Notes: generated by a model not told the origin, from the letters alone. A stretch of DNA of 64,000 nt from SAR202 cluster bacterium (GCA_009391535.1 VFHP01000024.1:1-64000), one strand, 5' to 3'. Shown: positions 1 through 64,000, numbered from the stretch's first letter. Made by a program: numbers and translations.

Positions 1-35
1 AGAAGGAAGAAGGAAGAAGGAAGAAGGAAGAAGGA
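1..35. repeat. Five tandem copies of the heptamer AGAAGGA
   Basis: Five exact head-to-tail copies of AGAAGGA fill the first 35 bases and may continue past the window edge. The array ends ten bases before an ATG, so its last copy, continuing into AAGGAG, serves as the Shine-Dalgarno sequence of the next gene. A heptamer array can change length by slippage, but it lies outside the reading frame, so it would alter spacing or ribosome binding rather than the protein. Confidence 0.9.
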
Positions 36-45
36 GTGCAGTCAT

Positions 46-984
46 ATGAGAGCTGTAGGTGTATTGAATTTCGGAAATCCAGATGTATTGCAGGTGGTAG
101 ATCTACCTGAAGTTCATGCTGGTCAAGGTGAAGTAAGAATTCGTGTGCACGCAGCGTCAGTCAATCCAACTGATTTGATGCTGAGAAATGGATCTAGATC
201 TGAAGCACTTAAAGATATTGATCCACCCCACGTACCTGGCATGGATATTGCGGGAGTGATAGACGAGATCGGTCCCAGCACTGAAACAGAGCTTGCCGTA
301 GGTACGGCAGTTATGGCTATGGTGGTACCGCTTGCAGATCATGGAGCCTACCGTGAAAGTATTGTTTTGAGCATGGATTCAGTAGTAAAAGCTCCAGAGG
401 GTTTTTCTCATGCCGAAGCATCTACTCTTCCAATGAACGGACTGACGGCTCGTCAATCTCTGGATCAATTAGGACTGCTTCCCGGACAAACAATTGCTGT
501 TACTGGAGCGGCTGGTGCATACGGAGGTTATGTAGTTCAAATTGCGAAACATGAAGGTCTGAGAGTAATTGCGGATGCCTCTGCAGCCGATGAACCGCTC
601 GTGAAATCTTTCGGAGCAGACGTAATAGTTCCGAGAGGTGACGACTTTTCTGAACAGGTTCGAAAGGTAGTACCAGAGGGAGTCGACGGTGTAGCAGATG
701 GGGCAGTGCTTTCTGAATTGGCCGTGGGCGCTATTCGGGACGGTGGAGCATACGCCGCAGTACGAGGCTGGGCAGGAACTGGTGAACGTGATATCACGTT
801 CCACCGTACTTCAGTTAGGACTTATGACCATAGAAGTGATTTACTTGACCAGTTACGAGATTTTGCGGAAACGGGTGTTGTAACTTTAAGGGTGGCTGGG
901 ACATACGAAGCTGAACAAGCAAGTGAGGCCCATAGAAGACTTGAAGCTCGAGGAACTCGTGGCCGCTGCGTCATTGTATTTTAG
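46..984 (+). CDS. Zinc-less NADP-dependent quinone oxidoreductase-like MDR protein
   Basis: A 312-residue medium-chain dehydrogenase/reductase without the structural zinc Cys cluster. Family features seen: an N-terminal GroES-like half (residues 1 to about 120, with the ASVNPTDLMLRNG segment and GMDIAGVIDEIG), then a Rossmann half with a glycine-rich AVTGAAGAYGGYVVQIAK segment near residue 150 for NADPH binding. Length matches quinone oxidoreductase and NADPH:enone reductase relatives. It probably reduces quinones or activated carbonyls in the cytosol; the substrate cannot be read from sequence. The start follows a strong AAGGAG with about 9 bases of spacing. It stands 68 bases before the sirtuin gene in the same direction. 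Confidence 0.85.
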   Translation: MRAVGVLNFGNPDVLQVVDLPEVHAGQGEVRIRVHAASVNPTDLMLRNGSRSEALKDIDPPHVPGMDIAGVIDEIGPSTETELAVGTAVMAMVVPLADHGAYRESIVLSMDSVVKAPEGFSHAEASTLPMNGLTARQSLDQLGLLPGQTIAVTGAAGAYGGYVVQIAKHEGLRVIADASAADEPLVKSFGADVIVPRGDDFSEQVRKVVPEGVDGVADGAVLSELAVGAIRDGGAYAAVRGWAGTGERDITFHRTSVRTYDHRSDLLDQLRDFAETGVVTLRVAGTYEAEQASEAHRRLEARGTRGRCVIVF

Positions 985-1052
985 TGATTTGTATTAGGCC
1001 TCCATATAAACCTACTTATTCATTTTGATATAATAATTTGGAGGTCGGATCC

Positions 1053-1913
1053 ATGGAACAACTTATTCATAGAGCCGCTTTAGATATAGCAAACTCTAAG
1101 TATGCTATTGCTTTGACTGGAGCTGGTATATCCACGGAGTCTGGTATTCCAGATTTCCGTGGTCCGCAGGGTGTCTGGACCAAGAACCCTGAAGCCGAGA
1201 GAGCTGCTTATTTGGGTTACCAGCAGTTTCAGGAGGACCCCAAACAGTGGTGGGTAGAGAGAATGTCCTCCGCTAACGTCCTTGGTGATATGGATATTGC
1301 CCTACCAAATTCTGGCCATTACGCGTTAGTAGAACTTGAAGAAGCAGGGATTCTGAAGTGTGTTATTACTCAGAATGTAGATGGTCTTCATGAGACAGCA
1401 GGATCAAAAAATCTATTAGAATATCACGGCAGCAGAAACAAACTCAGATGTATAGATTGTGGTGCAAGATTTCCTCGAGGAGCCTTTGATTTGGAAAAAT
1501 TGCTTCGTGAAGAGAGCCTTCCTCCGGAATGCCCCGAATGTGGCGGATTAATTAAGACCGATGGAGTTGGGTTTGGAGAACCTATACCATCCCAGGTAGC
1601 AAACGGGAGTTTCCAGGAAACACTGAAATGTGATTTGATGTTAATTTGTGGTACTTCTGCTGTTGTTTATCCATTTGCTCAACTGCCGAGAATCGCCAAA
1701 CAACGAGCCCTGGAATTAGAGAGTTATTCTTACCGCGGTTCAGATGATTTTGACTCGGTGAAAATCATAGAAATAAATGCTGAACTCACACCCCTAACTA
1801 TAGAGGGGGTGTCAGACTACATTATTCAGGGAGCGATCGGCGATATATTGCCGACCATAGTTGAGGAAGCTAAGAGAATAAGATCTGAAGGTTCTTCAGA
1901 CTCGTCACAATAA
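1053..1913 (+). CDS. Sir2-family NAD-dependent protein deacylase
   Basis: A 286-residue sirtuin. It shows the NAD-binding motif GAGISTESGIPDFRG near residue 25, the TQNVDGLH motif, the catalytic His in LEYHGS, and two zinc-binding Cys pairs (CIDC and CPEC) about 30 residues apart. It removes acyl groups from protein lysines using NAD, giving nicotinamide and O-acyl-ADP-ribose. The ATG at 1053 is chosen because GGAGGT sits 7 bases upstream; a TTG at 1038 would lie before that site. A homocysteine-methyltransferase-like gene follows after 37 bases. The protein substrate is unknown. Confidence 0.92.
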   Translation: MEQLIHRAALDIANSKYAIALTGAGISTESGIPDFRGPQGVWTKNPEAERAAYLGYQQFQEDPKQWWVERMSSANVLGDMDIALPNSGHYALVELEEAGILKCVITQNVDGLHETAGSKNLLEYHGSRNKLRCIDCGARFPRGAFDLEKLLREESLPPECPECGGLIKTDGVGFGEPIPSQVANGSFQETLKCDLMLICGTSAVVYPFAQLPRIAKQRALELESYSYRGSDDFDSVKIIEINAELTPLTIEGVSDYIIQGAIGDILPTIVEEAKRIRSEGSSDSSQ

Positions 1914-1950
1914 ACGATAGGAATTTAGCATTGATAATTCGAAGGCAACC

Positions 1951-2901
1951 ATGACAGTTTTGGATTCAATGGAAGCGAGAATCCGTGCCGGCGAAGTAAT
2001 AATAATAGATGGAGGTACGGGTACTGAGATTCCCAGAAGGGGTAAGCCTCTATGTCCACAAACTTGGTCTGGAAGAGCTAACTTAGAGTATCCGGATCTG
2101 ATAAGAGAGATTCACGAAGATTATATTCGTTCAGGAGCTGAAGTTATAGCAACTAACACTTTCTGGACCAGCAGAACTGGTCTCAAGATGGGTGATTTAG
2201 ATGATAAGACAATAGAAATTAATCAACTGTCGGTTAGATTAGCCATTGAAGCTAGGAACAATGTTAAATCCGATAAAGATATTTTGATAGCTGGATCTAT
2301 GTCTACTTTCTTTCCTATGGGCAAACCCAAGGTGATACCTGAGTACGAAGACGCTTTAGCAAGTTATAGAGAGCAAGCCCAAATATTGGCCGAATCGGGA
2401 GTGGACTTTTTCGCATTAGAGATGTTTGTGAGGACGCTAGATGCACGGGCAGCTGTTCAGGCTGCGGGTGAAATTGGTTTGCCTATTTGGATTGGATACT
2501 CAATTCAAAGTGACGGAGAAGATCTTTATTTGGGGACAGATGAAGGACGACACGGCAATGAAACCATAAAGGATGCTGTGGAGGCTGTTGAATCAGCGCA
2601 CGGAATATCTGCTTTTTTCATTATGCATTCGGATGTGAAAGACACAGAGACAGGATTAAGGATTCTACGGGAATACACTTCTTTGCCAATTGGAGCTTAT
2701 GCTCACTCGATAGACACTGAGGCAGCTCGGCCTCTAGGGTTTCTCGGGAACCAAGGTGAAAGGATCATAGATAGGAGTGTAGATGAATATCTTGGTTATG
2801 CCAAAGATTGGGTGGGCGCGGGCGCAACCATTATAGGTGGCTGTTGTGGGGTAACACCTGCACATATAGAATCGTTGAACAATGGATTACGAATATCTTG
2901 A
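1951..2901 (+). CDS. Homocysteine S-methyltransferase family protein, copy 1
   Basis: A 316-residue (beta/alpha)8 barrel of the homocysteine S-methyltransferase/BHMT family. The N-terminal IIDGGTGTEIPRRG and the C-terminal GGCCGVTPAHI (two zinc-ligand cysteines) are diagnostic. The third zinc ligand of the family is normally Cys in a V-N-C segment; here that place reads IMHSDV, with His226. The minus-strand paralogue at 21857-22834 has the same Met-His-Ser, so this marks a subfamily rather than an error. Members normally move a methyl group to a thiol such as homocysteine; with a His-Cys-Cys site the acceptor or donor may differ. Placed between a sirtuin and a GMC oxidoreductase, so context gives little help. 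Confidence 0.85.
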   Translation: MTVLDSMEARIRAGEVIIIDGGTGTEIPRRGKPLCPQTWSGRANLEYPDLIREIHEDYIRSGAEVIATNTFWTSRTGLKMGDLDDKTIEINQLSVRLAIEARNNVKSDKDILIAGSMSTFFPMGKPKVIPEYEDALASYREQAQILAESGVDFFALEMFVRTLDARAAVQAAGEIGLPIWIGYSIQSDGEDLYLGTDEGRHGNETIKDAVEAVESAHGISAFFIMHSDVKDTETGLRILREYTSLPIGAYAHSIDTEAARPLGFLGNQGERIIDRSVDEYLGYAKDWVGAGATIIGGCCGVTPAHIESLNNGLRIS

Positions 2902-2931
2902 GACTAGAATACAACAATAAAAGGTAATGAT

Positions 2932-4557
2932 ATGAAATACGATTATGTAATCATAGGAGCCGGATCAGCCGGATCTATATTAGCCACGAGACTTACCGAG
3001 GACCCGAACACATCCGTTCTATTGCTTGAAGCTGGTCCAGACTACCCGGATTTTGATAGTATCCCTGACTTAGTCAAGTACCAATATAGGAATGTATCTT
3101 CACAGGATGAGGCTAAGAATTTGTACCATCTTGCATCGGAACCTGGAGGAGAACACAACTGGAGTTTCAAAGCTAGAGCTACAGATACCGCTGAAATCAA
3201 TATTCCCAGAGGCAGAGTAATTGGTGGGTCAAGTTCCATAAATGCTACGATTTTCCTTAGAGGCATACCGGAAGATTATGATAACTGGGCCGAATGGGGT
3301 AACGATGAGTGGAATTATCAGAGCCTTATACCATATTTTAATAAAATCGAAACCGATATGACCTATAAAGATGATCCGGGTGATTTCCATGGATCTGATG
3401 GCCCTATAGTTATGCACAGGTTTCCTAGAGATGAATGGAACCCTGCGGCCACTGCATTTGAGCAGGCTTGTTTAAATTCGGGATTTTCTCCCTGTGAGGA
3501 TGCTAATGCACCAGGAACAACCGGGGTTGGCCCTATACCGTTGAACAATCCTAATGGTGTCAGATGGTCAACGGCTATTGGGTATTTGGGTTTATCCAGG
3601 CATCGTCTTAATTTAACCATAAAGGCGAATGTTTCAGTAAAGAGAATTTTATTTGACCGAAGCGGATCGAAACCTAAAGCCACAGGTATAGAGGCTGTCT
3701 CTGATGGTGAGGAATTTGTGGTAGAAGGGGAGGAGATAATACTTAGTGCTGGAGCTATAGGGTCACCACACATACTGATGTTATCTGGAGTTGGTCCGAA
3801 GGATCATTTAGCAGAACATGACATAGATGTTGTATTGGATTCTCCTGGAGTAGGTCAGAACCTTAGGGATCACCCTATCGTGGATGTTTCCTGGGAAACT
3901 AAGCCTGAAGTGAATCTTTATGGTGAAGGCCAAGACGGTAAGTACGTATTGGCTAGGCATCAGGTCATACTCAGATATACAGCTGAAGCGTCATCTCTTA
4001 GGAACGATATGGTTGTGTGGTTTGCCACTAGAACAGGTGGTTCTTGGGGACGAATTACACAAGGTGGAATTATACCTATAGGCATGACAGCTACTCTGGG
4101 TCTAAATCTTGCTTTATCGGCAGGAGAGATAAAGCTTAACTCTAACAATTATCAAGAACAACCTTATCTTAACTATAACTTATTGAATCACGACGAGGAT
4201 GTAAGAAGATGTCGGGATGGTGTCAGAATGCTCGTTGCATTTGAAAAGGATTCGGAATTTTCGGCAATAATTGAGAAAAAAATTCACCCATCCGATCATG
4301 TGTTAGCATCTGATCAGGATTTAGATGATTGGATGAGAAGAACCGTTAAAACGGGCCATCACGTATCTTGTACAGCCAAAATGGGTCCTGAGTCCGACTC
4401 TATGGCTGTGGTTAATCAATACGGTAAATTATATGGTGTGGATTCACTTAGAGTCGTGGATGCTTCTATTATGCCGGATTGTGTGAGGGCCAATATAAAT
4501 GTCACAGTTATGGCGATGGCAGAGATGATCGTAGATTTTATTAAACAAGGCAAATGA
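2932..4557 (+). CDS. GMC-family FAD-dependent oxidoreductase (choline dehydrogenase-like)
   Basis: A 541-residue glucose-methanol-choline oxidoreductase. The N terminus carries the FAD Rossmann motif YVIIGAGSAGSILATRL; the GMC signature follows as GRVIGGSSSINATIFLRG near residue 95. The C terminus has the catalytic His in TGHHVSCTAKMG and the closing block LRVVDASIMPD...NINVTVMAMAEM with the second active-site position as Asn. Such enzymes oxidise primary alcohols to aldehydes with FAD. The substrate is not predictable; choline dehydrogenase is only the nearest named relative. AAAGGTAATGAT precedes the ATG. It is the last gene of the plus-strand run and faces the acetyltransferase. Confidence 0.9.
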   Translation: MKYDYVIIGAGSAGSILATRLTEDPNTSVLLLEAGPDYPDFDSIPDLVKYQYRNVSSQDEAKNLYHLASEPGGEHNWSFKARATDTAEINIPRGRVIGGSSSINATIFLRGIPEDYDNWAEWGNDEWNYQSLIPYFNKIETDMTYKDDPGDFHGSDGPIVMHRFPRDEWNPAATAFEQACLNSGFSPCEDANAPGTTGVGPIPLNNPNGVRWSTAIGYLGLSRHRLNLTIKANVSVKRILFDRSGSKPKATGIEAVSDGEEFVVEGEEIILSAGAIGSPHILMLSGVGPKDHLAEHDIDVVLDSPGVGQNLRDHPIVDVSWETKPEVNLYGEGQDGKYVLARHQVILRYTAEASSLRNDMVVWFATRTGGSWGRITQGGIIPIGMTATLGLNLALSAGEIKLNSNNYQEQPYLNYNLLNHDEDVRRCRDGVRMLVAFEKDSEFSAIIEKKIHPSDHVLASDQDLDDWMRRTVKTGHHVSCTAKMGPESDSMAVVNQYGKLYGVDSLRVVDASIMPDCVRANINVTVMAMAEMIVDFIKQGK

Positions 4558-4595
4558 TCTGCCTATTTTACAACTGCTTGTTTATGATCTCTGAT

Positions 4596-5030
4596 TTAAC
4601 TGATTACCTTACTCATCTCTACGTGTAGAATACCTGCCTCTACAAAAGTTTCCCCTTGTTCTCTATATCCGTTTTCTTCGTAAAAATCTCGTACATAGTG
4701 TTGGGCATGCAAGGTTATATGACGGATTCCGTTTGATTTTGCAGTGTTTTCCAGAAAAGCTAGTATTTGTGATCCCACACCTTTTCGACGAGAGGACTCG
4801 TTAACGGCCATACGACCAATACGTGCGTCTGTAGCGGTGTCGATAATTAATCTGCCTGTGCCCACGATTTTATCGTATTCGTATGCGACCGCGTGTATGG
4901 CTGTTTCGTCATAGTTATCGAATTCCACTTCTGGAGGTACTCCTTGTTCATTAACAAAGACTTCAGTTCTTATTGAGCGGACGGAATCGTATTCTTCTTG
5001 TGCCTCTAATTTTTTAACCACTATTGTCAT
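4596..5030 (-). CDS. GNAT-family N-acetyltransferase
   Basis: A 144-residue single-domain acetyltransferase. It has the GNAT core: VRTEVF-like N terminus (residues 20-30, IRTEVFVNEQGVPPEVEFD), the acetyl-CoA-binding R-R-x-G-x-G loop as SSRRKGVGSQIL, and the C-terminal HAQHYVRDFYEENGY motif typical of the ElaA/YjcF-type branch. It likely acetylates a small amine or protein N terminus in the cytosol. Convergent with the GMC gene, with 38 bases between them and no clear terminator hairpin. Confidence 0.85.
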   Translation of the reverse strand: MTIVVKKLEAQEEYDSVRSIRTEVFVNEQGVPPEVEFDNYDETAIHAVAYEYDKIVGTGRLIIDTATDARIGRMAVNESSRRKGVGSQILAFLENTAKSNGIRHITLHAQHYVRDFYEENGYREQGETFVEAGILHVEMSKVIS

Positions 5031-5057
5031 GTCTCTACTGTTATCTACCTACTTCAA

Positions 5058-5085
5058 TTGACTGCCAAAGATTATAGAGTATTTA
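5058..5085 (+). promoter_or_regulatory. Possible sigma-70 promoter upstream of the TPP decarboxylase genes
   Basis: TTGACT (5058-5063), a 16-base spacer and TATTTA (5080-5085) resemble a housekeeping promoter in the divergent gap before the gene at 5207. Downstream lie a 13-base palindrome TATCTAGTAGATA (5114-5126) and three imperfect 9-base direct repeats of the form NCxGTAAAN (about 5135-5161), which could be operator elements. The position is suitable but nothing ties these to a known regulator. Confidence 0.35.
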
Positions 5086-5206
5086 GAGAATCTGATACAA
5101 CATTTCATGTGCATATCTAGTAGATACATGTTAAACTGTAAATCCAGTAAAAACAGTAAATTAATTACTATTGTACCGTATTAAGAATCATGATTTGGAG
5201 GTATGT

Positions 5207-5725
5207 ATGGCTGAACAACAGGCACTTATATTACAACCGGCAACAATGATAGAAGAGTTCAAGAAAAACGGTGTTACTCACATAATTACTATCCCAGATA
5301 GTGAAACAAATTATCTCTACGAATTGATGTTACAAGAATCGTGGTTGGATGTAGTACCAGTTAGCCGTGAAGGCGAAACTATGGGAGTTGCGTTAGGCCT
5401 AAACGTGGCAGGGAAAGTCCCGGTCTGTCTAATCCAGAATACAGGCATGATGGAATCCGGTGATTCTATTCGTGGAATGGCATTGGGAGCGGGATTTCCT
5501 TTAGTGATGGTGGTCGGTTACAGGGGCTGGACTAGGAGAGGTATAACTCCCGACACTGCTGCTACTTATACAGAACCATTTCTTCACGCTTTTGGATTGA
5601 ACTATTACCTGGTGGAGCACGATGAAGATGCTCCTCGTATAAGCACAGCTTTTGAAGAAGCCAAGGCTACTAACAAGCCTGTAGTTATATTGATAGGTGA
5701 CGAATACCACGGCTTTAATAGATAA
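5207..5725 (+). CDS. TPP-dependent decarboxylase alpha subunit (ComD/sulfopyruvate decarboxylase-like)
   Basis: A 172-residue protein equal to the N-terminal pyrimidine-binding domain of thiamine-diphosphate decarboxylases. The Glu-containing SREGETMGVALGLNVAGKVP segment carries the Glu that activates TPP, and QNTGMMESGDSIRGMA is characteristic of sulfopyruvate and phosphonopyruvate decarboxylases. It pairs with the following gene, which carries the pyrophosphate-binding half, so the active site forms at the interface. The ATG at 5207 follows GGAGGT; an upstream in-frame ATG at 5171 has no such site. Sulfopyruvate is the natural guess for substrate, but other 2-oxo acids are possible. Confidence 0.82.
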   Translation: MAEQQALILQPATMIEEFKKNGVTHIITIPDSETNYLYELMLQESWLDVVPVSREGETMGVALGLNVAGKVPVCLIQNTGMMESGDSIRGMALGAGFPLVMVVGYRGWTRRGITPDTAATYTEPFLHAFGLNYYLVEHDEDAPRISTAFEEAKATNKPVVILIGDEYHGFNR

Positions 5726-5770
5726 GAATTTAGTTTTTCAGAATTTATATTTAATGGAGGTATCTCTGCC

Positions 5771-6358
5771 ATGATGGAAGCATTAGAGGTATTTAAAGCA
5801 TTTGACAGACATAGGAACAATGCAATTGTTTGTGCCACAGGAACCTCTGGTAAGCACTGGCGTGACGTAAGTACCCAAGAAGCTAGAGATATAAACTTAG
5901 GTGGTGCAATGGGACATACAGCATCCGCAGCATTTGGATTAGCTCTTGGCTTACCGAAAGAAAAAGTAGTTCTTTTCGATGCTGAAGGGTCTTTGTTAAT
6001 GAACTTGGGGGTTTTGGCTTCTATAGCAGGGAAGCAACCTAAAAACTTTGTTCATTTTGTACTGGATAATGAATGCTATGCCACCACTGGTGGCCAACCG
6101 GTTCCTAATGCCCAAAACATTAATTATGCTGGGGTGGCTAAGGAGATAGGTTACGCAGTAACCTACAATTTTGATGACTTGGAATCTTTGGCTACTAGCA
6201 TGGGTGAGATAATGTCACAGGAAGGTCCTGTATTTGTAGCCGTCAAAGTAATTCCAGAAATAGAGAATCTGCCCATAGGTTTGCGAGAAAATAGACCCAG
6301 CAGATCTAGAAAGCAAACAATTACTGACTTACGTGAAGAGCTCAATATAAAAGGATAA
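5771..6358 (+). CDS. TPP-dependent decarboxylase beta subunit (ComE/sulfopyruvate decarboxylase-like)
   Basis: A 195-residue pyrophosphate-binding half of a TPP enzyme. GAMGHTASAAFGLALGL and LLMNLGVLASIAG, followed by FVLDNECYATTGGQP, match ComE and phosphonopyruvate decarboxylase. The usual metal-binding GDGS reads Ala71-Glu72-Gly73-Ser74, so the metal-ligand Asp is Glu here; the downstream Asn is kept. A strong GGAGG lies upstream of tandem ATG codons (5771 and 5774). It starts 45 bases after the alpha subunit and is surely its partner. The complex should decarboxylate a 2-oxo acid such as sulfopyruvate. Confidence 0.82.
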   Translation: MMEALEVFKAFDRHRNNAIVCATGTSGKHWRDVSTQEARDINLGGAMGHTASAAFGLALGLPKEKVVLFDAEGSLLMNLGVLASIAGKQPKNFVHFVLDNECYATTGGQPVPNAQNINYAGVAKEIGYAVTYNFDDLESLATSMGEIMSQEGPVFVAVKVIPEIENLPIGLRENRPSRSRKQTITDLREELNIKG

Positions 6359-6383
6359 ACTTATCCTTGTGAACCCGTCGTGA

Positions 6384-6731
6384 TCAGTCCGGAATATCTA
6401 GGCTCACTATTATTGCGGCATTGGCAATAATAGTTGCATCTGTGCTGTCTGGTCCTCCTGGTACTGCCATTCCGCCCTCGGATATGTTTATGCTTTTCGA
6501 TCCGTAAGGAACTTCTTTTAATACGTCGTCTGTATCAACGGTTTCGTGGTTTGGTACTGCTATATTCACCTCTACAGACATCATTTGTGTTTCATATCCG
6601 AATACTCTAGGGAAAGAAACACTACTGTGGCGAAGTGCATCAAATACGGCTCTTCGAGCCGCTTTGGTAGAATCTTTACCATGTAAGTCAACACCACTAC
6701 CTAGTTCTAGGAGGCATCTTTTTAAAGCCAT
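6384..6731 (-). CDS. Lin0512-family conserved protein
   Basis: A 115-residue protein recognisable by LLELGSGVDLHGKDSTKAARRAVFDAL at the N terminus and the repeated alternation of hydrophobic strands ending in DATIIANAAIIVSLD. The family (named for Listeria Lin0512) has no established biochemical role. GGAG stands 9 bases before the ATG. It is followed on the same strand by nothing close, and sits just downstream of the GlcG-like gene, so both are probably one transcript within the catabolic island. Confidence 0.75.
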   Translation of the reverse strand: MALKRCLLELGSGVDLHGKDSTKAARRAVFDALRHSSVSFPRVFGYETQMMSVEVNIAVPNHETVDTDDVLKEVPYGSKSINISEGGMAVPGGPDSTDATIIANAAIIVSLDIPD

Positions 6732-6796
6732 GAATCCACTCCATTATCCTTAGGATTTAACTCTAGATCAGCTTTGTAATGTAGAAAAAAACTTCG

Positions 6797-7210
6797 TTAG
6801 CAGCACTTGTATCCGGCGTGGTTTATACCTGCTAATGCCACTTGTTCGTCTTCTGCTGGCGGGCCACCACTTACACCTACTGCTCCTATTATTTCGTCAC
6901 CATCATAAACAGGAAGTGCTCCCTGACCAGGTATCATTCTTCCATCTAGCATTGTCATAAGACCCTGATGTATTGGGGAGAAGCCATTGGCGGTGAGGTT
7001 TCCACTTGGTTGCATAAATGCAGCGGATGCTGCTGCTTTACCTTGGCATATGAATATGCTTCTCCAAGGTGCATTGTCTTCACGCACCATCGCTATTAAA
7101 TCGCCCCTCGGATCTACTACGACTATGCAAAAATTAGCTGCCAATTCCGAACTTTTCTGTCGAGATCCCTCTATGATTTTCTCTGCCGATGCTAAACTTA
7201 AACTACTCAT
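6797..7210 (-). CDS. GlcG/HbpS-family heme-binding-like protein (DUF336)
   Basis: A 137-residue protein of the GlcG/HbpS family: the motif VVVDPRGDLIAMVREDNAPW, then KAAASAAF and the glycine-rich GAVGVSGGPPAEDEQVA near the C terminus. HbpS binds heme in Streptomyces, while GlcG-type members sit in glycolate and diol operons with no settled function. AAGGAG precedes the ATG by 7 bases. It ends in Cys-Cys. It lies between the enolase-superfamily gene and the Lin0512 gene, all read leftward, suggesting a shared transcript. Confidence 0.82.
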   Translation of the reverse strand: MSSLSLASAEKIIEGSRQKSSELAANFCIVVVDPRGDLIAMVREDNAPWRSIFICQGKAAASAAFMQPSGNLTANGFSPIHQGLMTMLDGRMIPGQGALPVYDGDEIIGAVGVSGGPPAEDEQVALAGINHAGYKCC

Positions 7211-7256
7211 AATTAATCTCCTTATCTACATTATATCAGTACTTATTGCTATATAT

Positions 7257-8390
7257 TCACCATTGAGTACCCTTATTTTGTATGATCTTTTGGTTTAATA
7301 CGGAACCAATCGAATGTCCTAGTGGTATCCAAAAAAATCCATCACGTATCTCTTCGGGTGGAGACATTATATCTGCCCTCCAATCGGTTTCATCAACCGC
7401 GTGTTCCAGCGGCATACTATCCGATACGGCCGCAGTTACGTGAGCACTTAATAATTGAGAAACAGGGCCAGAGGGGTTATGAAGGGAAACCCTTTTTCCT
7501 TTTTGTGAAGCTGATAGGCTGGCATTAATTGCTTCTTTTACACCCCCACAGAACTTTATGTCAGGCATTATTATTCCCAAAGAGTTTTTATCCATCAGAT
7601 TATCAAAAAATAGTGTACCGTAACCGCTTTCGCCTCCAGCTATAGGCAAATCTATTAGTGAGGCGATTTGTGATAGCTCATCACTTTTTGTCTCCGGAGC
7701 AACGGGTTCCTCGAACCATTTTACGTCAAGTGAGGCGAGCTCAGTACATATTTGAGGAGCCGTTTTCAGCGTGAATCGGCTGTGGCAATCTACCAGTATA
7801 TTGATTCTATTGCCAATAGACAGCCTAATGGCTCTAACCCTTTCCAGTCCTGTTTTCGAAGCGTCTATTATGTCTTCTGATTCCATATCCGATGTGACTT
7901 CGTCGAAAGGGGCACATTTGATGGTAGTAAATCCATTACCAATTGCTTTTTCAGCTGCTTTTGCAAAGTGTGTCGGAGATCTATTATCACCGAGTAAAGA
8001 TCGGTTGATATTTGCATACAAAGGCACCTTGCCTTTGACATTTCCACCCAGTTGTTCCGTTAAACTTAGGGACTCATATCTTGCTTGAAAGCAAGATACA
8101 GATGTGCGAAGTGCGCTCATAGCAGTTGCTAAAACTGTATCGGTTTCTAGTGCTTTAGTGGTGATTTTTAGAAGGGATTGTGGTTCTGATTCTCCTGATA
8201 TAGATACCCCTTGTATATTGTTGACCATTTCTCTAAGAGTTTTGGCTACCACGTTACTATTGTTTCCCGATGTGATTTCAACAACTTCACTGATGCCCTC
8301 GGCATCGAATATTTCTGCAAAAACCCAAGTTGTTCGAGTAGTTACGTCAATAGATGAAAGTCGGATCGATTCAAGTATTACTGGCTTCAT
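7257..8390 (-). CDS. Enolase-superfamily enzyme (mandelate racemase/muconate lactonizing type), copy 1
   Basis: A 377-residue enolase-superfamily protein. The barrel holds the metal ligands in order: Asp in ILVDCHSRF, Glu in WFEEPV and Glu in AGGESGYG, followed by Asp in MPDIKFCGG and His in VSLHNPSGPVS, giving the His-Asp dyad seen in acid-sugar dehydratases. These enzymes remove a proton next to a carboxylate with Mg2+. The substrate cannot be named; acid sugars are most likely. It is divergent from a second member at 8535, and the two share only modest similarity. Confidence 0.85.
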   Translation of the reverse strand: MKPVILESIRLSSIDVTTRTTWVFAEIFDAEGISEVVEITSGNNSNVVAKTLREMVNNIQGVSISGESEPQSLLKITTKALETDTVLATAMSALRTSVSCFQARYESLSLTEQLGGNVKGKVPLYANINRSLLGDNRSPTHFAKAAEKAIGNGFTTIKCAPFDEVTSDMESEDIIDASKTGLERVRAIRLSIGNRINILVDCHSRFTLKTAPQICTELASLDVKWFEEPVAPETKSDELSQIASLIDLPIAGGESGYGTLFFDNLMDKNSLGIIMPDIKFCGGVKEAINASLSASQKGKRVSLHNPSGPVSQLLSAHVTAAVSDSMPLEHAVDETDWRADIMSPPEEIRDGFFWIPLGHSIGSVLNQKIIQNKGTQW

Positions 8391-8456
8391 ATATCATCCT
8401 TATCGTCTATATTATTATTCTATCATTCCTGATATTAATAGGCTTATATTTTTGAA

Positions 8457-8485
8457 TTGGCGTATCATATCTATGATATTATTCT
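8457..8485 (+). promoter_or_regulatory. Putative promoter of the plus-strand enolase-family gene
   Basis: TTGGCG (8457-8462), a 17-base spacer and TATTCT (8480-8485) form a plausible sigma-70 promoter 50 bases before the ATG at 8535. The spacer is almost wholly taken up by the palindrome listed next, a layout typical of a repressible promoter. Confidence 0.45.
8463..8478. promoter_or_regulatory. Operator-like palindrome TATCATA-TC-TATGATA
   Basis: Perfect 7-base arms separated by two bases, lying between the putative -35 and -10 elements. A dimeric repressor bound here would block RNA polymerase. No regulator gene lies next to it. Confidence 0.5.
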
Positions 8486-8489
8486 ATAG

Positions 8490-8506
8490 CGTTTTAGACT
8501 AAAACG
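8490..8506. promoter_or_regulatory. Operator-like palindrome CGTTTTAG-A-CTAAAACG
   Basis: Perfect 8-base arms around a single central A, about where transcription toward the gene at 8535 would begin. Together with the palindrome 12 bases upstream it suggests control by one or two transcription factors not encoded nearby. It lacks a T-tract, so it is not a terminator. Confidence 0.55.
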
Positions 8507-8534
8507 GCGACATTATTATGATTGGAACGTAATT

Positions 8535-9614
8535 ATGGAAATAACCTCAGTGGAGTATTTGATTTTAGATAAACAATATCCTTTTGTATTCGTTCATACA
8601 GATGATGGTTTAATGGGTATAGGAGAGTGCTTCAGGCGTCAGCCAGTATTAACAAAAACTGTAGTAGAGGAAATACTCGCACCATCCATAATAGGTAAAG
8701 ATCCTTGTAATACAGATGCTCGTTTTAGGGATATGGTGAATGCAGGACGAGCTCTTGAAATAGGTGGAGCCATCTGGATAGGAATAGCCGGTCTGGATAT
8801 AGCTTTATGGGATATAAAAGGCAAGGCTTTGGGTCAACCAATTTACAACTTATTGGGTGGCAAAGTCAGAGAAAAGGTTCCTGTATATGCCAGTTCTCTA
8901 AAAAGAGACCTTACACCGATTGAGGAAGCTAAAAGGGCTGTGTATTTTGGCGAACAGGGTTTTGGTGCATACAAGCTTCATAGCGCTGTCCCTGGGAAAA
9001 TCGATGACGATGCAGACCAAACTGTCGCTACTGTAACTGAAGTTAGAAAAGCAGTCGGAAATGATATGGATATACTTGTAGATGTTAATGGTGCCTACTC
9101 GGTTCATCATGCCATAGAGATAGGTAAGCACTTACAGGATCTAGGAGTATTTCATTTTGAAGAGCCTCGCCCTCATTATGATTTAGAAGGATTATCTAGA
9201 GTCGCAGACGCGCTGGATATTCCAATTGCATCCGGGGAGATGATATACAGCGAATATGAATATAGGGATCTAATAATAAGAGGTAAGGTAGATATAATTC
9301 AACCTGATATTGTAAAAACTCCCGGTTTCACAACCTTCCTAAAGATTGCCGAGATTGCTTCGGTTCTTGGAGTGCCTATAACTTGTCACAATACCCAGCC
9401 AATTATCAGCACTGTGGCACATGCCCATTTTGTCGCAGCTACAGTGGGTGTCCCATATGCCCAAGAATACAATATAGAGCATGTCTCCATACGTGATGAT
9501 TATCCCATTCTAAGCGAACCACTTAATATCAAAGATGGTTTTTTGACAGTTCCAGAAGGGCCTGGATTGGGTATTGAATTAGATATGGATATGGTACGCA
9601 AATTGGCTGACTAG
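8535..9614 (+). CDS. Enolase-superfamily enzyme (mandelate racemase type), copy 2
   Basis: A 359-residue enolase-superfamily enzyme with all expected catalytic positions: KLH in GAYKLHSAVPG (KxH), Asp and Asn in ILVDVNGAYS, Glu in HFEEPRP, Glu in ASGEMIYS, Asp in IQPDIVKTPG and His285 in ITCHNTQP. The KxH plus His-Asp dyad is typical of acid-sugar dehydratases and mandelate racemase. The ATG follows GGAACG. Its stop overlaps the stop of the convergent MFS gene by 4 bases at CTAG. Together with copy 1 and the transporters it points to uptake and breakdown of hydroxy-acids or acid sugars. Confidence 0.87.
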   Translation: MEITSVEYLILDKQYPFVFVHTDDGLMGIGECFRRQPVLTKTVVEEILAPSIIGKDPCNTDARFRDMVNAGRALEIGGAIWIGIAGLDIALWDIKGKALGQPIYNLLGGKVREKVPVYASSLKRDLTPIEEAKRAVYFGEQGFGAYKLHSAVPGKIDDDADQTVATVTEVRKAVGNDMDILVDVNGAYSVHHAIEIGKHLQDLGVFHFEEPRPHYDLEGLSRVADALDIPIASGEMIYSEYEYRDLIIRGKVDIIQPDIVKTPGFTTFLKIAEIASVLGVPITCHNTQPIISTVAHAHFVAATVGVPYAQEYNIEHVSIRDDYPILSEPLNIKDGFLTVPEGPGLGIELDMDMVRKLAD

Positions 9615-10876
9615 ATGCTATCTTTTCTGGGTCTATTAGCAATACTGTAAAAGACAAGTCCGGTGGCTAATAACAGCGAAGAAAAAAGATATATCCACTG
9701 GATATTTAACACACTCAATAAAGCATAGCCAGCAACTGGCCCTGATGCAGCTCCCAGGTCGGTCCAGGTAGCATAACGGCTCATGACTTCAGATCTGTCG
9801 GATTCTGAAGAAAGGTCTCCTGCCGATGCATCTAGTGTAATTTTGCTGGCAGTAGTAGCAGCAAAGACTATGGGTACCACTATAATTATTACGAAAACGC
9901 TTTCAATTATTAGGACAGATGAGCCTATTATAATCATAGGCAGACAGGTCAAAATGACCGATTTCCTGCCAAATTTATCTGATATATGCCCGAAGTATGT
10001 TGATAACCCCACTTCATTAGCCCAACTAGTTGCTAAGACCATTCCAGTTAAGGTGGCAACACCCAGTGCGAACCCGTTAATATCCAAAGACTCGCCAATT
10101 CTTTCTCGGAGCAACAATCCTACAGTTGCAGTAATCAGGCCGGATATCGCAAATGTGTTGGTAAAACGAGTGTAATGGACGGCTAGTAATTTGTATCTTT
10201 GGACACTGTTCTCACCTCGATATCCGGTTAGTAAAGTCCAAGTATTTGATTTATTAGCGTTCTTTTGGAATTTTTTTCTGTCGCCTTCAGATTGTTTGAT
10301 GTGCGGATCAAGATAGGTATCGGATTCTTTTAATAAAGGAATGATTGAGAAACATAGGATCATAACAGAGGCTATTATCAGGAAAGATATCCTGATGCCA
10401 ATTAAGTCCACTAAAATGCCACCAATTAATACTGCTATCAAACTTCCGAATCTAAATATGGCATTGTACAGTCCCATCAATCGGCCTCTATATTGTTCGT
10501 CTTCCCTTAAGACAACCATATATAGGGAAACTAGTTGAATGGAAAAACATATACCCCAGGCGATTCTTGCTATGAGGAGAGGCCAAAATCCCTGAAATAG
10601 TCCATAAGCTGCTGTAGAAGTTATAGCTAAAACCACCGAAAGGTAGAAAGGTTTTTTCAAACCAAATCTGTTGTATATCTTTGCAGCCCATGTATTGGAA
10701 GCTAATCTTATCCATCTATTAGCACTAAGGATAAGTCCTGCACCTAGTCCCGCGGTCAGTCCAAACTCGTCCAGATTGGAAGGCAATACTCCATAAATCA
10801 TTGAATCACCCATAACAGAAATCGCGAGGATTATGGACGTGAGAACGACTTGCTTTTTAGGTACTTGCTTATACAT
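9611..10876 (-). CDS. MFS transporter
   Basis: A 421-residue protein with about 12 membrane helices in two six-helix halves and a hydrophilic middle loop (about residues 185-215, rich in Lys, Asp and Asn). The MFS loop motif between helices 2 and 3 reads NRFGLKKPFY and is repeated in the second half as DKFGRKSVIL. Drug and solute exporters and sugar-acid uptake proteins share this pattern, so substrate is open. It starts 37 bases after the upstream MFS gene, probably on one mRNA; there is no clear Shine-Dalgarno site. Confidence 0.85.
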   Translation of the reverse strand: MYKQVPKKQVVLTSIILAISVMGDSMIYGVLPSNLDEFGLTAGLGAGLILSANRWIRLASNTWAAKIYNRFGLKKPFYLSVVLAITSTAAYGLFQGFWPLLIARIAWGICFSIQLVSLYMVVLREDEQYRGRLMGLYNAIFRFGSLIAVLIGGILVDLIGIRISFLIIASVMILCFSIIPLLKESDTYLDPHIKQSEGDRKKFQKNANKSNTWTLLTGYRGENSVQRYKLLAVHYTRFTNTFAISGLITATVGLLLRERIGESLDINGFALGVATLTGMVLATSWANEVGLSTYFGHISDKFGRKSVILTCLPMIIIGSSVLIIESVFVIIIVVPIVFAATTASKITLDASAGDLSSESDRSEVMSRYATWTDLGAASGPVAGYALLSVLNIQWIYLFSSLLLATGLVFYSIANRPRKDSI

Positions 10877-10913
10877 GTTTAAATCAACAGAACTTTTACC
10901 TTAGAGGTATCTT

Positions 10914-12266
10914 TTAACCCGAGTTAACTTCACTATTAGGGGAGGAATTAGTTGGGGACGCTCGTCTTTCACGTTTTGGAATCTTAATGCCCAGTAACAG
11001 AAGGGCACCGGATGCATTGACTGCCGCTAATACAAGAAATGCGAACTGATACGAACCTGAAGAATCAAAGATAAAACCGGCAAATATTGGTGATATTAGT
11101 ACAGAAACACTACTTACGGGATCCATAAGACCAGCCAGTCTGGAGAAGTTTTTTCTACCGAAAACTTCTGCTCTTAATACGGTCATCAATGTTCCGCGTG
11201 TTCCAAATCCTATGCCAAATATTGTTGCGAAAACCATGACAGAAGTCATGGATTGTGCATATGCCAATATAACCACGGATAAACCTTGGGCTATGAATGC
11301 TACAGCAGTTACCCGTTTCGTTCCTAATATATCTCCAAGGAATCCACCTGCCAGCCTGCCAAATGCCGATATAACTAATGTATAGGAGACTACTCCAGCT
11401 GCAGTCAATTCGTTAATACCTATATCTACAAGAGCAGGTATTTGGTGAACTTGCAGTGCGCCCCAGGCTGTGATACCTGCAGAGTGTGAAAATCCCAGGA
11501 ACCAGAAACTTCTGCTTTTAAGCGCTTCAGATATAGACGTGGAATCTGCACTTGATACGCCTTCTTCCAAAGATGATTGTTCATCTGCGGTGTGCTTTGC
11601 ACCATCCGGCAAATATCCGTATTCTTCTGGGTGAGGGCGCATCATAAGTGCAATGGGGACTCCAATTATCATTACAATTACACCTACTGATATGGTTGTT
11701 GGACGCCATCCTATATTGATTACAGCCCATGCCAACACCGGTACCAGTAATGCGCCGAAACTTCCTCCGAGCTGATATATCGCGATTGCTCTTCCGCGCC
11801 AGTGGTCAAACCAGTTTACCAATACAGTGACGATAGGTAGAAAACCCGCCACACTTTGCCCAAGGGTAACGAGCAGAAATGCAGCATAGAACTGATACAT
11901 GTTTTGGCAAAGCCCCATTGCTATGAAGCCTAATCCAAATATAATCCAACCTACTACCATATAAGGCCGAGGCCCCATCCAGTGTATTAGGTACCCCTCT
12001 AATGGACCTGTTACTCCACCCTCTAGTCTTCTTAGAGAAAAAGCGATAGAAACAGCAGTTCGTGTGGTATCGAACTCTCTAATCAGTGGCAGAACTAAGG
12101 TTTGTGCACCGACGTTAAATACGGCTGATTGTATCGTGCTGGCAGCAGTGGATATCGCGACAATCCACCACCCATAGAATATACCACCCTTGCTCCCGCT
12201 TGGGGGCATACCAGAAGGAGGTTCTCCTTCTTTTTGTTCGACTCCTCTCGATTGATCGGGGTCCAA
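10914..12266 (-). CDS. MFS transporter, oxalate/formate antiporter-like
   Basis: A 450-residue transporter with about 12 membrane helices. The opening FYGWWIVAISTAAST after a hydrophilic, Pro/Gly-rich N-terminal tail of about 27 residues is the pattern of OFA and monocarboxylate-type MFS proteins; AGGFLGDILGTKRV is the second-half loop motif. It likely moves a small organic anion. The start shown is TTG, with AGGAG 12-17 bases upstream; an ATG at residue 20 would still leave the first helix whole. The neighbouring enolase-family genes make a carboxylate substrate reasonable. Confidence 0.85.
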   Translation of the reverse strand: MDPDQSRGVEQKEGEPPSGMPPSGSKGGIFYGWWIVAISTAASTIQSAVFNVGAQTLVLPLIREFDTTRTAVSIAFSLRRLEGGVTGPLEGYLIHWMGPRPYMVVGWIIFGLGFIAMGLCQNMYQFYAAFLLVTLGQSVAGFLPIVTVLVNWFDHWRGRAIAIYQLGGSFGALLVPVLAWAVINIGWRPTTISVGVIVMIIGVPIALMMRPHPEEYGYLPDGAKHTADEQSSLEEGVSSADSTSISEALKSRSFWFLGFSHSAGITAWGALQVHQIPALVDIGINELTAAGVVSYTLVISAFGRLAGGFLGDILGTKRVTAVAFIAQGLSVVILAYAQSMTSVMVFATIFGIGFGTRGTLMTVLRAEVFGRKNFSRLAGLMDPVSSVSVLISPIFAGFIFDSSGSYQFAFLVLAAVNASGALLLLGIKIPKRERRASPTNSSPNSEVNSG

Positions 12267-12303
12267 TTTTTCTTTCTATCTCCTACTAACAGCTAAAATA
12301 TTA

Positions 12304-12408
12304 TTAGATTCTGTATATATTTACTATCAACGCCACCACTTGAAAGGCCCCATATATCAACAGAGTGGGAATAAGAATTTCCTTCCAAGTACGTTTCTTC
12401 TTAATCAT
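12304..12408 (-). CDS. Possible 34-residue single-span membrane peptide
   Basis: A short frame from ATG at 12408 to TAA at 12304. The product opens with a basic MIKKKRTWK head followed by a hydrophobic stretch ILIPTLLIYGAFQVVALIV and a short tail NIYRI, the layout of a small inner-membrane protein with the basic end in the cytosol. It fills the otherwise empty 190 bases between the lipoprotein gene and the MFS gene, in their direction. The Shine-Dalgarno site is weak (GAG), and a frame this short could arise by chance in AT-rich DNA. Confidence 0.4.
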   Translation of the reverse strand: MIKKKRTWKEILIPTLLIYGAFQVVALIVNIYRI

Positions 12409-12456
12409 TAGCACTCTAATTTTACCATATAATCAGTTGTCGCATCTGTGATTGAC

Positions 12457-15198
12457 TTATTCATATATATCGAAATAGGTTTCTTCTATTGAATCGACGA
12501 ATGAGGTTACTCTTCTTATATTGGTACCATCAGGATCCATAACGTATATTTTGGGTTTTTCTTTACTGCCTTGAGACATGAAATATATAGAATCACCGTC
12601 GTTGGACCATTTAGGAAAGTAATCAGGCTTTTCATCAGTGGTTATTTTGACTAAATCGGAACCATCTTTGTTCATTGTGAATATTTCCAGTTGATCTGGG
12701 TGGTATTCGTCATTAGCGTCCGGATCTGCAATGAAAACCACTTTAGAACCATCAGGTGACCAGTCAAGATGTCTTATTCTCGCCATGTCTGTATTGGTTA
12801 TACTGGTGTTTTCACCAGTAGCTAGATTGTGGATATATATATCCGAAATTTCATTTTCAGAAATTATTCTGGAATTAAATGCCACCAAAGTTCCATCTGG
12901 AGAAAATTCTGGATCGTACACATGTCTTCCAAGCATCTGTATAAGTGGTTCTTTTTGATTATTGCTTACGGTTAGAAGGTATATCTCTGCTTTTCCGTTT
13001 CTCGTTGTAGTAAAGGCTAAGTGTTCTCCACCTGGATGCCAGGAAGGATCTAGATCATCTCCTGGATCAGAAGTGTATCTATAGTTAATAACACCGAGAT
13101 GCTGGCCTCTGGAATGCGTGATATAGATATCGTAATTTCCTTCAGCATTCGACATGTATGCGATACTGAATCCGTTTGGAGAAAATACGGGTTGCCGTTC
13201 CATATAGGCTTCTTTTGATTCATATCCGAATCTGGGGTCATCATCCGAATATCCATTATCAGTTAATTGCATAAGTTTGTTAAATGATTCTGATTCTTGG
13301 GAATATGTAGCTAGGAATAATTCTGGAGTACCTCTGAAATCGGAGATAAATGCGATTTTTCGACCGGATGACTCCTTAAATACTTGAACTCTGTAGGACA
13401 GATTGGATGAATCATCCATCTCGCCAACTAAGAAATGGTAAGGTCCATCATATTCAGCTGTGAAAGATATGCGAGAGCCTAGAGATCCTTTAGCATAGTC
13501 ATCGTTCACTCTAATCAATACGTAGTTTTGATCATATAGGTCTATGAAACTATCCGTCATAGTTAAATCTTCCGAATGAATATAGACCGAAATCGCATAA
13601 CTAACACCTTGCTCAGCCTGGAAAGAATACTTATGCACACAAGTGTTATTTGGTAGAGGATATTTTCCGTCAGTCATTTGGTAAATAGTACCAGTGGACA
13701 TAGAGAAAGATTCAGCATCAATCATTTCAGGAAACGTATAACCGTTGCCTCTGGACTTTTCATTGTCACAGATAGTGTTTGGTGTGCTAGATGCAGCTGG
13801 GTCAGGAGTAGGTATGGCTTCAGGTAACTCCTTAGATACTTGAACTTGGTAATGTAAGGGCGGGGCAGTAATTTGGTCCTCATGAGTTATATTTTCACCC
13901 ATTTCACCAACTAAGAAATAGTAAGTGCCATCGTATTCAGCGGTGAACGATATTCTATCGTCATTGATTTCCCATAACCAGTAGTTTTGATCAAACAAAT
14001 ATATCAACCCAGTCCGCGATAAATCTTCAGAATCGACATCGACTGAAATAGAGTAGTTGACGCCCATTACAGCCTGGAAAGAGTAATAGTGTACGCAAAG
14101 TTGATTTGGTAAAGATCCGTAGCCAATCGTTTCGTAAGTTTCACCAGTGCTCATCTCCAGAGGATCAGTGTCAGACAGTAGTGGAGTCCAGCTGTGACCG
14201 TAATTAATGGCATTTTTGTCACAGATAGTGTTTGGTGTGCTGGATGCAGCAAGATCGGAATTATAGATATCAGTAGCAAGATCAGACGTTGCTGTAGGCA
14301 CAGGGGCGGTTGGTGCTGCTGGTGTAGGAATAGGATCATCAGAATTCACAGAAGGCGCAATTATTGGCTCTTTAACATCGTTGACGGAACTGAATATGGC
14401 GGTTATTTCTACTTCCAGTGGTTCCCCAACCTTTCCTAAGGTACTATCTGGGTTACTTATGGAGTCAATATAATATATGAACCTTATTTCTCTCAGCACA
14501 TGGGAGTCACGATCTATCCAATACTCGACTTTATAAGCGGTTGGCTGAGTTGTAATCATATCATCGTCTAAGAAAAAAGTTTCATACCAAACAGTTTGCC
14601 TCATCAGAGTGAAATCTTCCAACTCACCGCTATTAACATAGTAAGTTGCTGCCCCTTCATAGTCTTTGATTACCGGGTACGATTCTAAATCCAGATCCAG
14701 TATTGTAATTTTTTCAGGTGAGAATCCATTGTCAAATTCCTCTTCACATTCCGCAACAATCCATTCGGTTTTATCAAACCAATGTTTCTCCTCATAGCAT
14801 TGATCAGAGATTCGAATTCGGTTGAGAATATCGTTTGCATGTTCCATCTTGCTCTGCCATTTGCCAGGAGCCTGATATTTTGAAGATGTTATCGGTGCTA
14901 TTTTGAGGTTTGGTGATTCAAATCTCCAAGTTTCATCGATTATGAATGATTCGGAATTAAACATAACAATCTTTGACTTGTCTATAATGCTTTGGGCGTT
15001 CGGCATGGGAGTAGGTGTGGGTTCTGGAGTGGGAGTAGGCGACGCGGTGGGAGTAGGCGACGCGGTGGGAGTACTCACTAAGAATGAATTATTTGGTGTT
15101 GCTACATCTGACCCTTGCGAATCAGAGGCGGATCCACTACATCCCACTATAAACAATACCATCGTAGATATGAAGATATGTCGGTATAGAGACTTCAT
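12457..15198 (-). CDS. Large lipoprotein with a LolA-like region, two repeat domains and a TolB-like beta-propeller
   Basis: A 913-residue secreted lipoprotein. A signal peptide ends in a lipobox (LFIVGC, Cys20), followed by a Thr/Pro linker with TPTASPTP repeats (about 43-68). Residues about 70-280 resemble LolA/outer-membrane-lipoprotein-type beta proteins. Two similar domains follow (about 315-465 and 470-620), each starting AASSTPNTICD and containing YSFQAxxGVxYxISV and RISFTAEYDGxYxFLVGEM, the look of PPC-type beta-sandwiches. The last 280 residues carry six PD40/WD40-like blades (for example DPEFSPDGTLVAFNS, HLDWSPDGSKVVFIAD). Probably an exported surface protein that binds proteins or glycans; no enzyme motif seen. 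Confidence 0.8.
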   Translation of the reverse strand: MKSLYRHIFISTMVLFIVGCSGSASDSQGSDVATPNNSFLVSTPTASPTPTASPTPTPEPTPTPMPNAQSIIDKSKIVMFNSESFIIDETWRFESPNLKIAPITSSKYQAPGKWQSKMEHANDILNRIRISDQCYEEKHWFDKTEWIVAECEEEFDNGFSPEKITILDLDLESYPVIKDYEGAATYYVNSGELEDFTLMRQTVWYETFFLDDDMITTQPTAYKVEYWIDRDSHVLREIRFIYYIDSISNPDSTLGKVGEPLEVEITAIFSSVNDVKEPIIAPSVNSDDPIPTPAAPTAPVPTATSDLATDIYNSDLAASSTPNTICDKNAINYGHSWTPLLSDTDPLEMSTGETYETIGYGSLPNQLCVHYYSFQAVMGVNYSISVDVDSEDLSRTGLIYLFDQNYWLWEINDDRISFTAEYDGTYYFLVGEMGENITHEDQITAPPLHYQVQVSKELPEAIPTPDPAASSTPNTICDNEKSRGNGYTFPEMIDAESFSMSTGTIYQMTDGKYPLPNNTCVHKYSFQAEQGVSYAISVYIHSEDLTMTDSFIDLYDQNYVLIRVNDDYAKGSLGSRISFTAEYDGPYHFLVGEMDDSSNLSYRVQVFKESSGRKIAFISDFRGTPELFLATYSQESESFNKLMQLTDNGYSDDDPRFGYESKEAYMERQPVFSPNGFSIAYMSNAEGNYDIYITHSRGQHLGVINYRYTSDPGDDLDPSWHPGGEHLAFTTTRNGKAEIYLLTVSNNQKEPLIQMLGRHVYDPEFSPDGTLVAFNSRIISENEISDIYIHNLATGENTSITNTDMARIRHLDWSPDGSKVVFIADPDANDEYHPDQLEIFTMNKDGSDLVKITTDEKPDYFPKWSNDGDSIYFMSQGSKEKPKIYVMDPDGTNIRRVTSFVDSIEETYFDIYE
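15034..15075. repeat. 18-base tandem repeat encoding the Thr/Pro linker
   Basis: A unit of the form GTGGGAGTAGGCGACGCG occurs twice and partly a third time inside the lipoprotein gene, encoding the TPTASPTP linker on the minus strand. Because the unit is a multiple of three, length change would alter only linker length. Confidence 0.7.
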
Positions 15199-15254
15199 AA
15201 AGTAAGTACACCCTAATACATATTTTGTGAGAAATCAAATGTCATATAGGCACG

Positions 15255-15281
15255 AAAAAAACCTGTTTCAGATATTGAAAC
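15255..15281 (-). terminator. Weak intrinsic terminator after the mqn-panE transcript
   Basis: Read leftward, GTTTCA and TGAAAC form a 6-base stem with a 5-base loop, followed by A-GG and a run of seven T. It stands three bases after the stop of the ketopantoate reductase gene, where the long minus-strand operon should end. The stem is short and AT-rich. Confidence 0.5.
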
Positions 15282-15283
15282 TA

Positions 15284-16243
15284 TTATTTGGTCAAGAGTT
15301 TTAGACAGGAATATATGGCATTGGTGTACGGCATGAGTATGTTGAGATTAGCTCCTATTTCCAAAACTGCCCCCATAACACTATCTATTTCAATCCGTCT
15401 TCCCATTTCCAGATCTTGTAGCATGGATGTCTTATGGTCTCCCACTTTCTGGGCACCTGAGAACCGTTGATCTATTGATATTGGTATGTCTATGCCTAAG
15501 GCAGTTGCAACAGCATCCGCCTCTGACATCATAGCTTTAGCAGTTGCCTCTATGTTCTTGTCATTGGTCATCTCTGCAATCGTTGAACGTGTTAAAGCAC
15601 TTATAGGGTTAAATGCTAAATTGCCCAGTAATTTTGCCCATAATTCTCTTCTTATGTGGGGTCGGATAGGGGCTCTCAATCCTGCTTTTATTAGATAGGA
15701 AGATAAGGATTTGATTCTGTCACTGCTTGAACCATCTAGTTCTCCAAGTGAGAATCTATCTCCTTCTATATGCTTTATAACTCCTGGTTCAACGAGTTCT
15801 GTAGATGGGTAAACTATGCATCCTATAACTCTGTTTATATCTATATTCTCAGATATTATACCGTTTGGATCCACGCTTTCTAAATCTGATCCATCCCACG
15901 GACCTCCGTGTTTTTGAAAGTACCACCAGGGTATACCATTTTGTGCTGAGATGATGGTCGTTTCATCGTGGAGTAGGGGATGGATCTGTGGGGCTATATC
16001 TGTAAGACCGTGGGCCTTTACCGTTAAGAATAAGAAATCCACAGGGCCTATTTCTGAAGGTTTATCGGATGCATTTGGATTAGCTACGATGTTTTCGTTC
16101 TCACCGTATATATGAATTCCATTGCTCTTAATCGCGGTGAGATTTGGTCCTCGGGCTATAAGGTGAACATCTTCTCCGGACAAAGCAAGTTTAGCTCCGA
16201 GATATCCTCCTATTGCCCCTGCTCCGTATACCGCGAACTTCAT
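15284..16243 (-). CDS. 2-dehydropantoate 2-reductase (ketopantoate reductase) family
   Basis: A 319-residue NADPH-dependent reductase of the PanE/ApbA family. It has the Rossmann motif VYGAGAIGGYLGAKLA at the N terminus, the catalytic Lys in LWAKLLGNLAFNP and the C-terminal SMLQDLEMGRRIEID signature with the substrate-binding Glu. The reaction converts ketopantoate to pantoate in the pathway to CoA. Broader family members act on other 2-oxo acids, and the placement after an acyl-CoA ligase and an SDR rather than with panB or panC allows a catabolic role. It starts 3 bases after the ligase stop. Confidence 0.82.
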   Translation of the reverse strand: MKFAVYGAGAIGGYLGAKLALSGEDVHLIARGPNLTAIKSNGIHIYGENENIVANPNASDKPSEIGPVDFLFLTVKAHGLTDIAPQIHPLLHDETTIISAQNGIPWWYFQKHGGPWDGSDLESVDPNGIISENIDINRVIGCIVYPSTELVEPGVIKHIEGDRFSLGELDGSSSDRIKSLSSYLIKAGLRAPIRPHIRRELWAKLLGNLAFNPISALTRSTIAEMTNDKNIEATAKAMMSEADAVATALGIDIPISIDQRFSGAQKVGDHKTSMLQDLEMGRRIEIDSVMGAVLEIGANLNILMPYTNAIYSCLKLLTK

Positions 16244-16246
16244 CGT

Positions 16247-17770
16247 TTATTTATTAGCCTTGTTGGAGATTACTTCGGCCACCATTCTTCTTTGAATTTT
16301 ACCTGTAGCGGTTCTAGGTATTTCTTCCACAACATGTATAACTCTAGGGCATTTAAAGTCTGCTAAATGATCACGGCAGAAGCTGATTAATTCTTTTTCA
16401 TCAGCCGAGCCGTTAAGCACTACTGCGGCTGAAGGTTCTTCCCCATGGGTAGGATGAGGGATGCCAAAGGCCACTGCCTCTGCTACTGCAGGATGGGACA
16501 GTAGAATTTCATCTATTTCTCTAGGAGAAATTTTTTCTCCGCTTCTGTTTATGATTTCTTTTATACGCCCTAGAAGAGTAAGATATCCGTTTTGATCTAA
16601 CATTCCTTCGTCTCCGGTTCTGAACCATCCGTCCGTGAAAGAAGTTGCATTGGCTTCAGAGTTATTCTCATAACCTGAGAAGACATTGCTTCCTTTTATG
16701 ACTACTTCCCCTCTGGTAAGCGTGTCCAATAGGTTGCCAGTGTCATTCATTATAGCTATATCCACTCCGGTACCATGTCCGACAGAACCAGGAAGTCTGG
16801 TTCCTGGAGGAAGTGGATTCGAGCTCATTTGGTGAGATGCTTCAGTCATGCCATATGCCTCAAGAACTGGAACTTCGAAAAGTTCTTCTAACCCCAACAT
16901 AGTCGCAGGAGCTAAAGAAGAACTACATGATCTTATGAACTTCAATTCGGATAGCTTATAAGCACTTTCTCGTCCCTTAGCTCTTGCAAGGAGAGTTTGA
17001 TGTATGGATGGAACAGCGGTGTACCAAGTGAATTTCTCTTGTTCAGTTATGCGCAGAAAGTTCAGAACATTGAATTTTGGTGGAACCGAAACTGTTCCTC
17101 CTGATGCAAATGTTGATAAGGTAGATGCAACAAGTCCATGCACGTGGAATAAAGGCATAACACATAGTGCAATGTCGTCCGCAACCAGATTATATGTGTT
17201 GATTATGTTATCTACTGACTTCGCGAGATTGCCATGTTTTAGAGGCACCATTTTTGGCCTGCTTGTAGTGCCACTGGTATGTAGAACTAGTGCTACATCC
17301 TCAGAATCCGGCTCGTAGCTGTCTGACGAACTGCCATTCGATTTATCGTTTGAGAGAGTAACTGTATTATCAGGTTTTACTTCGAGTTCTATGTGGATTG
17401 TGTTATCAGATGCGACGTCATGTACAGTAGATGATTCACCGGCCGTTGTTATTATTGCTACCGCATTTGTATCTTCAAGGTAGAATTTGAATTCGTCTGG
17501 TTTATACGCAGGATTCAAAGGTGCTGCCGTGGCAGCTGCCGCTACACCCAGAAAAGTTATTATAGTTTCTGCCGAGTTAGGTATGACGATTGCTACTCTA
17601 TCTGTTCTTTTAACCCCCATTGACCTAAGTTGCTTTCCTATTGAGTTTACTTGAGATCTTAGGGTGTCATATGTAAATTCCCGGCCACCCGGTTCTCTAA
17701 TAGCGACTTGGCCTGGGGATCCTATATCTAATAGATCCAGTAAGTTTGTGGCTTTCTTAATGTTGGACAT
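16247..17770 (-). CDS. AMP-forming acyl-CoA synthetase, oxalyl-CoA synthetase-like
   Basis: A 507-residue ANL-superfamily ligase. Motifs: the phosphate-binding LHTSGTTSRPKMVPL (about residue 175), YGMTEASHQMSSNPLPPG (A5), TGDEGMLDQNGYLTLLGRIKE (A7-A8), and the C-terminal catalytic Lys in PRTATGKIQRR. The A5 region with TEASHQM-NPLPPG followed by PGSVGHGTGV is close to oxalate-CoA ligases (Pcs60/AAE3). It activates a carboxylic acid to its CoA ester using ATP. GAGGA stands 9 bases before the ATG. It lies in a run with an SDR and a PanE-like reductase, downstream of the menaquinone genes. Confidence 0.85.
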   Translation of the reverse strand: MSNIKKATNLLDLLDIGSPGQVAIREPGGREFTYDTLRSQVNSIGKQLRSMGVKRTDRVAIVIPNSAETIITFLGVAAAATAAPLNPAYKPDEFKFYLEDTNAVAIITTAGESSTVHDVASDNTIHIELEVKPDNTVTLSNDKSNGSSSDSYEPDSEDVALVLHTSGTTSRPKMVPLKHGNLAKSVDNIINTYNLVADDIALCVMPLFHVHGLVASTLSTFASGGTVSVPPKFNVLNFLRITEQEKFTWYTAVPSIHQTLLARAKGRESAYKLSELKFIRSCSSSLAPATMLGLEELFEVPVLEAYGMTEASHQMSSNPLPPGTRLPGSVGHGTGVDIAIMNDTGNLLDTLTRGEVVIKGSNVFSGYENNSEANATSFTDGWFRTGDEGMLDQNGYLTLLGRIKEIINRSGEKISPREIDEILLSHPAVAEAVAFGIPHPTHGEEPSAAVVLNGSADEKELISFCRDHLADFKCPRVIHVVEEIPRTATGKIQRRMVAEVISNKANK

Positions 17771-17855
17771 GAGTTATATTCCTCGCACTAAATAATATGG
17801 AAAGATATTTATCTGGTTTGTGTAAACAAAGAGTTCAAATGCAATTAGTCAAAAT

Positions 17856-18704
17856 CTAAATCTGGCTGTAACCGCTCCCGACTCTTTCGGGATCTACTCC
17901 AGTACCTTTTGCATCAGTGAGCCATCCAAATTCCTTGAGTATTTGCTGGCTGTAAGTAACTCGTCCTGTTACTTTATCTAACGGTTCAGTAGCAAGCAGA
18001 AGGGCTGCATTTGCCATTATTTCGGTTGTTTCAGTGGTGTTGGGGTCAACTTCTTTTCTCTGTTGTGCAAACATAGACCCAGCTGTTGGAACGAATTGAG
18101 ACGGAGAGAAAGCGGTAACTGAAATCCCGTGCTGGTACATTTCCTGAGCAAGTCCTTGTGTAAAACGTTCCAGTGCTGCCTTTTGCATGCCATAAGCTGA
18201 ACTGCCGCCGGTTGCTCCCGGATATGGTCCTCTACCTGGACCTATAGCTGCACCTGAAGATATATTAACTATACTTCCGCTTTTCTTTGCGATCATGTCT
18301 TCTAGTACTAATTGGCTTAGCATGAAAGGGGCATGAACATTAACTGCCCAACTTCGCATCCATCTGTTAATCGGGTAGTCTTTGGTTGGCAACGGATACA
18401 TTAGAGCAGCGTTATTGACCAGTACATCGATGGGTCCATAGATTGCTCTTGCTTCGTTAACGAGACTTTGGCACTGTTCAGCCTCTGATATATTGGAAGC
18501 AATTGCTGAGGCCTCTCCACCTTCCGATCGGATTGCTGCTACGGTAGTTTCCAGTGATCCAGCTAATTGATGGTCTCCTTCTTTGAGAGTCCTGGCTACG
18601 CATATAACTTTGGAACCTTCCCTAGCAAAAACCTTAGCGATTTCTTCCCCTATGCCTCTACTGGCACCGGTTACTATTGCTGTTTTGCCGTCTAATTTAC
18701 CCAT
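17856..18704 (-). CDS. Short-chain dehydrogenase/reductase (SDR)
   Basis: A 282-residue classical SDR: the cofactor motif TGASRGIGEEIA near residue 14, NNAA in DVLVNNAALMYP, catalytic Ser in VNISSGAAIG, and YxxxK as SAYGMQK. The C-terminal extension (last 45 residues) is longer than in minimal SDRs. It should reduce or oxidise a hydroxyl group with NAD(P). A strong AGGAGAAATCT precedes the ATG. It lies 28 bases after mqnC on the same strand and 85 bases ahead of the ligase. Confidence 0.87.
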   Translation of the reverse strand: MGKLDGKTAIVTGASRGIGEEIAKVFAREGSKVICVARTLKEGDHQLAGSLETTVAAIRSEGGEASAIASNISEAEQCQSLVNEARAIYGPIDVLVNNAALMYPLPTKDYPINRWMRSWAVNVHAPFMLSQLVLEDMIAKKSGSIVNISSGAAIGPGRGPYPGATGGSSAYGMQKAALERFTQGLAQEMYQHGISVTAFSPSQFVPTAGSMFAQQRKEVDPNTTETTEIMANAALLLATEPLDKVTGRVTYSQQILKEFGWLTDAKGTGVDPERVGSGYSQI

Positions 18705-18732
18705 AGATTTCTCCTAATGATTCTACGGTTTT

Positions 18733-19848
18733 CTACTCAAAAACTTGCAGAATTTCATATTTTGTAGTGCGTTGAACTGGTTTGAATCCAGCATCTCTGA
18801 TTATGTCTTTTATCTCGTCTATAGAGGTCCTGTTGTAAAATCCAGCTTCTTGCATGACGTTTTCGTCAAACAAAGTGCCTCCGAAGTCATCCCCTCCAAA
18901 ATTGAGCGCCACTTCTCCTGTTTTTTTGCCTTCTGAGAACCAGGAAGCTTGGATATGTTTGATGTTGTCCAAGTAGATTCTGGCAAGTGCTATCATTCTT
19001 AAATATGGAGTGGGTCCGGATTCTTGCTTTACCCTTTTAGCCAGGGGTGTTTCTCCTCTTTTATAGCTCCAAGGTATGAATGCCGTGAATCCTTCGTTTC
19101 CTTCGGAGAGGGCCAAGTCTTGTAGATCCCGAGTCCTCTCTAAGTGTTCAATTACATCCTCAGGTTCTTCTAAGTGGCCGTACATCATTGTGGCAGTTGT
19201 ACGGTAACCCAAACTATGGGCCTCTCTGTGGACCTCTTCCCATTCACTTACTCGTCCTTTCGGCCATAATCGACTCAACTTTCTCTTTACACTGTCCGCA
19301 AGTATTTCTGATCCCCCACCAGGCAATGTTTCTTGTCCAGATTCCTTCAAATGCCGTAGAACTTCTCTAACTGGCATTTCGGAAACTTGAGATATTTTTT
19401 GTATCTCAGGAGCCGAAAAATAATGTGGCAGGACATTTGGATATCTTTTCCTTGTTTCACTGACCAAGGATTTGTAGTATTCAAGCGGCAGTTTGGGGTT
19501 TAGTCCGCCTTGCATCAAGACGGTTGTTACTCCCTTGGATGCAGCCTGTCCAACCATTTCCATTACTTGTTCTACGTTATAGGTATATGCGTCTGAATCT
19601 TTTTCTGTGCGGTAAAAAGCACAGAATGTGCAGTACGCGTCACAGACATTTGTATAATTTAGGTTGGTATCGATTACGAAAGTAACGTGCCTTTCAGGGT
19701 TATGCCGAAACCTGACCTGTTGGGCCAGATTGCCTAGTTCCATTAAAGGAGCGTCTTTCAACAGGAATAGACCCTCTTCCTTAGATATCCTTTCTCCAGC
19801 CATCACTTTTGATGAGATATCTTTAAGATTTGGTTTAGTCGTAGTCAT
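18733..19848 (-). CDS. mqnC: Cyclic dehypoxanthinyl futalosine synthase
   Basis: A 371-residue radical-SAM enzyme of the futalosine menaquinone pathway, which cyclises dehypoxanthinyl futalosine. The iron-sulfur motif is CDAYCTFCAFYR (CxxxCxxC); the family landmarks LMQGGLNPKLPLEYY, LPGGGSEIL and FIPWSYKRGETPL fit MqnC rather than MqnE. The start at 19848 overlaps the mqnA stop by 4 bases (ATGA), with GGAGGAG just upstream, implying translational coupling; a longer frame to 19881 lacks this. The partner enzymes MqnB and MqnD are not in the window. Confidence 0.92.
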   Translation of the reverse strand: MTTTKPNLKDISSKVMAGERISKEEGLFLLKDAPLMELGNLAQQVRFRHNPERHVTFVIDTNLNYTNVCDAYCTFCAFYRTEKDSDAYTYNVEQVMEMVGQAASKGVTTVLMQGGLNPKLPLEYYKSLVSETRKRYPNVLPHYFSAPEIQKISQVSEMPVREVLRHLKESGQETLPGGGSEILADSVKRKLSRLWPKGRVSEWEEVHREAHSLGYRTTATMMYGHLEEPEDVIEHLERTRDLQDLALSEGNEGFTAFIPWSYKRGETPLAKRVKQESGPTPYLRMIALARIYLDNIKHIQASWFSEGKKTGEVALNFGGDDFGGTLFDENVMQEAGFYNRTSIDEIKDIIRDAGFKPVQRTTKYEILQVFE

Positions 19849-20621
19849 AATGTCTCCTCCAGATTGCGCAGGCCATTCCAAGCCTGCTCGAAAACTTCTA
19901 TTGCTTTTTGATCTTCTTCTGAGAATATATATCTGAAGGCTCTGAGATAATTCTCTATACCCCCGGGCTCCATGTTCATGGATTCTCTTTTACTTATGAT
20001 ATCACTTAAGTCCCCAGCCATGTTTCGGTTTAAATTACTAATTAATTTGTTGGAGAGTGTGTCTTTCTCGTTTGTATCTAGAGATTTTAACACCATCCAT
20101 CGAGCGAAAACAAATGGTAATCTATGCCACTCAAACCATTCTTCGGATAAATCATATCTATAGTCAAAACCCGGGACACGGTCATGAGTTCCAAGGGCTT
20201 GATCCCCTATGAGTAAGAAGGCTGAAGATGTTTTATCAGATAGATCAACGTATTTGTATGGATGGATATCGTATTTGGTCTCGAGTATGACTCTTAGTAG
20301 CTGAGATGATGTTGCCGATTCTTGAGTCACGCCTATAGTAGATCCAGACAATTCCTTTAGTGGCATTTTGGAATACAGTAGTATGCTTCTTACCGCCCCT
20401 TTAACACTTATACCCATATCTCCTAGCGTTTCGTATTCATCTGTGAGTCCAAAACTTTGAATTAGTGAGAATGGTGCAGCATCAAGTTCGCCAGTTTCTG
20501 CAAGAGGGCCCATAGCACTAGGCACCATAGGGCAGAGGTTTATCCCGTCCAAATTTAATCCGTTGAAAAAAGGCTCGCAGTTCAAATATGGGATTTGGCC
20601 AATGTTAACTGTCGTAAACAT
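19845..20621 (-). CDS. mqnA: Chorismate dehydratase
   Basis: A 258-residue protein of the MqnA family, which dehydrates chorismate to 3-enolpyruvylbenzoate, the first step toward futalosine. It has the family opening NIGQIPYLNCEPFF, then PLAETGELDAAPFSLIQS and IGVTQESATS. The fold is a periplasmic-binding-protein type two-lobe structure. The start is uncertain: the ATG at 20621 gives the typical N terminus and overlaps mqnE by 17 bases, while further ATG codons exist upstream (20642, 20675). It sits between mqnE and mqnC in biosynthetic company. Confidence 0.88.
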   Translation of the reverse strand: MFTTVNIGQIPYLNCEPFFNGLNLDGINLCPMVPSAMGPLAETGELDAAPFSLIQSFGLTDEYETLGDMGISVKGAVRSILLYSKMPLKELSGSTIGVTQESATSSQLLRVILETKYDIHPYKYVDLSDKTSSAFLLIGDQALGTHDRVPGFDYRYDLSEEWFEWHRLPFVFARWMVLKSLDTNEKDTLSNKLISNLNRNMAGDLSDIISKRESMNMEPGGIENYLRAFRYIFSEEDQKAIEVFEQAWNGLRNLEETL

Positions 20622-21717
20622 GGATTTCGTTGTAAAGTGCATCTCTTTCAACGGGGATTTTTCCTGCATCGCCAATCAGTCTTAGCATTCTTGCTCTTGC
20701 AAGACCAACGGGACTGGCTGCTTTTGCAGCGTGAGCTATTCTTTCTTCGCCTATAGTTCCATCAAGGTCGCTTGCTCCGAAATTCAATGCTATGGAAGCT
20801 GTTTCTTCACCAATCATGACCCAGTAGGCTTTGATATGAGGGAAATTATCTAGCATAAGCCTTGATGTTGCTATTGTCCTCAAGTCTTCAAGGGCTGAGG
20901 CTTGTCTTGGTACCAGATTCGTGGTTCCGACTTGATACTCCAACGGTATAAATGCAAAGAATCCTGGGGCTTCATCTTGCAACTCTCTGAGTAGAATCAT
21001 ATGTTGCAGCCGTTCCTCTAATGTCTCTATGTGTCCGTATAGAAGAGTAGCGTTAGATTTGATTCCCATGGTATGAGCCATCCGGTGTATCTCCAACCAT
21101 CTTTCTGCACTATTCTTGCCTGGAAATAACTGTTTTCTGACCCGGTTTGAGAAAACTTCAGCTCCTCCACCGGGCATTGAAACCATACCGGCATCTTTCA
21201 TCCGGGAGAACACTTCTTCTTCTGACATCCTGAACCTTTTTGAGAAGTAGTCTATCTCAGCTGCAGTCCATGCTTTTATTCTTATGCTTGGATATGCTTC
21301 GTGAATCCCTCGGATAATACCTTCGTATCTTTCAAAAGGCCAGTCGGGGTGATGACCTCCTACGATGTGGACCTCATGCATTTCCGGATCCAATTTACCG
21401 AGAATTTCTTCCATCCCCATCTCATACGCGTCTTCATCACCTTTCTTTTTGGCAAAGTCACAAAATGTACAGGAGAGGACGCATATATTAGTCGGGTTTA
21501 TCTGTCTATTAAATACAAAGTAAACTTTATCACCCCATAGTCTCCTCTTAGCATAATCTGCCATTTGTCCAAGAGAAACTATATCGTCGGTTTGAAGACA
21601 AACAAGACCATCTTCGAAGCTTATGCGCTCTTCACGTTTCACTTTTTCCCATATCGGGGTTAGTGCGTCGTCCTTGAATATTATTTCTGGCACTTTTACT
21701 TCTGTCTCTGTAGTCAT
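20605..21717 (-). CDS. mqnE: Aminofutalosine synthase
   Basis: A 370-residue radical-SAM enzyme that joins 3-enolpyruvylbenzoate to the adenosyl radical of SAM, giving aminofutalosine. The cluster motif is CVLSCTFCDFAKKKGDEDAY (CxxxCxxC), and HIVGGHHPDWPFERYEG plus SMPGGGAEVFS separate it from MqnC. TTGGAGACGAC precedes the ATG. It is the first gene of the mqnE-mqnA-mqnC unit, and its promoter region carries a large palindrome (21743-21778), so menaquinone synthesis may be regulated. Confidence 0.92.
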   Translation of the reverse strand: MTTETEVKVPEIIFKDDALTPIWEKVKREERISFEDGLVCLQTDDIVSLGQMADYAKRRLWGDKVYFVFNRQINPTNICVLSCTFCDFAKKKGDEDAYEMGMEEILGKLDPEMHEVHIVGGHHPDWPFERYEGIIRGIHEAYPSIRIKAWTAAEIDYFSKRFRMSEEEVFSRMKDAGMVSMPGGGAEVFSNRVRKQLFPGKNSAERWLEIHRMAHTMGIKSNATLLYGHIETLEERLQHMILLRELQDEAPGFFAFIPLEYQVGTTNLVPRQASALEDLRTIATSRLMLDNFPHIKAYWVMIGEETASIALNFGASDLDGTIGEERIAHAAKAASPVGLARARMLRLIGDAGKIPVERDALYNEIHVYDS

Positions 21718-21742
21718 GTCGTCTCCAATTGTATCTTCTAAC

Positions 21743-21778
21743 TATATTATTAGACCGACCAGTCGGTTTAATAATATA
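21743..21778. promoter_or_regulatory. 36-bp near-perfect palindrome over the mqnE promoter (TetR-type operator candidate)
   Basis: Two 18-base half-sites pair at 16 positions (one internal mismatch at 21753/21768 plus the central pair). The core ACCGAC-CA-GTCGGT is like operators of many TetR-family repressors, which favour GACC-GGTC-type centres. It covers the -10 element and the expected start of mqnE. It is unlikely to be a terminator: the GC stem is 6 bases and no T-run follows on either strand. Confidence 0.6.
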
Positions 21779-21799
21779 AATGTAGTATCCAGTAGTCAA
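21771..21799 (-). promoter_or_regulatory. Promoter of mqnE
   Basis: Read leftward: TTGACT (21794-21799), a 17-base spacer, TATTAT (21771-21776). The -10 lies inside the palindrome at 21743-21778. A 37-base segment containing this promoter recurs upstream of the gene ending at 21857. Confidence 0.65.
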
Positions 21800-21807
21800 T
21801 AGACAGG
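21771..21807. repeat. 37-bp promoter-containing direct repeat, copy A
   Basis: Matches copy B at 22878-22914 at 32 of 37 positions in the same orientation. The gene at 21857-22834 lies between the two copies. The palindrome next to copy A is absent from copy B. Confidence 0.7.
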
Positions 21808-21856
21808 ATGAATTGAACCTAGATATATTATTGGGAAGGAATATGAAAAATATTAA

Positions 21857-22834
21857 CTAGGAACGATGACCTATGGCGTCCGGTAATTCATTCACCATGG
21901 CACGAATATGTTCTATTGTTGTGCCGCAGCAACCGCCTACGATCTGGATGCCTCTCTGGACCCAGTTGTGACAATGAGCAGCGAAAACAGCTGGTTCTAT
22001 TGGTGTCCTAACTCCCCTTCTTACTTGCGAGGAAGTTTCTGGATATACCATAACGGGTCCGTTCCATTGTTCGAATAGAGCTGTGATTCCTGGATCTGTT
22101 GCATCTATGGTGCTATGCATGACACCCATAACTTGTGGATCGAACGACATCATAGCTTCTACCAACGAGGCGTAGGATTTGTTTTTTTGCTCAACGTGGT
22201 CAGGAGAAAGTCTACTGGCTGGTTCCTCGATATGTTGGTTCCATGCGCTGACGTTCCCGTCGTATAGTAGTGAGCAGCTAGTGCCTATCCACACTGGTAA
22301 ACCTGTTTCGACTGCGGCGGTGATTGCGCGACTGGAACGATCTATATCCCTCATCATCTCCATTAGGATAAAATCCACACCAGCGGCTGCCAATGTTTGT
22401 GCTTGTTCACAATAATTTTCGTATTCTTCTTCTGGGGTTGGAATAAATCTGGGATCGGGACTTACAGTGCCGGGAGTCCAGGCAACCATGTTCGACATTG
22501 ACCCAGCTACTGCAATCGGCCGGCCTGGTGCCACATTGTTCACTGCTTCGCGAGCCAACTCTACTGCTCTTGTATTAATGCTAACTGTTTCATCAGCCAG
22601 TCCTGCGCCCGCCAAAACTTGACGGTTGGTAGTAAAAGTGTTGGTAGTTACCACATCTGCACCGGCGAGAATATATTCTTCGTGGACTCGGCGGACTACC
22701 TCAGGGTGGGTTTTGTTGGCAACCGCACACCAGGCTGCCGGATCCATCACGCCGCCCAATCTCGCGATCTCACTTCCAGTTGCTCCATCCATAACAATGA
22801 TCTCATTTTTGCGTAGCTTATCGTCGAGAATCAT
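21857..22834 (-). CDS. Homocysteine S-methyltransferase family protein, copy 2
   Basis: A 325-residue barrel protein paralogous to the gene at 1951-2901. Motifs: VMDGATGSEIARLGG at the N terminus, DVVTTNTFTTNRQ, and the zinc cysteines in IVGGCCGTTIEHI. As in the other copy, the first zinc-ligand position has His (His240 in GVMHSTID) rather than Cys. AGGAGGGA precedes the ATG by 6 bases. It is flanked by direct repeats that each hold a promoter, and it reads toward mqnE. The methyl acceptor is unknown. Confidence 0.85.
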   Translation of the reverse strand: MILDDKLRKNEIIVMDGATGSEIARLGGVMDPAAWCAVANKTHPEVVRRVHEEYILAGADVVTTNTFTTNRQVLAGAGLADETVSINTRAVELAREAVNNVAPGRPIAVAGSMSNMVAWTPGTVSPDPRFIPTPEEEYENYCEQAQTLAAAGVDFILMEMMRDIDRSSRAITAAVETGLPVWIGTSCSLLYDGNVSAWNQHIEEPASRLSPDHVEQKNKSYASLVEAMMSFDPQVMGVMHSTIDATDPGITALFEQWNGPVMVYPETSSQVRRGVRTPIEPAVFAAHCHNWVQRGIQIVGGCCGTTIEHIRAMVNELPDAIGHRS

Positions 22835-22877
22835 ATTGAGTCCCTCCTAATATTAGCCAGGACACTGAGTTTGGGTA

Positions 22878-22906
22878 ATGATATAAATGTCGTATCGTGT
22901 AGTCAA
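22878..22906 (-). promoter_or_regulatory. Promoter of homocysteine-methyltransferase-like gene, copy 2
   Basis: Read leftward: TTGACT (22901-22906), a 17-base spacer, TATCAT (22878-22883), 43 bases ahead of the ATG at 22834. It differs from the mqnE promoter at only a few bases. Confidence 0.6.
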
Positions 22907-22914
22907 TAGACTGG
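22878..22914. repeat. 37-bp promoter-containing direct repeat, copy B
   Basis: The partner of copy A (32/37 identical). It contains TTGACT and TATCAT with a 17-base spacer on the minus strand. Confidence 0.7.
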
Positions 22915-22957
22915 GTTATTCTAAATCTTAATGTAGTATCATAGGGAAGAGTGAGAA

Positions 22958-23257
22958 ATGGATCACGCTGAAATCAACATAAAAGCCGAACATGGATTTC
23001 GGGCTACAGAAGTTATTGCTGATCTTCGTAATGTAGCAGAAGTTCTGTTTAACCCACTTAAACTGGTTGGATTTTGGGACAGACAGGCTGATGGAATGCA
23101 TCTTTGTCCACAGGCAGAATTAGGACGGCAATGTCCTCATAAATTGCCGCCAGAGGACCCTGGCTTCATAGACTACTCAGTAACTGCAGATGAATACATG
23201 AGGGCGGTTTTGGAGGTAGATTTTCCGCATGCTGGCTTGGTTATTTATCTAAAATAG
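22958..23257 (+). CDS. Hypothetical protein, 99 residues
   Basis: Not assigned to a family. The predicted soluble protein has a central LCPQAELGRQCPHKLPPEDP segment with two Cys and two His nearby (HLC, CPH) that could bind a metal, and a hydrophobic C-terminal strand. GGGAAGAGTGAG precedes the ATG, which supports translation. It is divergent from the methyltransferase-like gene and lies 42 bases before the thioredoxin-like gene, so both may be cotranscribed. Confidence 0.65.
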   Translation: MDHAEINIKAEHGFRATEVIADLRNVAEVLFNPLKLVGFWDRQADGMHLCPQAELGRQCPHKLPPEDPGFIDYSVTADEYMRAVLEVDFPHAGLVIYLK

Positions 23258-23299
23258 TATAGGGTTTATCGTCAGTTATATTTAAACTTTGGAATCTAA

Positions 23300-23830
23300 A
23301 TGAAGAAAAATCGAACATTACCCGTTAATTTAATCGTATTTGTTATATTTGTGTTATCTACGGTCTCCTTGTTTAATTTAATAAGGCCATCACCCTTGAT
23401 GGCTAAAGATTTTGATGTAGTGTTATACCAGGGACGTGAACACATAGGGAATGACCCTGTGAGTTTAAACGATTTGAGGGGTCAGCCTGTAGTTTTGAAT
23501 TTTTGGGCTGGTTTATGTTCCACCTGCCGGGCTGAGATGCCTGGATTCGATCGTTTCTATAAACGTAATATGGATAAATTAATTTTTGTCGGAGTGGATG
23601 TTGGTCCATATATAGGCTTAGGCTCCACTGAAGACGGCAGGAATCTCCTCTCTGAATTAGGTGTTAGTTATCCGGCTGGTTTCACTGAAGACGGTGACGT
23701 TGTCTTGGATTATCAAATACTCTACATGCCTACCACTCTTTTCATATCTCCAAAAGGAGAAATAATCAGGCGTTTTGAAGGTGGGATAGGAGAGGAAACC
23801 CTGGAACGTTATTTGGAGGAAATATTTTAA
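23300..23830 (+). CDS. TlpA-like thioredoxin-fold protein, membrane-anchored
   Basis: A 176-residue protein with an N-terminal signal anchor (about residues 7-28, VNLIVFVIFVLSTVSLFNLI) and an exported thioredoxin domain. The active site is WAGLCSTCRAEMPGF (CxxC, Cys75-Ser-Thr-Cys78 by approximate count), and the cis-Pro is in YMPTTLFISPKG. TlpA/ResA-type proteins reduce disulfides in apocytochromes or copper-centre proteins outside the membrane. No cytochrome maturation gene is adjacent, so the client is unknown. Confidence 0.85.
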   Translation: MKKNRTLPVNLIVFVIFVLSTVSLFNLIRPSPLMAKDFDVVLYQGREHIGNDPVSLNDLRGQPVVLNFWAGLCSTCRAEMPGFDRFYKRNMDKLIFVGVDVGPYIGLGSTEDGRNLLSELGVSYPAGFTEDGDVVLDYQILYMPTTLFISPKGEIIRRFEGGIGEETLERYLEEIF

Positions 23831-23940
23831 TTAAACCATGAATTACATTCAAAATTGTTGGGACTTTTTGTAGTATTTGATCACATAATTAAGGTAATAT
23901 TTTAGTGCAAATTACTGTATAGCTATTCTGGGTTGTATTT

Positions 23941-24450
23941 ATGAAGCAAAAAAATAACAGTGAGATTAAATTGATAGTAGCTGTAGGGGCAGACCACGCT
24001 GGATATCCCTTGAAGAAAGACCTACAAGAATGGCTTAAGGGGCAAGATATAGATGTTATAGACGTCGGAGCACATTCTATTGACCCACTGGATGACTACC
24101 CAGATTTTGCAGCAAAAGTGGCTGTTTCGGTCGCTAATAATGAGGCCCAGCGTGGCATTGTATTTTGTGGTAGTGGTGTTGGCGCCAGTATAGCCGCCAA
24201 CAAAATTCCAGGAGTTCGGGCCAGTATATGCCATGATTTATATTCAGCGGCTCAGGGCGTGGAACACGATGATTTAAATGTTCTTTGTCTCGGAGCTCGA
24301 ATTGTAGATTCCGAGTTCGCCAAGGAACTGATCCAAGCTTTTCTGTCTGCTGAATTCACTGCAGAAGAACGGCATGCTAGGAGAGTGGGAAAGATTATAG
24401 AGCTAGAAAAAAATGGCCCGCAAATTGTTAATAATCCACAAGGAGGATAA
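23941..24450 (+). CDS. rpiB: Ribose-5-phosphate isomerase B
   Basis: A 169-residue RpiB/LacAB-family enzyme that interconverts ribose 5-phosphate and ribulose 5-phosphate. Seen: VAVGADHAGYPLKKDL at the N terminus, the catalytic Cys and anion hole in VFCGSGVGASIAANK, and HDDLNVLCLGARI. The N-terminal 10 residues and the C-terminal 20 go beyond the 145-150-residue core. It is followed two bases later by transaldolase, so it starts a pentose-phosphate operon rpiB-tal-gnd. Confidence 0.92.
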   Translation: MKQKNNSEIKLIVAVGADHAGYPLKKDLQEWLKGQDIDVIDVGAHSIDPLDDYPDFAAKVAVSVANNEAQRGIVFCGSGVGASIAANKIPGVRASICHDLYSAAQGVEHDDLNVLCLGARIVDSEFAKELIQAFLSAEFTAEERHARRVGKIIELEKNGPQIVNNPQGG

Positions 24451-24452
24451 CC

Positions 24453-25571
24453 ATGGCATCACTCGAGGAAGTTAGAAATCTGGGTCAATCAGTGTGGTAT
24501 GACAATATAAGTAGAGAGCTCTTACTATCTGGAGAAATTGCACGTTTAATCAATGTGGGCGTGACTGGTCTTACTTCAAACCCTTCTATATTTGATAAGG
24601 CTATATCTGAAAGTTCTGAGTATGATGAAGCTCTTAAAATTCTAATCCAAAATGGCGGTGACAATAAAGCTATATATGAATCGTTGGCCATGGAGGACAT
24701 ACGCTCGGCGGCTGACTTACTATACAGTGCCTATGTTTCTAGTAACTGTAAGGATGGCTATGCTTGTTTAGAAGTTAGTCCGTTATTGGCATACGACACT
24801 GAAGGGACAATTGCTGAAGCGCAAAGACTGTTCAAAGAACTAGGCAAGGCAAATGTTATGATCAAAGTGCCAGCAACACCCGAGGGTATGCCAGCTATAA
24901 GAAGTCTTATAGGGCAAGGCATAAACGTTAACGTTACTCTGATATTTTCTTTGGAGGCTCACAGAAATGTTATGGACGCGTATGTAGCAGGATTGGAAGA
25001 CCTCGATAGTAATGGTGGTGATGTTAGTAAGGTGGCTTCAGTAGCCTCATTTTTTGTAAGCCGATTGGACACCTCGATTGATGTTGTTTTGGGAGAAATG
25101 TCTAAAGATTGTAAAATTAACACGGATATCTTGATGGGAAGAGCTGCAATAGCCAATGCCAAGCTGGCGTATGAATCATTCTGCTCGATTTTTGGCAGTG
25201 AGAGATTTGAGAAGTTACGAAAAAAAGGTGCATTAGTGCAAAGGCCTCTTTGGGCAAGTACTAGTACCAAGAATCCGGAATACAGAGATGTACTTTACAT
25301 TGAACAGTTGATGGGTTCAGATACTGTTAACACGATACCTCCAGCGACTCTTGATGCTTTTATTGATCACGGGATAGCAAACGATACTATATTAAGTGGT
25401 ATAGATGATGCCAGAGATGTTATGGGATTCCTCAAGGATGCTGGAATAGATGTGGATGAGATAACTGCTAAATTACTGAAAGACGGAGTAGATGCCTTTT
25501 CCAAGTCATTTGAACAGATAATCTCAAACTTAGAAGCAAAAAGATCAGTGCTGGTTCCTCTTGTTCAATAA
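24453..25571 (+). CDS. tal: Transaldolase
   Basis: A 372-residue transaldolase of the longer type seen in Actinobacteria and Chloroflexota. GVTGLTSNPSIFDKAI marks the N terminus; the Schiff-base Lys is in NVMIKVPATPEGMPAI; VNVTLIFSLEAHRNVMDAYVAGLE and SFFVSRLDTSIDVVL follow. It moves a three-carbon unit between sedoheptulose 7-phosphate and glyceraldehyde 3-phosphate. AGGAGGATAACC precedes the ATG, which is in the leader left by rpiB. Confidence 0.92.
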   Translation: MASLEEVRNLGQSVWYDNISRELLLSGEIARLINVGVTGLTSNPSIFDKAISESSEYDEALKILIQNGGDNKAIYESLAMEDIRSAADLLYSAYVSSNCKDGYACLEVSPLLAYDTEGTIAEAQRLFKELGKANVMIKVPATPEGMPAIRSLIGQGINVNVTLIFSLEAHRNVMDAYVAGLEDLDSNGGDVSKVASVASFFVSRLDTSIDVVLGEMSKDCKINTDILMGRAAIANAKLAYESFCSIFGSERFEKLRKKGALVQRPLWASTSTKNPEYRDVLYIEQLMGSDTVNTIPPATLDAFIDHGIANDTILSGIDDARDVMGFLKDAGIDVDEITAKLLKDGVDAFSKSFEQIISNLEAKRSVLVPLVQ

Positions 25572-25680
25572 AACATAGTTTTATTGACGTTGCTTCTAAT
25601 TGTACAGTTCGATTTATAGATGGTATTGAAATGTTTGAGTGGGTTGTTTTCCCTATGTTTCTTCAGTGAAAGGTGATGTT

Positions 25681-26586
25681 ATGAATATAGGTATGGTTGG
25701 TTTAGGCAGAATGGGATTGAATATGGCTTTAAGAATATCTAAGGCCGGTCACAAGATAGTGGCATATGATCCGGATGAAGAAGCCAGAAAGAATGTGGAG
25801 AGAGAGTGTGTTTTAGCTGTCTCTTCACTTCAGGAATTGATACAAGAGTTGAAACCACCGCGATTCATTTGGGTTATGGTCCCGTCTGGTTCAATCACCG
25901 AACAAACCATCGAAAGTCTTTCAAGTGGTCTTGATAGCGGTGATGTAATTATAGATGGTGGAAACTCGAACTATAAAGATAGCGTCAGAAGGGGGTCGTA
26001 TCTGCTCGAATCTGGCATAGGTTTTTTGGATGTAGGAACGAGTGGAGGTATTTGGGGATTGGAAAATGGGTACAGTATAATGGTAGGTGGAGATAAAAGT
26101 GTATTCGAGAGAATAGAACCGATATTCAAGGCTTTAGCACCAGGAGAAGATAGAGGTTATGGATTGGTGGGCCCTTCAGGTTCAGGGCACTTTGTGAAGA
26201 TGATACATAATGGGATTGAATATGGTCTCATGCAAGCTTATGCAGAAGGGTTTGAACTCATGGATGCTAAGAAGGAATACGAACTAGATTTGTCTCAGAT
26301 ATCTGAAATTTGGAGACATGGCAGCGTTGTTAGATCGTGGCTGTTGGATCTGACAGGCGAGGCATTGTCAGAAGACAGAAATTTGGACAGTGTTCAGCCC
26401 TATGTAGAAGATTCGGGTGAGGGGAGGTGGACGGTGCAAGAGTCTATAGAATTGAGCATACCTGCACCAGTAATATCACTTGCTTTGCAAATGAGGTTCC
26501 GCTCTAGACAGAATAACTCTTTTGGGTCTAAATTGTTAGCCTATATGAGGAACAAGTTTGGAGGGCATGCAGTAAGAAAGGCATAA
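25681..26586 (+). CDS. gnd: 6-phosphogluconate dehydrogenase (decarboxylating), short type
   Basis: A 301-residue enzyme with MNIGMVGLGRMGLNMALRI (NAD(P) binding), IDGGNSNYKDSVRR, VGTSGGIWGLENGYSIMVGG and the catalytic Lys in GSGHFVKMIHNGIEYG. At about 300 residues it is the short, often NAD-linked type (GntZ/YqeC) rather than the 470-residue enzyme. It oxidatively decarboxylates 6-phosphogluconate to ribulose 5-phosphate, the substrate of RpiB. The ATG at 25681 gives the standard Rossmann start; an in-frame ATG at 25639 would add 14 atypical residues. Confidence 0.9.
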   Translation: MNIGMVGLGRMGLNMALRISKAGHKIVAYDPDEEARKNVERECVLAVSSLQELIQELKPPRFIWVMVPSGSITEQTIESLSSGLDSGDVIIDGGNSNYKDSVRRGSYLLESGIGFLDVGTSGGIWGLENGYSIMVGGDKSVFERIEPIFKALAPGEDRGYGLVGPSGSGHFVKMIHNGIEYGLMQAYAEGFELMDAKKEYELDLSQISEIWRHGSVVRSWLLDLTGEALSEDRNLDSVQPYVEDSGEGRWTVQESIELSIPAPVISLALQMRFRSRQNNSFGSKLLAYMRNKFGGHAVRKA

Positions 26587-26614
26587 AAAAACCCAAAAAT
26601 TATTGGCTTGTATG

Positions 26615-29074
26615 TTAGTGTCCAGCTTCCTGCCAGGTTGTTGGGTCTTCCCAGTCAACGACCATTTTTTCGTGTAGCTCATCGATTTCTTGTTCAGAGT
26701 AACCCAACTCCTCCATGACGCTACGGGTATGTTCACCCCTAAGTGGTCCAGAACCCACTCGAGTTGGAGTCAAAGAGGTTTCTACTACAGGGCTGTAACG
26801 CCAATATGAACCTATTCGCATAGTTTCGGCTGGTCTTATAAAGTCGTTTTCCCAGACATGTTTATCCTGCGAGTAGAAGTTAAACATTCCACTTTCTTCT
26901 ACTTCCACGCAGGCAACATCACATGGGATTAATTTACTTTCCCAATCTGACGCTTTAAGCGTGGTAAATATTGTTTCCAGTTCCTTTATCAGTTCGGAGT
27001 CATGTTCCATACGAGATTCTTCAGAATTGAACCGAGGGTCGGATAACAGGTCGTTTCTGTTAACCGCTTTACAAAATGAAATCCACTCTTCCTCGAATAG
27101 ACAGTCCAAGAAAACCCACCCTCTTTCTGCTTTGTACAGTCTATGTAAAGCGTGGGTACCATATCCGTCGCTATCTGGTATCGCGCGTTCTGGCTTTCCA
27201 TCGTAAGAAAAGAAATCATCTGCGTTAGCGTATGCGTTAGCACCTATCATCGTTGACAAAACGTGTTGGGATCCTCCAAAGCGTTCTTTGGCATAAAGTC
27301 CAAGGAGTGCACCAGTGGATATAACCATAGATGAGTTCGGGTCAGGGTTGGTTTCATTAGCGCGCGCCAGTCTACGAGCGACCTCCTGTATTTCATCAAT
27401 TGTCATGGGCTCATTATTATCAGGCAAAATATTCTTGCCTAATTGGCTCATGGCTCCTCCTATTATGGCTCCTCCTATTGGATGCATAGCAGGTCTGTGA
27501 GAATGAGGTCCTGAATCTCCGTACCCTCCGGCATAGACGTATATGATATTAGGATTCATTTCCAGTACTTGTTCATAGCCGATCCCAAGACGTTCTGGTG
27601 CACCTGGACGCATATTGTGTACCAATATATCAACTTTAGCAGCGAGTCTGCGGAATATTTCTTTACCCTCAGGAGTTTGAAGGTTTATGGACATATTTTC
27701 TGCGCCTGCTTGCGTTCTGTTAGCTCCTAGCCCATCCATATTCCGTCGCATTGTGTCACCTTCTAGGGTTTCTATCCTGATAACTCTCGCACCCAATTCG
27801 TAATTAAGTGATGTGGATAAAGGTCCGGCTATTACGGTGGACAGGTCTAGAATGGTGTACCCAGATAAAGGGTGATCGGGCAATTGGTTGGATTCTCTTT
27901 TATTATCCGAATGTGATCTGTCATCACTTTGTACATTCTGAAGTATTTCTTCCGTGTGTTGGCCTAGTGTGGGAGCTGGACCCTTTATGCTTCCCGGACT
28001 GTTGTTCATGCGCACGAGAACACCCAATTGTTTCATTGGACCAACAACTGGGTCTTCGACATCTTCTATATGTTTGTTGTATACCACTTGATCGTGATTA
28101 AGTCCTTGTTGTGTTGTCATAAAAGGTTCTGCCGCAACGTTGGCTGTTTGGTTTACAAAAATATCCATCCATTCGTCCGCGGTCTTTTCCAGACCTTTTT
28201 TCAATATTATTCTTCGTAGATCTTCTCGATCTTCTGGCATTAGCATCGGGGCTTTTTCGAAGCGAGGTTCTTTTAGGACATCGCTAAGACCCATGGATTC
28301 TAGAGATGATCGGAAGAGACGAGCTATAAGGTTAGCCATTTGTATCCACTGTCCGTCTTTGGTTCGTATAGGCTGATAACCGACACCTGGTTGGCGATCA
28401 GGATTGGATTGCGGGTCGTCTTGGAATTTGTCCGGGAATTTTATCATCATCTGCCAGGTTAGCCAGTTGCCGACATCGAAAGGAGTTATACCTTGCATCA
28501 GACTTGTTTCAACTTTTTGTCCCTTGCCGGTTTTGTTTCTTACTATCAGTGACGATACTATTCCTCTTACAGCCGCCATTGCTGTTCCATGGCTACCGAC
28601 TTGTACTACCCCGTAATGGGGTCCTTGCCTTTTTGACTGGCCAGTAAATACCGTGTATCTGCCTACTTTGGCGGAAACAATGCCCTCATATGGTTTGTAC
28701 TGTGAGTAGGGTCCTTTAGGGCCAAACGCTGTAATTGAACAATAAATCAAAGATGGGTGATTTGAGGACACCTCTTTATATCCTATGCCAAGGCTTTCAG
28801 CCTCTCCTGGCTTGAAACTTTCTACTACTACATCAGCTTTGGCTATAAGGGCAGAGGCCTGAAGTTTTCCTTCTGGAGAATTGAGGTCAATGACAATGCT
28901 TTTCTTTCCTCTATTCCAGAGGTGGAACTGTGGAAATTTTCTATATGGGTCACCTTCAGGAGGTTCTACTTTTATAACCTTTGCTCCAAAGTCCGACATG
29001 ACCATTGTCGCTATAGAGCCAGGCCACCCTGAAGAGAAATCGATTACGGTTGTGTCATCTAGTGGTTGAGACAT
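26615..29074 (-). CDS. Fused double-domain CaiB/BaiF CoA-transferase family protein
   Basis: At 819 residues this is twice the family length. Each half has family-III CoA-transferase features: TTVIDFSSGWPGSIATMVMSDFGAKVIKVEPPEGDP with VVESFKPGEAESLGIGY in the first, and YTILDLSTVIAGPLSTSLNYELGARVIRIE with LVHNMRPGAPERLGIGY in the second (from about residue 405). At the place where the catalytic Asp is expected, the second half has PDPNSSM and the first reads VGSHGTAM, so the first half may be inactive (my alignment by eye). The ATG at 29074 follows GAGGAG. Substrates unknown. Confidence 0.85.
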   Translation of the reverse strand: MSQPLDDTTVIDFSSGWPGSIATMVMSDFGAKVIKVEPPEGDPYRKFPQFHLWNRGKKSIVIDLNSPEGKLQASALIAKADVVVESFKPGEAESLGIGYKEVSSNHPSLIYCSITAFGPKGPYSQYKPYEGIVSAKVGRYTVFTGQSKRQGPHYGVVQVGSHGTAMAAVRGIVSSLIVRNKTGKGQKVETSLMQGITPFDVGNWLTWQMMIKFPDKFQDDPQSNPDRQPGVGYQPIRTKDGQWIQMANLIARLFRSSLESMGLSDVLKEPRFEKAPMLMPEDREDLRRIILKKGLEKTADEWMDIFVNQTANVAAEPFMTTQQGLNHDQVVYNKHIEDVEDPVVGPMKQLGVLVRMNNSPGSIKGPAPTLGQHTEEILQNVQSDDRSHSDNKRESNQLPDHPLSGYTILDLSTVIAGPLSTSLNYELGARVIRIETLEGDTMRRNMDGLGANRTQAGAENMSINLQTPEGKEIFRRLAAKVDILVHNMRPGAPERLGIGYEQVLEMNPNIIYVYAGGYGDSGPHSHRPAMHPIGGAIIGGAMSQLGKNILPDNNEPMTIDEIQEVARRLARANETNPDPNSSMVISTGALLGLYAKERFGGSQHVLSTMIGANAYANADDFFSYDGKPERAIPDSDGYGTHALHRLYKAERGWVFLDCLFEEEWISFCKAVNRNDLLSDPRFNSEESRMEHDSELIKELETIFTTLKASDWESKLIPCDVACVEVEESGMFNFYSQDKHVWENDFIRPAETMRIGSYWRYSPVVETSLTPTRVGSGPLRGEHTRSVMEELGYSEQEIDELHEKMVVDWEDPTTWQEAGH

Positions 29075-29337
29075 TGCAATACTCCTCACTTACGTGAAAA
29101 TTTAGTAATACCAACCTTCTGTAGATCTAAAACCTGATTAAAAGTTCAGTGTATAAGCTTTTTAAAGGTGATTAATTATAGGTGGAAAATGTGACGACGG
29201 TCAATGTTTATGTATTCCTTTATCTTATATTTGAATTCAAAAATGAATCATAAAATATTATACAACTTAGTTTGGCAGTGTATAATGTTGGGGATTGATT
29301 AAGTCGAGGAAGCTGATAAATCCTATGGCGAATTTTA

Positions 29338-32154
29338 ATGAATGAATCAACTATAAAACCCTTTCTATCTGGCAAGCCTCTTTTTATGTTGATGGACGGA
29401 CATGCTATGGTTCATCGAGCGTGGCATGGCATACAGAATCCTTTGACCCTGAAGAATACTAATCAGGACGTGAGAGCTGTATATGGTTTTACCAACGCTC
29501 TTATTAGAGCAATACAAGAATGGAGGCCTAGCCATTGTGCAATAGCATTTGATATGCCTGGTCCGACATTTAGACATGCCAAATATAGTGAATATAAAGC
29601 ACAAAGACCCAGGACTCCGGAGGAATTAATATCCCAGTTCCCCTTGGTACGAAAATTAGTTACGGCATTTGGGATACCAATATATGAGATGGATCAGTAT
29701 GAGGGCGATGATATATTGGGAACACTGTGTCTGCAAGCTTCTCAAAAGGGTATGGATACTATAATACTGACTGGAGACACCGACACTCTGCAGTTGGTAT
29801 CTCCTACAGTTAGAGTGGCATTGAATAGGAGCGTACAGGATAGAGTTATCTATGATTTAGAGCGCGTTTTAGACAGATACGGTGGATTGTTTCCTGACCA
29901 ACAACCCCATATAAAGGCACTTCAAGGCGATGCATCGGACAACATAAAAGGCGTACCCGGCATAGGAGTTAAAACTGCTATAAAGTTAATACAACAGTTT
30001 GGGAGTATAGATGGTCTGTATGCTAATCTTGAGGAAGTGACTCCGCTTCGTATAAAAACCTTATTGGAAGAGAACGAAGACTCGGCTAGACAGAGTTTAG
30101 ACCTTACCACAATAGTGAATGATGTCCCAATAGTTTTAGATGAAGAATCCTGTCGTTTTTGGAGGTATGACAGAGAGAATGTCCTGGAATTTCTAAAGGA
30201 GATGGAATTCAGCAGTATAGTATCTCGTGTTCCTGTGGTGGATTCACCTATGAGAACCCAAAACCTAGGGGCTCACCAAGGTACATTAATAGCGGATAGT
30301 ATCATCGAGATGGCTGGTGATTATCAGACTATTCAAACCATAACGGATTTGGAATCCCTAATATCAGATATTAAAGAAGTTAACCGTTTTGCATTTGATG
30401 TGGAAACCACCAGTTTAGATGCGATGAAAGCTTCTGTAGTTGGCATTTCATTTTCATTGAAACCTAATACTGCCAGTTACTTGCCATTGGGACATGTGGA
30501 TGGTTCTCAAATTAATTTGAACGACGCCATGAATTTGTTAAAGCCCATATTTGAGGATGTCACTATAGAAAAATATGCTCATAACGCCAATTACGATATC
30601 AGTGTTCTAACCAATAACGGAATGCCGGTCAAAGGAATGACTTTTGATACCATGATAGCGGCCCATCTTTTAGGTGAGAAATCCTTGGGACTTAAGGGTT
30701 TGGCTTTTACCCGGCTGAACGTGGAAATGACACGTATTGAATCTTTGATCGGAACAGGGCGTAATCAAAAAACCATGGATCAGGTATCTATAGAAGATGT
30801 GGCTCCATACGCGGCTGCTGATGCTGACCTTACCTACAGGTTAAAGGAACTCTTTGAAAAGGAATTGGAAGAGCATGACAAACTACTCAGTGTCTTCAAT
30901 GATGTAGAAGTACCACTGATACCAGTACTTGTTAAGATGCAGGGTAACGGTGTGGTGGTGGACAATAAGATACTTCAAGATATGAGTTCCACACTTGGAA
31001 TCAGATTAGCGCAAGTTGAACATGACATACTTGATGCTGTAGGGCACAGTTTCATGATTAGTTCGACTCAACAATTAGCAGATGTCTTATTTAACGAATT
31101 GCGTTTACCTAAAACAAAAAAGACTAAAACTGGATATTCCACCGATGCATCTGTTTTGGAAAATTTGAAGATCATGGTTAATAACGGTGATGCTGAAGAT
31201 TCTGATCCAAGATCCTTACTGGTCTTGGATAGAATATTGGAATTTCGGGAATTGTCGAAACTTAAATCCACCTACGTTGATGCATTACCACAACTAGTTA
31301 ACCCATCAACAGGACGCATACACACAAATTACAATCAAACCGGTTCTGCCACGGGCAGAATTTCAAGTAATTACCCTAACTTGCAAAATATACCAGTTCG
31401 CAGTGAACTGGGTCGGGAAGTAAGAAAGGCATTTATATCAGAGGATTCTTCTGAATGGGCACTGATTGCTGCTGACTATTCTCAAATAGAACTACGAGTG
31501 CTTGCTCACTTATCTAAGGATATTAGCATGGTAGAAGCATTTTTGAATGATGAAGACATACATTCCGCCACTGCCTCCCAAGTTTATGGCGTTAATATTG
31601 ATTCAGTAACATGGGATATGAGACGAATAGCAAAAATTATGAATTTCGGTGTTATATATGGTTTAAGTGCATATGGAATATCACAGCAGACCGATCTTCC
31701 CAGAGACGAAGGGGCCAGATTTATAGAGGGGTATTTCTCTAAATATCCAGGAATAAAAGGCTACCTAGATGGTATGAAAGAAGAAGTCAAAAAGACTGGA
31801 TATTTAGAGACGGTTTGTGGTAGGAGAAGGTACATACCTGAAGTAAATTCTCCCAATTATCAAATAAGGCAGGCTGCTGAAAGAATGGCAGTTAATATGC
31901 CAATTCAGGGGACAGCTGCAGATATAGTTAAAATAGCCATGATTAATATAGACCAGGCTATGGCACGAAAACAATTGCGTTCCAGGATGATATTACAGGT
32001 CCATGATGAACTAATTTTTGAAGTTCCTAAGGATGAAGAGACAATTATGCTAGAAATCATACAGGAATTAATGCCAGGGGCTTTGGATCTTTCGGTTCCC
32101 TTGAAGGTGGAGATAAAAACTGGGACAAATTGGGGATCTCTGGACAGTTTGTAG
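29338..32154 (+). CDS. polA: DNA polymerase I
   Basis: A 938-residue Pol I with all three activities. The 5' nuclease (about 1-300) shows DGHAMVHRAWHG and YEGDDILGT and an LQGDASDNIKGVPGIG helix-hairpin-helix. The 3'-5' proofreading domain keeps its acidic residues (FDVETTS, HNANYDISVL, YAAADADLTYRL). The polymerase motifs are ADYSQIELRVLAHL (A), RRIAKIMNFGVIYGLS (B) and QVHDELIFE (C). A TATAAT occurs at 29281-29286 but with no good -35. The start lacks a strong Shine-Dalgarno site. A short membrane-protein gene follows after 7 bases. Confidence 0.95.
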   Translation: MNESTIKPFLSGKPLFMLMDGHAMVHRAWHGIQNPLTLKNTNQDVRAVYGFTNALIRAIQEWRPSHCAIAFDMPGPTFRHAKYSEYKAQRPRTPEELISQFPLVRKLVTAFGIPIYEMDQYEGDDILGTLCLQASQKGMDTIILTGDTDTLQLVSPTVRVALNRSVQDRVIYDLERVLDRYGGLFPDQQPHIKALQGDASDNIKGVPGIGVKTAIKLIQQFGSIDGLYANLEEVTPLRIKTLLEENEDSARQSLDLTTIVNDVPIVLDEESCRFWRYDRENVLEFLKEMEFSSIVSRVPVVDSPMRTQNLGAHQGTLIADSIIEMAGDYQTIQTITDLESLISDIKEVNRFAFDVETTSLDAMKASVVGISFSLKPNTASYLPLGHVDGSQINLNDAMNLLKPIFEDVTIEKYAHNANYDISVLTNNGMPVKGMTFDTMIAAHLLGEKSLGLKGLAFTRLNVEMTRIESLIGTGRNQKTMDQVSIEDVAPYAAADADLTYRLKELFEKELEEHDKLLSVFNDVEVPLIPVLVKMQGNGVVVDNKILQDMSSTLGIRLAQVEHDILDAVGHSFMISSTQQLADVLFNELRLPKTKKTKTGYSTDASVLENLKIMVNNGDAEDSDPRSLLVLDRILEFRELSKLKSTYVDALPQLVNPSTGRIHTNYNQTGSATGRISSNYPNLQNIPVRSELGREVRKAFISEDSSEWALIAADYSQIELRVLAHLSKDISMVEAFLNDEDIHSATASQVYGVNIDSVTWDMRRIAKIMNFGVIYGLSAYGISQQTDLPRDEGARFIEGYFSKYPGIKGYLDGMKEEVKKTGYLETVCGRRRYIPEVNSPNYQIRQAAERMAVNMPIQGTAADIVKIAMINIDQAMARKQLRSRMILQVHDELIFEVPKDEETIMLEIIQELMPGALDLSVPLKVEIKTGTNWGSLDSL

Positions 32155-32161
32155 ATCTGTC

Positions 32162-32884
32162 ATGCCGCTTATTCAAAATATAAGCAAACAAACAATTTTG
32201 CCTTTGAATATATTGTTAATATTCATAGTTCCTGTGTTCTTAATTACTTCCGACGTCCGAATTGCTTTTAACAGTGTCATGCTCTACGAATATGGTTTTG
32301 ATAAATATGATGTTTCTAGAGAGACCGGACTTAGCAAAGATACATTGATGAAGGTTGCATTTGATATTAAGGATTATTTGAACTCCAATGAAGCATCTTT
32401 GGATGTAAAGGTCATGGAGGGCGGACAAAACATCGATCTTTTTAATGAAAGAGAAATTGAACACATGAAAGATGTTAAGGGTGTTTTGTCTAAAATGAAT
32501 AGAGTTCAGGAAATTAGTGGCCTTTACCTATTAATCTACTTGTTTGTGAGTATGGTTAGAAACAAATTTAGATGGCCTGAGGTATTTGTTAGTAGTGTAG
32601 TCCGGGGTTGTCTTCTTACATTGATACTTGTGTTGACTCTGGCAATCGGCATATTTATAGGCTTTGATAGTTTATTCGAACAGTTTCATGTAGTACTTTT
32701 TGAAGCTGGAACGTGGACATTTGATCCTAGAACGAATTATTTAACTCGATTATTCACTGAAGGATTTTTTATGGATGCGAGCCTTTTAATTGGTGTGTCA
32801 GTTTTTATACAGGCGTCTCTCATATATTGTGCCCTTTGGTTGGGAAAGAGGTTGTTGAGTCCAAATAGCGTCAGCCGAGATTAA
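32162..32884 (+). CDS. TIGR01906-family integral membrane protein
   Basis: A 240-residue protein with about four membrane helices (about 15-35, 118-137, 150-172, 200-225) and a long exported loop after the first (residues 36-110) containing SDVRIAFNSVMLYEYGFDKY and FNEREIEHMKDVK. This shape and the N-E-R-E-I-x-H-M motif match the TIGR01906 family of unknown function found in Firmicutes, Actinobacteria and Chloroflexota. It follows polA closely, so it is probably cotranscribed. Confidence 0.72.
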   Translation: MPLIQNISKQTILPLNILLIFIVPVFLITSDVRIAFNSVMLYEYGFDKYDVSRETGLSKDTLMKVAFDIKDYLNSNEASLDVKVMEGGQNIDLFNEREIEHMKDVKGVLSKMNRVQEISGLYLLIYLFVSMVRNKFRWPEVFVSSVVRGCLLTLILVLTLAIGIFIGFDSLFEQFHVVLFEAGTWTFDPRTNYLTRLFTEGFFMDASLLIGVSVFIQASLIYCALWLGKRLLSPNSVSRD

Positions 32885-32891
32885 TTTAAGC

Positions 32892-33125
32892 CTAGCAACA
32901 GTTAGCCCCGCCACAATTGCATCCTCCGGATTCCATGCCTGCCATAACTTCAGCAGGTATTCTATCTCCTCCTGGAGATTTTGTAATTGATGCGAATAAA
33001 GACAATGTTCTAGATGAAAGAGTCCCACAGTCTGGACAAGGAGTTTTCTCCTGAGAGGTTTGCATGGACTGTATTTTGTCGAAACGATTTTTGCAAGTAT
33101 TACAGAGATATTCGTATATTGGCAT
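32892..33125 (-). CDS. FmdB-type zinc-ribbon protein
   Basis: A 77-residue protein with the FmdB opening MPIYEYLCNTCKNRFD and a second pair in CPDCG, together a four-Cys zinc ribbon, followed by a tail ending in GGCNCGGANCC with four more cysteines. The FmdB family was first named from formamidase operons and is widely assumed to be regulatory; its role here is unknown. Convergent with the membrane gene, 7 bases apart. Confidence 0.85.
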   Translation of the reverse strand: MPIYEYLCNTCKNRFDKIQSMQTSQEKTPCPDCGTLSSRTLSLFASITKSPGGDRIPAEVMAGMESGGCNCGGANCC

Positions 33126-33204
33126 ATTTTTCTCTTTAGATAAATTTACATAATGACGCTACTTTGATAATTTTATATCTATAATCTTTGTTGGTCAAAT
33201 AATC

Positions 33205-33522
33205 TCAAGGGTAGTCAAAAATGCTTATAGCTATTAATTTATCTGCAGTGCTTTCATAGAAGACTTTTATTGCTTGATTATTGTTCATGTGCCATTCTAG
33301 GTGATCAGGGGTGTTGAAATCTATGATACCTGTGGTGTGAAAAACCCATGTTTTACTTTTACCATCCTTTATGACAAATAGTTGTATCTCTTCTTCATTA
33401 CGTTCTTCCACTTTAATTACGGAGCCGTGAGTACTGCCAAAAGTGTCGCTTGTTCTATCGCACCCATAGGACGACGAAATTAGAATAAGACAGGATATGG
33501 TAAGTAGAGTGCGTTTTAACAC
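33205..33522 (-). CDS. Small lipoprotein at the end of the copper operon
   Basis: A 105-residue protein that starts LKRTLLTISCLILISSSYGC, a typical lipoprotein signal with a YGC lipobox, followed by about 85 exported residues of alternating beta character (SVIKVEERNEEEIQLFVIKDGKSKTWVFHTTG). I choose the GTG at 33522, with AAAGGA ten bases upstream and a 5-base gap from the preceding stop; the longer frame to 33564 would overlap that gene and place hydrophilic residues before the signal. Family unknown; position suggests a role in copper handling. Confidence 0.62.
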   Translation of the reverse strand: MLKRTLLTISCLILISSSYGCDRTSDTFGSTHGSVIKVEERNEEEIQLFVIKDGKSKTWVFHTTGIIDFNTPDHLEWHMNNNQAIKVFYESTADKLIAISIFDYP

Positions 33523-33527
33523 TTGTA

Positions 33528-35075
33528 TCAAGTCCTTTCTACAATGGGTTGGGCTATTATCCACAAGCTCACGGCTGTGTAACCTACCATTAGTACTAAC
33601 ATCGGATACTGACTCATCAATGCTTTTGACCTATCCTTTATGTTTCTTATTGCCACTATATGGGCAATATATACTGCTATTACGTGCCCAGTAACTATGG
33701 ATATTACGGAGGTGATCCAAGCGAATCTGGGTCCCACGATATATGTATTTACCTCATAACTTTTTGTGTTTATGAGGTCCCATCCTAAACCGAAAGGATC
33801 AGATATAAGAGGTATTATTAATTGCCCTTGTATTAATATATAGGTCAGATAGTGAGACAAATGGTATGCTAGAGCGATTGGTATTAGTGAGTATATAAAA
33901 AGTCTGCAGACTGTATTTGTTGAAACACCAGGCATGGACAGGTTGGCCATGGTTTTGCAAAATACTTGATAGATTATATAAAAGATTATTGGAAAAAAGA
34001 AAAGACCTACGCTATTTATTGCTACTATAGCGTTCCTTCCAAACAAGAATGAGAATGTGTCAAACATGGAATCTAGTACCGATGCCCATAGTGGAGTTGA
34101 TGTAAATCCATCAAAAGTCACTACAGCCAACAGTATTAATACAAAATACATTCTGGAAATATCAACATCTTGGCTGGATAATAGACCAACTCCATATGGT
34201 CTAAGGTTGATCTGCCTATCAAGGCTTGAGGAAACCGAGAAACATTGGTAGCAGTCCCTGCAGTATTCTTGGACGTTGCACTCTGTACACTGGGTGCAAA
34301 CGGTCGTGTTTTTGGATGCTATTTCTATTGGGGAGAACTTAGACAAAAATTGAAAAGCTATCGAAAATGGGTCACAGCGCGCAATCCATTGATTTTTTCC
34401 AATAAGATACATGCCTGACCAGGTTATGATTGAATATAAAATTACTAGATATGCGATGGTTCTCGGCAAGTAGGAGGTCGGATATATCAATTCAAACCAG
34501 GAGAATATAAGAAACAATAATAAACCCGGCCATATTCCTATTCCGGCAGGCAATATTAGTCGAGGGTTTTCGTCCTGCTTCCCATAGAATGTGTTGTGTA
34601 TATACTCAAAGAAGGTAAAGATATTGCGCCATGGGTTAATTAACGGCCAAATGTTTCCTATGAGTGCAGAAATAAATGCAATTCCTACCCACCAGATTAT
34701 CCATACGAATGTAGGTGTCATATTGCCGAACGGATTTTGATCACCAAATAATCCACCTAAGATAAGCAGGCCAAGTAATATAGAGGAAGTTGTTCTTAAG
34801 AAATATATGAAGTAGGTGCTGGTAAATATTGCTAAATATTTAAATTTAAGCAAATTGATCTTAGGATAAGTATCAACACCCGGCGACAGCTTTACGAATA
34901 ATCCTATTAGTATGAAGGATAAAGCTACAGTGGCACCACCACCATAAATATACAACCAAAGTGGAAGCGGAAGGTTATATTTTTCTCCAAAACCATGGGC
35001 ATAAACAGGTTGAATATTTACAATGAATAAACCAATTAACAGAAATAGTAATTTGTTTTTAGCTAGGAAAGTCAT
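33528..35075 (-). CDS. Multi-pass membrane protein with a six-cysteine loop (fenitrothion-hydrolase-like)
   Basis: A 515-residue protein with a cleavable-looking signal (first 26 residues, ending VYA-HG) and roughly 11-12 membrane helices. The exported start HGFGEKYNLPLPLWLYIYGGGA resembles the integral membrane proteins annotated as fenitrothion hydrolase in Actinobacteria. A loop holds Cys260, 263, 266, 272, 275 and 278, a symmetric CxxCxxCx5CxxCxxC pattern, with Cys234 nearby, suited to binding metal. It sits in the CsoR-controlled operon with copA and a YHS protein, so a copper-related function is inferred. No catalytic signature is certain. Confidence 0.65.
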   Translation of the reverse strand: MTFLAKNKLLFLLIGLFIVNIQPVYAHGFGEKYNLPLPLWLYIYGGGATVALSFILIGLFVKLSPGVDTYPKINLLKFKYLAIFTSTYFIYFLRTTSSILLGLLILGGLFGDQNPFGNMTPTFVWIIWWVGIAFISALIGNIWPLINPWRNIFTFFEYIHNTFYGKQDENPRLILPAGIGIWPGLLLFLIFSWFELIYPTSYLPRTIAYLVILYSIITWSGMYLIGKNQWIARCDPFSIAFQFLSKFSPIEIASKNTTVCTQCTECNVQEYCRDCYQCFSVSSSLDRQINLRPYGVGLLSSQDVDISRMYFVLILLAVVTFDGFTSTPLWASVLDSMFDTFSFLFGRNAIVAINSVGLFFFPIIFYIIYQVFCKTMANLSMPGVSTNTVCRLFIYSLIPIALAYHLSHYLTYILIQGQLIIPLISDPFGLGWDLINTKSYEVNTYIVGPRFAWITSVISIVTGHVIAVYIAHIVAIRNIKDRSKALMSQYPMLVLMVGYTAVSLWIIAQPIVERT

Positions 35076-35119
35076 CAGGAAAACTTGTCCTCAGGCATGC
35101 AATCGTATTAGGTTTGTTG

Positions 35120-35689
35120 TTATTTCCTTTTCAGCTTTCTAAAGTACCACGAAATTGATATTAATACTGGAAGTGAAGAGGAGAATACCAAAACTATTCC
35201 CCAATTGAAATTTTCTGGATAGACTTCTAGTGGCATTAAGAAGTTAGTGATTTCTTCGTTTTCAATTATTTGACCTTCTAAATACCAGGTCCCCTCTTGG
35301 TTTAAATTAGCCGAAAAATCGTACCAATTGGAATACAGAGGGTCTTTTACCAGTTTTTTCTGTCCGATGAAAATATTTTCAGGTGACGGACCAATTAAAA
35401 TTACATCAACTGATAGATTTTCAGCGGGCGATTCATCCTTGATGTAGTTAAACACCATAGAAAAATGCATGTTTCCTTTTCTAATTTCAGTTGGATAAGA
35501 ACGAAGTTCTATTCTGTAATCACCCTCTGTGATCTCTAGTATTGTTGCGGTTTTACCATTTGCTTGAGCATAAGAGGCAATGTAAAAAAATACTGCTAAA
35601 ACCGATACAATAATTAAAACCGGTCTAAGATAACGTATTGGTAGTTTTGGTATGGGGCGGTGGTTAGTAGTGATCACGGCTGGCTTCAT
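35120..35689 (-). CDS. Membrane-anchored beta-rich protein (YtkA/FixH-like) in the copper operon
   Basis: A 189-residue protein with an N-terminal membrane segment (about 22-42), an exported domain of about 110 residues made of short strands (YRIELRSYPTEIRKGNMHFSMVFNYI, WYDFSANLNQEGTWYLEGQI) and a C-terminal helix (about 165-185) with a KLKRK tail facing the cytosol. This layout is like YtkA/CopC-type sandwiches that bind metal or chaperone it outside the membrane, but the few Met and His residues give weak support. It begins exactly where the YHS gene stops (TAAATG). Confidence 0.55.
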   Translation of the reverse strand: MKPAVITTNHRPIPKLPIRYLRPVLIIVSVLAVFFYIASYAQANGKTATILEITEGDYRIELRSYPTEIRKGNMHFSMVFNYIKDESPAENLSVDVILIGPSPENIFIGQKKLVKDPLYSNWYDFSANLNQEGTWYLEGQIIENEEITNFLMPLEVYPENFNWGIVLVFSSSLPVLISISWYFRKLKRK

Positions 35690-35896
35690 TTACATTTGTA
35701 TTTTTTTGGATCCAGTCAAATAGGATTGCGGTTCTTTGGAAAATGCTACCCTACAACCGGGACCACAAAAATAGTACGTCACAGTTTCGAACTCGTACTT
35801 CCCTCCAGGAGGGTTTTGTGTAATGACATTCATATCGCAAACTGGATCTATTGCGGTTTCGTGATTTCCTGTCTTATTAAATAGAGGTAGTTTCAT
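35690..35896 (-). CDS. YHS-domain protein
   Basis: A 68-residue protein with one YHS domain: AIDPVCDMNVITQ, followed by YEFETVTYYFCGPGCRVAFSKEPQSYL with a CGPGC pair. YHS domains occur at the end of copper ATPases or as separate proteins beside them and bind copper or related metals through their cysteines. It lies 17 bases after copA and probably passes copper to or from it. AAAGGAATCAT precedes the ATG. Confidence 0.85.
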   Translation of the reverse strand: MKLPLFNKTGNHETAIDPVCDMNVITQNPPGGKYEFETVTYYFCGPGCRVAFSKEPQSYLTGSKKIQM

Positions 35897-35913
35897 ATGA
35901 TTCCTTTAGGGAA

Positions 35914-38373
35914 TTATATTCTCCATCTTTGTAATCGTAAAGAGTTGCTAATTACGGTTACTGAGCTAATGGCCATAGCTGATGCTGCCATTATAGGGTT
36001 CAGGAAACCGAATTCGCCAATCAAAAAGTTTAGAGATACAGGAACAGAGCCATCGGAAAAGAGTGGATAGAGCACTCCCGCTGCTATCGGTATTAAGGCG
36101 GTGTTATAAAAGAATGCCCAGAAAAGATTTTGTTTTATAATTTGGATAGTAACCCTACTAAGTTCGAACGATTTTTGCACATCTAATAGGTTGTTATGTG
36201 TAATTACTATATCGGCTGATTCTAATGCTATTTCAGACCCAGTTGATATTGCTATACCTACATCTGCCTGGTTGAGGGCAGGGGCATCGTTTATTCCGTC
36301 TCCGATCATAGCGACTATCTTATTCTTGTCCTGTAAATTCTTTACTGTAGCAATTTTTTGTTCAGGGGATGCTTCTGCAATAACATTTGTTATACCCAAT
36401 TGTTGAGCGATAGTATTGGCAGTTATTTGATTGTCCCCTGTTAGCATTAATACCTCTTTATTTCTAGTTTTGATCCATTCTATCGTGGCATTTGCTTCTG
36501 GTCGTAATGAATCTGCTAATGAGATCATACCTATAAGCTGATCATCCATGGTTACAAACACAGCGGTTTGTCCTTTAGAGGAAGAGACTTCCCATGTAGT
36601 TTGTAGATCAGAAACATCATATAGTGATTGATTCATCATATAGTGGTTTCCTATGATTATTTGTTTACTATCTACTTTTGCTGATACTCCTTGGCCTGGC
36701 AAATATTCAAATTTATCTGGATATACAAAATCAACCTTTTGTTTCTTGGCATAATCCACTATAGCCTTACCAATAGGATGTTCCGATGATATTTCAGCAG
36801 AACATGCTAATGAAACGAGTTGTTGTTCTGGTATTGAAATAGGATGAACTTCGACTACTTCTAATAAGCCTAGAGTTAGAGAGCCGGTTTTATCGAATAT
36901 AACTGTATCCGCATGTTGTAGTCTTTCCAGAGCTTCGGCACCTTTGATCAATATGCCATTTTCAGCACCTTTGCCTATTCCTGCTATTATTGCAGTAGGA
37001 GTCGCCAGTCCTAGTGCACAAGGACACGCAATTATCAACACAGCTGTCATGTTCATCAGAGCATTAGTAACGATTGGTGCAGGTCCTACAATCATCCATG
37101 TGATCAAGGTGATTAATGACAGTGAGATTATTATTGGGACGAAATAACTCGAGATAATGTCTACAGTGTGTTGTATCGAAGCTTTGGATCCTTGAGCTTC
37201 TCTTACTAGTCTAACGATGTTGGCGAGTACGGTCTGGGAATTTGGTTTGGTAGTCCTAATTATTAGCACGCCTTGTTGGTTTATTGTTGCGCCAAATACA
37301 TTGGATTCGACTGTTTTGTCCACTGGTAGACTTTCTCCAGATATCATGCTCTCATCTACAGTTGAATAACCTTCAATTATCAACCCGTCGACGGGTATGC
37401 TTTCTCCTGGTCTTACTACAATCACGTCTTCGACCATAACTTGATCGATAGGAACGATTTCTTCGATATTACCCTTCAGTACATTGGCAGTTCTAGGTTG
37501 TAATGCAATCAACTTCCTCAATGACTTTGAGGTATTGCCTTTGGTACGGGATTCAAGATAGCGACCTAATAAAACTAGTGCAATTATCATATTTGATGTA
37601 TGGAAATGGACTTCATCTCCTGAGATAAGATTAGGCATAAGTATTGAAGCCATACTATAGAAGTAAGCAACGGAAGTGCCTAATGCAATCAATGTATTCA
37701 TATTTGAAGTTCGATGTTTTAGAGCATTCCATGCACCCCTATAAAATTGTGACGCACACCAAAATTGCACAGGTGTTGATAGAGCCCAAAGAATATATGG
37801 GTTTTGGAAGTGTGATGGGGCCCAAGAAAAAATAGCTTGCATGCTCAACACGAACGTCAATAATGCCACACAAATAGCAATGTAGAGCTTCCATTCTACA
37901 TCTAAGAGGGCATTATTATATTTTCTATAGTCGTTATTGACAGTTGTAATAATGGAATACCCGGCTTCAGATACGTTTTTGTTGACTTCTTCTAAGAAAT
38001 GTGCAGTGTCAAGGTGTTCTATATATGCCTGGTCCGTTGCTAAATTGACTGAGACGTTCAAAACAGATGGGATGTTTTTTATTGCGTTCTCGACATGTAA
38101 TACACAAGCGGAGCAGGTCATTCCTATTATATCTACACTTGTATTCTCTGTTTTGGTATCGTAGCCTGCTTCTTTAATAGCGTTCAATATTTCTATCGTC
38201 TGTGGTTGTGAACCCGGGTTGAATTCTACAGACGCATCCTCTACTGCCAAGTTGACTACCACAGACGAAACTCCCTCAATGCTTTTGATAGCATTCTCCA
38301 CATGTAAAACACAGGCTGAACAGGTCATACCCGTTATAGGTAATATTAATTTTTGTGAATTTAAGCTTTCCAT
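35914..38373 (-). CDS. copA: Copper-translocating P1B-type ATPase
   Basis: An 819-residue P1B ATPase that pumps Cu(I) out of the cytosol. Two N-terminal heavy-metal domains each have GMTCSAC (Cys18/21 and Cys87/90). Eight membrane helices hold the transport motif CPC (Cys450-Pro-Cys452). The phosphorylated Asp494 is in DKTGSLT (usual DKTGTLT). The HP motif [10 protein letters not shown] and [18 protein letters not shown] complete the ATPase core. It follows csoR with a 13-base gap; its own ribosome site is weak, consistent with expression from the csoR promoter. Confidence 0.95.
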
Positions 38374-38386
38374 TTTTGTACCACAG

Positions 38387-38653
38387 TTACTTGGAATTCA
38401 AGTTATATAGTTCGAGCAATTCTTGTAGCACTTGATCATCTCTACCTTCTTTTACACCGGAGATTACACAACTATGTAAATGCCCGTCTAGAAGCTTAGA
38501 TTCCAATTTTTCTATTGCTCGTCTAACGGCATAGGTTTGTTTCAGTATATCCACACAATATTTCTCTTCGGATATCATTTTCCTGATGCCAGATAAATGC
38601 CCTTCTATGTAACTCATTCTTTTGAGAGATTCTACTTTAGTGTCGTTTATCAA
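38387..38653 (-). CDS. csoR: CsoR-family copper-sensing repressor
   Basis: An 88-residue all-helical repressor. The copper ligands are present with the exact CsoR spacing: Cys33, His58 and Cys62 (25 and 4 residues apart, as Cys36-His61-Cys65 in Mycobacterium). [16 protein letters not shown] is the DNA-binding N-terminal helix. Cu(I) binding should release it from the operator at 38672-38692. The start is TTG, with AGGAGGA six bases upstream. First gene of the operon csoR-copA-YHS-three unknowns. Confidence 0.92.
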
Positions 38654-38671
38654 TGTAATCCTCCTGTAACC

Positions 38672-38692
38672 GTACCCACCGGGGATGGGTAC
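38672..38692. promoter_or_regulatory. CsoR operator: inverted repeat GTACCCA-N7-TGGGTAC
   Basis: Perfect 7-base arms around a GC-rich 7-base centre (CCGGGGA), matching the known CsoR operator style (G-tract dyad in a GTAC-flanked repeat). It lies immediately after the -10 element of the csoR promoter, covering the expected start point, so CsoR bound here would shut off its own operon. Confidence 0.75.
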
Positions 38693-38721
38693 ATGTTAGC
38701 TTATTGCAGGATAAACATCAA
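38693..38721 (-). promoter_or_regulatory. Promoter of the csoR-copA operon
   Basis: Read leftward: TTGATG (38716-38721), a 17-base spacer, TAACAT (38693-38698), directly abutting the operator. The promoter begins ten bases after the stop of thiI, so the copper operon is independent of the upstream genes. Confidence 0.65.
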
Positions 38722-38730
38722 GAAATTACA

Positions 38731-39903
38731 TTAATTGGATTTAATAGTTTGAACCTCAATGTTCTCTATTGCCAAGTTAATCAACTTTTCGACATCAAGG
38801 TTAGATTCAATTAGGTTAATTTCAGGCGGGGTGCTTTGTGTTGCGGGATGCTTTGGCACAAAAAGGCTACAGCAGTCCTCATCTGGAATTATGGAAGTTT
38901 CGTATGTTCCTATATTCTTTGCTTCGTTTATTATTTCTTGCTTATCCATTCCTATTAGTGGACTTAGAATTGGTATTGAAACCGTCTCTCTTATCGTATT
39001 TATGTTTTCTAATGTCTGGGATCCTACTTGTCCCAGACTTTCTCCCGTCACTAAGGCCTGTGCTCCATTGGACAACGCGATTTTTTCTGCTATCCGGGTC
39101 ATAAATCGTCTGTATATTATAATGCGATATTGGGGAGGAACGGAGAGTATGATCTCTTTTTGGACGTCCGCGAAAGGTACTAAAAACAGCGTTGAGTGGA
39201 ATTGATAAGTATTCAATCTGGATACTAATTCTTGTGCTTTTTCTCGAGACGAACCGTCTACCAATGGGAAGCTGTGGAAGTGCATAAACAATACCCTGCA
39301 GCCTCGTTTCATCATCCTTTGAGCAGCTACAGGAGAGTCTATTCCGCCAGATAAGAGATTTAGTACTTTACCGCTTACGCCAACAGGCAATCCGCCGGGT
39401 CCTTGTTCTTGTTTGAAATATAACAATGCTTGGTCTCTCAGTACCTCAACGAATATATTCAGCTCCGGGTTGTATAGACTGACATCTGCTCCAGTCAAAG
39501 TTTGGACGAAGTTGCCAAAGTGGCGGTCCATATCCGGAGATTTCAGTGGAAAATTCTTATCCCCTCTTTTGGCCGTGATTCTGAACGTTTTGAATGGTTC
39601 TTTTGGAACTTCACTTGCTATGAGGTTTTCTATATTCTCTATGCTGGGCTCTACTTTGAAATACTTGTAGAATTTGACCACGCCAAATACGGTTTTAATC
39701 TTTTCCAAGACTTCATCCAAAGAATCTTCGTTTACATCTGCAATGCCAACTCCGATGTGGGTCTTTTTAATACTGCACTCAGGGAAATCTTTTAGTGCTA
39801 GTTTTAGATTGGATTCGAGTTTTCTCAGAAACATGGGTCTGTTCTTGCCCTTTAGGGCTATTTCATGAACCCTTATCATTATTGAACTTTGAGAGTAGGC
39901 CAT
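38731..39903 (-). CDS. thiI: tRNA 4-thiouridine synthase / sulfurtransferase ThiI
   Basis: A 390-residue ThiI without the C-terminal rhodanese domain. It has an N-terminal ferredoxin-like region and THUMP domain (about 60-170) and the PP-loop ATPase with LNLLSGGIDSPVAAQRM near residue 178 and later GESLGQVGSQT. It adenylates U8 of tRNA for thiolation and may also serve thiamine synthesis. The ATG at 39903 is preferred; a TTG five codons upstream is an alternative. A large hairpin lies just upstream (39922-39968). Confidence 0.9.
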   Translation of the reverse strand: MAYSQSSIMIRVHEIALKGKNRPMFLRKLESNLKLALKDFPECSIKKTHIGVGIADVNEDSLDEVLEKIKTVFGVVKFYKYFKVEPSIENIENLIASEVPKEPFKTFRITAKRGDKNFPLKSPDMDRHFGNFVQTLTGADVSLYNPELNIFVEVLRDQALLYFKQEQGPGGLPVGVSGKVLNLLSGGIDSPVAAQRMMKRGCRVLFMHFHSFPLVDGSSREKAQELVSRLNTYQFHSTLFLVPFADVQKEIILSVPPQYRIIIYRRFMTRIAEKIALSNGAQALVTGESLGQVGSQTLENINTIRETVSIPILSPLIGMDKQEIINEAKNIGTYETSIIPDEDCCSLFVPKHPATQSTPPEINLIESNLDVEKLINLAIENIEVQTIKSN

Positions 39904-39921
39904 AGTTTCTACTAACAATAA

Positions 39922-39968
39922 ACATATTAGAGCTAAATCAAGTGCATTGCTATTTGGCTCTAATATGT
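39922..39968 (-). promoter_or_regulatory. Large hairpin in front of thiI
   Basis: Arms of 17 bases (39922-39938 and 39952-39968) pair at 16 positions with a 13-base loop. It sits between dapA and thiI, ending 19 bases before the thiI ATG. Read leftward it is followed by TTTATTGTT, which is only a weak U-run, so it may be a partial terminator, an mRNA-processing site or a translation control element. Confidence 0.6.
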
Positions 39969-40026
39969 CAAGGCGTTTTGTTCACTCCATTCAGTTTCAA
40001 AGATATCATTAATCAAGTTGGAGTAA

Positions 40027-40923
40027 TTACACTTTAATTGGTAAGTCCACCTTGTAGTTTTGTAGCATTTGTACTAATTTTTCAGCGGTTTCCTTGTCGG
40101 GATCGGTTAGAGGTAGTCTAGTTCCGCCGACTCGAAACCCAGAGTGGTTTAAGGCGAACTTTACAGGTATAGGGTTTGCAATCAGGAACAAATCTTTGAA
40201 GATATTGAATAATCTAAGATGTTCTGCTGCTGCTGCTTCTGTTTTGTTGTCTAGTATAAGGTTCATCATATTCTTTATTTGTAAACCTACTATATGGGAG
40301 GCGACACTTATTATTCCATATCCGCCCATTGTCATTATTCCCAATGTGTCATTATCGTTTCCACTCCACACCCGAAAGTCACTGTTTGATTGGGCTATAA
40401 TCCGTGTTATCTGGTCGAAGTCACCACTTGCTTCTTTTACGCCAACTATGTTTTCCACTTGAGACAGACGCACTGTGGTTTCAGAGGACATGTTGCACCC
40501 GGTTCGTCCTGGAACATTGTAGACTATACACGGTAGATTGGTGTTTTCTGCTATTGATTTAAAGTGTTGATAAAGGCCCTCTTGCGTGGGCTTGTTGTAA
40601 TATGGAACCACAAGTAGTGCGGCATCCACTCCACATTTTTCTGCATCTCTAGTCATTTCTATGCTTTCTGCAGTGCTATAGTTTCCGGTGCCTGCTACGA
40701 CAGACCCAGCATTTCCAATTTCAGATTTTATTTCCTTGAAAAGCTTCAGCTTTTCTTCTTTGGTAAGTGTAGGTGATTCACCCGTAGTGCCAGATATAAC
40801 TAATCCTTCACTACCGGACTCCAAAAGAGAACTGGCTAAACTACGGGCTTGCGGGTAATCTACTTCTCCGTAACTATCAAACGGGGTTACCATAGCAGTG
40901 ATCAATCTTCCTATGTTTGCCAT
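40027..40923 (-). CDS. dapA: 4-hydroxy-tetrahydrodipicolinate synthase
   Basis: A 298-residue class I aldolase of lysine and diaminopimelate synthesis. GRLITAMVTPF opens the barrel; the GTTGESPTLT loop, catalytic Tyr in CIVYNVPGRTG and Schiff-base Lys in VGVKEASGD are all present. It condenses pyruvate with aspartate semialdehyde. The ATG at 40923 follows AGGAGG by six bases (a GTG lies directly before it). Part of dapB-asd-dapA, with its substrate made by the gene just upstream. Confidence 0.94.
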   Translation of the reverse strand: MANIGRLITAMVTPFDSYGEVDYPQARSLASSLLESGSEGLVISGTTGESPTLTKEEKLKLFKEIKSEIGNAGSVVAGTGNYSTAESIEMTRDAEKCGVDAALLVVPYYNKPTQEGLYQHFKSIAENTNLPCIVYNVPGRTGCNMSSETTVRLSQVENIVGVKEASGDFDQITRIIAQSNSDFRVWSGNDNDTLGIMTMGGYGIISVASHIVGLQIKNMMNLILDNKTEAAAAEHLRLFNIFKDLFLIANPIPVKFALNHSGFRVGGTRLPLTDPDKETAEKLVQMLQNYKVDLPIKV

Positions 40924-40948
40924 CACTTTCCTCCTAATTAACTACAAA

Positions 40949-41953
40949 TTAATGATCCAGCATTTTTTCAGCTATCTGTATCGTATTTAGTGCAGCACCT
41001 TTTCTTATATTATCTGCTACTACCCACATAACCAGGCCATTTGGGTGAGATTCATCTTTTCTAATTCTACCAACGAATACATCGTCTTGTCCTTCGGCTT
41101 CAATTGGCAAAGGATAGATATCTTTGCTTGGGTTGTCTAACACACTCACTCCAGGGGCATTTGACAGTATTCGTTTTGCGTCTTCTGGGTTCATAGGGTT
41201 TTCCAGTTCTATATTGACAGACTCACCATGTCCGAAATATACGGGAACTCTAACACACGTTGCGCAAATTGCCATCGAATCGCGGTGCATTATTTTCCTT
41301 GTTTCTTCAACCATTTTCCATTCTTCAGTTGTATAGTCGTTATCCAAAAACCCTTCTACAAACGGAAGAGCATTGAAAGCTATTTGATGAGGGTATACTG
41401 CAGGGTTAATTTCTTTTTGACCGGATATTAGGTGGGACGTTTGGTTCCTGAGTTCTTCTACTGCATTGGATCCGGTGCCTGATACTGCTTGGTATGTTGA
41501 GACTACAATACGCTGTACGGGTGATACTTGGTGTATTGGATTTAGAGCTACTACCATTTGTATTGTAGAGCAATTTGGGTTTGCTATTATCCCTTTATTA
41601 AGTCTTATATCTTCTGGGTTTACCTCTGGAACCACTAATGGTACTTCATTATCCATTCTAAATGCAGAACTATTGTCTATTACTACAGCGCCTGCTTTAG
41701 CTGCTATTGGTGAAAAATATTTACTAACGTTCGATCCTGCAGAGAAGAGGGCGATATCAATATTATTAAAAGAACTATCTACAGTCTCCATGACTTCCAG
41801 GGAATCACCTTTAAAGGGCAATTTTTTGCCAGCGGATCTGTCTGACGCATATAGCACTAATTCATCCACTGGAAAATTTCTTTGTTCTAGTATTTTCAAG
41901 AATTCTCCACCTACTAAGCCGGTAGCTCCTACTACTGCAACTTTGAATCCCAT
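40949..41953 (-). CDS. asd: Aspartate-semialdehyde dehydrogenase
   Basis: A 334-residue enzyme that reduces aspartyl phosphate to aspartate semialdehyde with NADPH. The Rossmann start VAVVGATGLVGGEFLKIL, the catalytic Cys in IANPNCSTIQMV and the catalytic His in RVPVYFGHGESVN are seen. It supplies DapA. Gap to dapB is 15 bases and to dapA 25 bases, consistent with one transcript. Confidence 0.95.
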   Translation of the reverse strand: MGFKVAVVGATGLVGGEFLKILEQRNFPVDELVLYASDRSAGKKLPFKGDSLEVMETVDSSFNNIDIALFSAGSNVSKYFSPIAAKAGAVVIDNSSAFRMDNEVPLVVPEVNPEDIRLNKGIIANPNCSTIQMVVALNPIHQVSPVQRIVVSTYQAVSGTGSNAVEELRNQTSHLISGQKEINPAVYPHQIAFNALPFVEGFLDNDYTTEEWKMVEETRKIMHRDSMAICATCVRVPVYFGHGESVNIELENPMNPEDAKRILSNAPGVSVLDNPSKDIYPLPIEAEGQDDVFVGRIRKDESHPNGLVMWVVADNIRKGAALNTIQIAEKMLDH

Positions 41954-41968
41954 GTTATCACTCCAAAT

Positions 41969-42769
41969 CTACAAACCAAGCAATTTCTCTAAGCCTATCA
42001 TAACGCCCTTGTTTTTCACTACTTCTCTTGTTGCAAGTATTACACCGGGCATGTAGCATTCACGATTGATTGTATCGTGACTAAGCGTAAGTGTTTGTCC
42101 TTGAGTACCCAATACAACCTGATGATGGGCCATTCTTCCCGGCATTCTTACACTGTGAATGGTCACCCCACCTGTTTCACCACCTCTTGTACCTTCAATT
42201 GTTTCTTTTTCAGTGGTAGTCCTTGTAAAACTAGTGTCCCTGTCCTCCAGAAGTTTGTTGGCAATTGATAGGGCAGTTCCTGAAGGCGAGTCGATTTTTG
42301 CTTCATGATGCATTTCTACTATATCAGCATAGTCGAAAAATTTGCCAACCAGCTTGGACATTTGCATGATCAAAATTGCTCCAATAGCGAAATTAGATGC
42401 CATGAAAACTGATGTACCATTGGTCTCGGCTAACTTTTCTATTTCTACCAGATTGTCTTTTGTGAACCCTGTACTACCAATTACAAGGTTCACTCCCAAG
42501 GAGCTGGCTATACGACTTGCCTTCATGGAGGCCTCAGAGTTTGTGAAATCAACGATTACATCTGGTTCGTGATCCTTAATCATTTTTTCTAGATTGTTGG
42601 ATAGGGGGATTGGATCACTGCCAGTATTCTCTATGTAGGTGGGCGCCTGTGTACTACTGGAAACGCCAGCTACAACTATCATATCAGCTTGCTTGGTGAC
42701 GGCTGATAGTACTTCCGTGCCCATTTTCCCTGTGGCTCCATGCACTAATACTTTTAATAACGTTCCCAT
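41969..42769 (-). CDS. dapB: 4-hydroxy-tetrahydrodipicolinate reductase
   Basis: A 266-residue DapB. The nucleotide-binding VLVHGATGKMGTEVL, the STGFTKDN segment, the catalytic block MHHEAKIDSPSGTAL and GIRGGETGGVH-like TRGGETGGVTIHSV are typical. It reduces the DapA product with NAD(P)H on the route to diaminopimelate for peptidoglycan and lysine. Follows pnp by 35 bases. Confidence 0.94.
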   Translation of the reverse strand: MGTLLKVLVHGATGKMGTEVLSAVTKQADMIVVAGVSSSTQAPTYIENTGSDPIPLSNNLEKMIKDHEPDVIVDFTNSEASMKASRIASSLGVNLVIGSTGFTKDNLVEIEKLAETNGTSVFMASNFAIGAILIMQMSKLVGKFFDYADIVEMHHEAKIDSPSGTALSIANKLLEDRDTSFTRTTTEKETIEGTRGGETGGVTIHSVRMPGRMAHHQVVLGTQGQTLTLSHDTINRECYMPGVILATREVVKNKGVMIGLEKLLGL

Positions 42770-42804
42770 ATCTAATCCTAAAGTTACTTATGGTAGTGAT
42801 TTAG

Positions 42805-44991
42805 TTATCTGTTGGGTCTGCCAGCTCGGTTATCCCTTCTTCTGTCTCGCCCACCCCCGCTGAAACCTTCTGAGGAGTTCTTGTTTTGTTCTCCTGTGGA
42901 GTTGTCTTCAGATGAGCCAAGTAAAGCACGTCGTGAAAGATTTATTCTCCCTTGGGAATCGATCTCGGTACACAATACCGTAATTTCGTCACCGACGTTT
43001 ACTACGTCCTCGACCGATGCCACCCGTTCGTTCGAAAGTTCACTTATATGTACCAGTCCATCTTTTCCTGGTAGTATCTCAACAAATGCCCCAAAACTCA
43101 TTAATCTAGCAACCTTGCCAGTGTATATGGCTCCAACTTCTGCTTCTTTAGTCAACATTTCTATTTTGTTTATTGCCACTTGAGCAGATTCTTGACTACT
43201 AGATCCAATTGTTACTGTTCCATCGTCATCTACATTTATGGTCGCTCCGCTTTCTTCTATGATTGACCTTATTGTTTTACCACCTGGTCCGATAAGGGCG
43301 CCAATTTTTTCAATTGGTATACGTATTCTGTGCATCCTAGGTGCAAAAGGACTTAGTTCTGCTCTAGGTTCTGATAAGGTGTTAGTAATCTGGTCTAATA
43401 TAAACAACCTAGCTTCTTTGGCTTGGCTTAATGCTTGCTCCATTATTTCGTAAGTTATTCCTTTAACTTTTATGTCCATTTGTAGAGCTGTAATGCCTTC
43501 TCTAGAACCAGCAACCTTAAAGTCCATGTCTCCCAAGTGGTCTTCTACTCCTTGTATATCTGTGAGAATAACGTATTTTTCGTCTTCGGTCATGACTAAC
43601 CCCATTGCTATACCTGCTATAGGGGCTTTTAAAGGGACTCCGGCGTCCATCAACGCCAACGTGCTACCACAAACGCTTCCCATCGAAGTGCTGCCGTTTG
43701 AACTTACCGATTCTGAAACCACCCTAATCGTGTAAGGAAAGTCTGATTCGTTTGGTATTACTGGCAATAAGGCGCGTTCAGCCAAGGCCCCATGTCCAAT
43801 TTCTCTGCGTCCAGGACCACCCATTCTTCTCACTTCTCCAACTGAATAAGGAGGGAAATTGTAGTGATGCAGGTATCTCTTGCTCTGGTCTGGACTTATG
43901 GTGTCCAGTTTTTGCACCTCGGCCATTGAGCCCAATGTGGCAATAGATAGAACTTGCGTTTGTCCTCTTGTGAATAGACCAGAACCATGTGTCCTAGGTA
44001 GTAATGAAGTTTCACATTCGATCGGCCTGATTTGAGTAGGGTTCCTTCCGTCCGGTCTTCTGCCTTCGTATACAATGCCAGATCTTACTTCATTGGTCAT
44101 CAGTGATTCGAATGCTTCTGCTACTTGTTGTTCCGAATATTCATCGGCCAGAGAAGCCGTGATTTGAGTGTTAAGATCTCCGATAGCACTATCTTTTTCC
44201 CCTTTTTCAGAAGATGTAAATATAGTCTTTTTTAACTTATCTCCTACCAATTCAGTTAATTTGCGGATCAACTGTGGGTCTACAGGAGATGCATCTGGAA
44301 GGTCCATTTTTTTCTTAGCTGCGACCTTAATTATTTCTTCTTGGAGTCGGATAATTTCCTCGTTCGTTTCTTGCGCTTTTTTTACTGCCTGTATAATGAT
44401 TTCTTCTGGAACCTCGCTAGCTCCAGCTTCTACCATCGCGATTGCGTTTTTTGTTCCTGCTACAACCAGATCCAAATCACTTTGTTCGATTTGAGAATAG
44501 GTCGGGTTTATTACTAAATCTCCATCTACATATCCAACTCTGGTTGCTCCAACAGGACCTTCGAAAGGAACTTCAGATATAGAGAGCGCGCATGATGCTC
44601 CTATAACACCCAAGATATCGGCATCGTTTTCTTGATCAGCAGATAACACAGTGACAATTACTTGTACTTCATTGTGGAATCCTTTTGGGAATAGAGGTCT
44701 TAAGGGCCTGTCTGATAGACGTGCTGCTAGCGTTCCAGTTTCGGTAGAACGCCCTTCCCTCTTAAAAAAACTTCCGGGGATTTTGCCCGCAGCGTATAGA
44801 CGTTCCTCATAGTCTATAGTAAGGGGGAGAAAATCTACTCCATCTCTAGCGGTAGGTGATGCGCATGCAGTTACTAGAACCATAGTATCACCGTACCTAA
44901 TTGTTACGGCCCCTCCGGCCTGATTTGCTAATTTGCCGGTCTCAATAGTTAATTCTCTTCCAGCAATTTGTTTTGTGACGTTGTGAATCAA
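42805..44991 (-). CDS. pnp: Polyribonucleotide nucleotidyltransferase (PNPase)
   Basis: A 728-residue PNPase with two RNase PH domains (about 10-230 and 310-550, the second with MGSVCGSTLALMDAGVP), a KH domain (IGALIGPGGKTIRSIIEESG) and an S1 domain (GKVARLMSFGAFVEILPGKD), ending in a short Gly/Arg-rich tail. It degrades RNA 3' to 5' with phosphate. The start is TTG at 44991 with AGGAGGA about ten bases upstream. Order rpsO-pnp is the conserved bacterial arrangement. Confidence 0.95.
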   Translation of the reverse strand: MIHNVTKQIAGRELTIETGKLANQAGGAVTIRYGDTMVLVTACASPTARDGVDFLPLTIDYEERLYAAGKIPGSFFKREGRSTETGTLAARLSDRPLRPLFPKGFHNEVQVIVTVLSADQENDADILGVIGASCALSISEVPFEGPVGATRVGYVDGDLVINPTYSQIEQSDLDLVVAGTKNAIAMVEAGASEVPEEIIIQAVKKAQETNEEIIRLQEEIIKVAAKKKMDLPDASPVDPQLIRKLTELVGDKLKKTIFTSSEKGEKDSAIGDLNTQITASLADEYSEQQVAEAFESLMTNEVRSGIVYEGRRPDGRNPTQIRPIECETSLLPRTHGSGLFTRGQTQVLSIATLGSMAEVQKLDTISPDQSKRYLHHYNFPPYSVGEVRRMGGPGRREIGHGALAERALLPVIPNESDFPYTIRVVSESVSSNGSTSMGSVCGSTLALMDAGVPLKAPIAGIAMGLVMTEDEKYVILTDIQGVEDHLGDMDFKVAGSREGITALQMDIKVKGITYEIMEQALSQAKEARLFILDQITNTLSEPRAELSPFAPRMHRIRIPIEKIGALIGPGGKTIRSIIEESGATINVDDDGTVTIGSSSQESAQVAINKIEMLTKEAEVGAIYTGKVARLMSFGAFVEILPGKDGLVHISELSNERVASVEDVVNVGDEITVLCTEIDSQGRINLSRRALLGSSEDNSTGEQNKNSSEGFSGGGRDRRRDNRAGRPNR

Positions 44992-45067
44992 TATGAAAAT
45001 ATCCTCCTTTTATTGGTTCTATTTGTCTTTTTATTTAAGGAGAATAAGAAAAAGGTGAGATAGTTTA

Positions 45068-45334
45068 TTATCTTCTGATAAGGAGACTTTCCGTTATCGA
45101 AAGGTAACGGTTGTTATCAGTTTTACGCAGGTAACGCAGAAGTCTTCTTCTTCTTCCAACTAATCTCAGAAGACCACGAAGACAGTGTTTGTCTTTGCGG
45201 TGTGTTCGCAGGTGGGAAGTAAGGTGGTTGATCCGCTGTGTCAAGAGTGCTACTTGCACCCCGGTAGATCCTGTATCGCCTTCTTTTATCTGGTATTCCT
45301 TTATGAGGGTCTGTTTCCCCTCTGTGCCCAGCAT
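45068..45334 (-). CDS. rpsO: 30S ribosomal protein S15
   Basis: An 88-residue S15, the normal length. IKEGDTGSTGVQVALLTQRINHLTSHLRTHRKDKH and LRLVGRRRRLLRYLRK are the rRNA-binding helices. It binds the 16S central domain early in assembly. The start at 45334 has AAAGG 11 bases upstream, slightly far. A strong extended -10 promoter lies ahead of it (45373-45401). Confidence 0.96.
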   Translation of the reverse strand: MLGTEGKQTLIKEYQIKEGDTGSTGVQVALLTQRINHLTSHLRTHRKDKHCLRGLLRLVGRRRRLLRYLRKTDNNRYLSITESLLIRR

Positions 45335-45372
45335 TTATGTCATAACCTTTCTATATTCTCTCGCACGCGATT

Positions 45373-45401
45373 ATTATAGCACAGTCACGTTTGCGAGTAA
45401 A
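45373..45401 (-). promoter_or_regulatory. Extended -10 promoter of rpsO-pnp
   Basis: Read leftward: TTTACT (45396-45401), a 17-base spacer ending in TGC, and TATAAT (45373-45378), so the TGn extended -10 is present. The start point falls about 30 bases before the rpsO ATG. Confidence 0.72.
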
Positions 45402-45518
45402 TACGAGCCTCTACAACACGCACCACGAATCCGTAGCCTCTGGATCCGTGAAACTAGGTGTAGATTTTTGAGAGTTTGCTTGAATTATATTTTACTTAAA
45501 ACCAAAAGATTCTGGATG

Positions 45519-45800
45519 TTATCTGGTAGCTCTCTCGGCAGCGAAACAATCGTTGCAATAAACCGGTCGTCCTAACCTAGGCTCGAATGGAACTTCCGAT
45601 TCTTGTCCACATGATGCACATGTTATCGGGTGCATTGTACGGACTCCGCCATCGTTTCTTGACTTTCTTCTAGCAGCCCTACATTCAGAACAGCGACCCG
45701 GCTCGTTTAGAAGCCCGCGCTTTTGGTAAAACTCCTGTTCACCTTCTGTGAACAAAAACTCCGAACCACACTCTCTACATACTAACGTCTTATCACTCAA
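45519..45800 (-). CDS. Zinc-ribbon protein with four CxxC pairs
   Basis: A 93-residue protein with CREC, CSEC, CASC and CNDC pairs: the N-terminal part LVCRECGSEFLFTEGEQEFY...GRCSECRAARR is the common probable zinc-ribbon domain, and the C-terminal CASCGQESEVPFEPRLGRPVYCNDC is the CxxC-x(17)-CxxC motif. Two structural zinc sites are predicted. Function is unknown; such proteins are often assumed to bind nucleic acid. TTG start at 45800, with GAAGGA 12 bases upstream. It lies upstream of the rpsO promoter. Confidence 0.85.
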   Translation of the reverse strand: MSDKTLVCRECGSEFLFTEGEQEFYQKRGLLNEPGRCSECRAARRKSRNDGGVRTMHPITCASCGQESEVPFEPRLGRPVYCNDCFAAERATR

Positions 45801-46052
45801 AGCTCTATAATCCTTCCTGGGTTGTTCTGGGTCTTATCGACCTCTTTAGGTATAATTGCCCAGAACCCCAACCGGATCTTCCGAGCCCCACTTGTGACAC
45901 TTATTGCCAAAAAGGCAAAGTGTAATTCCGCGAGAGTCTACCACCTAGTATCTTGATAAGTCAAGAAACCATCAGCTTCAATATTTAGCAAAGATTGGAA
46001 AATCAAGTTCACATTTGTTGCTAAACCACTTTAAGTATGGGAAGATAACCCC
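45801..46052. other. Gene-free 252-base gap with two hairpins
   Basis: No convincing frame. Two inverted repeats occur: TTCTGGG/CCCAGAA arms (45825-45831 and 45859-45865) with a smaller ACC/GGT stem in the loop and a plus-strand TATAAT (45851-45856); and ACACTT-TGCC/GGCAAAGTGT (about 45897-45923, two bases bulged). Neither has a T-run, so terminators are unlikely. The gap must hold the divergent promoters of the zinc-ribbon and PAC2 genes; a small RNA is possible but unproven. Confidence 0.4.
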
Positions 46053-46943
46053 ATGAATATTGGTGCATTTGAGATTTTTGAACCCATTCCTGAATTCCAA
46101 AACCTGCAAGTAGTTTCCATGCTCCATCCCTGGGTGGATGCTGGAAATGTCGGCACTTTGACTCTAAATCGTTTGGAAGATTATTTTGACGCCAAGGATT
46201 TCGCAAGGCTTAAGACTCCAGGTAGGTTTTTTGACTTCACTAGATACAGGCCAGAGACTCATGTTGTAGAAGGTTCTCGTGAGACCATAGTGCCCAACAC
46301 TAATATTTATTACACCAAAGGGACAGATGGGTTACCAGATTTACTGTTTTTGCATCTTATGGAGCCACACGCTTTCGCTGAAACTTACATTAAATCACTT
46401 ACGGATTTGTTGAAAGCCTTCGATATTAAGAGATATTGTAGGATAAGCGGTATGTACAATGCCGTTCCTCATACTAGACCGTTGAAAGTTACTGGGTCTC
46501 CTGGAGTAGAGGAGATTAGTAGTTTGAAAGGATTGGTAACGCCTCGACAATCTGTTGGTGGATATACCGGTCCTACTAGTATCATGAATTCATTAAATGA
46601 AGAATTGGACAAGGAAGGTATAGAAACTATAAGTTTCATGGTTCATTTACCTCATTATCTCAATTTCGAAGAGGATTACTCTGGAACCGCTAGGTTAACT
46701 GAGATCTTGTGTGCTCTGTATGGTTTGCCAAAAGACTTGATAGATAAAGAACGTGGCTATGAACAATACATGGAGATAGGAGCAGATCTTGAATATAATG
46801 AACGAGTCAAGTCCTTGGTGATTCAACTTGAGGAATATTACGATAATAATCAACCACCTGACGGATCTCAAGAGAATTCTGAGCTTTCTCCAGATGTTGA
46901 AAAATTCTTAAGAGAAATAACTCAGAAACTGGATGGGCAATAA
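46053..46943 (+). CDS. PAC2-family protein (proteasome-assembly-chaperone-like)
   Basis: A 296-residue protein of the PAC2/COG2047-like family, related in fold to proteasome assembly chaperones. Seen: VVSMLHPWVDAGNVGTLTLNRLEDYFDA at the N terminus, YTGPTSIMNSLNEELDKEG and FMVHLPHYLNFEEDYSGTARLTEIL, and an acidic C-terminal tail. Bacterial members are of unknown role; Actinobacteria with proteasomes have them too. No proteasome genes are in the window. Followed by the T-box leader. Confidence 0.8.
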   Translation: MNIGAFEIFEPIPEFQNLQVVSMLHPWVDAGNVGTLTLNRLEDYFDAKDFARLKTPGRFFDFTRYRPETHVVEGSRETIVPNTNIYYTKGTDGLPDLLFLHLMEPHAFAETYIKSLTDLLKAFDIKRYCRISGMYNAVPHTRPLKVTGSPGVEEISSLKGLVTPRQSVGGYTGPTSIMNSLNEELDKEGIETISFMVHLPHYLNFEEDYSGTARLTEILCALYGLPKDLIDKERGYEQYMEIGADLEYNERVKSLVIQLEEYYDNNQPPDGSQENSELSPDVEKFLREITQKLDGQ

Positions 46944-47033
46944 CAGATTTCGACTTCAATGGCTGCCTGTTGATCAGTGATGCTATTATTAAGCTTGACC
47001 GTTTTATGGCAAGTGTGTTAACTTCCTAGGGTT

Positions 47034-47299
47034 AAAGGCTATGATGGAGAAGAGTAGGGACAAATAATCCTGACAGCGAATCTGGTACGGTGTAAGCAGA
47101 TGAGGAGATATATCCCGAAAATCACTCCTGAGCTCCTTATTGAAAACCTATAAGCTTAAGGTAATTAGATTTAGGCGGATTCGTAATCCGTTAGAAAATA
47201 CGAAGCGATTGACTTGCTTAGTTTAATGAAGAGCCCCTTCTGGGGAAAAAGGGTGGTACCGCGGGATACGTGTCTCGTCCCTTGTGGACGAGATTTTTT
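47034..47299 (+). promoter_or_regulatory. T-box leader, isoleucine-specific, before citramalate synthase
   Basis: All T-box parts are visible: Stem I with GGAG...CTCC base, AGAGTAG internal loop, AG bulge (CAGCGAATCTGG) and distal loop GGTGTAAGCAGAT; specifier ATC (47121-47123) in CGAAAATCACTCCTGAGC, the same context as the glyQS specifier; antiterminator motif AGGGTGGTACCGCGGG (47250-47265) whose TGGT pairs with an ACCA tRNA end; and a terminator stem TCTCGTCC/GGACGAGA (47273-47293) followed by six T. Uncharged tRNA-Ile(GAT) should prevent termination, raising citramalate synthase when isoleucine is scarce. Confidence 0.92.
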
Positions 47300-47313
47300 G
47301 TTTTGAGGGATAT

Positions 47314-48900
47314 ATGAATATTGAGTTGTACGACACTACCTTGAGGGACGGTTCGCAGCAAGAAGGTATATCCTTGTCCGTAGAAGACAAGATTAAGATT
47401 ACAAAAAAACTGGACGAATTGGGCATTCACTACATAGAAGGTGGATGGCCAGGTTCTAATCCCAAGGACGAAGAATATTTTTCAGTCGCTAAGTCTTTGA
47501 AACTTGTTCATGCTAAAATCGCTGCTTTTGGTAGCACAAGGAAGGCCAATAGTAAAGTAGACGAGGACGCGAATATAAAGGCTCTCATTGACGCAGGCAC
47601 GCCGGTTGTGACAATAGTTGGTAAGAGTTCGGATGTCCAAGTGGTGAACATACTTGAAACAAGCCTGGAAGAGAACTTATCTATGATATATGATTCTATA
47701 TCCTTCATAAAAAATACCGGTAGCCAAGTTTTCTTTGATGCTGAACATTTCTTCGATGGTTATAAATCTAATAAAGAATATGCCTTACAGTGTCTCCAGA
47801 TAGCGCTGGAAGCCGGAGCTGATTGTTTGGTGCTCTGTGATACAAATGGAGGTGTGTTGACTAGTGAAATTACAGAGATAGTGGAGCAAATCATAGAATC
47901 CGTCGGTGGATCGGTTGGTATTCATTGCCATAATGACACAGATATGGCAGTAGCTAATTCTATTGCTGCTTTGAAAGCCGGAGCGGTGCACGTTCAGGGT
48001 ACTGTTAATGGATATGGGGAAAGGTGCGGTAACGCGAACATCGTATCTCTGATAGCCAATTTGAAGATAAAGATGGGTATAAACTGCATAAATGACTCTC
48101 AATTGCAAAGCTTGACTGAGGTGTCTCATTACGTTAGTGATATTGTCAATATACCGCCTAACGGACAGCAACCATATGTTGGTGTAAGCTCCTTTAGTCA
48201 CAAAGGTGGACTTCATGCGGCTGCGATGGCCAAAATGGATGAAAGTTACCAACATGTTCCTCCATACCTCGTAGGTAACTTGACCCGTGTAGTAGTCTCG
48301 GAACTCTCTGGCAGAGGCAATATTCGCCATAGATTAACGGGTTTAGGTTTGGAAGGCAAATTGTCCGGTGAACAAGAACTGAATCTATTGCAAAATATAA
48401 AAATTCGTGAGAGTAAGGGTTTTCAGTATGAAACAGCAGGAGCCTCATTTGAATTGATGGCAAGGAGAATATTGGATAATTACAAAGCTCCATTTGACCT
48501 GGTGGATTTCATGGTCATGGTAGAAAATAATCGTCGAGTATCAGTTTTACAAGACTTCGATGGTAATGACGATTTGTTAGCAGAGGCAATGGTAAAAGTT
48601 AATGTGGATAGTCATATTATGCATACGGTTGCCGAAGGTAATGGACCGGTTAACGCTCTTGATAACGCTTTGAGAAAGGCTTTGTTGGAATTTTACCCAT
48701 CTTTGATTGACGTTAAGCTTTTAGATTATAAAGTTCGGGTTGTAGATGAAGGTCAGGATACCAAGGCAGTGGTGAGAGTTTTAATTGAATCTACTGATGG
48801 TAAAACTCAGTGGCAAACTGTTGGGGCCTCTAGCAACATCATAGAAGCTAGTTGGATGGCTCTAGCTGATAGTTTTGAGTATTTTTTAATTCATTCTTGA
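47314..48900 (+). CDS. cimA: Citramalate synthase
   Basis: A 528-residue enzyme that joins pyruvate and acetyl-CoA to (R)-citramalate, the threonine-independent start of isoleucine synthesis. IELYDTTLRDGSQQEGISLS is the HMGL catalytic opening; GIHCHNDTDMAVANS and VQGTVNGYGERCGNANI carry the metal ligands; the C-terminal about 100 residues form the LeuA-type allosteric domain. The long form with ..GISLSVEDK marks CimA rather than LeuA. The ATG at 47314 follows GAGGGA; an in-frame GTG at 47284 lies inside the T-box terminator and is not the start. Regulation by tRNA-Ile supports the assignment. Confidence 0.93.
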   Translation: MNIELYDTTLRDGSQQEGISLSVEDKIKITKKLDELGIHYIEGGWPGSNPKDEEYFSVAKSLKLVHAKIAAFGSTRKANSKVDEDANIKALIDAGTPVVTIVGKSSDVQVVNILETSLEENLSMIYDSISFIKNTGSQVFFDAEHFFDGYKSNKEYALQCLQIALEAGADCLVLCDTNGGVLTSEITEIVEQIIESVGGSVGIHCHNDTDMAVANSIAALKAGAVHVQGTVNGYGERCGNANIVSLIANLKIKMGINCINDSQLQSLTEVSHYVSDIVNIPPNGQQPYVGVSSFSHKGGLHAAAMAKMDESYQHVPPYLVGNLTRVVVSELSGRGNIRHRLTGLGLEGKLSGEQELNLLQNIKIRESKGFQYETAGASFELMARRILDNYKAPFDLVDFMVMVENNRRVSVLQDFDGNDDLLAEAMVKVNVDSHIMHTVAEGNGPVNALDNALRKALLEFYPSLIDVKLLDYKVRVVDEGQDTKAVVRVLIESTDGKTQWQTVGASSNIIEASWMALADSFEYFLIHS

Positions 48901-48915
48901 ATGTGATTCTTAACA

Positions 48916-49854
48916 TCACCACCAAGCTGTTTCGTCTGGTTTTACCAACCGCTCTTCCATCTCCTCTTTCCAAGGACCTGAAGCCAAGTATTTCCATCCT
49001 CCGTCGGCAAATATAGTTAGTATGTTTCCTTGGTCTACTCGATTAGCCATTTTCATGGCACAGCTTAGGACTGCTCCGGAAGAAACGCCAGCAAACACAC
49101 CTTCCAAATTTAATAAATTCCTAGCTGTTTCAAACGCTTCTTGAGTGTCTACTATAAATCGACCATCCAATAATGACATATCAAGTAAAGGAGGGATATA
49201 CCCTTCTTCTAGGCTTCTAAGTCCTTGAAGCTGATCTCCCATCTTGGGTTCAACTCCTATAACCTTCAATTGTGGGTTATATTCTTTGAGTCTTTTTCCG
49301 ACTCCCATTAAGGTGCCTCCGGTACCTATGCCGGTTATTAGCATATCCACGGATGGAAGATCCTGAATGATTTCTTCAGCCGTGTTTTCATAATGCGCTA
49401 AAAGATTTGCTTTGCTTTCAAACTGATGGGTATTGCAGTGATTTTCTTTCAGGCCAATTTCTTGTGCCATTTGTATGGCGCCTTTCATACCTGCACTTGG
49501 ATCACACCATATTATTTCTACCCCGTAGGTTGAGAGCAGGTCGGACATGCCAGGGGTAGTTTTTCGAAGCATTACTATTTTCAATCTATAGCCTCTTTGT
49601 TTGGCTATTAGCGCAAGTGCTAGAGCAGTATTTCCGGTGCTTGCCTCTACTATTGTGTCTCCAGGTTTGAGGCGGCCCGTCCTTTCAGCGTCATCTACTA
49701 AATATCTAGCAACCCGGTCTTTTATGCTACCGGTTGGATTATGCCCTTCTAACTTAGCGAATACGTTCACGTTCTTGTTGGCATTGATTTTGCACAATTT
49801 AATCAAGGGAGTATTCCCCACGTAATCCAGTATATTTGTCGGTTTTCTATTCAT
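48916..49854 (-). CDS. Cysteine synthase (PLP-dependent, CysM/CysK-like)
   Basis: A 312-residue fold-type II PLP enzyme. NILDYVGNTPLIKL opens it; the PLP Lys is in EGHNPTGSIKDRVARYL; VEASTGNTALALALIAKQRG binds the carboxylate; GTGGTLMGVGKRLKE binds the PLP phosphate. It replaces the acetyl or phosphate group of O-acetyl- or O-phosphoserine with sulfide or another sulfur donor. EGHNPTGSIKDR is nearer CysM than CysK, but subtype is uncertain. The ATG at 49854 follows GGGAGA; the longer frame to 49896 adds 14 residues without support. Convergent with cimA. Confidence 0.87.
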   Translation of the reverse strand: MNRKPTNILDYVGNTPLIKLCKINANKNVNVFAKLEGHNPTGSIKDRVARYLVDDAERTGRLKPGDTIVEASTGNTALALALIAKQRGYRLKIVMLRKTTPGMSDLLSTYGVEIIWCDPSAGMKGAIQMAQEIGLKENHCNTHQFESKANLLAHYENTAEEIIQDLPSVDMLITGIGTGGTLMGVGKRLKEYNPQLKVIGVEPKMGDQLQGLRSLEEGYIPPLLDMSLLDGRFIVDTQEAFETARNLLNLEGVFAGVSSGAVLSCAMKMANRVDQGNILTIFADGGWKYLASGPWKEEMEERLVKPDETAWW

Positions 49855-50022
49855 GACACTTCTCCCGCTAGGTGCCTCAAAATTATATAATGGCAATTAT
49901 ACATCTTTTATCGAGAATAACCTTCATGGATAGTGTGGTGAGGCATGATGTTGACAATGTGCCCTGCCCAATCTACAATTCGGTTTGAGAAAATACCTAG
50001 ACTAAATACAAGGGAATTATAT

Positions 50023-50277
50023 ATGTTAAGGATCAGGCTTCGCAGGGTGGGCGCAAAAAAGAATCCATTTTATCGCATTGTGGTGGCAGATTCGCGAGCA
50101 CCGAGAGATGGAAGCTTTGTGGATCAAGTGGGACATTACAATCCCCATACCGACCCTCCGACTGTGGACCTCGACCAAGAAAAGATAACTAAATGGCTTA
50201 ATAACGGTGCTCAACCGTCGGAACCTGTTCAAGGAATGTTGGAGAGGGTTGGTATTATCAACACTACTGATAGTTGA
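50023..50277 (+). CDS. rpsP: 30S ribosomal protein S16
   Basis: An 84-residue S16 starting MLRIRLRRVGAKKNPFYRIVVADSRAPRDG, standard for the family. It binds the 5' domain of 16S rRNA. The ATG at 50023 follows AAGGGA; the 26-codon upstream extension of the frame is not family-like. It overlaps khpA by one base (TGATG), so the two are translationally coupled. Confidence 0.96.
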   Translation: MLRIRLRRVGAKKNPFYRIVVADSRAPRDGSFVDQVGHYNPHTDPPTVDLDQEKITKWLNNGAQPSEPVQGMLERVGIINTTDS

Positions 50278-50507
50278 TGAAAGAGCTTATAGAATACATT
50301 GCTAAGTCTTTGGCGTCCAAGCCTGATGAAGTTACCGTAACCGAGATATCGGAAGAAGACGGGCAGGTTGTATTGAGGCTTGAATGTGCAGAAGATGATA
50401 AAGGGAAGATAATTGGCAGGCAGGGTAGAGTCGCACAGGCTATGAGAGTTTTGCTGCGAGTTCGAGCCGTTAAAGATGATGTAAGGGCAAGTTTGGAGAT
50501 AGTTTAA
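50277..50507 (+). CDS. khpA: KH-domain RNA-binding protein KhpA
   Basis: A 76-residue KH protein: MKELIEYIAKSLASKPDEVTV and the GKIIGRQGRVAQAMRVLLR loop that contacts RNA. It pairs with KhpB in other bacteria and affects cell elongation and division. The start is the ATG at 50277 (a TTG lies directly before it). The order rpsP-khpA-rimM is the conserved ribosome-biogenesis arrangement. Confidence 0.93.
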   Translation: MKELIEYIAKSLASKPDEVTVTEISEEDGQVVLRLECAEDDKGKIIGRQGRVAQAMRVLLRVRAVKDDVRASLEIV

Positions 50508-50551
50508 CCCACTTACGTTTGTCGGCATTTTATTATGGAAAGTTATGTCTT

Positions 50552-51085
50552 TTGAGTGAGGGTGGTAATTCCCGAACGGACAATCTCCCTAACCCGGAAC
50601 AGAGGGCTATTGTGGGTGTGGTTGTGGGTGCTCATGGTCGGTATGGTGAAGTCAAAGTCAAGTCATTTTCTGACAACGACGAAAGATTTTTCCCCAGTAA
50701 CAAAATGATAATTTGTGATACCATTTTTGAAATCACAAAATCAAGAAACCATAAAGGTTTGGTTTTGATAAAGTTCATGGGTGTGGATGATCCCAGTTTA
50801 GCTCAGCGTCTTATAGGATCAAATTTGGAAGTTCCAATGGCTGATATTCCAGATTTACCACAAGGTTTTTTCTATCATTTTGAAATACTTGGCCTTGCGG
50901 TCGTAGACAAACAAATGGGTTTAATCGGCCAGGTAGTAGATATACTGAATACTGGCAGTAACGATGTTTATGTCGTTGATTATTCAGGCAAAGAAATTCT
51001 TATCCCTGCTATCAAAAGTGTGATTTTGGCAGTGGATGTTAAGAATCATCTGATTACAGTGGATTTACCAAACGGTCTTGTATGA
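50552..51085 (+). CDS. rimM: 16S rRNA processing protein RimM
   Basis: A 177-residue RimM that helps mature the 30S head by binding S19 and 16S rRNA. VVVGAHGRYGEVKVKSF marks the N-terminal domain and the PRC-barrel ends in GKEILIPAIKSVILAVDVKNHLITVDLPNGL. Start is uncertain: the TTG at 50552 has GGAAAG nine bases upstream; an earlier TTG at 50519 is possible. trmD and rplS, usually next, do not follow here. Confidence 0.88.
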   Translation: MSEGGNSRTDNLPNPEQRAIVGVVVGAHGRYGEVKVKSFSDNDERFFPSNKMIICDTIFEITKSRNHKGLVLIKFMGVDDPSLAQRLIGSNLEVPMADIPDLPQGFFYHFEILGLAVVDKQMGLIGQVVDILNTGSNDVYVVDYSGKEILIPAIKSVILAVDVKNHLITVDLPNGLV

Positions 51086-51176
51086 ATGTTCTGAGCATAA
51101 TCCGACTTTGACCTAATCATACATCGATGGTATAGTCAGTTACCAGTAAAATTAAATCTATTCTAGAGGGTTATTC

Positions 51177-51926
51177 ATGTCTGGACATTCTCATTGGGCT
51201 ACAATTAAACATAAAAAAGGCGCGACTGATGCAAAACGCGGGCAGCTTTTTACTAAATTGGCTAGAGAGGTTACTGTTGCAGCTAGATCAGGTGGGAACG
51301 ATCCTGATATGAATGTTAGGTTGCGACTGGCTGTTCAGAATGCAAAAGATAACAATATGCCTATGGATAATATAGATAGGGCCATAAAAAGGGGTGTCGG
51401 AGGCGGAGAAGCCGGTTCATTAGAAGAGGCTCTTTATGAGGGTTATGGTCCTGGTGGTGTAGCCATAATGTTACAAGCTCTAACGGATAATAAACAAAGA
51501 ACTGTTTCCGACATTAGGGCCTCATTTAACAAGGCTGGGGGTAATCTGGGAGAAACCGGCTGTGTATCTTGGAATTTTGAATTCAAAGGTGTTATCACGG
51601 CTGAGGTCCAAAACGAAGAATCAGACGACATTGCTTTAGCTGTAATAGACGCAGGTGCCGACGACTTTAGATCAGATGGATCCTATCTTGAGATCTATGC
51701 TAATGCGGATAACTTGGACATTTTACGTACAACATTGCAAAATCTTGGTGTTAACGTCACATCAGCGGAAATGTCTATGGTCCCACTAAACACTATAAGT
51801 GTTAAAGATAAAGTGGCCGGACAGACTTTGCGACTTATTGATCAACTTGAGGACCTAGATGATATACAAAAAGTGTATACAAATGCTGACTTTGCGGTGG
51901 AATTCTTGGAACAGTTCAGCGGTTAA
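51177..51926 (+). CDS. yebC: YebC/PmpR-family protein
   Basis: A 249-residue member with the canonical start MSGHSHWATIKHKKGATDAKRGQLFTKLAREVTVAA and three-domain length. YebC proteins were described as DNA-binding regulators and, in later work, as ribosome-associated factors that ease stalling at polyproline; which applies here is unknown. Often next to ruvC; here it stands after rimM instead. Confidence 0.93.
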   Translation: MSGHSHWATIKHKKGATDAKRGQLFTKLAREVTVAARSGGNDPDMNVRLRLAVQNAKDNNMPMDNIDRAIKRGVGGGEAGSLEEALYEGYGPGGVAIMLQALTDNKQRTVSDIRASFNKAGGNLGETGCVSWNFEFKGVITAEVQNEESDDIALAVIDAGADDFRSDGSYLEIYANADNLDILRTTLQNLGVNVTSAEMSMVPLNTISVKDKVAGQTLRLIDQLEDLDDIQKVYTNADFAVEFLEQFSG

Positions 51927-52016
51927 ATACAGGGTTCTAGTTTAACCTAACCAACATTTATATGTCACCTTTAGTGATTACTAGTTTCTTGTTATCAGAA
52001 TTACGGAGGTCTCTTC

Positions 52017-52787
52017 GTGAACGTGTTTGATCAGTGGTCCGATATATACGACAAGGTATATGCTTGGAAGTCCGATGATATTGATTTTTATGTAAACCAA
52101 GCCAGAATTAGTGGTGGTCCTATCTTAGAATTGGGTTGCGGTACTGGAAGGATAACTATCCCGATTGCTATGTCTGGCCTTGAAATTACAGGATTGGATA
52201 ATTCAGGCAAGATGTTAGAGACTGCTAAGGACAAAGCGAGTAAAGAATCAGGAATAGAAAAAAATATTGAATTTATTGACGGAGATATGACCACGTTTTC
52301 CATTGATAGGAAGTTTTCTTTGATTATAATCCCATTTAATGGATTCTTGTCTCTATTGACTATTGCTGATCAAAGGCGCTGTCTCGAAAATATAAAGGCC
52401 CATTTGATACCAGATGGCAGGTTGATTCTTGATGTATTTGTTCCTGATTTGGATACATTGACCGACAATACACTAAATGCAGTACACTCTTGGGATACGT
52501 TGGACCTTGATACAGGGAATAAATTTGTCATTTGGGATCAAAGTCGCTTTGATAATTACAATCAGATTATGAACGTCAGAATGATAATTGAAGAATTAGG
52601 ACGGAATGGATTCTTGCTCAATAAGATCTACAGGGATTTTCAATTACGTTATGTTCATAGATTGGAATTGCAATACTTAATCGAATTGACAGGGTATAAT
52701 ATGCTGGAATTATACGGAGACTTCTCTTATCAATCTATTGACTCAGAAAGTAAGGAAATGGTCTGGATGTTGTCACCTAAGATATAA
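52017..52787 (+). CDS. SAM-dependent methyltransferase (class I)
   Basis: A 256-residue Rossmann methyltransferase. Motif I is ILELGCGTGRITIPIA, followed by ITGLDNSGKMLETAKDK (motif II) and IEFIDGDMTTFSI. The N-terminal NVFDQWSDIYDKVYAW and C-terminal YRDFQLRYVHRLELQYLIE resemble small-molecule methyltransferases; the substrate is unknown. The start is GTG with GGAGGT eight bases upstream. Confidence 0.88.
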   Translation: MNVFDQWSDIYDKVYAWKSDDIDFYVNQARISGGPILELGCGTGRITIPIAMSGLEITGLDNSGKMLETAKDKASKESGIEKNIEFIDGDMTTFSIDRKFSLIIIPFNGFLSLLTIADQRRCLENIKAHLIPDGRLILDVFVPDLDTLTDNTLNAVHSWDTLDLDTGNKFVIWDQSRFDNYNQIMNVRMIIEELGRNGFLLNKIYRDFQLRYVHRLELQYLIELTGYNMLELYGDFSYQSIDSESKEMVWMLSPKI

Positions 52788-52832
52788 TCTATTTATTGGT
52801 GACTGACAAACTGGATTTTGGGGTCCATTGAT

Positions 52833-54845
52833 ATGTCATTATTCGAATTGCAAGCAGACTATGCTCCAACTGGAGATCAACCTAAAGCTATAGCTAAGTT
52901 GGTTCAAGGAGTGTCTGATGGATTGAAACATCAGACACTTTTGGGTGTTACGGGTAGCGGGAAAACCTTTACTATGGCTAACGTAATAGAGAAAGTACAG
53001 AAGCCCACACTAGTTATTGCGCATAATAAAACCTTGGCTGCTCAATTGGCCACTGAATTTCGAGAATTTTTCCCCAATAACGCAGTGGAATATTTTGTCT
53101 CATATTACGATTATTATCAACCCGAGGCTTATGTGCCAAGGACTGATACGTATATAGAAAAAGAATCCGATATAAACGACGAAATAGATAAATTACGGCA
53201 TTCTGCCACGAGGTCTTTATTAACAAGAGAAGATGTCCTAATAGTGGCCTCCGTATCTTGTATTTATGGGCTAGGAGCGCCTGAAGAGTATCAGAATTTT
53301 GTTCTCTCATTATCAAAAGGGCATAAGAATAATAGGACAAAATTGATCCGTAAATTGGTTGATCAACAATACGAACGTAATGACATGGATTTATCTCGAG
53401 GTAGATTTCGAGTCAGAGGAGACACCTTGGAAATCCTGCCTGCCTATGAGGATTTAGCGATTCAGATACAGTTTTGGGGAGATGAGATTGAAAAAATCAT
53501 AGAAATCGATCCTATGACCGGGGAGATTTTGCAAGAAAGAGATTCTGTAGACATTTACCCTGCGAAACACTTTGTAACTTCTAAGGAAAAATTGGACTTG
53601 GCCATCAGTGAAATAGAAAGTGAGTTGGAGGCGCAAATTGAATGGTTCAGGAATTTAGGAAAACCATTAGAAGCTGAGAGAATTGAGAATCGGACTAGAT
53701 ACGACATCGAAATGCTTAGAGAATCTGGTTACTGTTCAGGTGTCGAGAATTATTCTGCGCCACTGGGAAGGCGCGCTAAAGGCAGTACGCCCTGGTGCCT
53801 TTTGGACTATTTTCCAGACGATTACTTGTTGTTTGTAGATGAGAGTCATATGACTATACCTCAATTACACGGCATGTATAAGGGAGACAAATCGAGGAAA
53901 AGTACTTTGGTTGAGTATGGTTTTAGATTGCCATCTGCCCTAGACAATAGACCATTACAGTTTTCGGAAGTCTCTGAACATATCAATCAGGTTATATATG
54001 TTTCTGCTACTCCAAGTAACCATGAATATAGTTCCAGTGAACAAGTGGTTGAACAAGTTATTAGGCCCACTGGATTACTAGATCCCACAGTAGAAATAAA
54101 GCCGACACATGGGCAGATAGACGATTTGTATACAGAAATTAACAAGGGCATTCAGATAGGTCAAAGAACTTTGGTTACGACTTTGACTAAGAGAATGGCG
54201 GAGGAATTGTCAGAATATTTGAAGGAGATGAATATAAAGACCCATTATCTGCATTCCGAAATTGACACCTTGCAAAGAAGTGAAATACTGAGAGACTTGA
54301 GACTAGGAGTGTATGACGTGGTTGTAGGAATCAATTTGCTGCGGGAAGGCCTGGATCTTCCTGAAGTTGGATTGGTAGCAATATTAGATGCTGATAAAGA
54401 GGGATACTTGAGATCTGTATCTTCTCTTATACAAACTATTGGGAGAGCAGCTAGGCATTCAGATGGGCATGTCATAATGTATGCAGATCGAAACACTGAT
54501 TCTATGAACCAAGCGATTCGTGAAACTTACAGGCGCAGGGAACTACAAGAGAAGTACAATATTGACAACAACATCACACCTACTGGTATTCATAAAGCAG
54601 TTAAAGATATCTCAGAGAGAGTTAGGACGTCTATCCAAAATGAAATTGAAGTATTTGCTAATAATGACAATATGTCTAAAGAAGCTATGTTAAAGGTAAT
54701 TAAAGGATTAGAGATTCAGATGAAAAAAGCTGCGAAATCATTGGAATTTGAACAGGCAGCTATGTTACGGGATGAGGTATCTGAGTTACGTAAGCTTATG
54801 TTTTCTTTGGGACAAACCAACTATTCCGTTAAAATAGAAACCTAA
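52833..54845 (+). CDS. uvrB: Excinuclease ABC subunit B
   Basis: A 670-residue UvrB of nucleotide excision repair. Walker A is [10 protein letters not shown]; the damage-probing beta-hairpin is [24 protein letters not shown] follows in [13 protein letters not shown]; helicase motifs V-VI are in [17 protein letters not shown] and QTIGRAARH; the C-terminal UVR domain [19 protein letters not shown] binds UvrC. The ATG at 52833 matches the family start (a TTG at 52818 is less likely). A hairpin terminator follows. Confidence 0.96.
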
Positions 54846-54885
54846 CTCTTCAGCAATACGTTTGAAACCTTGCGGAGTGATAGGT

Positions 54886-54924
54886 AGAACCTTTCACTCT
54901 GATATGAATGAGTAGGGTTCTTTT
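54886..54924 (+). terminator. Intrinsic terminator after uvrB
   Basis: AGAACC and GGTTCT form the outer stem (54886-54891 and 54916-54921) with a CACTC/GAGTA inner pairing and four T at the end. It is 40 bases past the uvrB stop. Confidence 0.6.
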
Positions 54925-54999
54925 ATATGCTGAGCACATGTATAATGCTCCGAACTCTCGGATGTCTCTGTCCAATTCTCGAGTACAGGAATGGTCTGA

Positions 55000-55854
55000 A
55001 TGTCTTTTCTGCAGTCCAATGGTCTTATTAGGTTGATTGCTGTGTCAGCTTGCATATTGCTTTTCAGCGCCGCGGTGACCGTATCCTTTGAGGCTATGAA
55101 TCACCCCAGACCTTTTTTTCAAATTCCTTCAGTTTTATTGACTGGAATGGTTGGATTGTTGGTTTTTTATGCTAGCTATCACGCAGTATCCGGAAATCGA
55201 GTTTTTGCTGTTATGGGCTGGTTTTTGTGTTTGTTGGTGATACTAGGATTGATTTATCTCCAATTCCTGCCCATGGAATATGATACCGTAGAACTTTTGA
55301 GATTAAAATCAATGAGTCCTCCAATATGGCCTTATACATTTGTAATGCCGCTACTGGTGTTCTTGATACTTGAAACAGCTTTACCTTCTAATAATAGTAT
55401 TCACAGCTCTGTAATGTTTCTGGTGATAGGTTTATTTGCATCTATACTGTTATTGTTTATGTCGACCGTTTTGATATCTAGTGTAGCCAATATATCTGAA
55501 TTGATTTTCATGCCGGAAAGACTTTTTGGGATAATTACGGTTCCTTTGTTGGCTAGCTTTGCAGCAATATTTGGATTGGTGGCGGTCAGGAAAGGTTTCT
55601 TGTTGTTCGGAGTTGGGATACTGTTTTTTGTTGGATTGGCTACTGAACTAATATCGACGTGGGCTTATAGCGGTCCGTACTTTATTGAAACTTCTAACAG
55701 AATATTCTATAAGATGTTCCCGATGTTGCCAATTGTAGCAGGTACAATCCCAGGCATTCTGATAGCAACTTCTGGGCTTGTAGCTATTAGGGATTCCCGA
55801 GTGGCTACATTTGAACATGTTTCTACTCCTGCTCATGAAGTCGAGTTAAGTTAA
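55000..55854 (+). CDS. Membrane protein heading the DUF58-transglutaminase-MoxR cluster
   Basis: A 284-residue protein with about seven to eight predicted membrane helices and a short hydrophilic tail (last 20 residues). No named family recognised. Helices include LIAVSACILLFSAAVTVSF and PLLASFAAIFGLVAVRKGF. It is followed immediately by the DUF58 gene (TAA then GTG), so it belongs to that operon. AGGA is nine bases before the ATG. Confidence 0.7.
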   Translation: MSFLQSNGLIRLIAVSACILLFSAAVTVSFEAMNHPRPFFQIPSVLLTGMVGLLVFYASYHAVSGNRVFAVMGWFLCLLVILGLIYLQFLPMEYDTVELLRLKSMSPPIWPYTFVMPLLVFLILETALPSNNSIHSSVMFLVIGLFASILLLFMSTVLISSVANISELIFMPERLFGIITVPLLASFAAIFGLVAVRKGFLLFGVGILFFVGLATELISTWAYSGPYFIETSNRIFYKMFPMLPIVAGTIPGILIATSGLVAIRDSRVATFEHVSTPAHEVELS

Positions 55855-57087
55855 GTGAAACGCTTTTATACAATACTGCTTTTTATGTGCGTTACATTTG
55901 TGTTGGCTCTCGGCTCTGGTCTGCCAGTTTACTATCGCATTTCCTTCTTCATGTTCCTATTGCTAGGAATAACTTTTGTTTGGAATCGTGTAAATTTGTT
56001 TGGTGTGGGTATAACCGGTAGGAGAGATCTTACCAAAACCGAAGTTGGCAGGAATGTAGAAAGTGAAATAGTAATAGAGAATTTTAGTCCGTTCCCAAAA
56101 TTTAACTTGCAGGTCAGAGATTTGATAGAACTACCAGGACATAACGTCGGAGCAATGTTGAATTTGATGCCTTTTTCGAAGAAGGTAGTCAATCTAAATA
56201 TACCAGTGAGAAGAAGAGGCATATACCAGATAGGACAGCCTTCTGTTAGTAGCGGAGATCCTCTGGGTGTGTACCAGATTTACAAAAAAGTTACATCTAG
56301 GGAAAGGGTTTTGGTATTGCCTTATACTGTGGATGTTCAACCATTTTTGTTATCCAGTGGTGATGTGAATGCTGATGGGAACAACCAGGATGGTAGAAAC
56401 AGTTCAGTTTCTTCGGTTTCGACGATACGTGAATATCAGGCTGGCGAGAGTGCTAAACATATACATTGGCCTACAACTGCTAGGAAAGATGGATTGATGA
56501 TCAAACAATTTGAATCCGACTCTGAAGATGTCACCTGGGTATTGCTTGATATGGACACCAACTTCTTAGTTGGTGACAATATTGATAACACCGAGGAATA
56601 TTCTGTGATGATAGCCGCCTCTTTGGTGAAGACATATTGTAATAATAATAGAGGTATAGGTCTGATCGCTGGTGGGAACATTAAATACTTAATCAGACCA
56701 GAAGAAGAGAATAGATATCCTGACAATATGTTATTCGCATTAGCTGAAGTTTCAGGTGCGGAGAATGTTTCATTAATCGATCTGTTTAACTACTTTAAAT
56801 CAGAAATGTCTCTATCTAACGTTTCTTTAATAATTATAACATCGTCAACTAACGGTGAATGGATCGAATCTATTTCATCTTCTAAGTTAGAAGGCTGTTC
56901 ACCGGTGGTTATTTTTGTAGACCCAATTTCTTTTGGCTCAGAGTTTGATGTGAGGCCTTTAGCAAATCAGTTAGCTATGAACGGCATACCAGTTTATTTG
57001 ACCAAATACGGTGACGACCTTTCGGACTCACTGAGTCATATTTGGATGGTCAAGAACGAAGAACCACTACAACCAAACGAAGTTTAA
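55855..57087 (+). CDS. DUF58-family protein (von Willebrand A-like)
   Basis: A 410-residue protein with two N-terminal membrane helices (about 1-45), a beta-rich region and a C-terminal vWA-like domain. The DUF58 signature is IREYQAGESAKHIHWPTTARKDGLMIKQFE, then DVTWVLLDMDTN (MIDAS-like DxDxN). DUF58 proteins pair with MoxR ATPases and transglutaminases in a widespread but poorly characterised system thought to activate partner proteins. GTG start, directly after the previous stop; its own stop overlaps the next ATG by one base. Confidence 0.88.
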   Translation: MKRFYTILLFMCVTFVLALGSGLPVYYRISFFMFLLLGITFVWNRVNLFGVGITGRRDLTKTEVGRNVESEIVIENFSPFPKFNLQVRDLIELPGHNVGAMLNLMPFSKKVVNLNIPVRRRGIYQIGQPSVSSGDPLGVYQIYKKVTSRERVLVLPYTVDVQPFLLSSGDVNADGNNQDGRNSSVSSVSTIREYQAGESAKHIHWPTTARKDGLMIKQFESDSEDVTWVLLDMDTNFLVGDNIDNTEEYSVMIAASLVKTYCNNNRGIGLIAGGNIKYLIRPEEENRYPDNMLFALAEVSGAENVSLIDLFNYFKSEMSLSNVSLIIITSSTNGEWIESISSSKLEGCSPVVIFVDPISFGSEFDVRPLANQLAMNGIPVYLTKYGDDLSDSLSHIWMVKNEEPLQPNEV

Positions 57088-59639
57088 TGAATAATCACAC
57101 TGTAAATATAGAACAACGCATGAATTTTAATACTGAATTAATCAATAAATTCGGTGTAAGTTTTTGGCTTCAAGTTGGATTGCTGGGCAGTTTGGTGTGG
57201 TCTATAGAAGCATCTGGATGGGTAGATTCTCCGCCTTTATTTACCTTTATTTTCTTTGGTGCGATTTTGGCGACTTTGTTGACAGAGATACCATCTCTAT
57301 ACTACAGGATGGTTTTGGTGTTGTCGTTGGGTTTTGTGTTCACTTACGTGGGTGGTATTTCAATGGCAGAGTCAGATACATTTGTTTTGCGGACCCAGGA
57401 AGTGATTGAGAGAATCCGTGACTGGATATCTGCTGTCAAGGGAGAAGATGCCACTACAGATACACTTCCTTTGGCTATGACGATCATGTTTATAACTTGG
57501 ATAACGGCCTACTTTACTTCTTGGGGTTTATTTAGACATGGAAATTTGTGGGCTAGTATAATTCCGATCGGTACGCTAATTGTGTTGAACTTGACATATC
57601 TGCCCGACAGTTTCTGGGTCCATCTGCTAGCTTTTATTATATTTTCTTTGTTGTTGATATTGCATTTAACCAACATTATTCAAAGTGATGTAGTAAGGTC
57701 TATGGGTATTAATAACATAAGACGATTTAAACTGTTTTCTTACTTGAATGGTTTAATGTTAACGATTCTAATGGTTGCAACAATGTTGACTTTTCCAATT
57801 ACAAAATCCACGCCCGCTCCTTTGGAATGGGTATTTCAACCATTGGACAGAGCATTTTACGGTTTCCAAGACGAGTTGTATCGGATATTTGCGGCTGTAC
57901 CTAGCCATAAGCCGACGTCGATAAGATTTTTTGGATCGATTCTACCATTGGTGAGACCAATTCCCGTAGATGAAGATGCTGTGTTGTTTTCTAACGCCAA
58001 GATTCCCTTGTACTGGTCTGCACTGGCTTATGATAATTATACCTCAAAAGCCTGGAAATTTGAGGATACAGAAAGTAAACCCGTTGTATCAGAGTCTCAA
58101 CAATTATCGCTTGAAGACGAAGAAGGTGTTTCAGGTGTTTCTTATCAAGTTGAGATGCATGTTGATTCACCTTATGTACTTTCTTCTGGAGAGATAGTTG
58201 ATTTGGATATAGACGCTGAGCATAACTTTTTACCAGGTGCGACGTTTAATATAGATCTAGATGATGCAAATAGCATTAACGAACTTCCAGATGATTTAAA
58301 GATATTGACCTCGCACATCTTAGCAATCAGGAATGATAAGGAAGGATTAGCCTCTCTACTATTAGATGAGGATATTCTTGTGAATGAAATGAGGAAAACT
58401 ATAGCTGCATCAGATGGAGTCATAGCGTCTTCTGAAAAATCTGTGGTTTTTGATATTGATATAGATTCCCCTGACTACAGAGTAGACCTGATTAAATCCA
58501 TAAAGAACGTGGGCACAATTAAAGAAATAGATTTGGTCAGAAAACCTCTGGAAGGGTCGTCTGTTTTTATAGACCCATCAGATAGATTTGGTAAAGGAGA
58601 TAAGTATTCTATAGTAGCTCAATTTAATTATTCAACAGAGGAAGAATTACGTAATGCTTCCGGTACTTATCCACCAAGTATAACTGAGAGATATCTTCAA
58701 TTACCGGAATCTTTACCAACTAGGGTTAGTAGATTGGCATTAAATCTAACGGAAAACTATGTGAATAACTATGACAAAGCGGTGGCAATAGAATCATATA
58801 TTAGAACTTTGGAGTATAGCCTGGAGTCTCAGTCTATATCTCATAACGTTGATACCGTTGATCATTTTCTTTTTGACTCCAAACAGGGATCCAGTGACTA
58901 CTTCTCGTCGGCAATGGCTATTATGTTGCGGACTCAAGATATACCGACTCGATTGGTTCTTGGTTTTGGCCCAGGTACCGCCGATATGGATAGAAAAGGA
59001 TTTCTTGTACGGGATAAGGATAGTCATTCTTGGCCAGAAGTTTATTTTCCTTCGATAGGTTGGGTTCCATTTGAGCCAACTCCTATATATGAAACTAGGC
59101 CTAGAGGCATACCAGAAAGTCCGTTTGCGTATAGCGTTGTGATGCCGGATATTGGTGAAGAAGGAGATAATATCATTGAGTCCGGTGGTATGTTTGACCA
59201 ATCAGGTGAATCTTTGGAAAGGGATGATTTTGGGGGTCCAGAATCAGGCGGTGAAGGTCCTCCACCTATACCAGTGAGATTTTTTGGTACTCCTCTGGGA
59301 TTGGGTGGATTAGCTTTCATATTGGCTTTATTTGCATTCTTTGTGGGTGTTCGTCAATATTGGGCTCATCAATTTGGCAATGGGGGTTCTGATGCATTAA
59401 CGTTCTATACCAAATTACGTAACATTGTAACATTCTTGGGATTTCCAGTATTAGAATCACGTACTGCACTTGAATTATCTAGGGATCTTCACTCAGTTAT
59501 GCCCGAGCACCGTGAAGAATTGGACTTGATAACGGATACATTTGTTAGGGAGAAGTACGGTAGGGCTGTTAGCAGTCCATTAGAGAGATTGAATTTAGTT
59601 TTAGCATGGAAGCGTATTAAGGCGTCTTTCATTGTTTAA
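57087..59639 (+). CDS. TgpA-like membrane transglutaminase with Ser in place of the catalytic Cys
   Basis: An 850-residue protein with about seven N-terminal helices, a large exported region with a transglutaminase-like domain, one C-terminal helix (near residue 745) and a DUF4129-type tail. The family's catalytic G-Y-C-[DE]-Y-F reads Gly601-Ser602-Ser603-Asp-Tyr-Phe, so Ser603 (AGT) replaces the Cys (TGT or TGC). His647 in SHSWPEVYF is kept and the acidic residue is Glu663 in PFEPTP. The exported domain may be inactive, binding only, or serine-based. The ATG at 57087 overlaps the DUF58 stop. Confidence 0.85.
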   Translation: MNNHTVNIEQRMNFNTELINKFGVSFWLQVGLLGSLVWSIEASGWVDSPPLFTFIFFGAILATLLTEIPSLYYRMVLVLSLGFVFTYVGGISMAESDTFVLRTQEVIERIRDWISAVKGEDATTDTLPLAMTIMFITWITAYFTSWGLFRHGNLWASIIPIGTLIVLNLTYLPDSFWVHLLAFIIFSLLLILHLTNIIQSDVVRSMGINNIRRFKLFSYLNGLMLTILMVATMLTFPITKSTPAPLEWVFQPLDRAFYGFQDELYRIFAAVPSHKPTSIRFFGSILPLVRPIPVDEDAVLFSNAKIPLYWSALAYDNYTSKAWKFEDTESKPVVSESQQLSLEDEEGVSGVSYQVEMHVDSPYVLSSGEIVDLDIDAEHNFLPGATFNIDLDDANSINELPDDLKILTSHILAIRNDKEGLASLLLDEDILVNEMRKTIAASDGVIASSEKSVVFDIDIDSPDYRVDLIKSIKNVGTIKEIDLVRKPLEGSSVFIDPSDRFGKGDKYSIVAQFNYSTEEELRNASGTYPPSITERYLQLPESLPTRVSRLALNLTENYVNNYDKAVAIESYIRTLEYSLESQSISHNVDTVDHFLFDSKQGSSDYFSSAMAIMLRTQDIPTRLVLGFGPGTADMDRKGFLVRDKDSHSWPEVYFPSIGWVPFEPTPIYETRPRGIPESPFAYSVVMPDIGEEGDNIIESGGMFDQSGESLERDDFGGPESGGEGPPPIPVRFFGTPLGLGGLAFILALFAFFVGVRQYWAHQFGNGGSDALTFYTKLRNIVTFLGFPVLESRTALELSRDLHSVMPEHREELDLITDTFVREKYGRAVSSPLERLNLVLAWKRIKASFIV

Positions 59640-59722
59640 CATGGAACATTTAACGAGAAGGTAATATTGTTAATGATATTACTTTATTTGATGGTAAACT
59701 TATACGACTAGGGGGCAAAACT

Positions 59723-60673
59723 TTGAATCAACTTAGAGAATCGTCTGTTATAGCTCAGTCTTTAATGGACAATATTAATAACGTCATAGTTGGGAAGGAA
59801 AAAGTGGTTGAACTTAGTTTGGTCGCTCTTTTGTCTGGAGGACATCTTTTGATAGAAGATGTCCCCGGTTTAGGTAAAACTACTCTTGCTAAAGCTATTG
59901 CTTTGTCAACAGGATGTAGTTTCAAGAGGATACAATTTGTACCAGATTTGTTACCTAGTGATATAACTGGTGTAAATATATATAATCAGCGATCTGGAGA
60001 GTTTGAGTTTCGACCTGGTCCTATCATGACTCAAGTGGTATTAGCGGATGAAATTAATAGGGCTCCCTCAAAGACACAGGCGGCATTGCTGGAATCCATG
60101 GAAGAACGCAAGGCCACTGTAGATGGAGTTACCCACGAACTGGATAGGCCATTCTTTATCGTTGCCACATTGAATCCAGCTGAATATCACGGTATATTCC
60201 CATTACCTGAAGCTGAACTGGATAGGTTTACTGTACGTGTAACCCTTGGATACGCAAGTTTTGAACAAGAATTGGCCATTATAGAACGTCAAGAACAGAC
60301 GGATCCGATAGACAGTTTATCCTCTGTTGCATCCCCTGAGGATTTAATATTAGTGCAGGATCAGGTTAAGGAAGTATATGTTGATGATTTGGTCAGGAGA
60401 TATATTGTTTCTTTGGTTCAATCATCTCGACAGCATCAAGACGTAGTGTTGGGGGCATCTCATAGAGGTTCGCTGTCTTTGTTTCGTGCTACTCAGTCGC
60501 TGGCATTGATAAGGGGACGGGAATTTGTTTTACCAGATGACGTTAAAGAATTGGCCGTGTCTGTACTTGGGCATAGATTAATAATTTTACCGGAAGCTAG
60601 ATCAAGAGGCGTTAATGGCCCAGGTGTTATAACTTCGATTATCGATAATTTGTCGATACCTGGGGCACATTAA
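59723..60673 (+). CDS. MoxR-family AAA ATPase
   Basis: A 316-residue AAA+ ATPase. Walker A is EDVPGLGKTTLAKAIAL, Walker B VVLADEINRAPSKTQAALLESMEER, sensor I in FIVATLNPAEYHGIFPLPEAELDRF. MoxR proteins act as chaperones with vWA partners, here surely the DUF58 protein upstream. Start is TTG at 59723 with GGGGG 8-12 bases upstream. An AT-rich hairpin (59661-59682) precedes it, so expression may be separate from the preceding three genes. Confidence 0.9.
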   Translation: MNQLRESSVIAQSLMDNINNVIVGKEKVVELSLVALLSGGHLLIEDVPGLGKTTLAKAIALSTGCSFKRIQFVPDLLPSDITGVNIYNQRSGEFEFRPGPIMTQVVLADEINRAPSKTQAALLESMEERKATVDGVTHELDRPFFIVATLNPAEYHGIFPLPEAELDRFTVRVTLGYASFEQELAIIERQEQTDPIDSLSSVASPEDLILVQDQVKEVYVDDLVRRYIVSLVQSSRQHQDVVLGASHRGSLSLFRATQSLALIRGREFVLPDDVKELAVSVLGHRLIILPEARSRGVNGPGVITSIIDNLSIPGAH

Positions 60674-60697
60674 TTAATAAAATCCCATGAAATTCTA

Positions 60698-60725
60698 TTG
60701 TGTATTTTTCTTATAATGATATAAT
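60698..60725 (+). promoter_or_regulatory. Possible promoter of the ABC permease gene
   Basis: TTGTGT (60698-60703), a 16-base spacer and TATAAT (60720-60725). A small hairpin TACTCT/AGAGTA (60736-60753) follows in the leader. No known riboswitch pattern was recognised. Confidence 0.4.
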
Positions 60726-60827
60726 TCCTTAACTGTACTCTCTTACTAGAGTAGGGTGGCAGTCATTAACTGAAAGACAAACAAATGTAAAACCCGATTA
60801 GAGGGATTTACTTAACGGGGAGGAATC

Positions 60828-61778
60828 ATGCTTCAATATACACTTCGAAGAATCTGGTTAGGTGGTATCACAGCCGTCCTGGTGTCTATAATTGTATTCT
60901 TTATATTACGTATAGCCCCTGGAGACGTTGTTGACGTACTGTTAGGTGGAGAAGACGCTTTTTATTCTGAGGAAACAGCAGCACTTCTAAGGGAACAGTT
61001 AGGTCTAAATAAACCATTGCCGGTTCAATATGTGACTTTCATGAAGGACTTCTTAACATTCCAATGGGGAGCGTCTCTTGTAGATAGTAAACCTATTTGG
61101 CCCATGATCGCACAAAAACTTCCTCTTACATTGGAACTGGCAATTTTATCTGTTCTCATCTCCGTAGTCTTAGGTATACCAGCAGGGGTTTGGATGGCGT
61201 TGAAACAAGATAAATGGGATGATTATTTCCTTAGGATTGGATCATTGCTTGGGTTATCTATACCCAATTTTTGGATAGCCACTATGGTTATACTGGTTGG
61301 TATGATGTATTTTGATTGGAGTCCCAGATTGGAATATGTCTCCTTTTTTGATAATCCTTACAAAAATCTTGAAATGTTTTTCTGGCCCGCTGTCGCGACA
61401 GGTACCTCCTCATTAGCTACCAAAGCAAGAATGATGAGATCGACTATGTTGGAGGTGTTAAGACAGGATTATATTAGGACGGCTCATGCTAAAGGGCTGC
61501 GATATTTCTTAGTTGTCTATAGACACGCCATGAAGAATGCTCTGCTTCCTGTTATAACAATTATAGGAATTCAGATCGCCGGGATACTTGGTGGATCAGT
61601 TATCATGGAAAGCATATTTCTACTCCCAGGGATGGGACAATACTTAGTATATAGTTTGAGCAGATGGGATTACCCAGTTGTCCAAACCCTGGTCCTTTTC
61701 TTTGCTTCTTGGATCATATTAACCAATCTACTTGTTGACCTTTCGTATGGTTGGTTGGATCCCCGCATCAGATTTTAG
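60828..61778 (+). CDS. Peptide/nickel-type ABC transporter permease (DppB-like)
   Basis: A 316-residue inner-membrane permease with six helices. MLQYTLRRIWLGGITAVLVSIIVFFILRIAPGDVV is the DppB-type start, and the cytoplasmic EAA-like loop is VLRQDYIRTAHAKGLRYFLVVYRHAMKNALLPVI. It forms half of a channel for peptides or nickel together with a DppC-type partner, ATPases and a binding protein, none of which is in the window. GGGGAGG precedes the ATG. Strongly convergent with fabI. Confidence 0.9.
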   Translation: MLQYTLRRIWLGGITAVLVSIIVFFILRIAPGDVVDVLLGGEDAFYSEETAALLREQLGLNKPLPVQYVTFMKDFLTFQWGASLVDSKPIWPMIAQKLPLTLELAILSVLISVVLGIPAGVWMALKQDKWDDYFLRIGSLLGLSIPNFWIATMVILVGMMYFDWSPRLEYVSFFDNPYKNLEMFFWPAVATGTSSLATKARMMRSTMLEVLRQDYIRTAHAKGLRYFLVVYRHAMKNALLPVITIIGIQIAGILGGSVIMESIFLLPGMGQYLVYSLSRWDYPVVQTLVLFFASWIILTNLLVDLSYGWLDPRIRF

Positions 61779-61850
61779 TATAATACGTCTCTGCGTATGT
61801 TGTGATGGGAACAGCTAGGTTTGGCTGGTAGTGAGTGTAAGAACCGCTAA

Positions 61851-62624
61851 CTATACAGCCATTACGTGGAATCCTCCATCCACATGTATGATAGTTCCCG
61901 TTATTCCGGAAGATAAATCGCTGGCTAGAAATAGTGAGGTTGTTGCAACTTCCTTGTGCGTTATATTTCTTTTTAATGGAGCTTTTTCCGCGTGTATCTT
62001 TCTCATGTCTGGGAATCCACTAATTCCTCTTGATGCTAGGGTTTCCAATGGTCCTGCTGATATTCCATTTATCCTGATATTATCGATGCCGTATTCATAT
62101 GAGAGCTGTTTAATTTCATTTTCCAGAGCGGATTTAGCTGTTCCCATAACGTTATAACCCGGGAAGACTCTTTCAGATGCTTGAAAAGTCATGGCAATGA
62201 CGCTTCCACCATTAGGCATCAATTTGGAGGCTTGTTTTACTATTGGGATGAGAGAATAGGCACTGATATTCAGTGACATAAGAAAGTTTTCTCTAGATAC
62301 ATCAGAAAAATTGCCTTGTAAATCGTCTCTGTCAGCATAAGCTATACTGTGTATCACAAAATCCAGAGATCCCATCTCTTGTTTTATAGTGTTAAAGGCG
62401 GTGTCAATAGAGTCGTCTTGTGTTACGTCACACTCAATCAATAAAGGGTCGTTAAATGAGTTTGTTAATTTAGAGACTCTACTGCCTAATCTCTCATTTT
62501 GGTAAGTTATTGCCAGTTTTGCGCCAGCGGCATTTAATATTTCAGCTATGGGCCAAGCGATACTGTGCTCATTGGCGATACCGAGAACCAAACCGTGTTT
62601 ACCAGACAAGTCTATTGCGTACAT
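61851..62624 (-). CDS. fabI: Enoyl-[acyl-carrier-protein] reductase (NADH), FabI type
   Basis: A 257-residue FabI. GLVLGIANEHSIAWPIAEIL binds NADH; VIHSIAYADRD is family-specific; catalytic Tyr and Lys are in ERVFPGYNVMGTAKSAL (Y-x6-K). The first active-site Tyr is Phe in TFQAS, as in InhA-like members. It performs the last reduction of each fatty acid elongation cycle and is the target class of triclosan and isoniazid. The ATG at 62624 gives the normal length; upstream in-frame codons overlap the divergent gene. Confidence 0.92.
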   Translation of the reverse strand: MYAIDLSGKHGLVLGIANEHSIAWPIAEILNAAGAKLAITYQNERLGSRVSKLTNSFNDPLLIECDVTQDDSIDTAFNTIKQEMGSLDFVIHSIAYADRDDLQGNFSDVSRENFLMSLNISAYSLIPIVKQASKLMPNGGSVIAMTFQASERVFPGYNVMGTAKSALENEIKQLSYEYGIDNIRINGISAGPLETLASRGISGFPDMRKIHAEKAPLKRNITHKEVATTSLFLASDLSSGITGTIIHVDGGFHVMAV

Positions 62625-62724
62625 GTTTACACCGCCCTTATTATATTTATTATTGTTATATGCTGACGTATCAGAATAACAGATTTGCAATTCTTTATGG
62701 AACACTTTCTTTGGATGTTTTATT

Positions 62725-63201
62725 ATGGATCTTACACAAATTGCCGTTATTTTTCTGGCAGCCATGACTCCAATAGGGGAATCGCGACTTTCCATACCTT
62801 TGGCAATATCTATTTATGAGGCACCGTGGTTTTGGGCACTTGGGATTTCTATTCTAGGTAATTTAGTTCCAGTTGTAGTCCTCGTTATTGGATTGAATAA
62901 ATTCTCCGGTTTTATATTAAGGTTTGATAACCCGATACGCGATTTATTCAATTGGCAGTGGAATAAAATTCAGACAAAGCAATCGGACAGATTCCGCAAA
63001 TATGGAAGTTTTCTTCTAATTATATTGGTAGCAATACCGCTGCCAATGACTGGTGCATGGACTGGGGCTTTGGTATCTTGGGTTTTTAGAGTGCCTGTAA
63101 TCAAATCGATTATTATGCTATCTATAGGTGTTGTTCTGGCGGGTTGTTTGATATCGTTTGCTTTTGTAAGTGGTGTAGAGTTATTGGCGTTCTTGACTTA
63201 A
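62725..63201 (+). CDS. COG2426 small membrane protein (putative small multidrug export)
   Basis: A 158-residue integral membrane protein with about four helices. ITPIGESRLSIPLAI-like AAMTPIGESRLSIPLAI, ILGNLVPVVVLV and PLPMTGAWTGALVSWVFRVP are the family's conserved segments. Although named small multi-drug export, transport has not been demonstrated for most members. Divergent from fabI. Confidence 0.85.
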   Translation: MDLTQIAVIFLAAMTPIGESRLSIPLAISIYEAPWFWALGISILGNLVPVVVLVIGLNKFSGFILRFDNPIRDLFNWQWNKIQTKQSDRFRKYGSFLLIILVAIPLPMTGAWTGALVSWVFRVPVIKSIIMLSIGVVLAGCLISFAFVSGVELLAFLT

Positions 63202-63268
63202 GAATCGAAATGATCGCCGAAATATTGATAAAATATTATATGAAATAGAAAAAATGTGACTTGATCTC

Positions 63269-63297
63269 TTGGCGCTGTAACGTTAACTTGGTAGAAT
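63269..63297 (+). promoter_or_regulatory. Promoter of tRNA-Arg
   Basis: TTGGCG (63269-63274), a 17-base spacer and TAGAAT (63292-63297); the tRNA starts 15 bases downstream. Confidence 0.6.
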
Positions 63298-63312
63298 ATG
63301 ACTTAGCTTTTC

Positions 63313-63389
63313 GCCCCAGTAGCTCAATTGGATAGAGCGACGGGTTTCTACCCCGTAGGTTGCGGGTTCGAGTCCTGCCTGGGGTACCA
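63313..63389 (+). tRNA. tRNA-Arg (anticodon TCT)
   Basis: A complete 77-base cloverleaf with encoded CCA: acceptor arms GCCCCAG/CTGGGGT (one G-T pair), D-stem GCTC/GAGC, anticodon stem ACGGG/CCCGT around loop TTTCTAC (anticodon TCT, reads AGA and AGG), T-arm GCGGG/CCTGC with loop TTCGAGT. Discriminator is A. Confidence 0.97.
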
Positions 63390-63398
63390 ATCTGTTAG

Positions 63399-63629
63399 TT
63401 ATTCATCCCGGTAGAGACTAACACCGACGATGGTGTTAACCAAAAAACAAGCGCCGGCTATGTAGCTTGCGTATGGTATGCAGGTGAAAAAGCTGAATGT
63501 CGCAGCGATGAATGGATACAAAGAAGCATCTTTTCGAGTAGAGCCAAGTTTCAGTGAGATTAAGGCTATTACCATGCTACCGAACATCATTATTACAGAC
63601 AACACTTGAATTTCGTATAAACTAAGCAA
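63399..63629 (-). CDS. Small membrane protein after the sigma factor gene
   Basis: A 76-residue protein with three hydrophobic stretches (IQVLSVIMMFGSMVIALISL, YPFIAATFSFFTCIPYASYI, AGACFLVNTIVGVSLY). No family recognised. TTG start at 63629 with AAAGGA seven bases upstream. It lies 30 bases after the sigma factor stop in the same direction, so it is probably the last gene of that transcript. Confidence 0.6.
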   Translation of the reverse strand: MLSLYEIQVLSVIMMFGSMVIALISLKLGSTRKDASLYPFIAATFSFFTCIPYASYIAGACFLVNTIVGVSLYRDE

Positions 63630-63658
63630 CTGTTATTCCTTTTACTTACGGGATGTAA

Positions 63659-64000
63659 CTATTCCAAGAAATCCTTGAGTTTTCGTGAACGGGATGGATG
63701 TCTTAGTTTTCTCAAAGCTTTCGCTTCTATTTGCCTTATTCTTTCCCTGGTTACACCAAATTCGCGACCTACTTCTTCCAATGTTCTGCCTCTGCCATCC
63801 TCTAGGCCAAATCGCATTTGTAGTACCCTGCGTTCCCGTATGTTTAGGGTTTCTAAGACGTCTTCTACAAGTTCCTTTAATAGCTGAGAGGACGCTGCGT
63901 CTGCTGGTGCAATTGCAGATCTATCTTCAATGAAATCCCCTAGGTGGTTGTCTTCTTCTTCTCCTATGGGAGTCTCTAGTGATACAGGTTCCTGAGATAT
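63659..64000 (-). CDS. rpoD: Primary sigma factor RpoD/SigA, 3' end (partial)
   Basis: The last 113 residues of a sigma-70 factor; the gene runs off the window. Region 3.2 ends in [18 protein letters not shown]; region 4.1 is [23 protein letters not shown] and region 4.2 is [19 protein letters not shown], which contacts the -35 element. The match to housekeeping sigma factors is close, and several promoters in this window have TTGACA-like -35 elements as expected. Confidence 0.95.

Follow-up and report, generated by a model that had tools for sequence, protein, structure and literature searches.

Does the copper operon of this SAR202 genome encode an undescribed component of extracytoplasmic copper handling? 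The window analysed here is a stretch of 64,000 nucleotides from SAR202 cluster bacterium (GCA_009391535.1 VFHP01000024.1:1-64000), and the locus in question had been described in a first-pass annotation as a complete CsoR-controlled copper operon that continues into three uncharacterised genes. Gene calls and family searches bear out the coordinates and the gene set given there. FenH is used here as a working label for the 515-aa protein that was first likened to fenitrothion hydrolase. The features of the locus are as follows.

38721-38693, minus strand: candidate promoter TTGATG-N17-TAACAT, read from the sequence, 8 of 12 consensus matches
38692-38672, minus strand: operator GTACCC-N9-GGGTAC, GTACCCACCGGGGATGGGTAC, a palindrome with 0 mismatches
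38653-33205, minus strand: six head-to-tail open reading frames (ORFs), csoR-copA-YHS-YtkA-like-FenH-lipoprotein-like
38653-38387, minus strand: csoR, copper-sensing repressor (PF02583), TTG start with AGGAGG ahead
38373-35914, minus strand: copA, Cu(I)-exporting P1B ATPase (TIGR01511, 579.9 bits, cut-off 397)
35896-35690, minus strand: YHS-domain protein, 68 aa (PF04945, 32.1 bits, cut-off 30.3)
35689-35120, minus strand: YtkA-like exported domain, 189 aa, with N- and C-terminal transmembrane helices
35075-33528, minus strand: FenH, polytopic membrane protein, 515 aa (54-sequence alignment and model)
33564-33205, minus strand: small lipoprotein-like protein, an orphan, whose true start may be the GTG at 33522

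The head of the operon is largely what its annotation promised. CsoR matches PF02583 with 78.8 bits (cut-off 22.8, E 4e-22) and keeps the copper triad Cys33/His58/Cys62 with its H-x3-C spacing, and a palindromic operator with GC tracts lies at its own promoter. This operator sits 18 nt ahead of the csoR start codon, between the promoter and the ribosome-binding site, and a zero-mismatch search finds it only once within the 64 kb. CopA carries GMTCSAC at 15 and 84 (two metal-binding sites), CPC at 450 and DKTG. The words "complete" and "as expected" hold for csoR-copA-YHS. The promoter TTGATG-17-TAACAT is a weak consensus match that scores under the promoter-scan threshold, and promoter and terminator scans of the operon return sites at roughly chance level. 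From csoR to the lipoprotein-like gene the intergenic gaps are 13, 17, 0, 44 and -37 nt, and all six genes are presumably co-transcribed. The GTG start at 33522 would abolish the final overlap with FenH. The lipoprotein-like protein belongs to no family at curated cut-off and has no relative in 75 FenH neighbourhoods; only its position ties it to the copper system.

Conservation among relatives redraws the limits of the unit. FenH is present in 42 of 60 relatives and in 83 of 301 Chloroflexota genomes, mostly SAR202/Dehalococcoidia. A conserved six-gene order, which the first-pass annotation had put forward for checking, is rejected, with csoR and the lipoprotein-like gene standing beside FenH in the window only among the 75 neighbourhoods. 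The order copA-YHS-YtkA-FenH recurs in just one other genome, G003, which belongs to the same family and has it at the corresponding chromosomal site (asd-dapA-thiI-copA-YHS-YtkA-FenH-Zn ribbon-Lit-polA). The syntenic CopA and YHS proteins are 50% and 59% identical to those of the window; csoR and the lipoprotein-like gene are absent from the G003 locus, and no CsoR was found anywhere in that genome. Because csoR and the lipoprotein-like gene stand beside FenH in the window alone, and CsoR is lacking from G003, we take copA-YHS-YtkA-FenH as a unit of a single bacterial family; control by CsoR appears, from the genomes compared, to be an addition or a local remnant in the window lineage. The expectation that the last three genes follow copA in relatives held in part: YtkA and FenH follow copA-YHS in G003, but that locus lacks the lipoprotein-like gene, and copA does not precede YtkA-FenH in most relatives. 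A quick FenH tree separates the window from G003, and a tree joining both gives a better likelihood (p-AU 0.57); because this grouping is not rejected, we do not claim separate origins of the copA link.

In other loci, FenH is commonly preceded by a YtkA-like protein and has a small exported cupredoxin as its immediate upstream neighbour. A profile search with the cupredoxin domain places such a gene next to FenH on the upstream side at 57 of 101 loci, the two genes often overlapping by 4 nt; these are to be read as loci and not as independent lineages because the sample pools several searches, some of them overlapping. The pairing spans Chloroflexota, alpha-, beta- and gammaproteobacteria and Actinobacteria. 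Of the 60 relatives, 42 carry FenH and 34 of these also carry the cupredoxin, against none of the 18 that lack FenH (Fisher p 1.7e-9, kinship uncorrected). The cupredoxin gene is found at 35 places in these genomes, 29 of them no more than 1.5 kb from FenH, and two further places are at contig ends, compatible with the same adjacent arrangement. In relatives, FenH is thus one half of a conserved two-gene unit with a Cys-less exported cupredoxin. More specifically, the partner (matched by Cupredoxin_1 in 16 of 18 members) keeps HxHGYD...H, that is, three His, a Tyr and an Asp, but has no conserved Cys and so departs from the type-1 pattern of a Cys and two His ligands; among solved structures it comes closest to nitrosocyanin, CuA domains and laccases. 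A CopC-CopD-cytochrome c fusion replaces the cupredoxin upstream of FenH in 12 loci, and well-supported tree branches force at least three changes between the two kinds of partner. The window's own genome holds a second FenH on contig C10, about 49% identical to the first, with a cupredoxin upstream.

The protein preceding FenH in the window, initially called FixH-like, is better described by reference to Helicobacter pylori CrdA. Its family profile matches CrdA (E 4e-6), its model (pLDDT 89.6) superposes on CrdA (9ll2) with Z 13.5 and rmsd 2.3 over 103 residues, and 12 of 28 relatives match PF13115 YtkA; as modelled, the 189-aa protein has the YtkA/CrdA fold, with CrdA closest. It differs from CrdA in being anchored by transmembrane helices and in lacking the Met-rich copper-binding motif MMxEMPGMxxMxEM described for that protein (PMC9182242), its only Met residues being at 1, 74, 78 and 152.

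For FenH itself, we found neither a curated family nor a relative of solved structure, and no published account of its function. Its 54 members give no convincing Pfam match (one stray match in one member), and a sequence search of the PDB returned nothing. The model is confident (pLDDT 91, pTM 0.89), and a structure search of the PDB with it gave no Foldseek match at E<=0.001; the hits it did return were weak, helical and scattered (best Foldseek E 0.09; VIA Z at most 5.3); judged by this model, a new fold is possible. The residues invariant in the 54-sequence alignment include His27, His408, His464, His472, Asp322, Gln418 and Met222. His408, His464 and His472 are placed in the last helices, and His27 falls where the signal peptide is predicted to be cleaved (AxA|HGFG). 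CopC proteins also carry a His at this position, and hhalign aligns just that stretch. Actinobacterial FenH proteins retain the AHG motif but have no full signal peptide, which leaves some doubt about a free N-terminal His. About one in four close family members lacks the Cys cluster at 260-278, as does the same genome's paralog.

Several known identities for FenH were tried and set aside. No sequence relation was found to CopD (no PF05425 match; hhalign probability 0.2% against the CopC-CopD set), to the Caa3 assembly factor CtaG (no PF09678 or other Pfam match; hhalign probability 0.1% against one CtaG) or to FTR1/EfeU iron permeases (no FTR1 Pfam match, no RExxE motif), and the motifs of a CcoG/NapH polyferredoxin are missing (no CxxxCP, both 4Fe-4S motifs absent, and a Cys cluster that is not family-conserved). 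The likeness to fenitrothion hydrolase also lacks support, with no hydrolase family match in Pfam and family searches and no relevant paper found.

Most identifiable FenH neighbours are copper-related, including those of distant relatives, which were drawn from a plasmid collection and form an uneven sample. For example, plasmids of Mycobacterium dioxanotrophicus and M. chubuense NBB4 carry cupredoxin-FenH with copper membrane monooxygenase (CuMMO) genes CAB, confirmed by a Pfam AmoC match, and a sigma factor annotated as SigC; in M. tuberculosis, SigC has been linked to copper acquisition (PMC7924339). CopC and CsoR are near FenH in M. gallinarum, PCuAC adjoins it in Sulfitobacter, and a metal P-type ATPase is near it in Haloarcula. 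Other contexts are different: some alphaproteobacterial copies lie beside nicotinate or other catabolic genes, and several FenH genes have no evident copper partner (e.g., L040, L042, L049 and L067). The first-pass annotation had deduced a copper role for the trailing genes from their shared control. For FenH and the YtkA-like protein this deduction is supported, because the neighbours (cupredoxin, CopC-CopD-cytochrome c, and CuMMO, CopC/CsoR and PCuAC on plasmids), the co-occurrence across relatives and the CrdA/YtkA fold are all independent of the shared promoter. A closer look at this operon was justified and its copper reading right, on original grounds that were weaker than those now at hand.

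Across bacteria and archaea, copper-binding exported proteins are the usual neighbours of FenH, which probably makes it a new component of the extracytoplasmic copper machinery. On balance, we lean towards reading it as a membrane copper-handling protein at the outer face of the cytoplasmic membrane, which is here wired into a CsoR/CopA efflux operon. Rising cytoplasmic Cu(I) would make CsoR release the operon, and CopA would pump Cu(I) outward. Outside, the anchored YtkA/CrdA-fold protein (elsewhere the Cys-less cupredoxin or CopC-CopD) would hold or present the copper, which FenH could accept through exofacial His27 and intramembrane His408, His464 and His472. FenH would then move copper across the membrane or pass it to exported copper enzymes; being joined to CsoR and CopA in the window genome, it would work there at high cytoplasmic Cu(I). 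We infer copper binding by FenH, the direction of transfer and the client enzymes. Counting against this reading are a copA/csoR linkage limited to one bacterial family, the missing Met-rich motif of the YtkA-like protein, the FenH genes in catabolic, iron-transport or partnerless settings, and the failure to find a heme-copper oxidase in the assembly.

One parallel in architecture, besides ccoGHIS (below), is YcnJ of Bacillus subtilis, a CopC-CopD-YtkA copper importer that supports oxidases and needs extracellular and transmembrane His residues (PMC13344008). Both systems combine an exported copper-binding domain, a polytopic membrane protein and a YtkA domain, the essential transmembrane His of YcnJ has a counterpart in the conserved intramembrane histidines of FenH, and some FenH loci hold the CopC-CopD-cytochrome c fusion next door. 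In contrast to YcnJ, FenH has no CopC domain and no detectable sequence relation to CopD, and the window operon is headed by CsoR whereas the YcnJ system is headed by YcnK. CsoR control implies expression at high copper, a poor match for an importer.

A different metal is conceivable. FenH could be a permease for ferrous iron that has a cupredoxin ferroxidase as its partner, in the manner of FtrC/FtrB or EfeU/EfeO, with copper serving only as that partner's cofactor. FtrABCD follows the same logic of an exported cupredoxin beside a membrane permease (PMC11966278), haloarchaeal plasmid copies of FenH adjoin PF10634 Iron_transport (P19/FtrA) and Dyp-peroxidase genes, and the model of the YtkA-like protein is also similar to FetP/P19/FtrA (Z about 11-12). 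We nevertheless regard this as unlikely: FenH is not FTR1-like, lacking both the Pfam match and RExxE, the CopC-CopD, CuMMO, PCuAC and CopA/CsoR neighbours indicate copper, and a CsoR-type operator heads the window operon.

A role in electron transfer seems equally improbable to us. Here FenH would be a transmembrane metalloreductase or electron carrier resembling CcoG/FixG, with electrons running from a cytoplasmic Cys cluster by way of intramembrane His (heme b?) to a cupredoxin or cytochrome c on the exported side. The ccoGHIS genes encode a copper ATPase, FixH and the cupric reductase CcoG, and serve copper delivery to cbb3 oxidase (PMC7558416); the window operon recalls fixGHIS in uniting a copper ATPase, a small anchored FixH-type protein and a polytopic protein with a Cys cluster. 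The partner's alternation between a cupredoxin and a protein bearing cytochrome c would fit such a chain, as would a weak NapH match at FenH residues 193-267 (E 7e-4) and the helix positions of the model, in which His408 and His464 could share a similar depth. However, only one of the 54 members gives the NapH match, the Cys cluster is missing from some close relatives and from the paralog, and the partner cupredoxin has no type-1 Cys ligand. In addition, FenH lacks the two 4Fe-4S motifs, the window CopA is under CsoR control, and oxidase genes were not found near the window operon or in the assembly. Less probable still is that an ordinary CsoR-CopA-YHS efflux operon was inserted before unrelated genes with FenH as a passenger, for instance a hydrolase, which would suit a csoR unique to the window lineage and a copA-FenH adjacency seen in one bacterial family only, but would be at odds with the copper-type genes found independently near FenH in several phyla, with its tie to the cupredoxin across relatives and with the want of any hydrolase family match.

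Under the copper-handling reading, heme-copper oxidase is the obvious client candidate. None was found in the window genome's assembly (89.6% complete), in which neither COX2 nor CtaG turned up; three genomes of the same family (G002-G004) carry COX2. COX2 and CtaG each occur in at least 55 of the 60 relatives irrespective of FenH. The pattern thus lends nothing to FenH as an oxidase assembly factor, a reading we set aside.

More tentatively, FenH may found an undescribed family of copper transporters or metallochaperones, with a fold of its own and a dedicated Cys-less cupredoxin, that ranges over Chloroflexota, Proteobacteria, Actinobacteria and Haloarchaea and supplies copper to enzymes outside the cytoplasm, the copper hydrocarbon monooxygenases of mycobacteria among them. 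Little is known of how bacteria pass copper on beyond the cytoplasm, and new components seldom come to light; FenH belongs to a widespread undescribed membrane family whose genes are closely linked to that of an exported protein of copper type. It is this pair, FenH and the cupredoxin, more than the CsoR operon, that deserves attention. FenH stands beside copper monooxygenase genes in culturable mycobacteria and is also found in the cultured Kangiella shandongensis, which brings it within reach of laboratory tests.

The YtkA-like gene is preceded in 26 loci by a gene encoding a small His-rich membrane-anchored protein with the motif DHHFAERxPxHxH, which is possibly a further metal-binding member and for which no family was matched in the one member scanned. 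Two loci serve as examples, with 24 more carrying the gene:
L070, 11189-11605, small His-rich protein
L056, 1446-1898, small His-rich protein

Two genes border the operon in the window:
32162-32884, Lit-type lipoprotein intramolecular transacylase gene (PF07314)
32892-33125, Zn-ribbon gene
Both hold the same place in the same-family genome G003 and are also found close to FenH in other relatives.

The source genome carries a second FenH gene, about 49% identical to that of the window:
G000, contig C10, 115-2422, second FenH gene (locus L090)
This copy lacks the Cys cluster; a cupredoxin gene lies upstream of it, with an MFS transporter gene farther out, past the cupredoxin. At three loci (L096, L102 and L118), the cupredoxin's place directly upstream of FenH is taken by a large beta-propeller-like protein.

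No COX1, COX2 or CtaG was found in the whole source assembly, and COX2 and CtaG are present in its close relatives; the absence of the three reflects either a missing contig or real loss.

The AHG motif of FenH also occurs in a short protein encoded inside the mycobacterial copper monooxygenase cluster:
L109, 13643-13939, short single-helix protein with the N-terminus MMQQVYLAHGG
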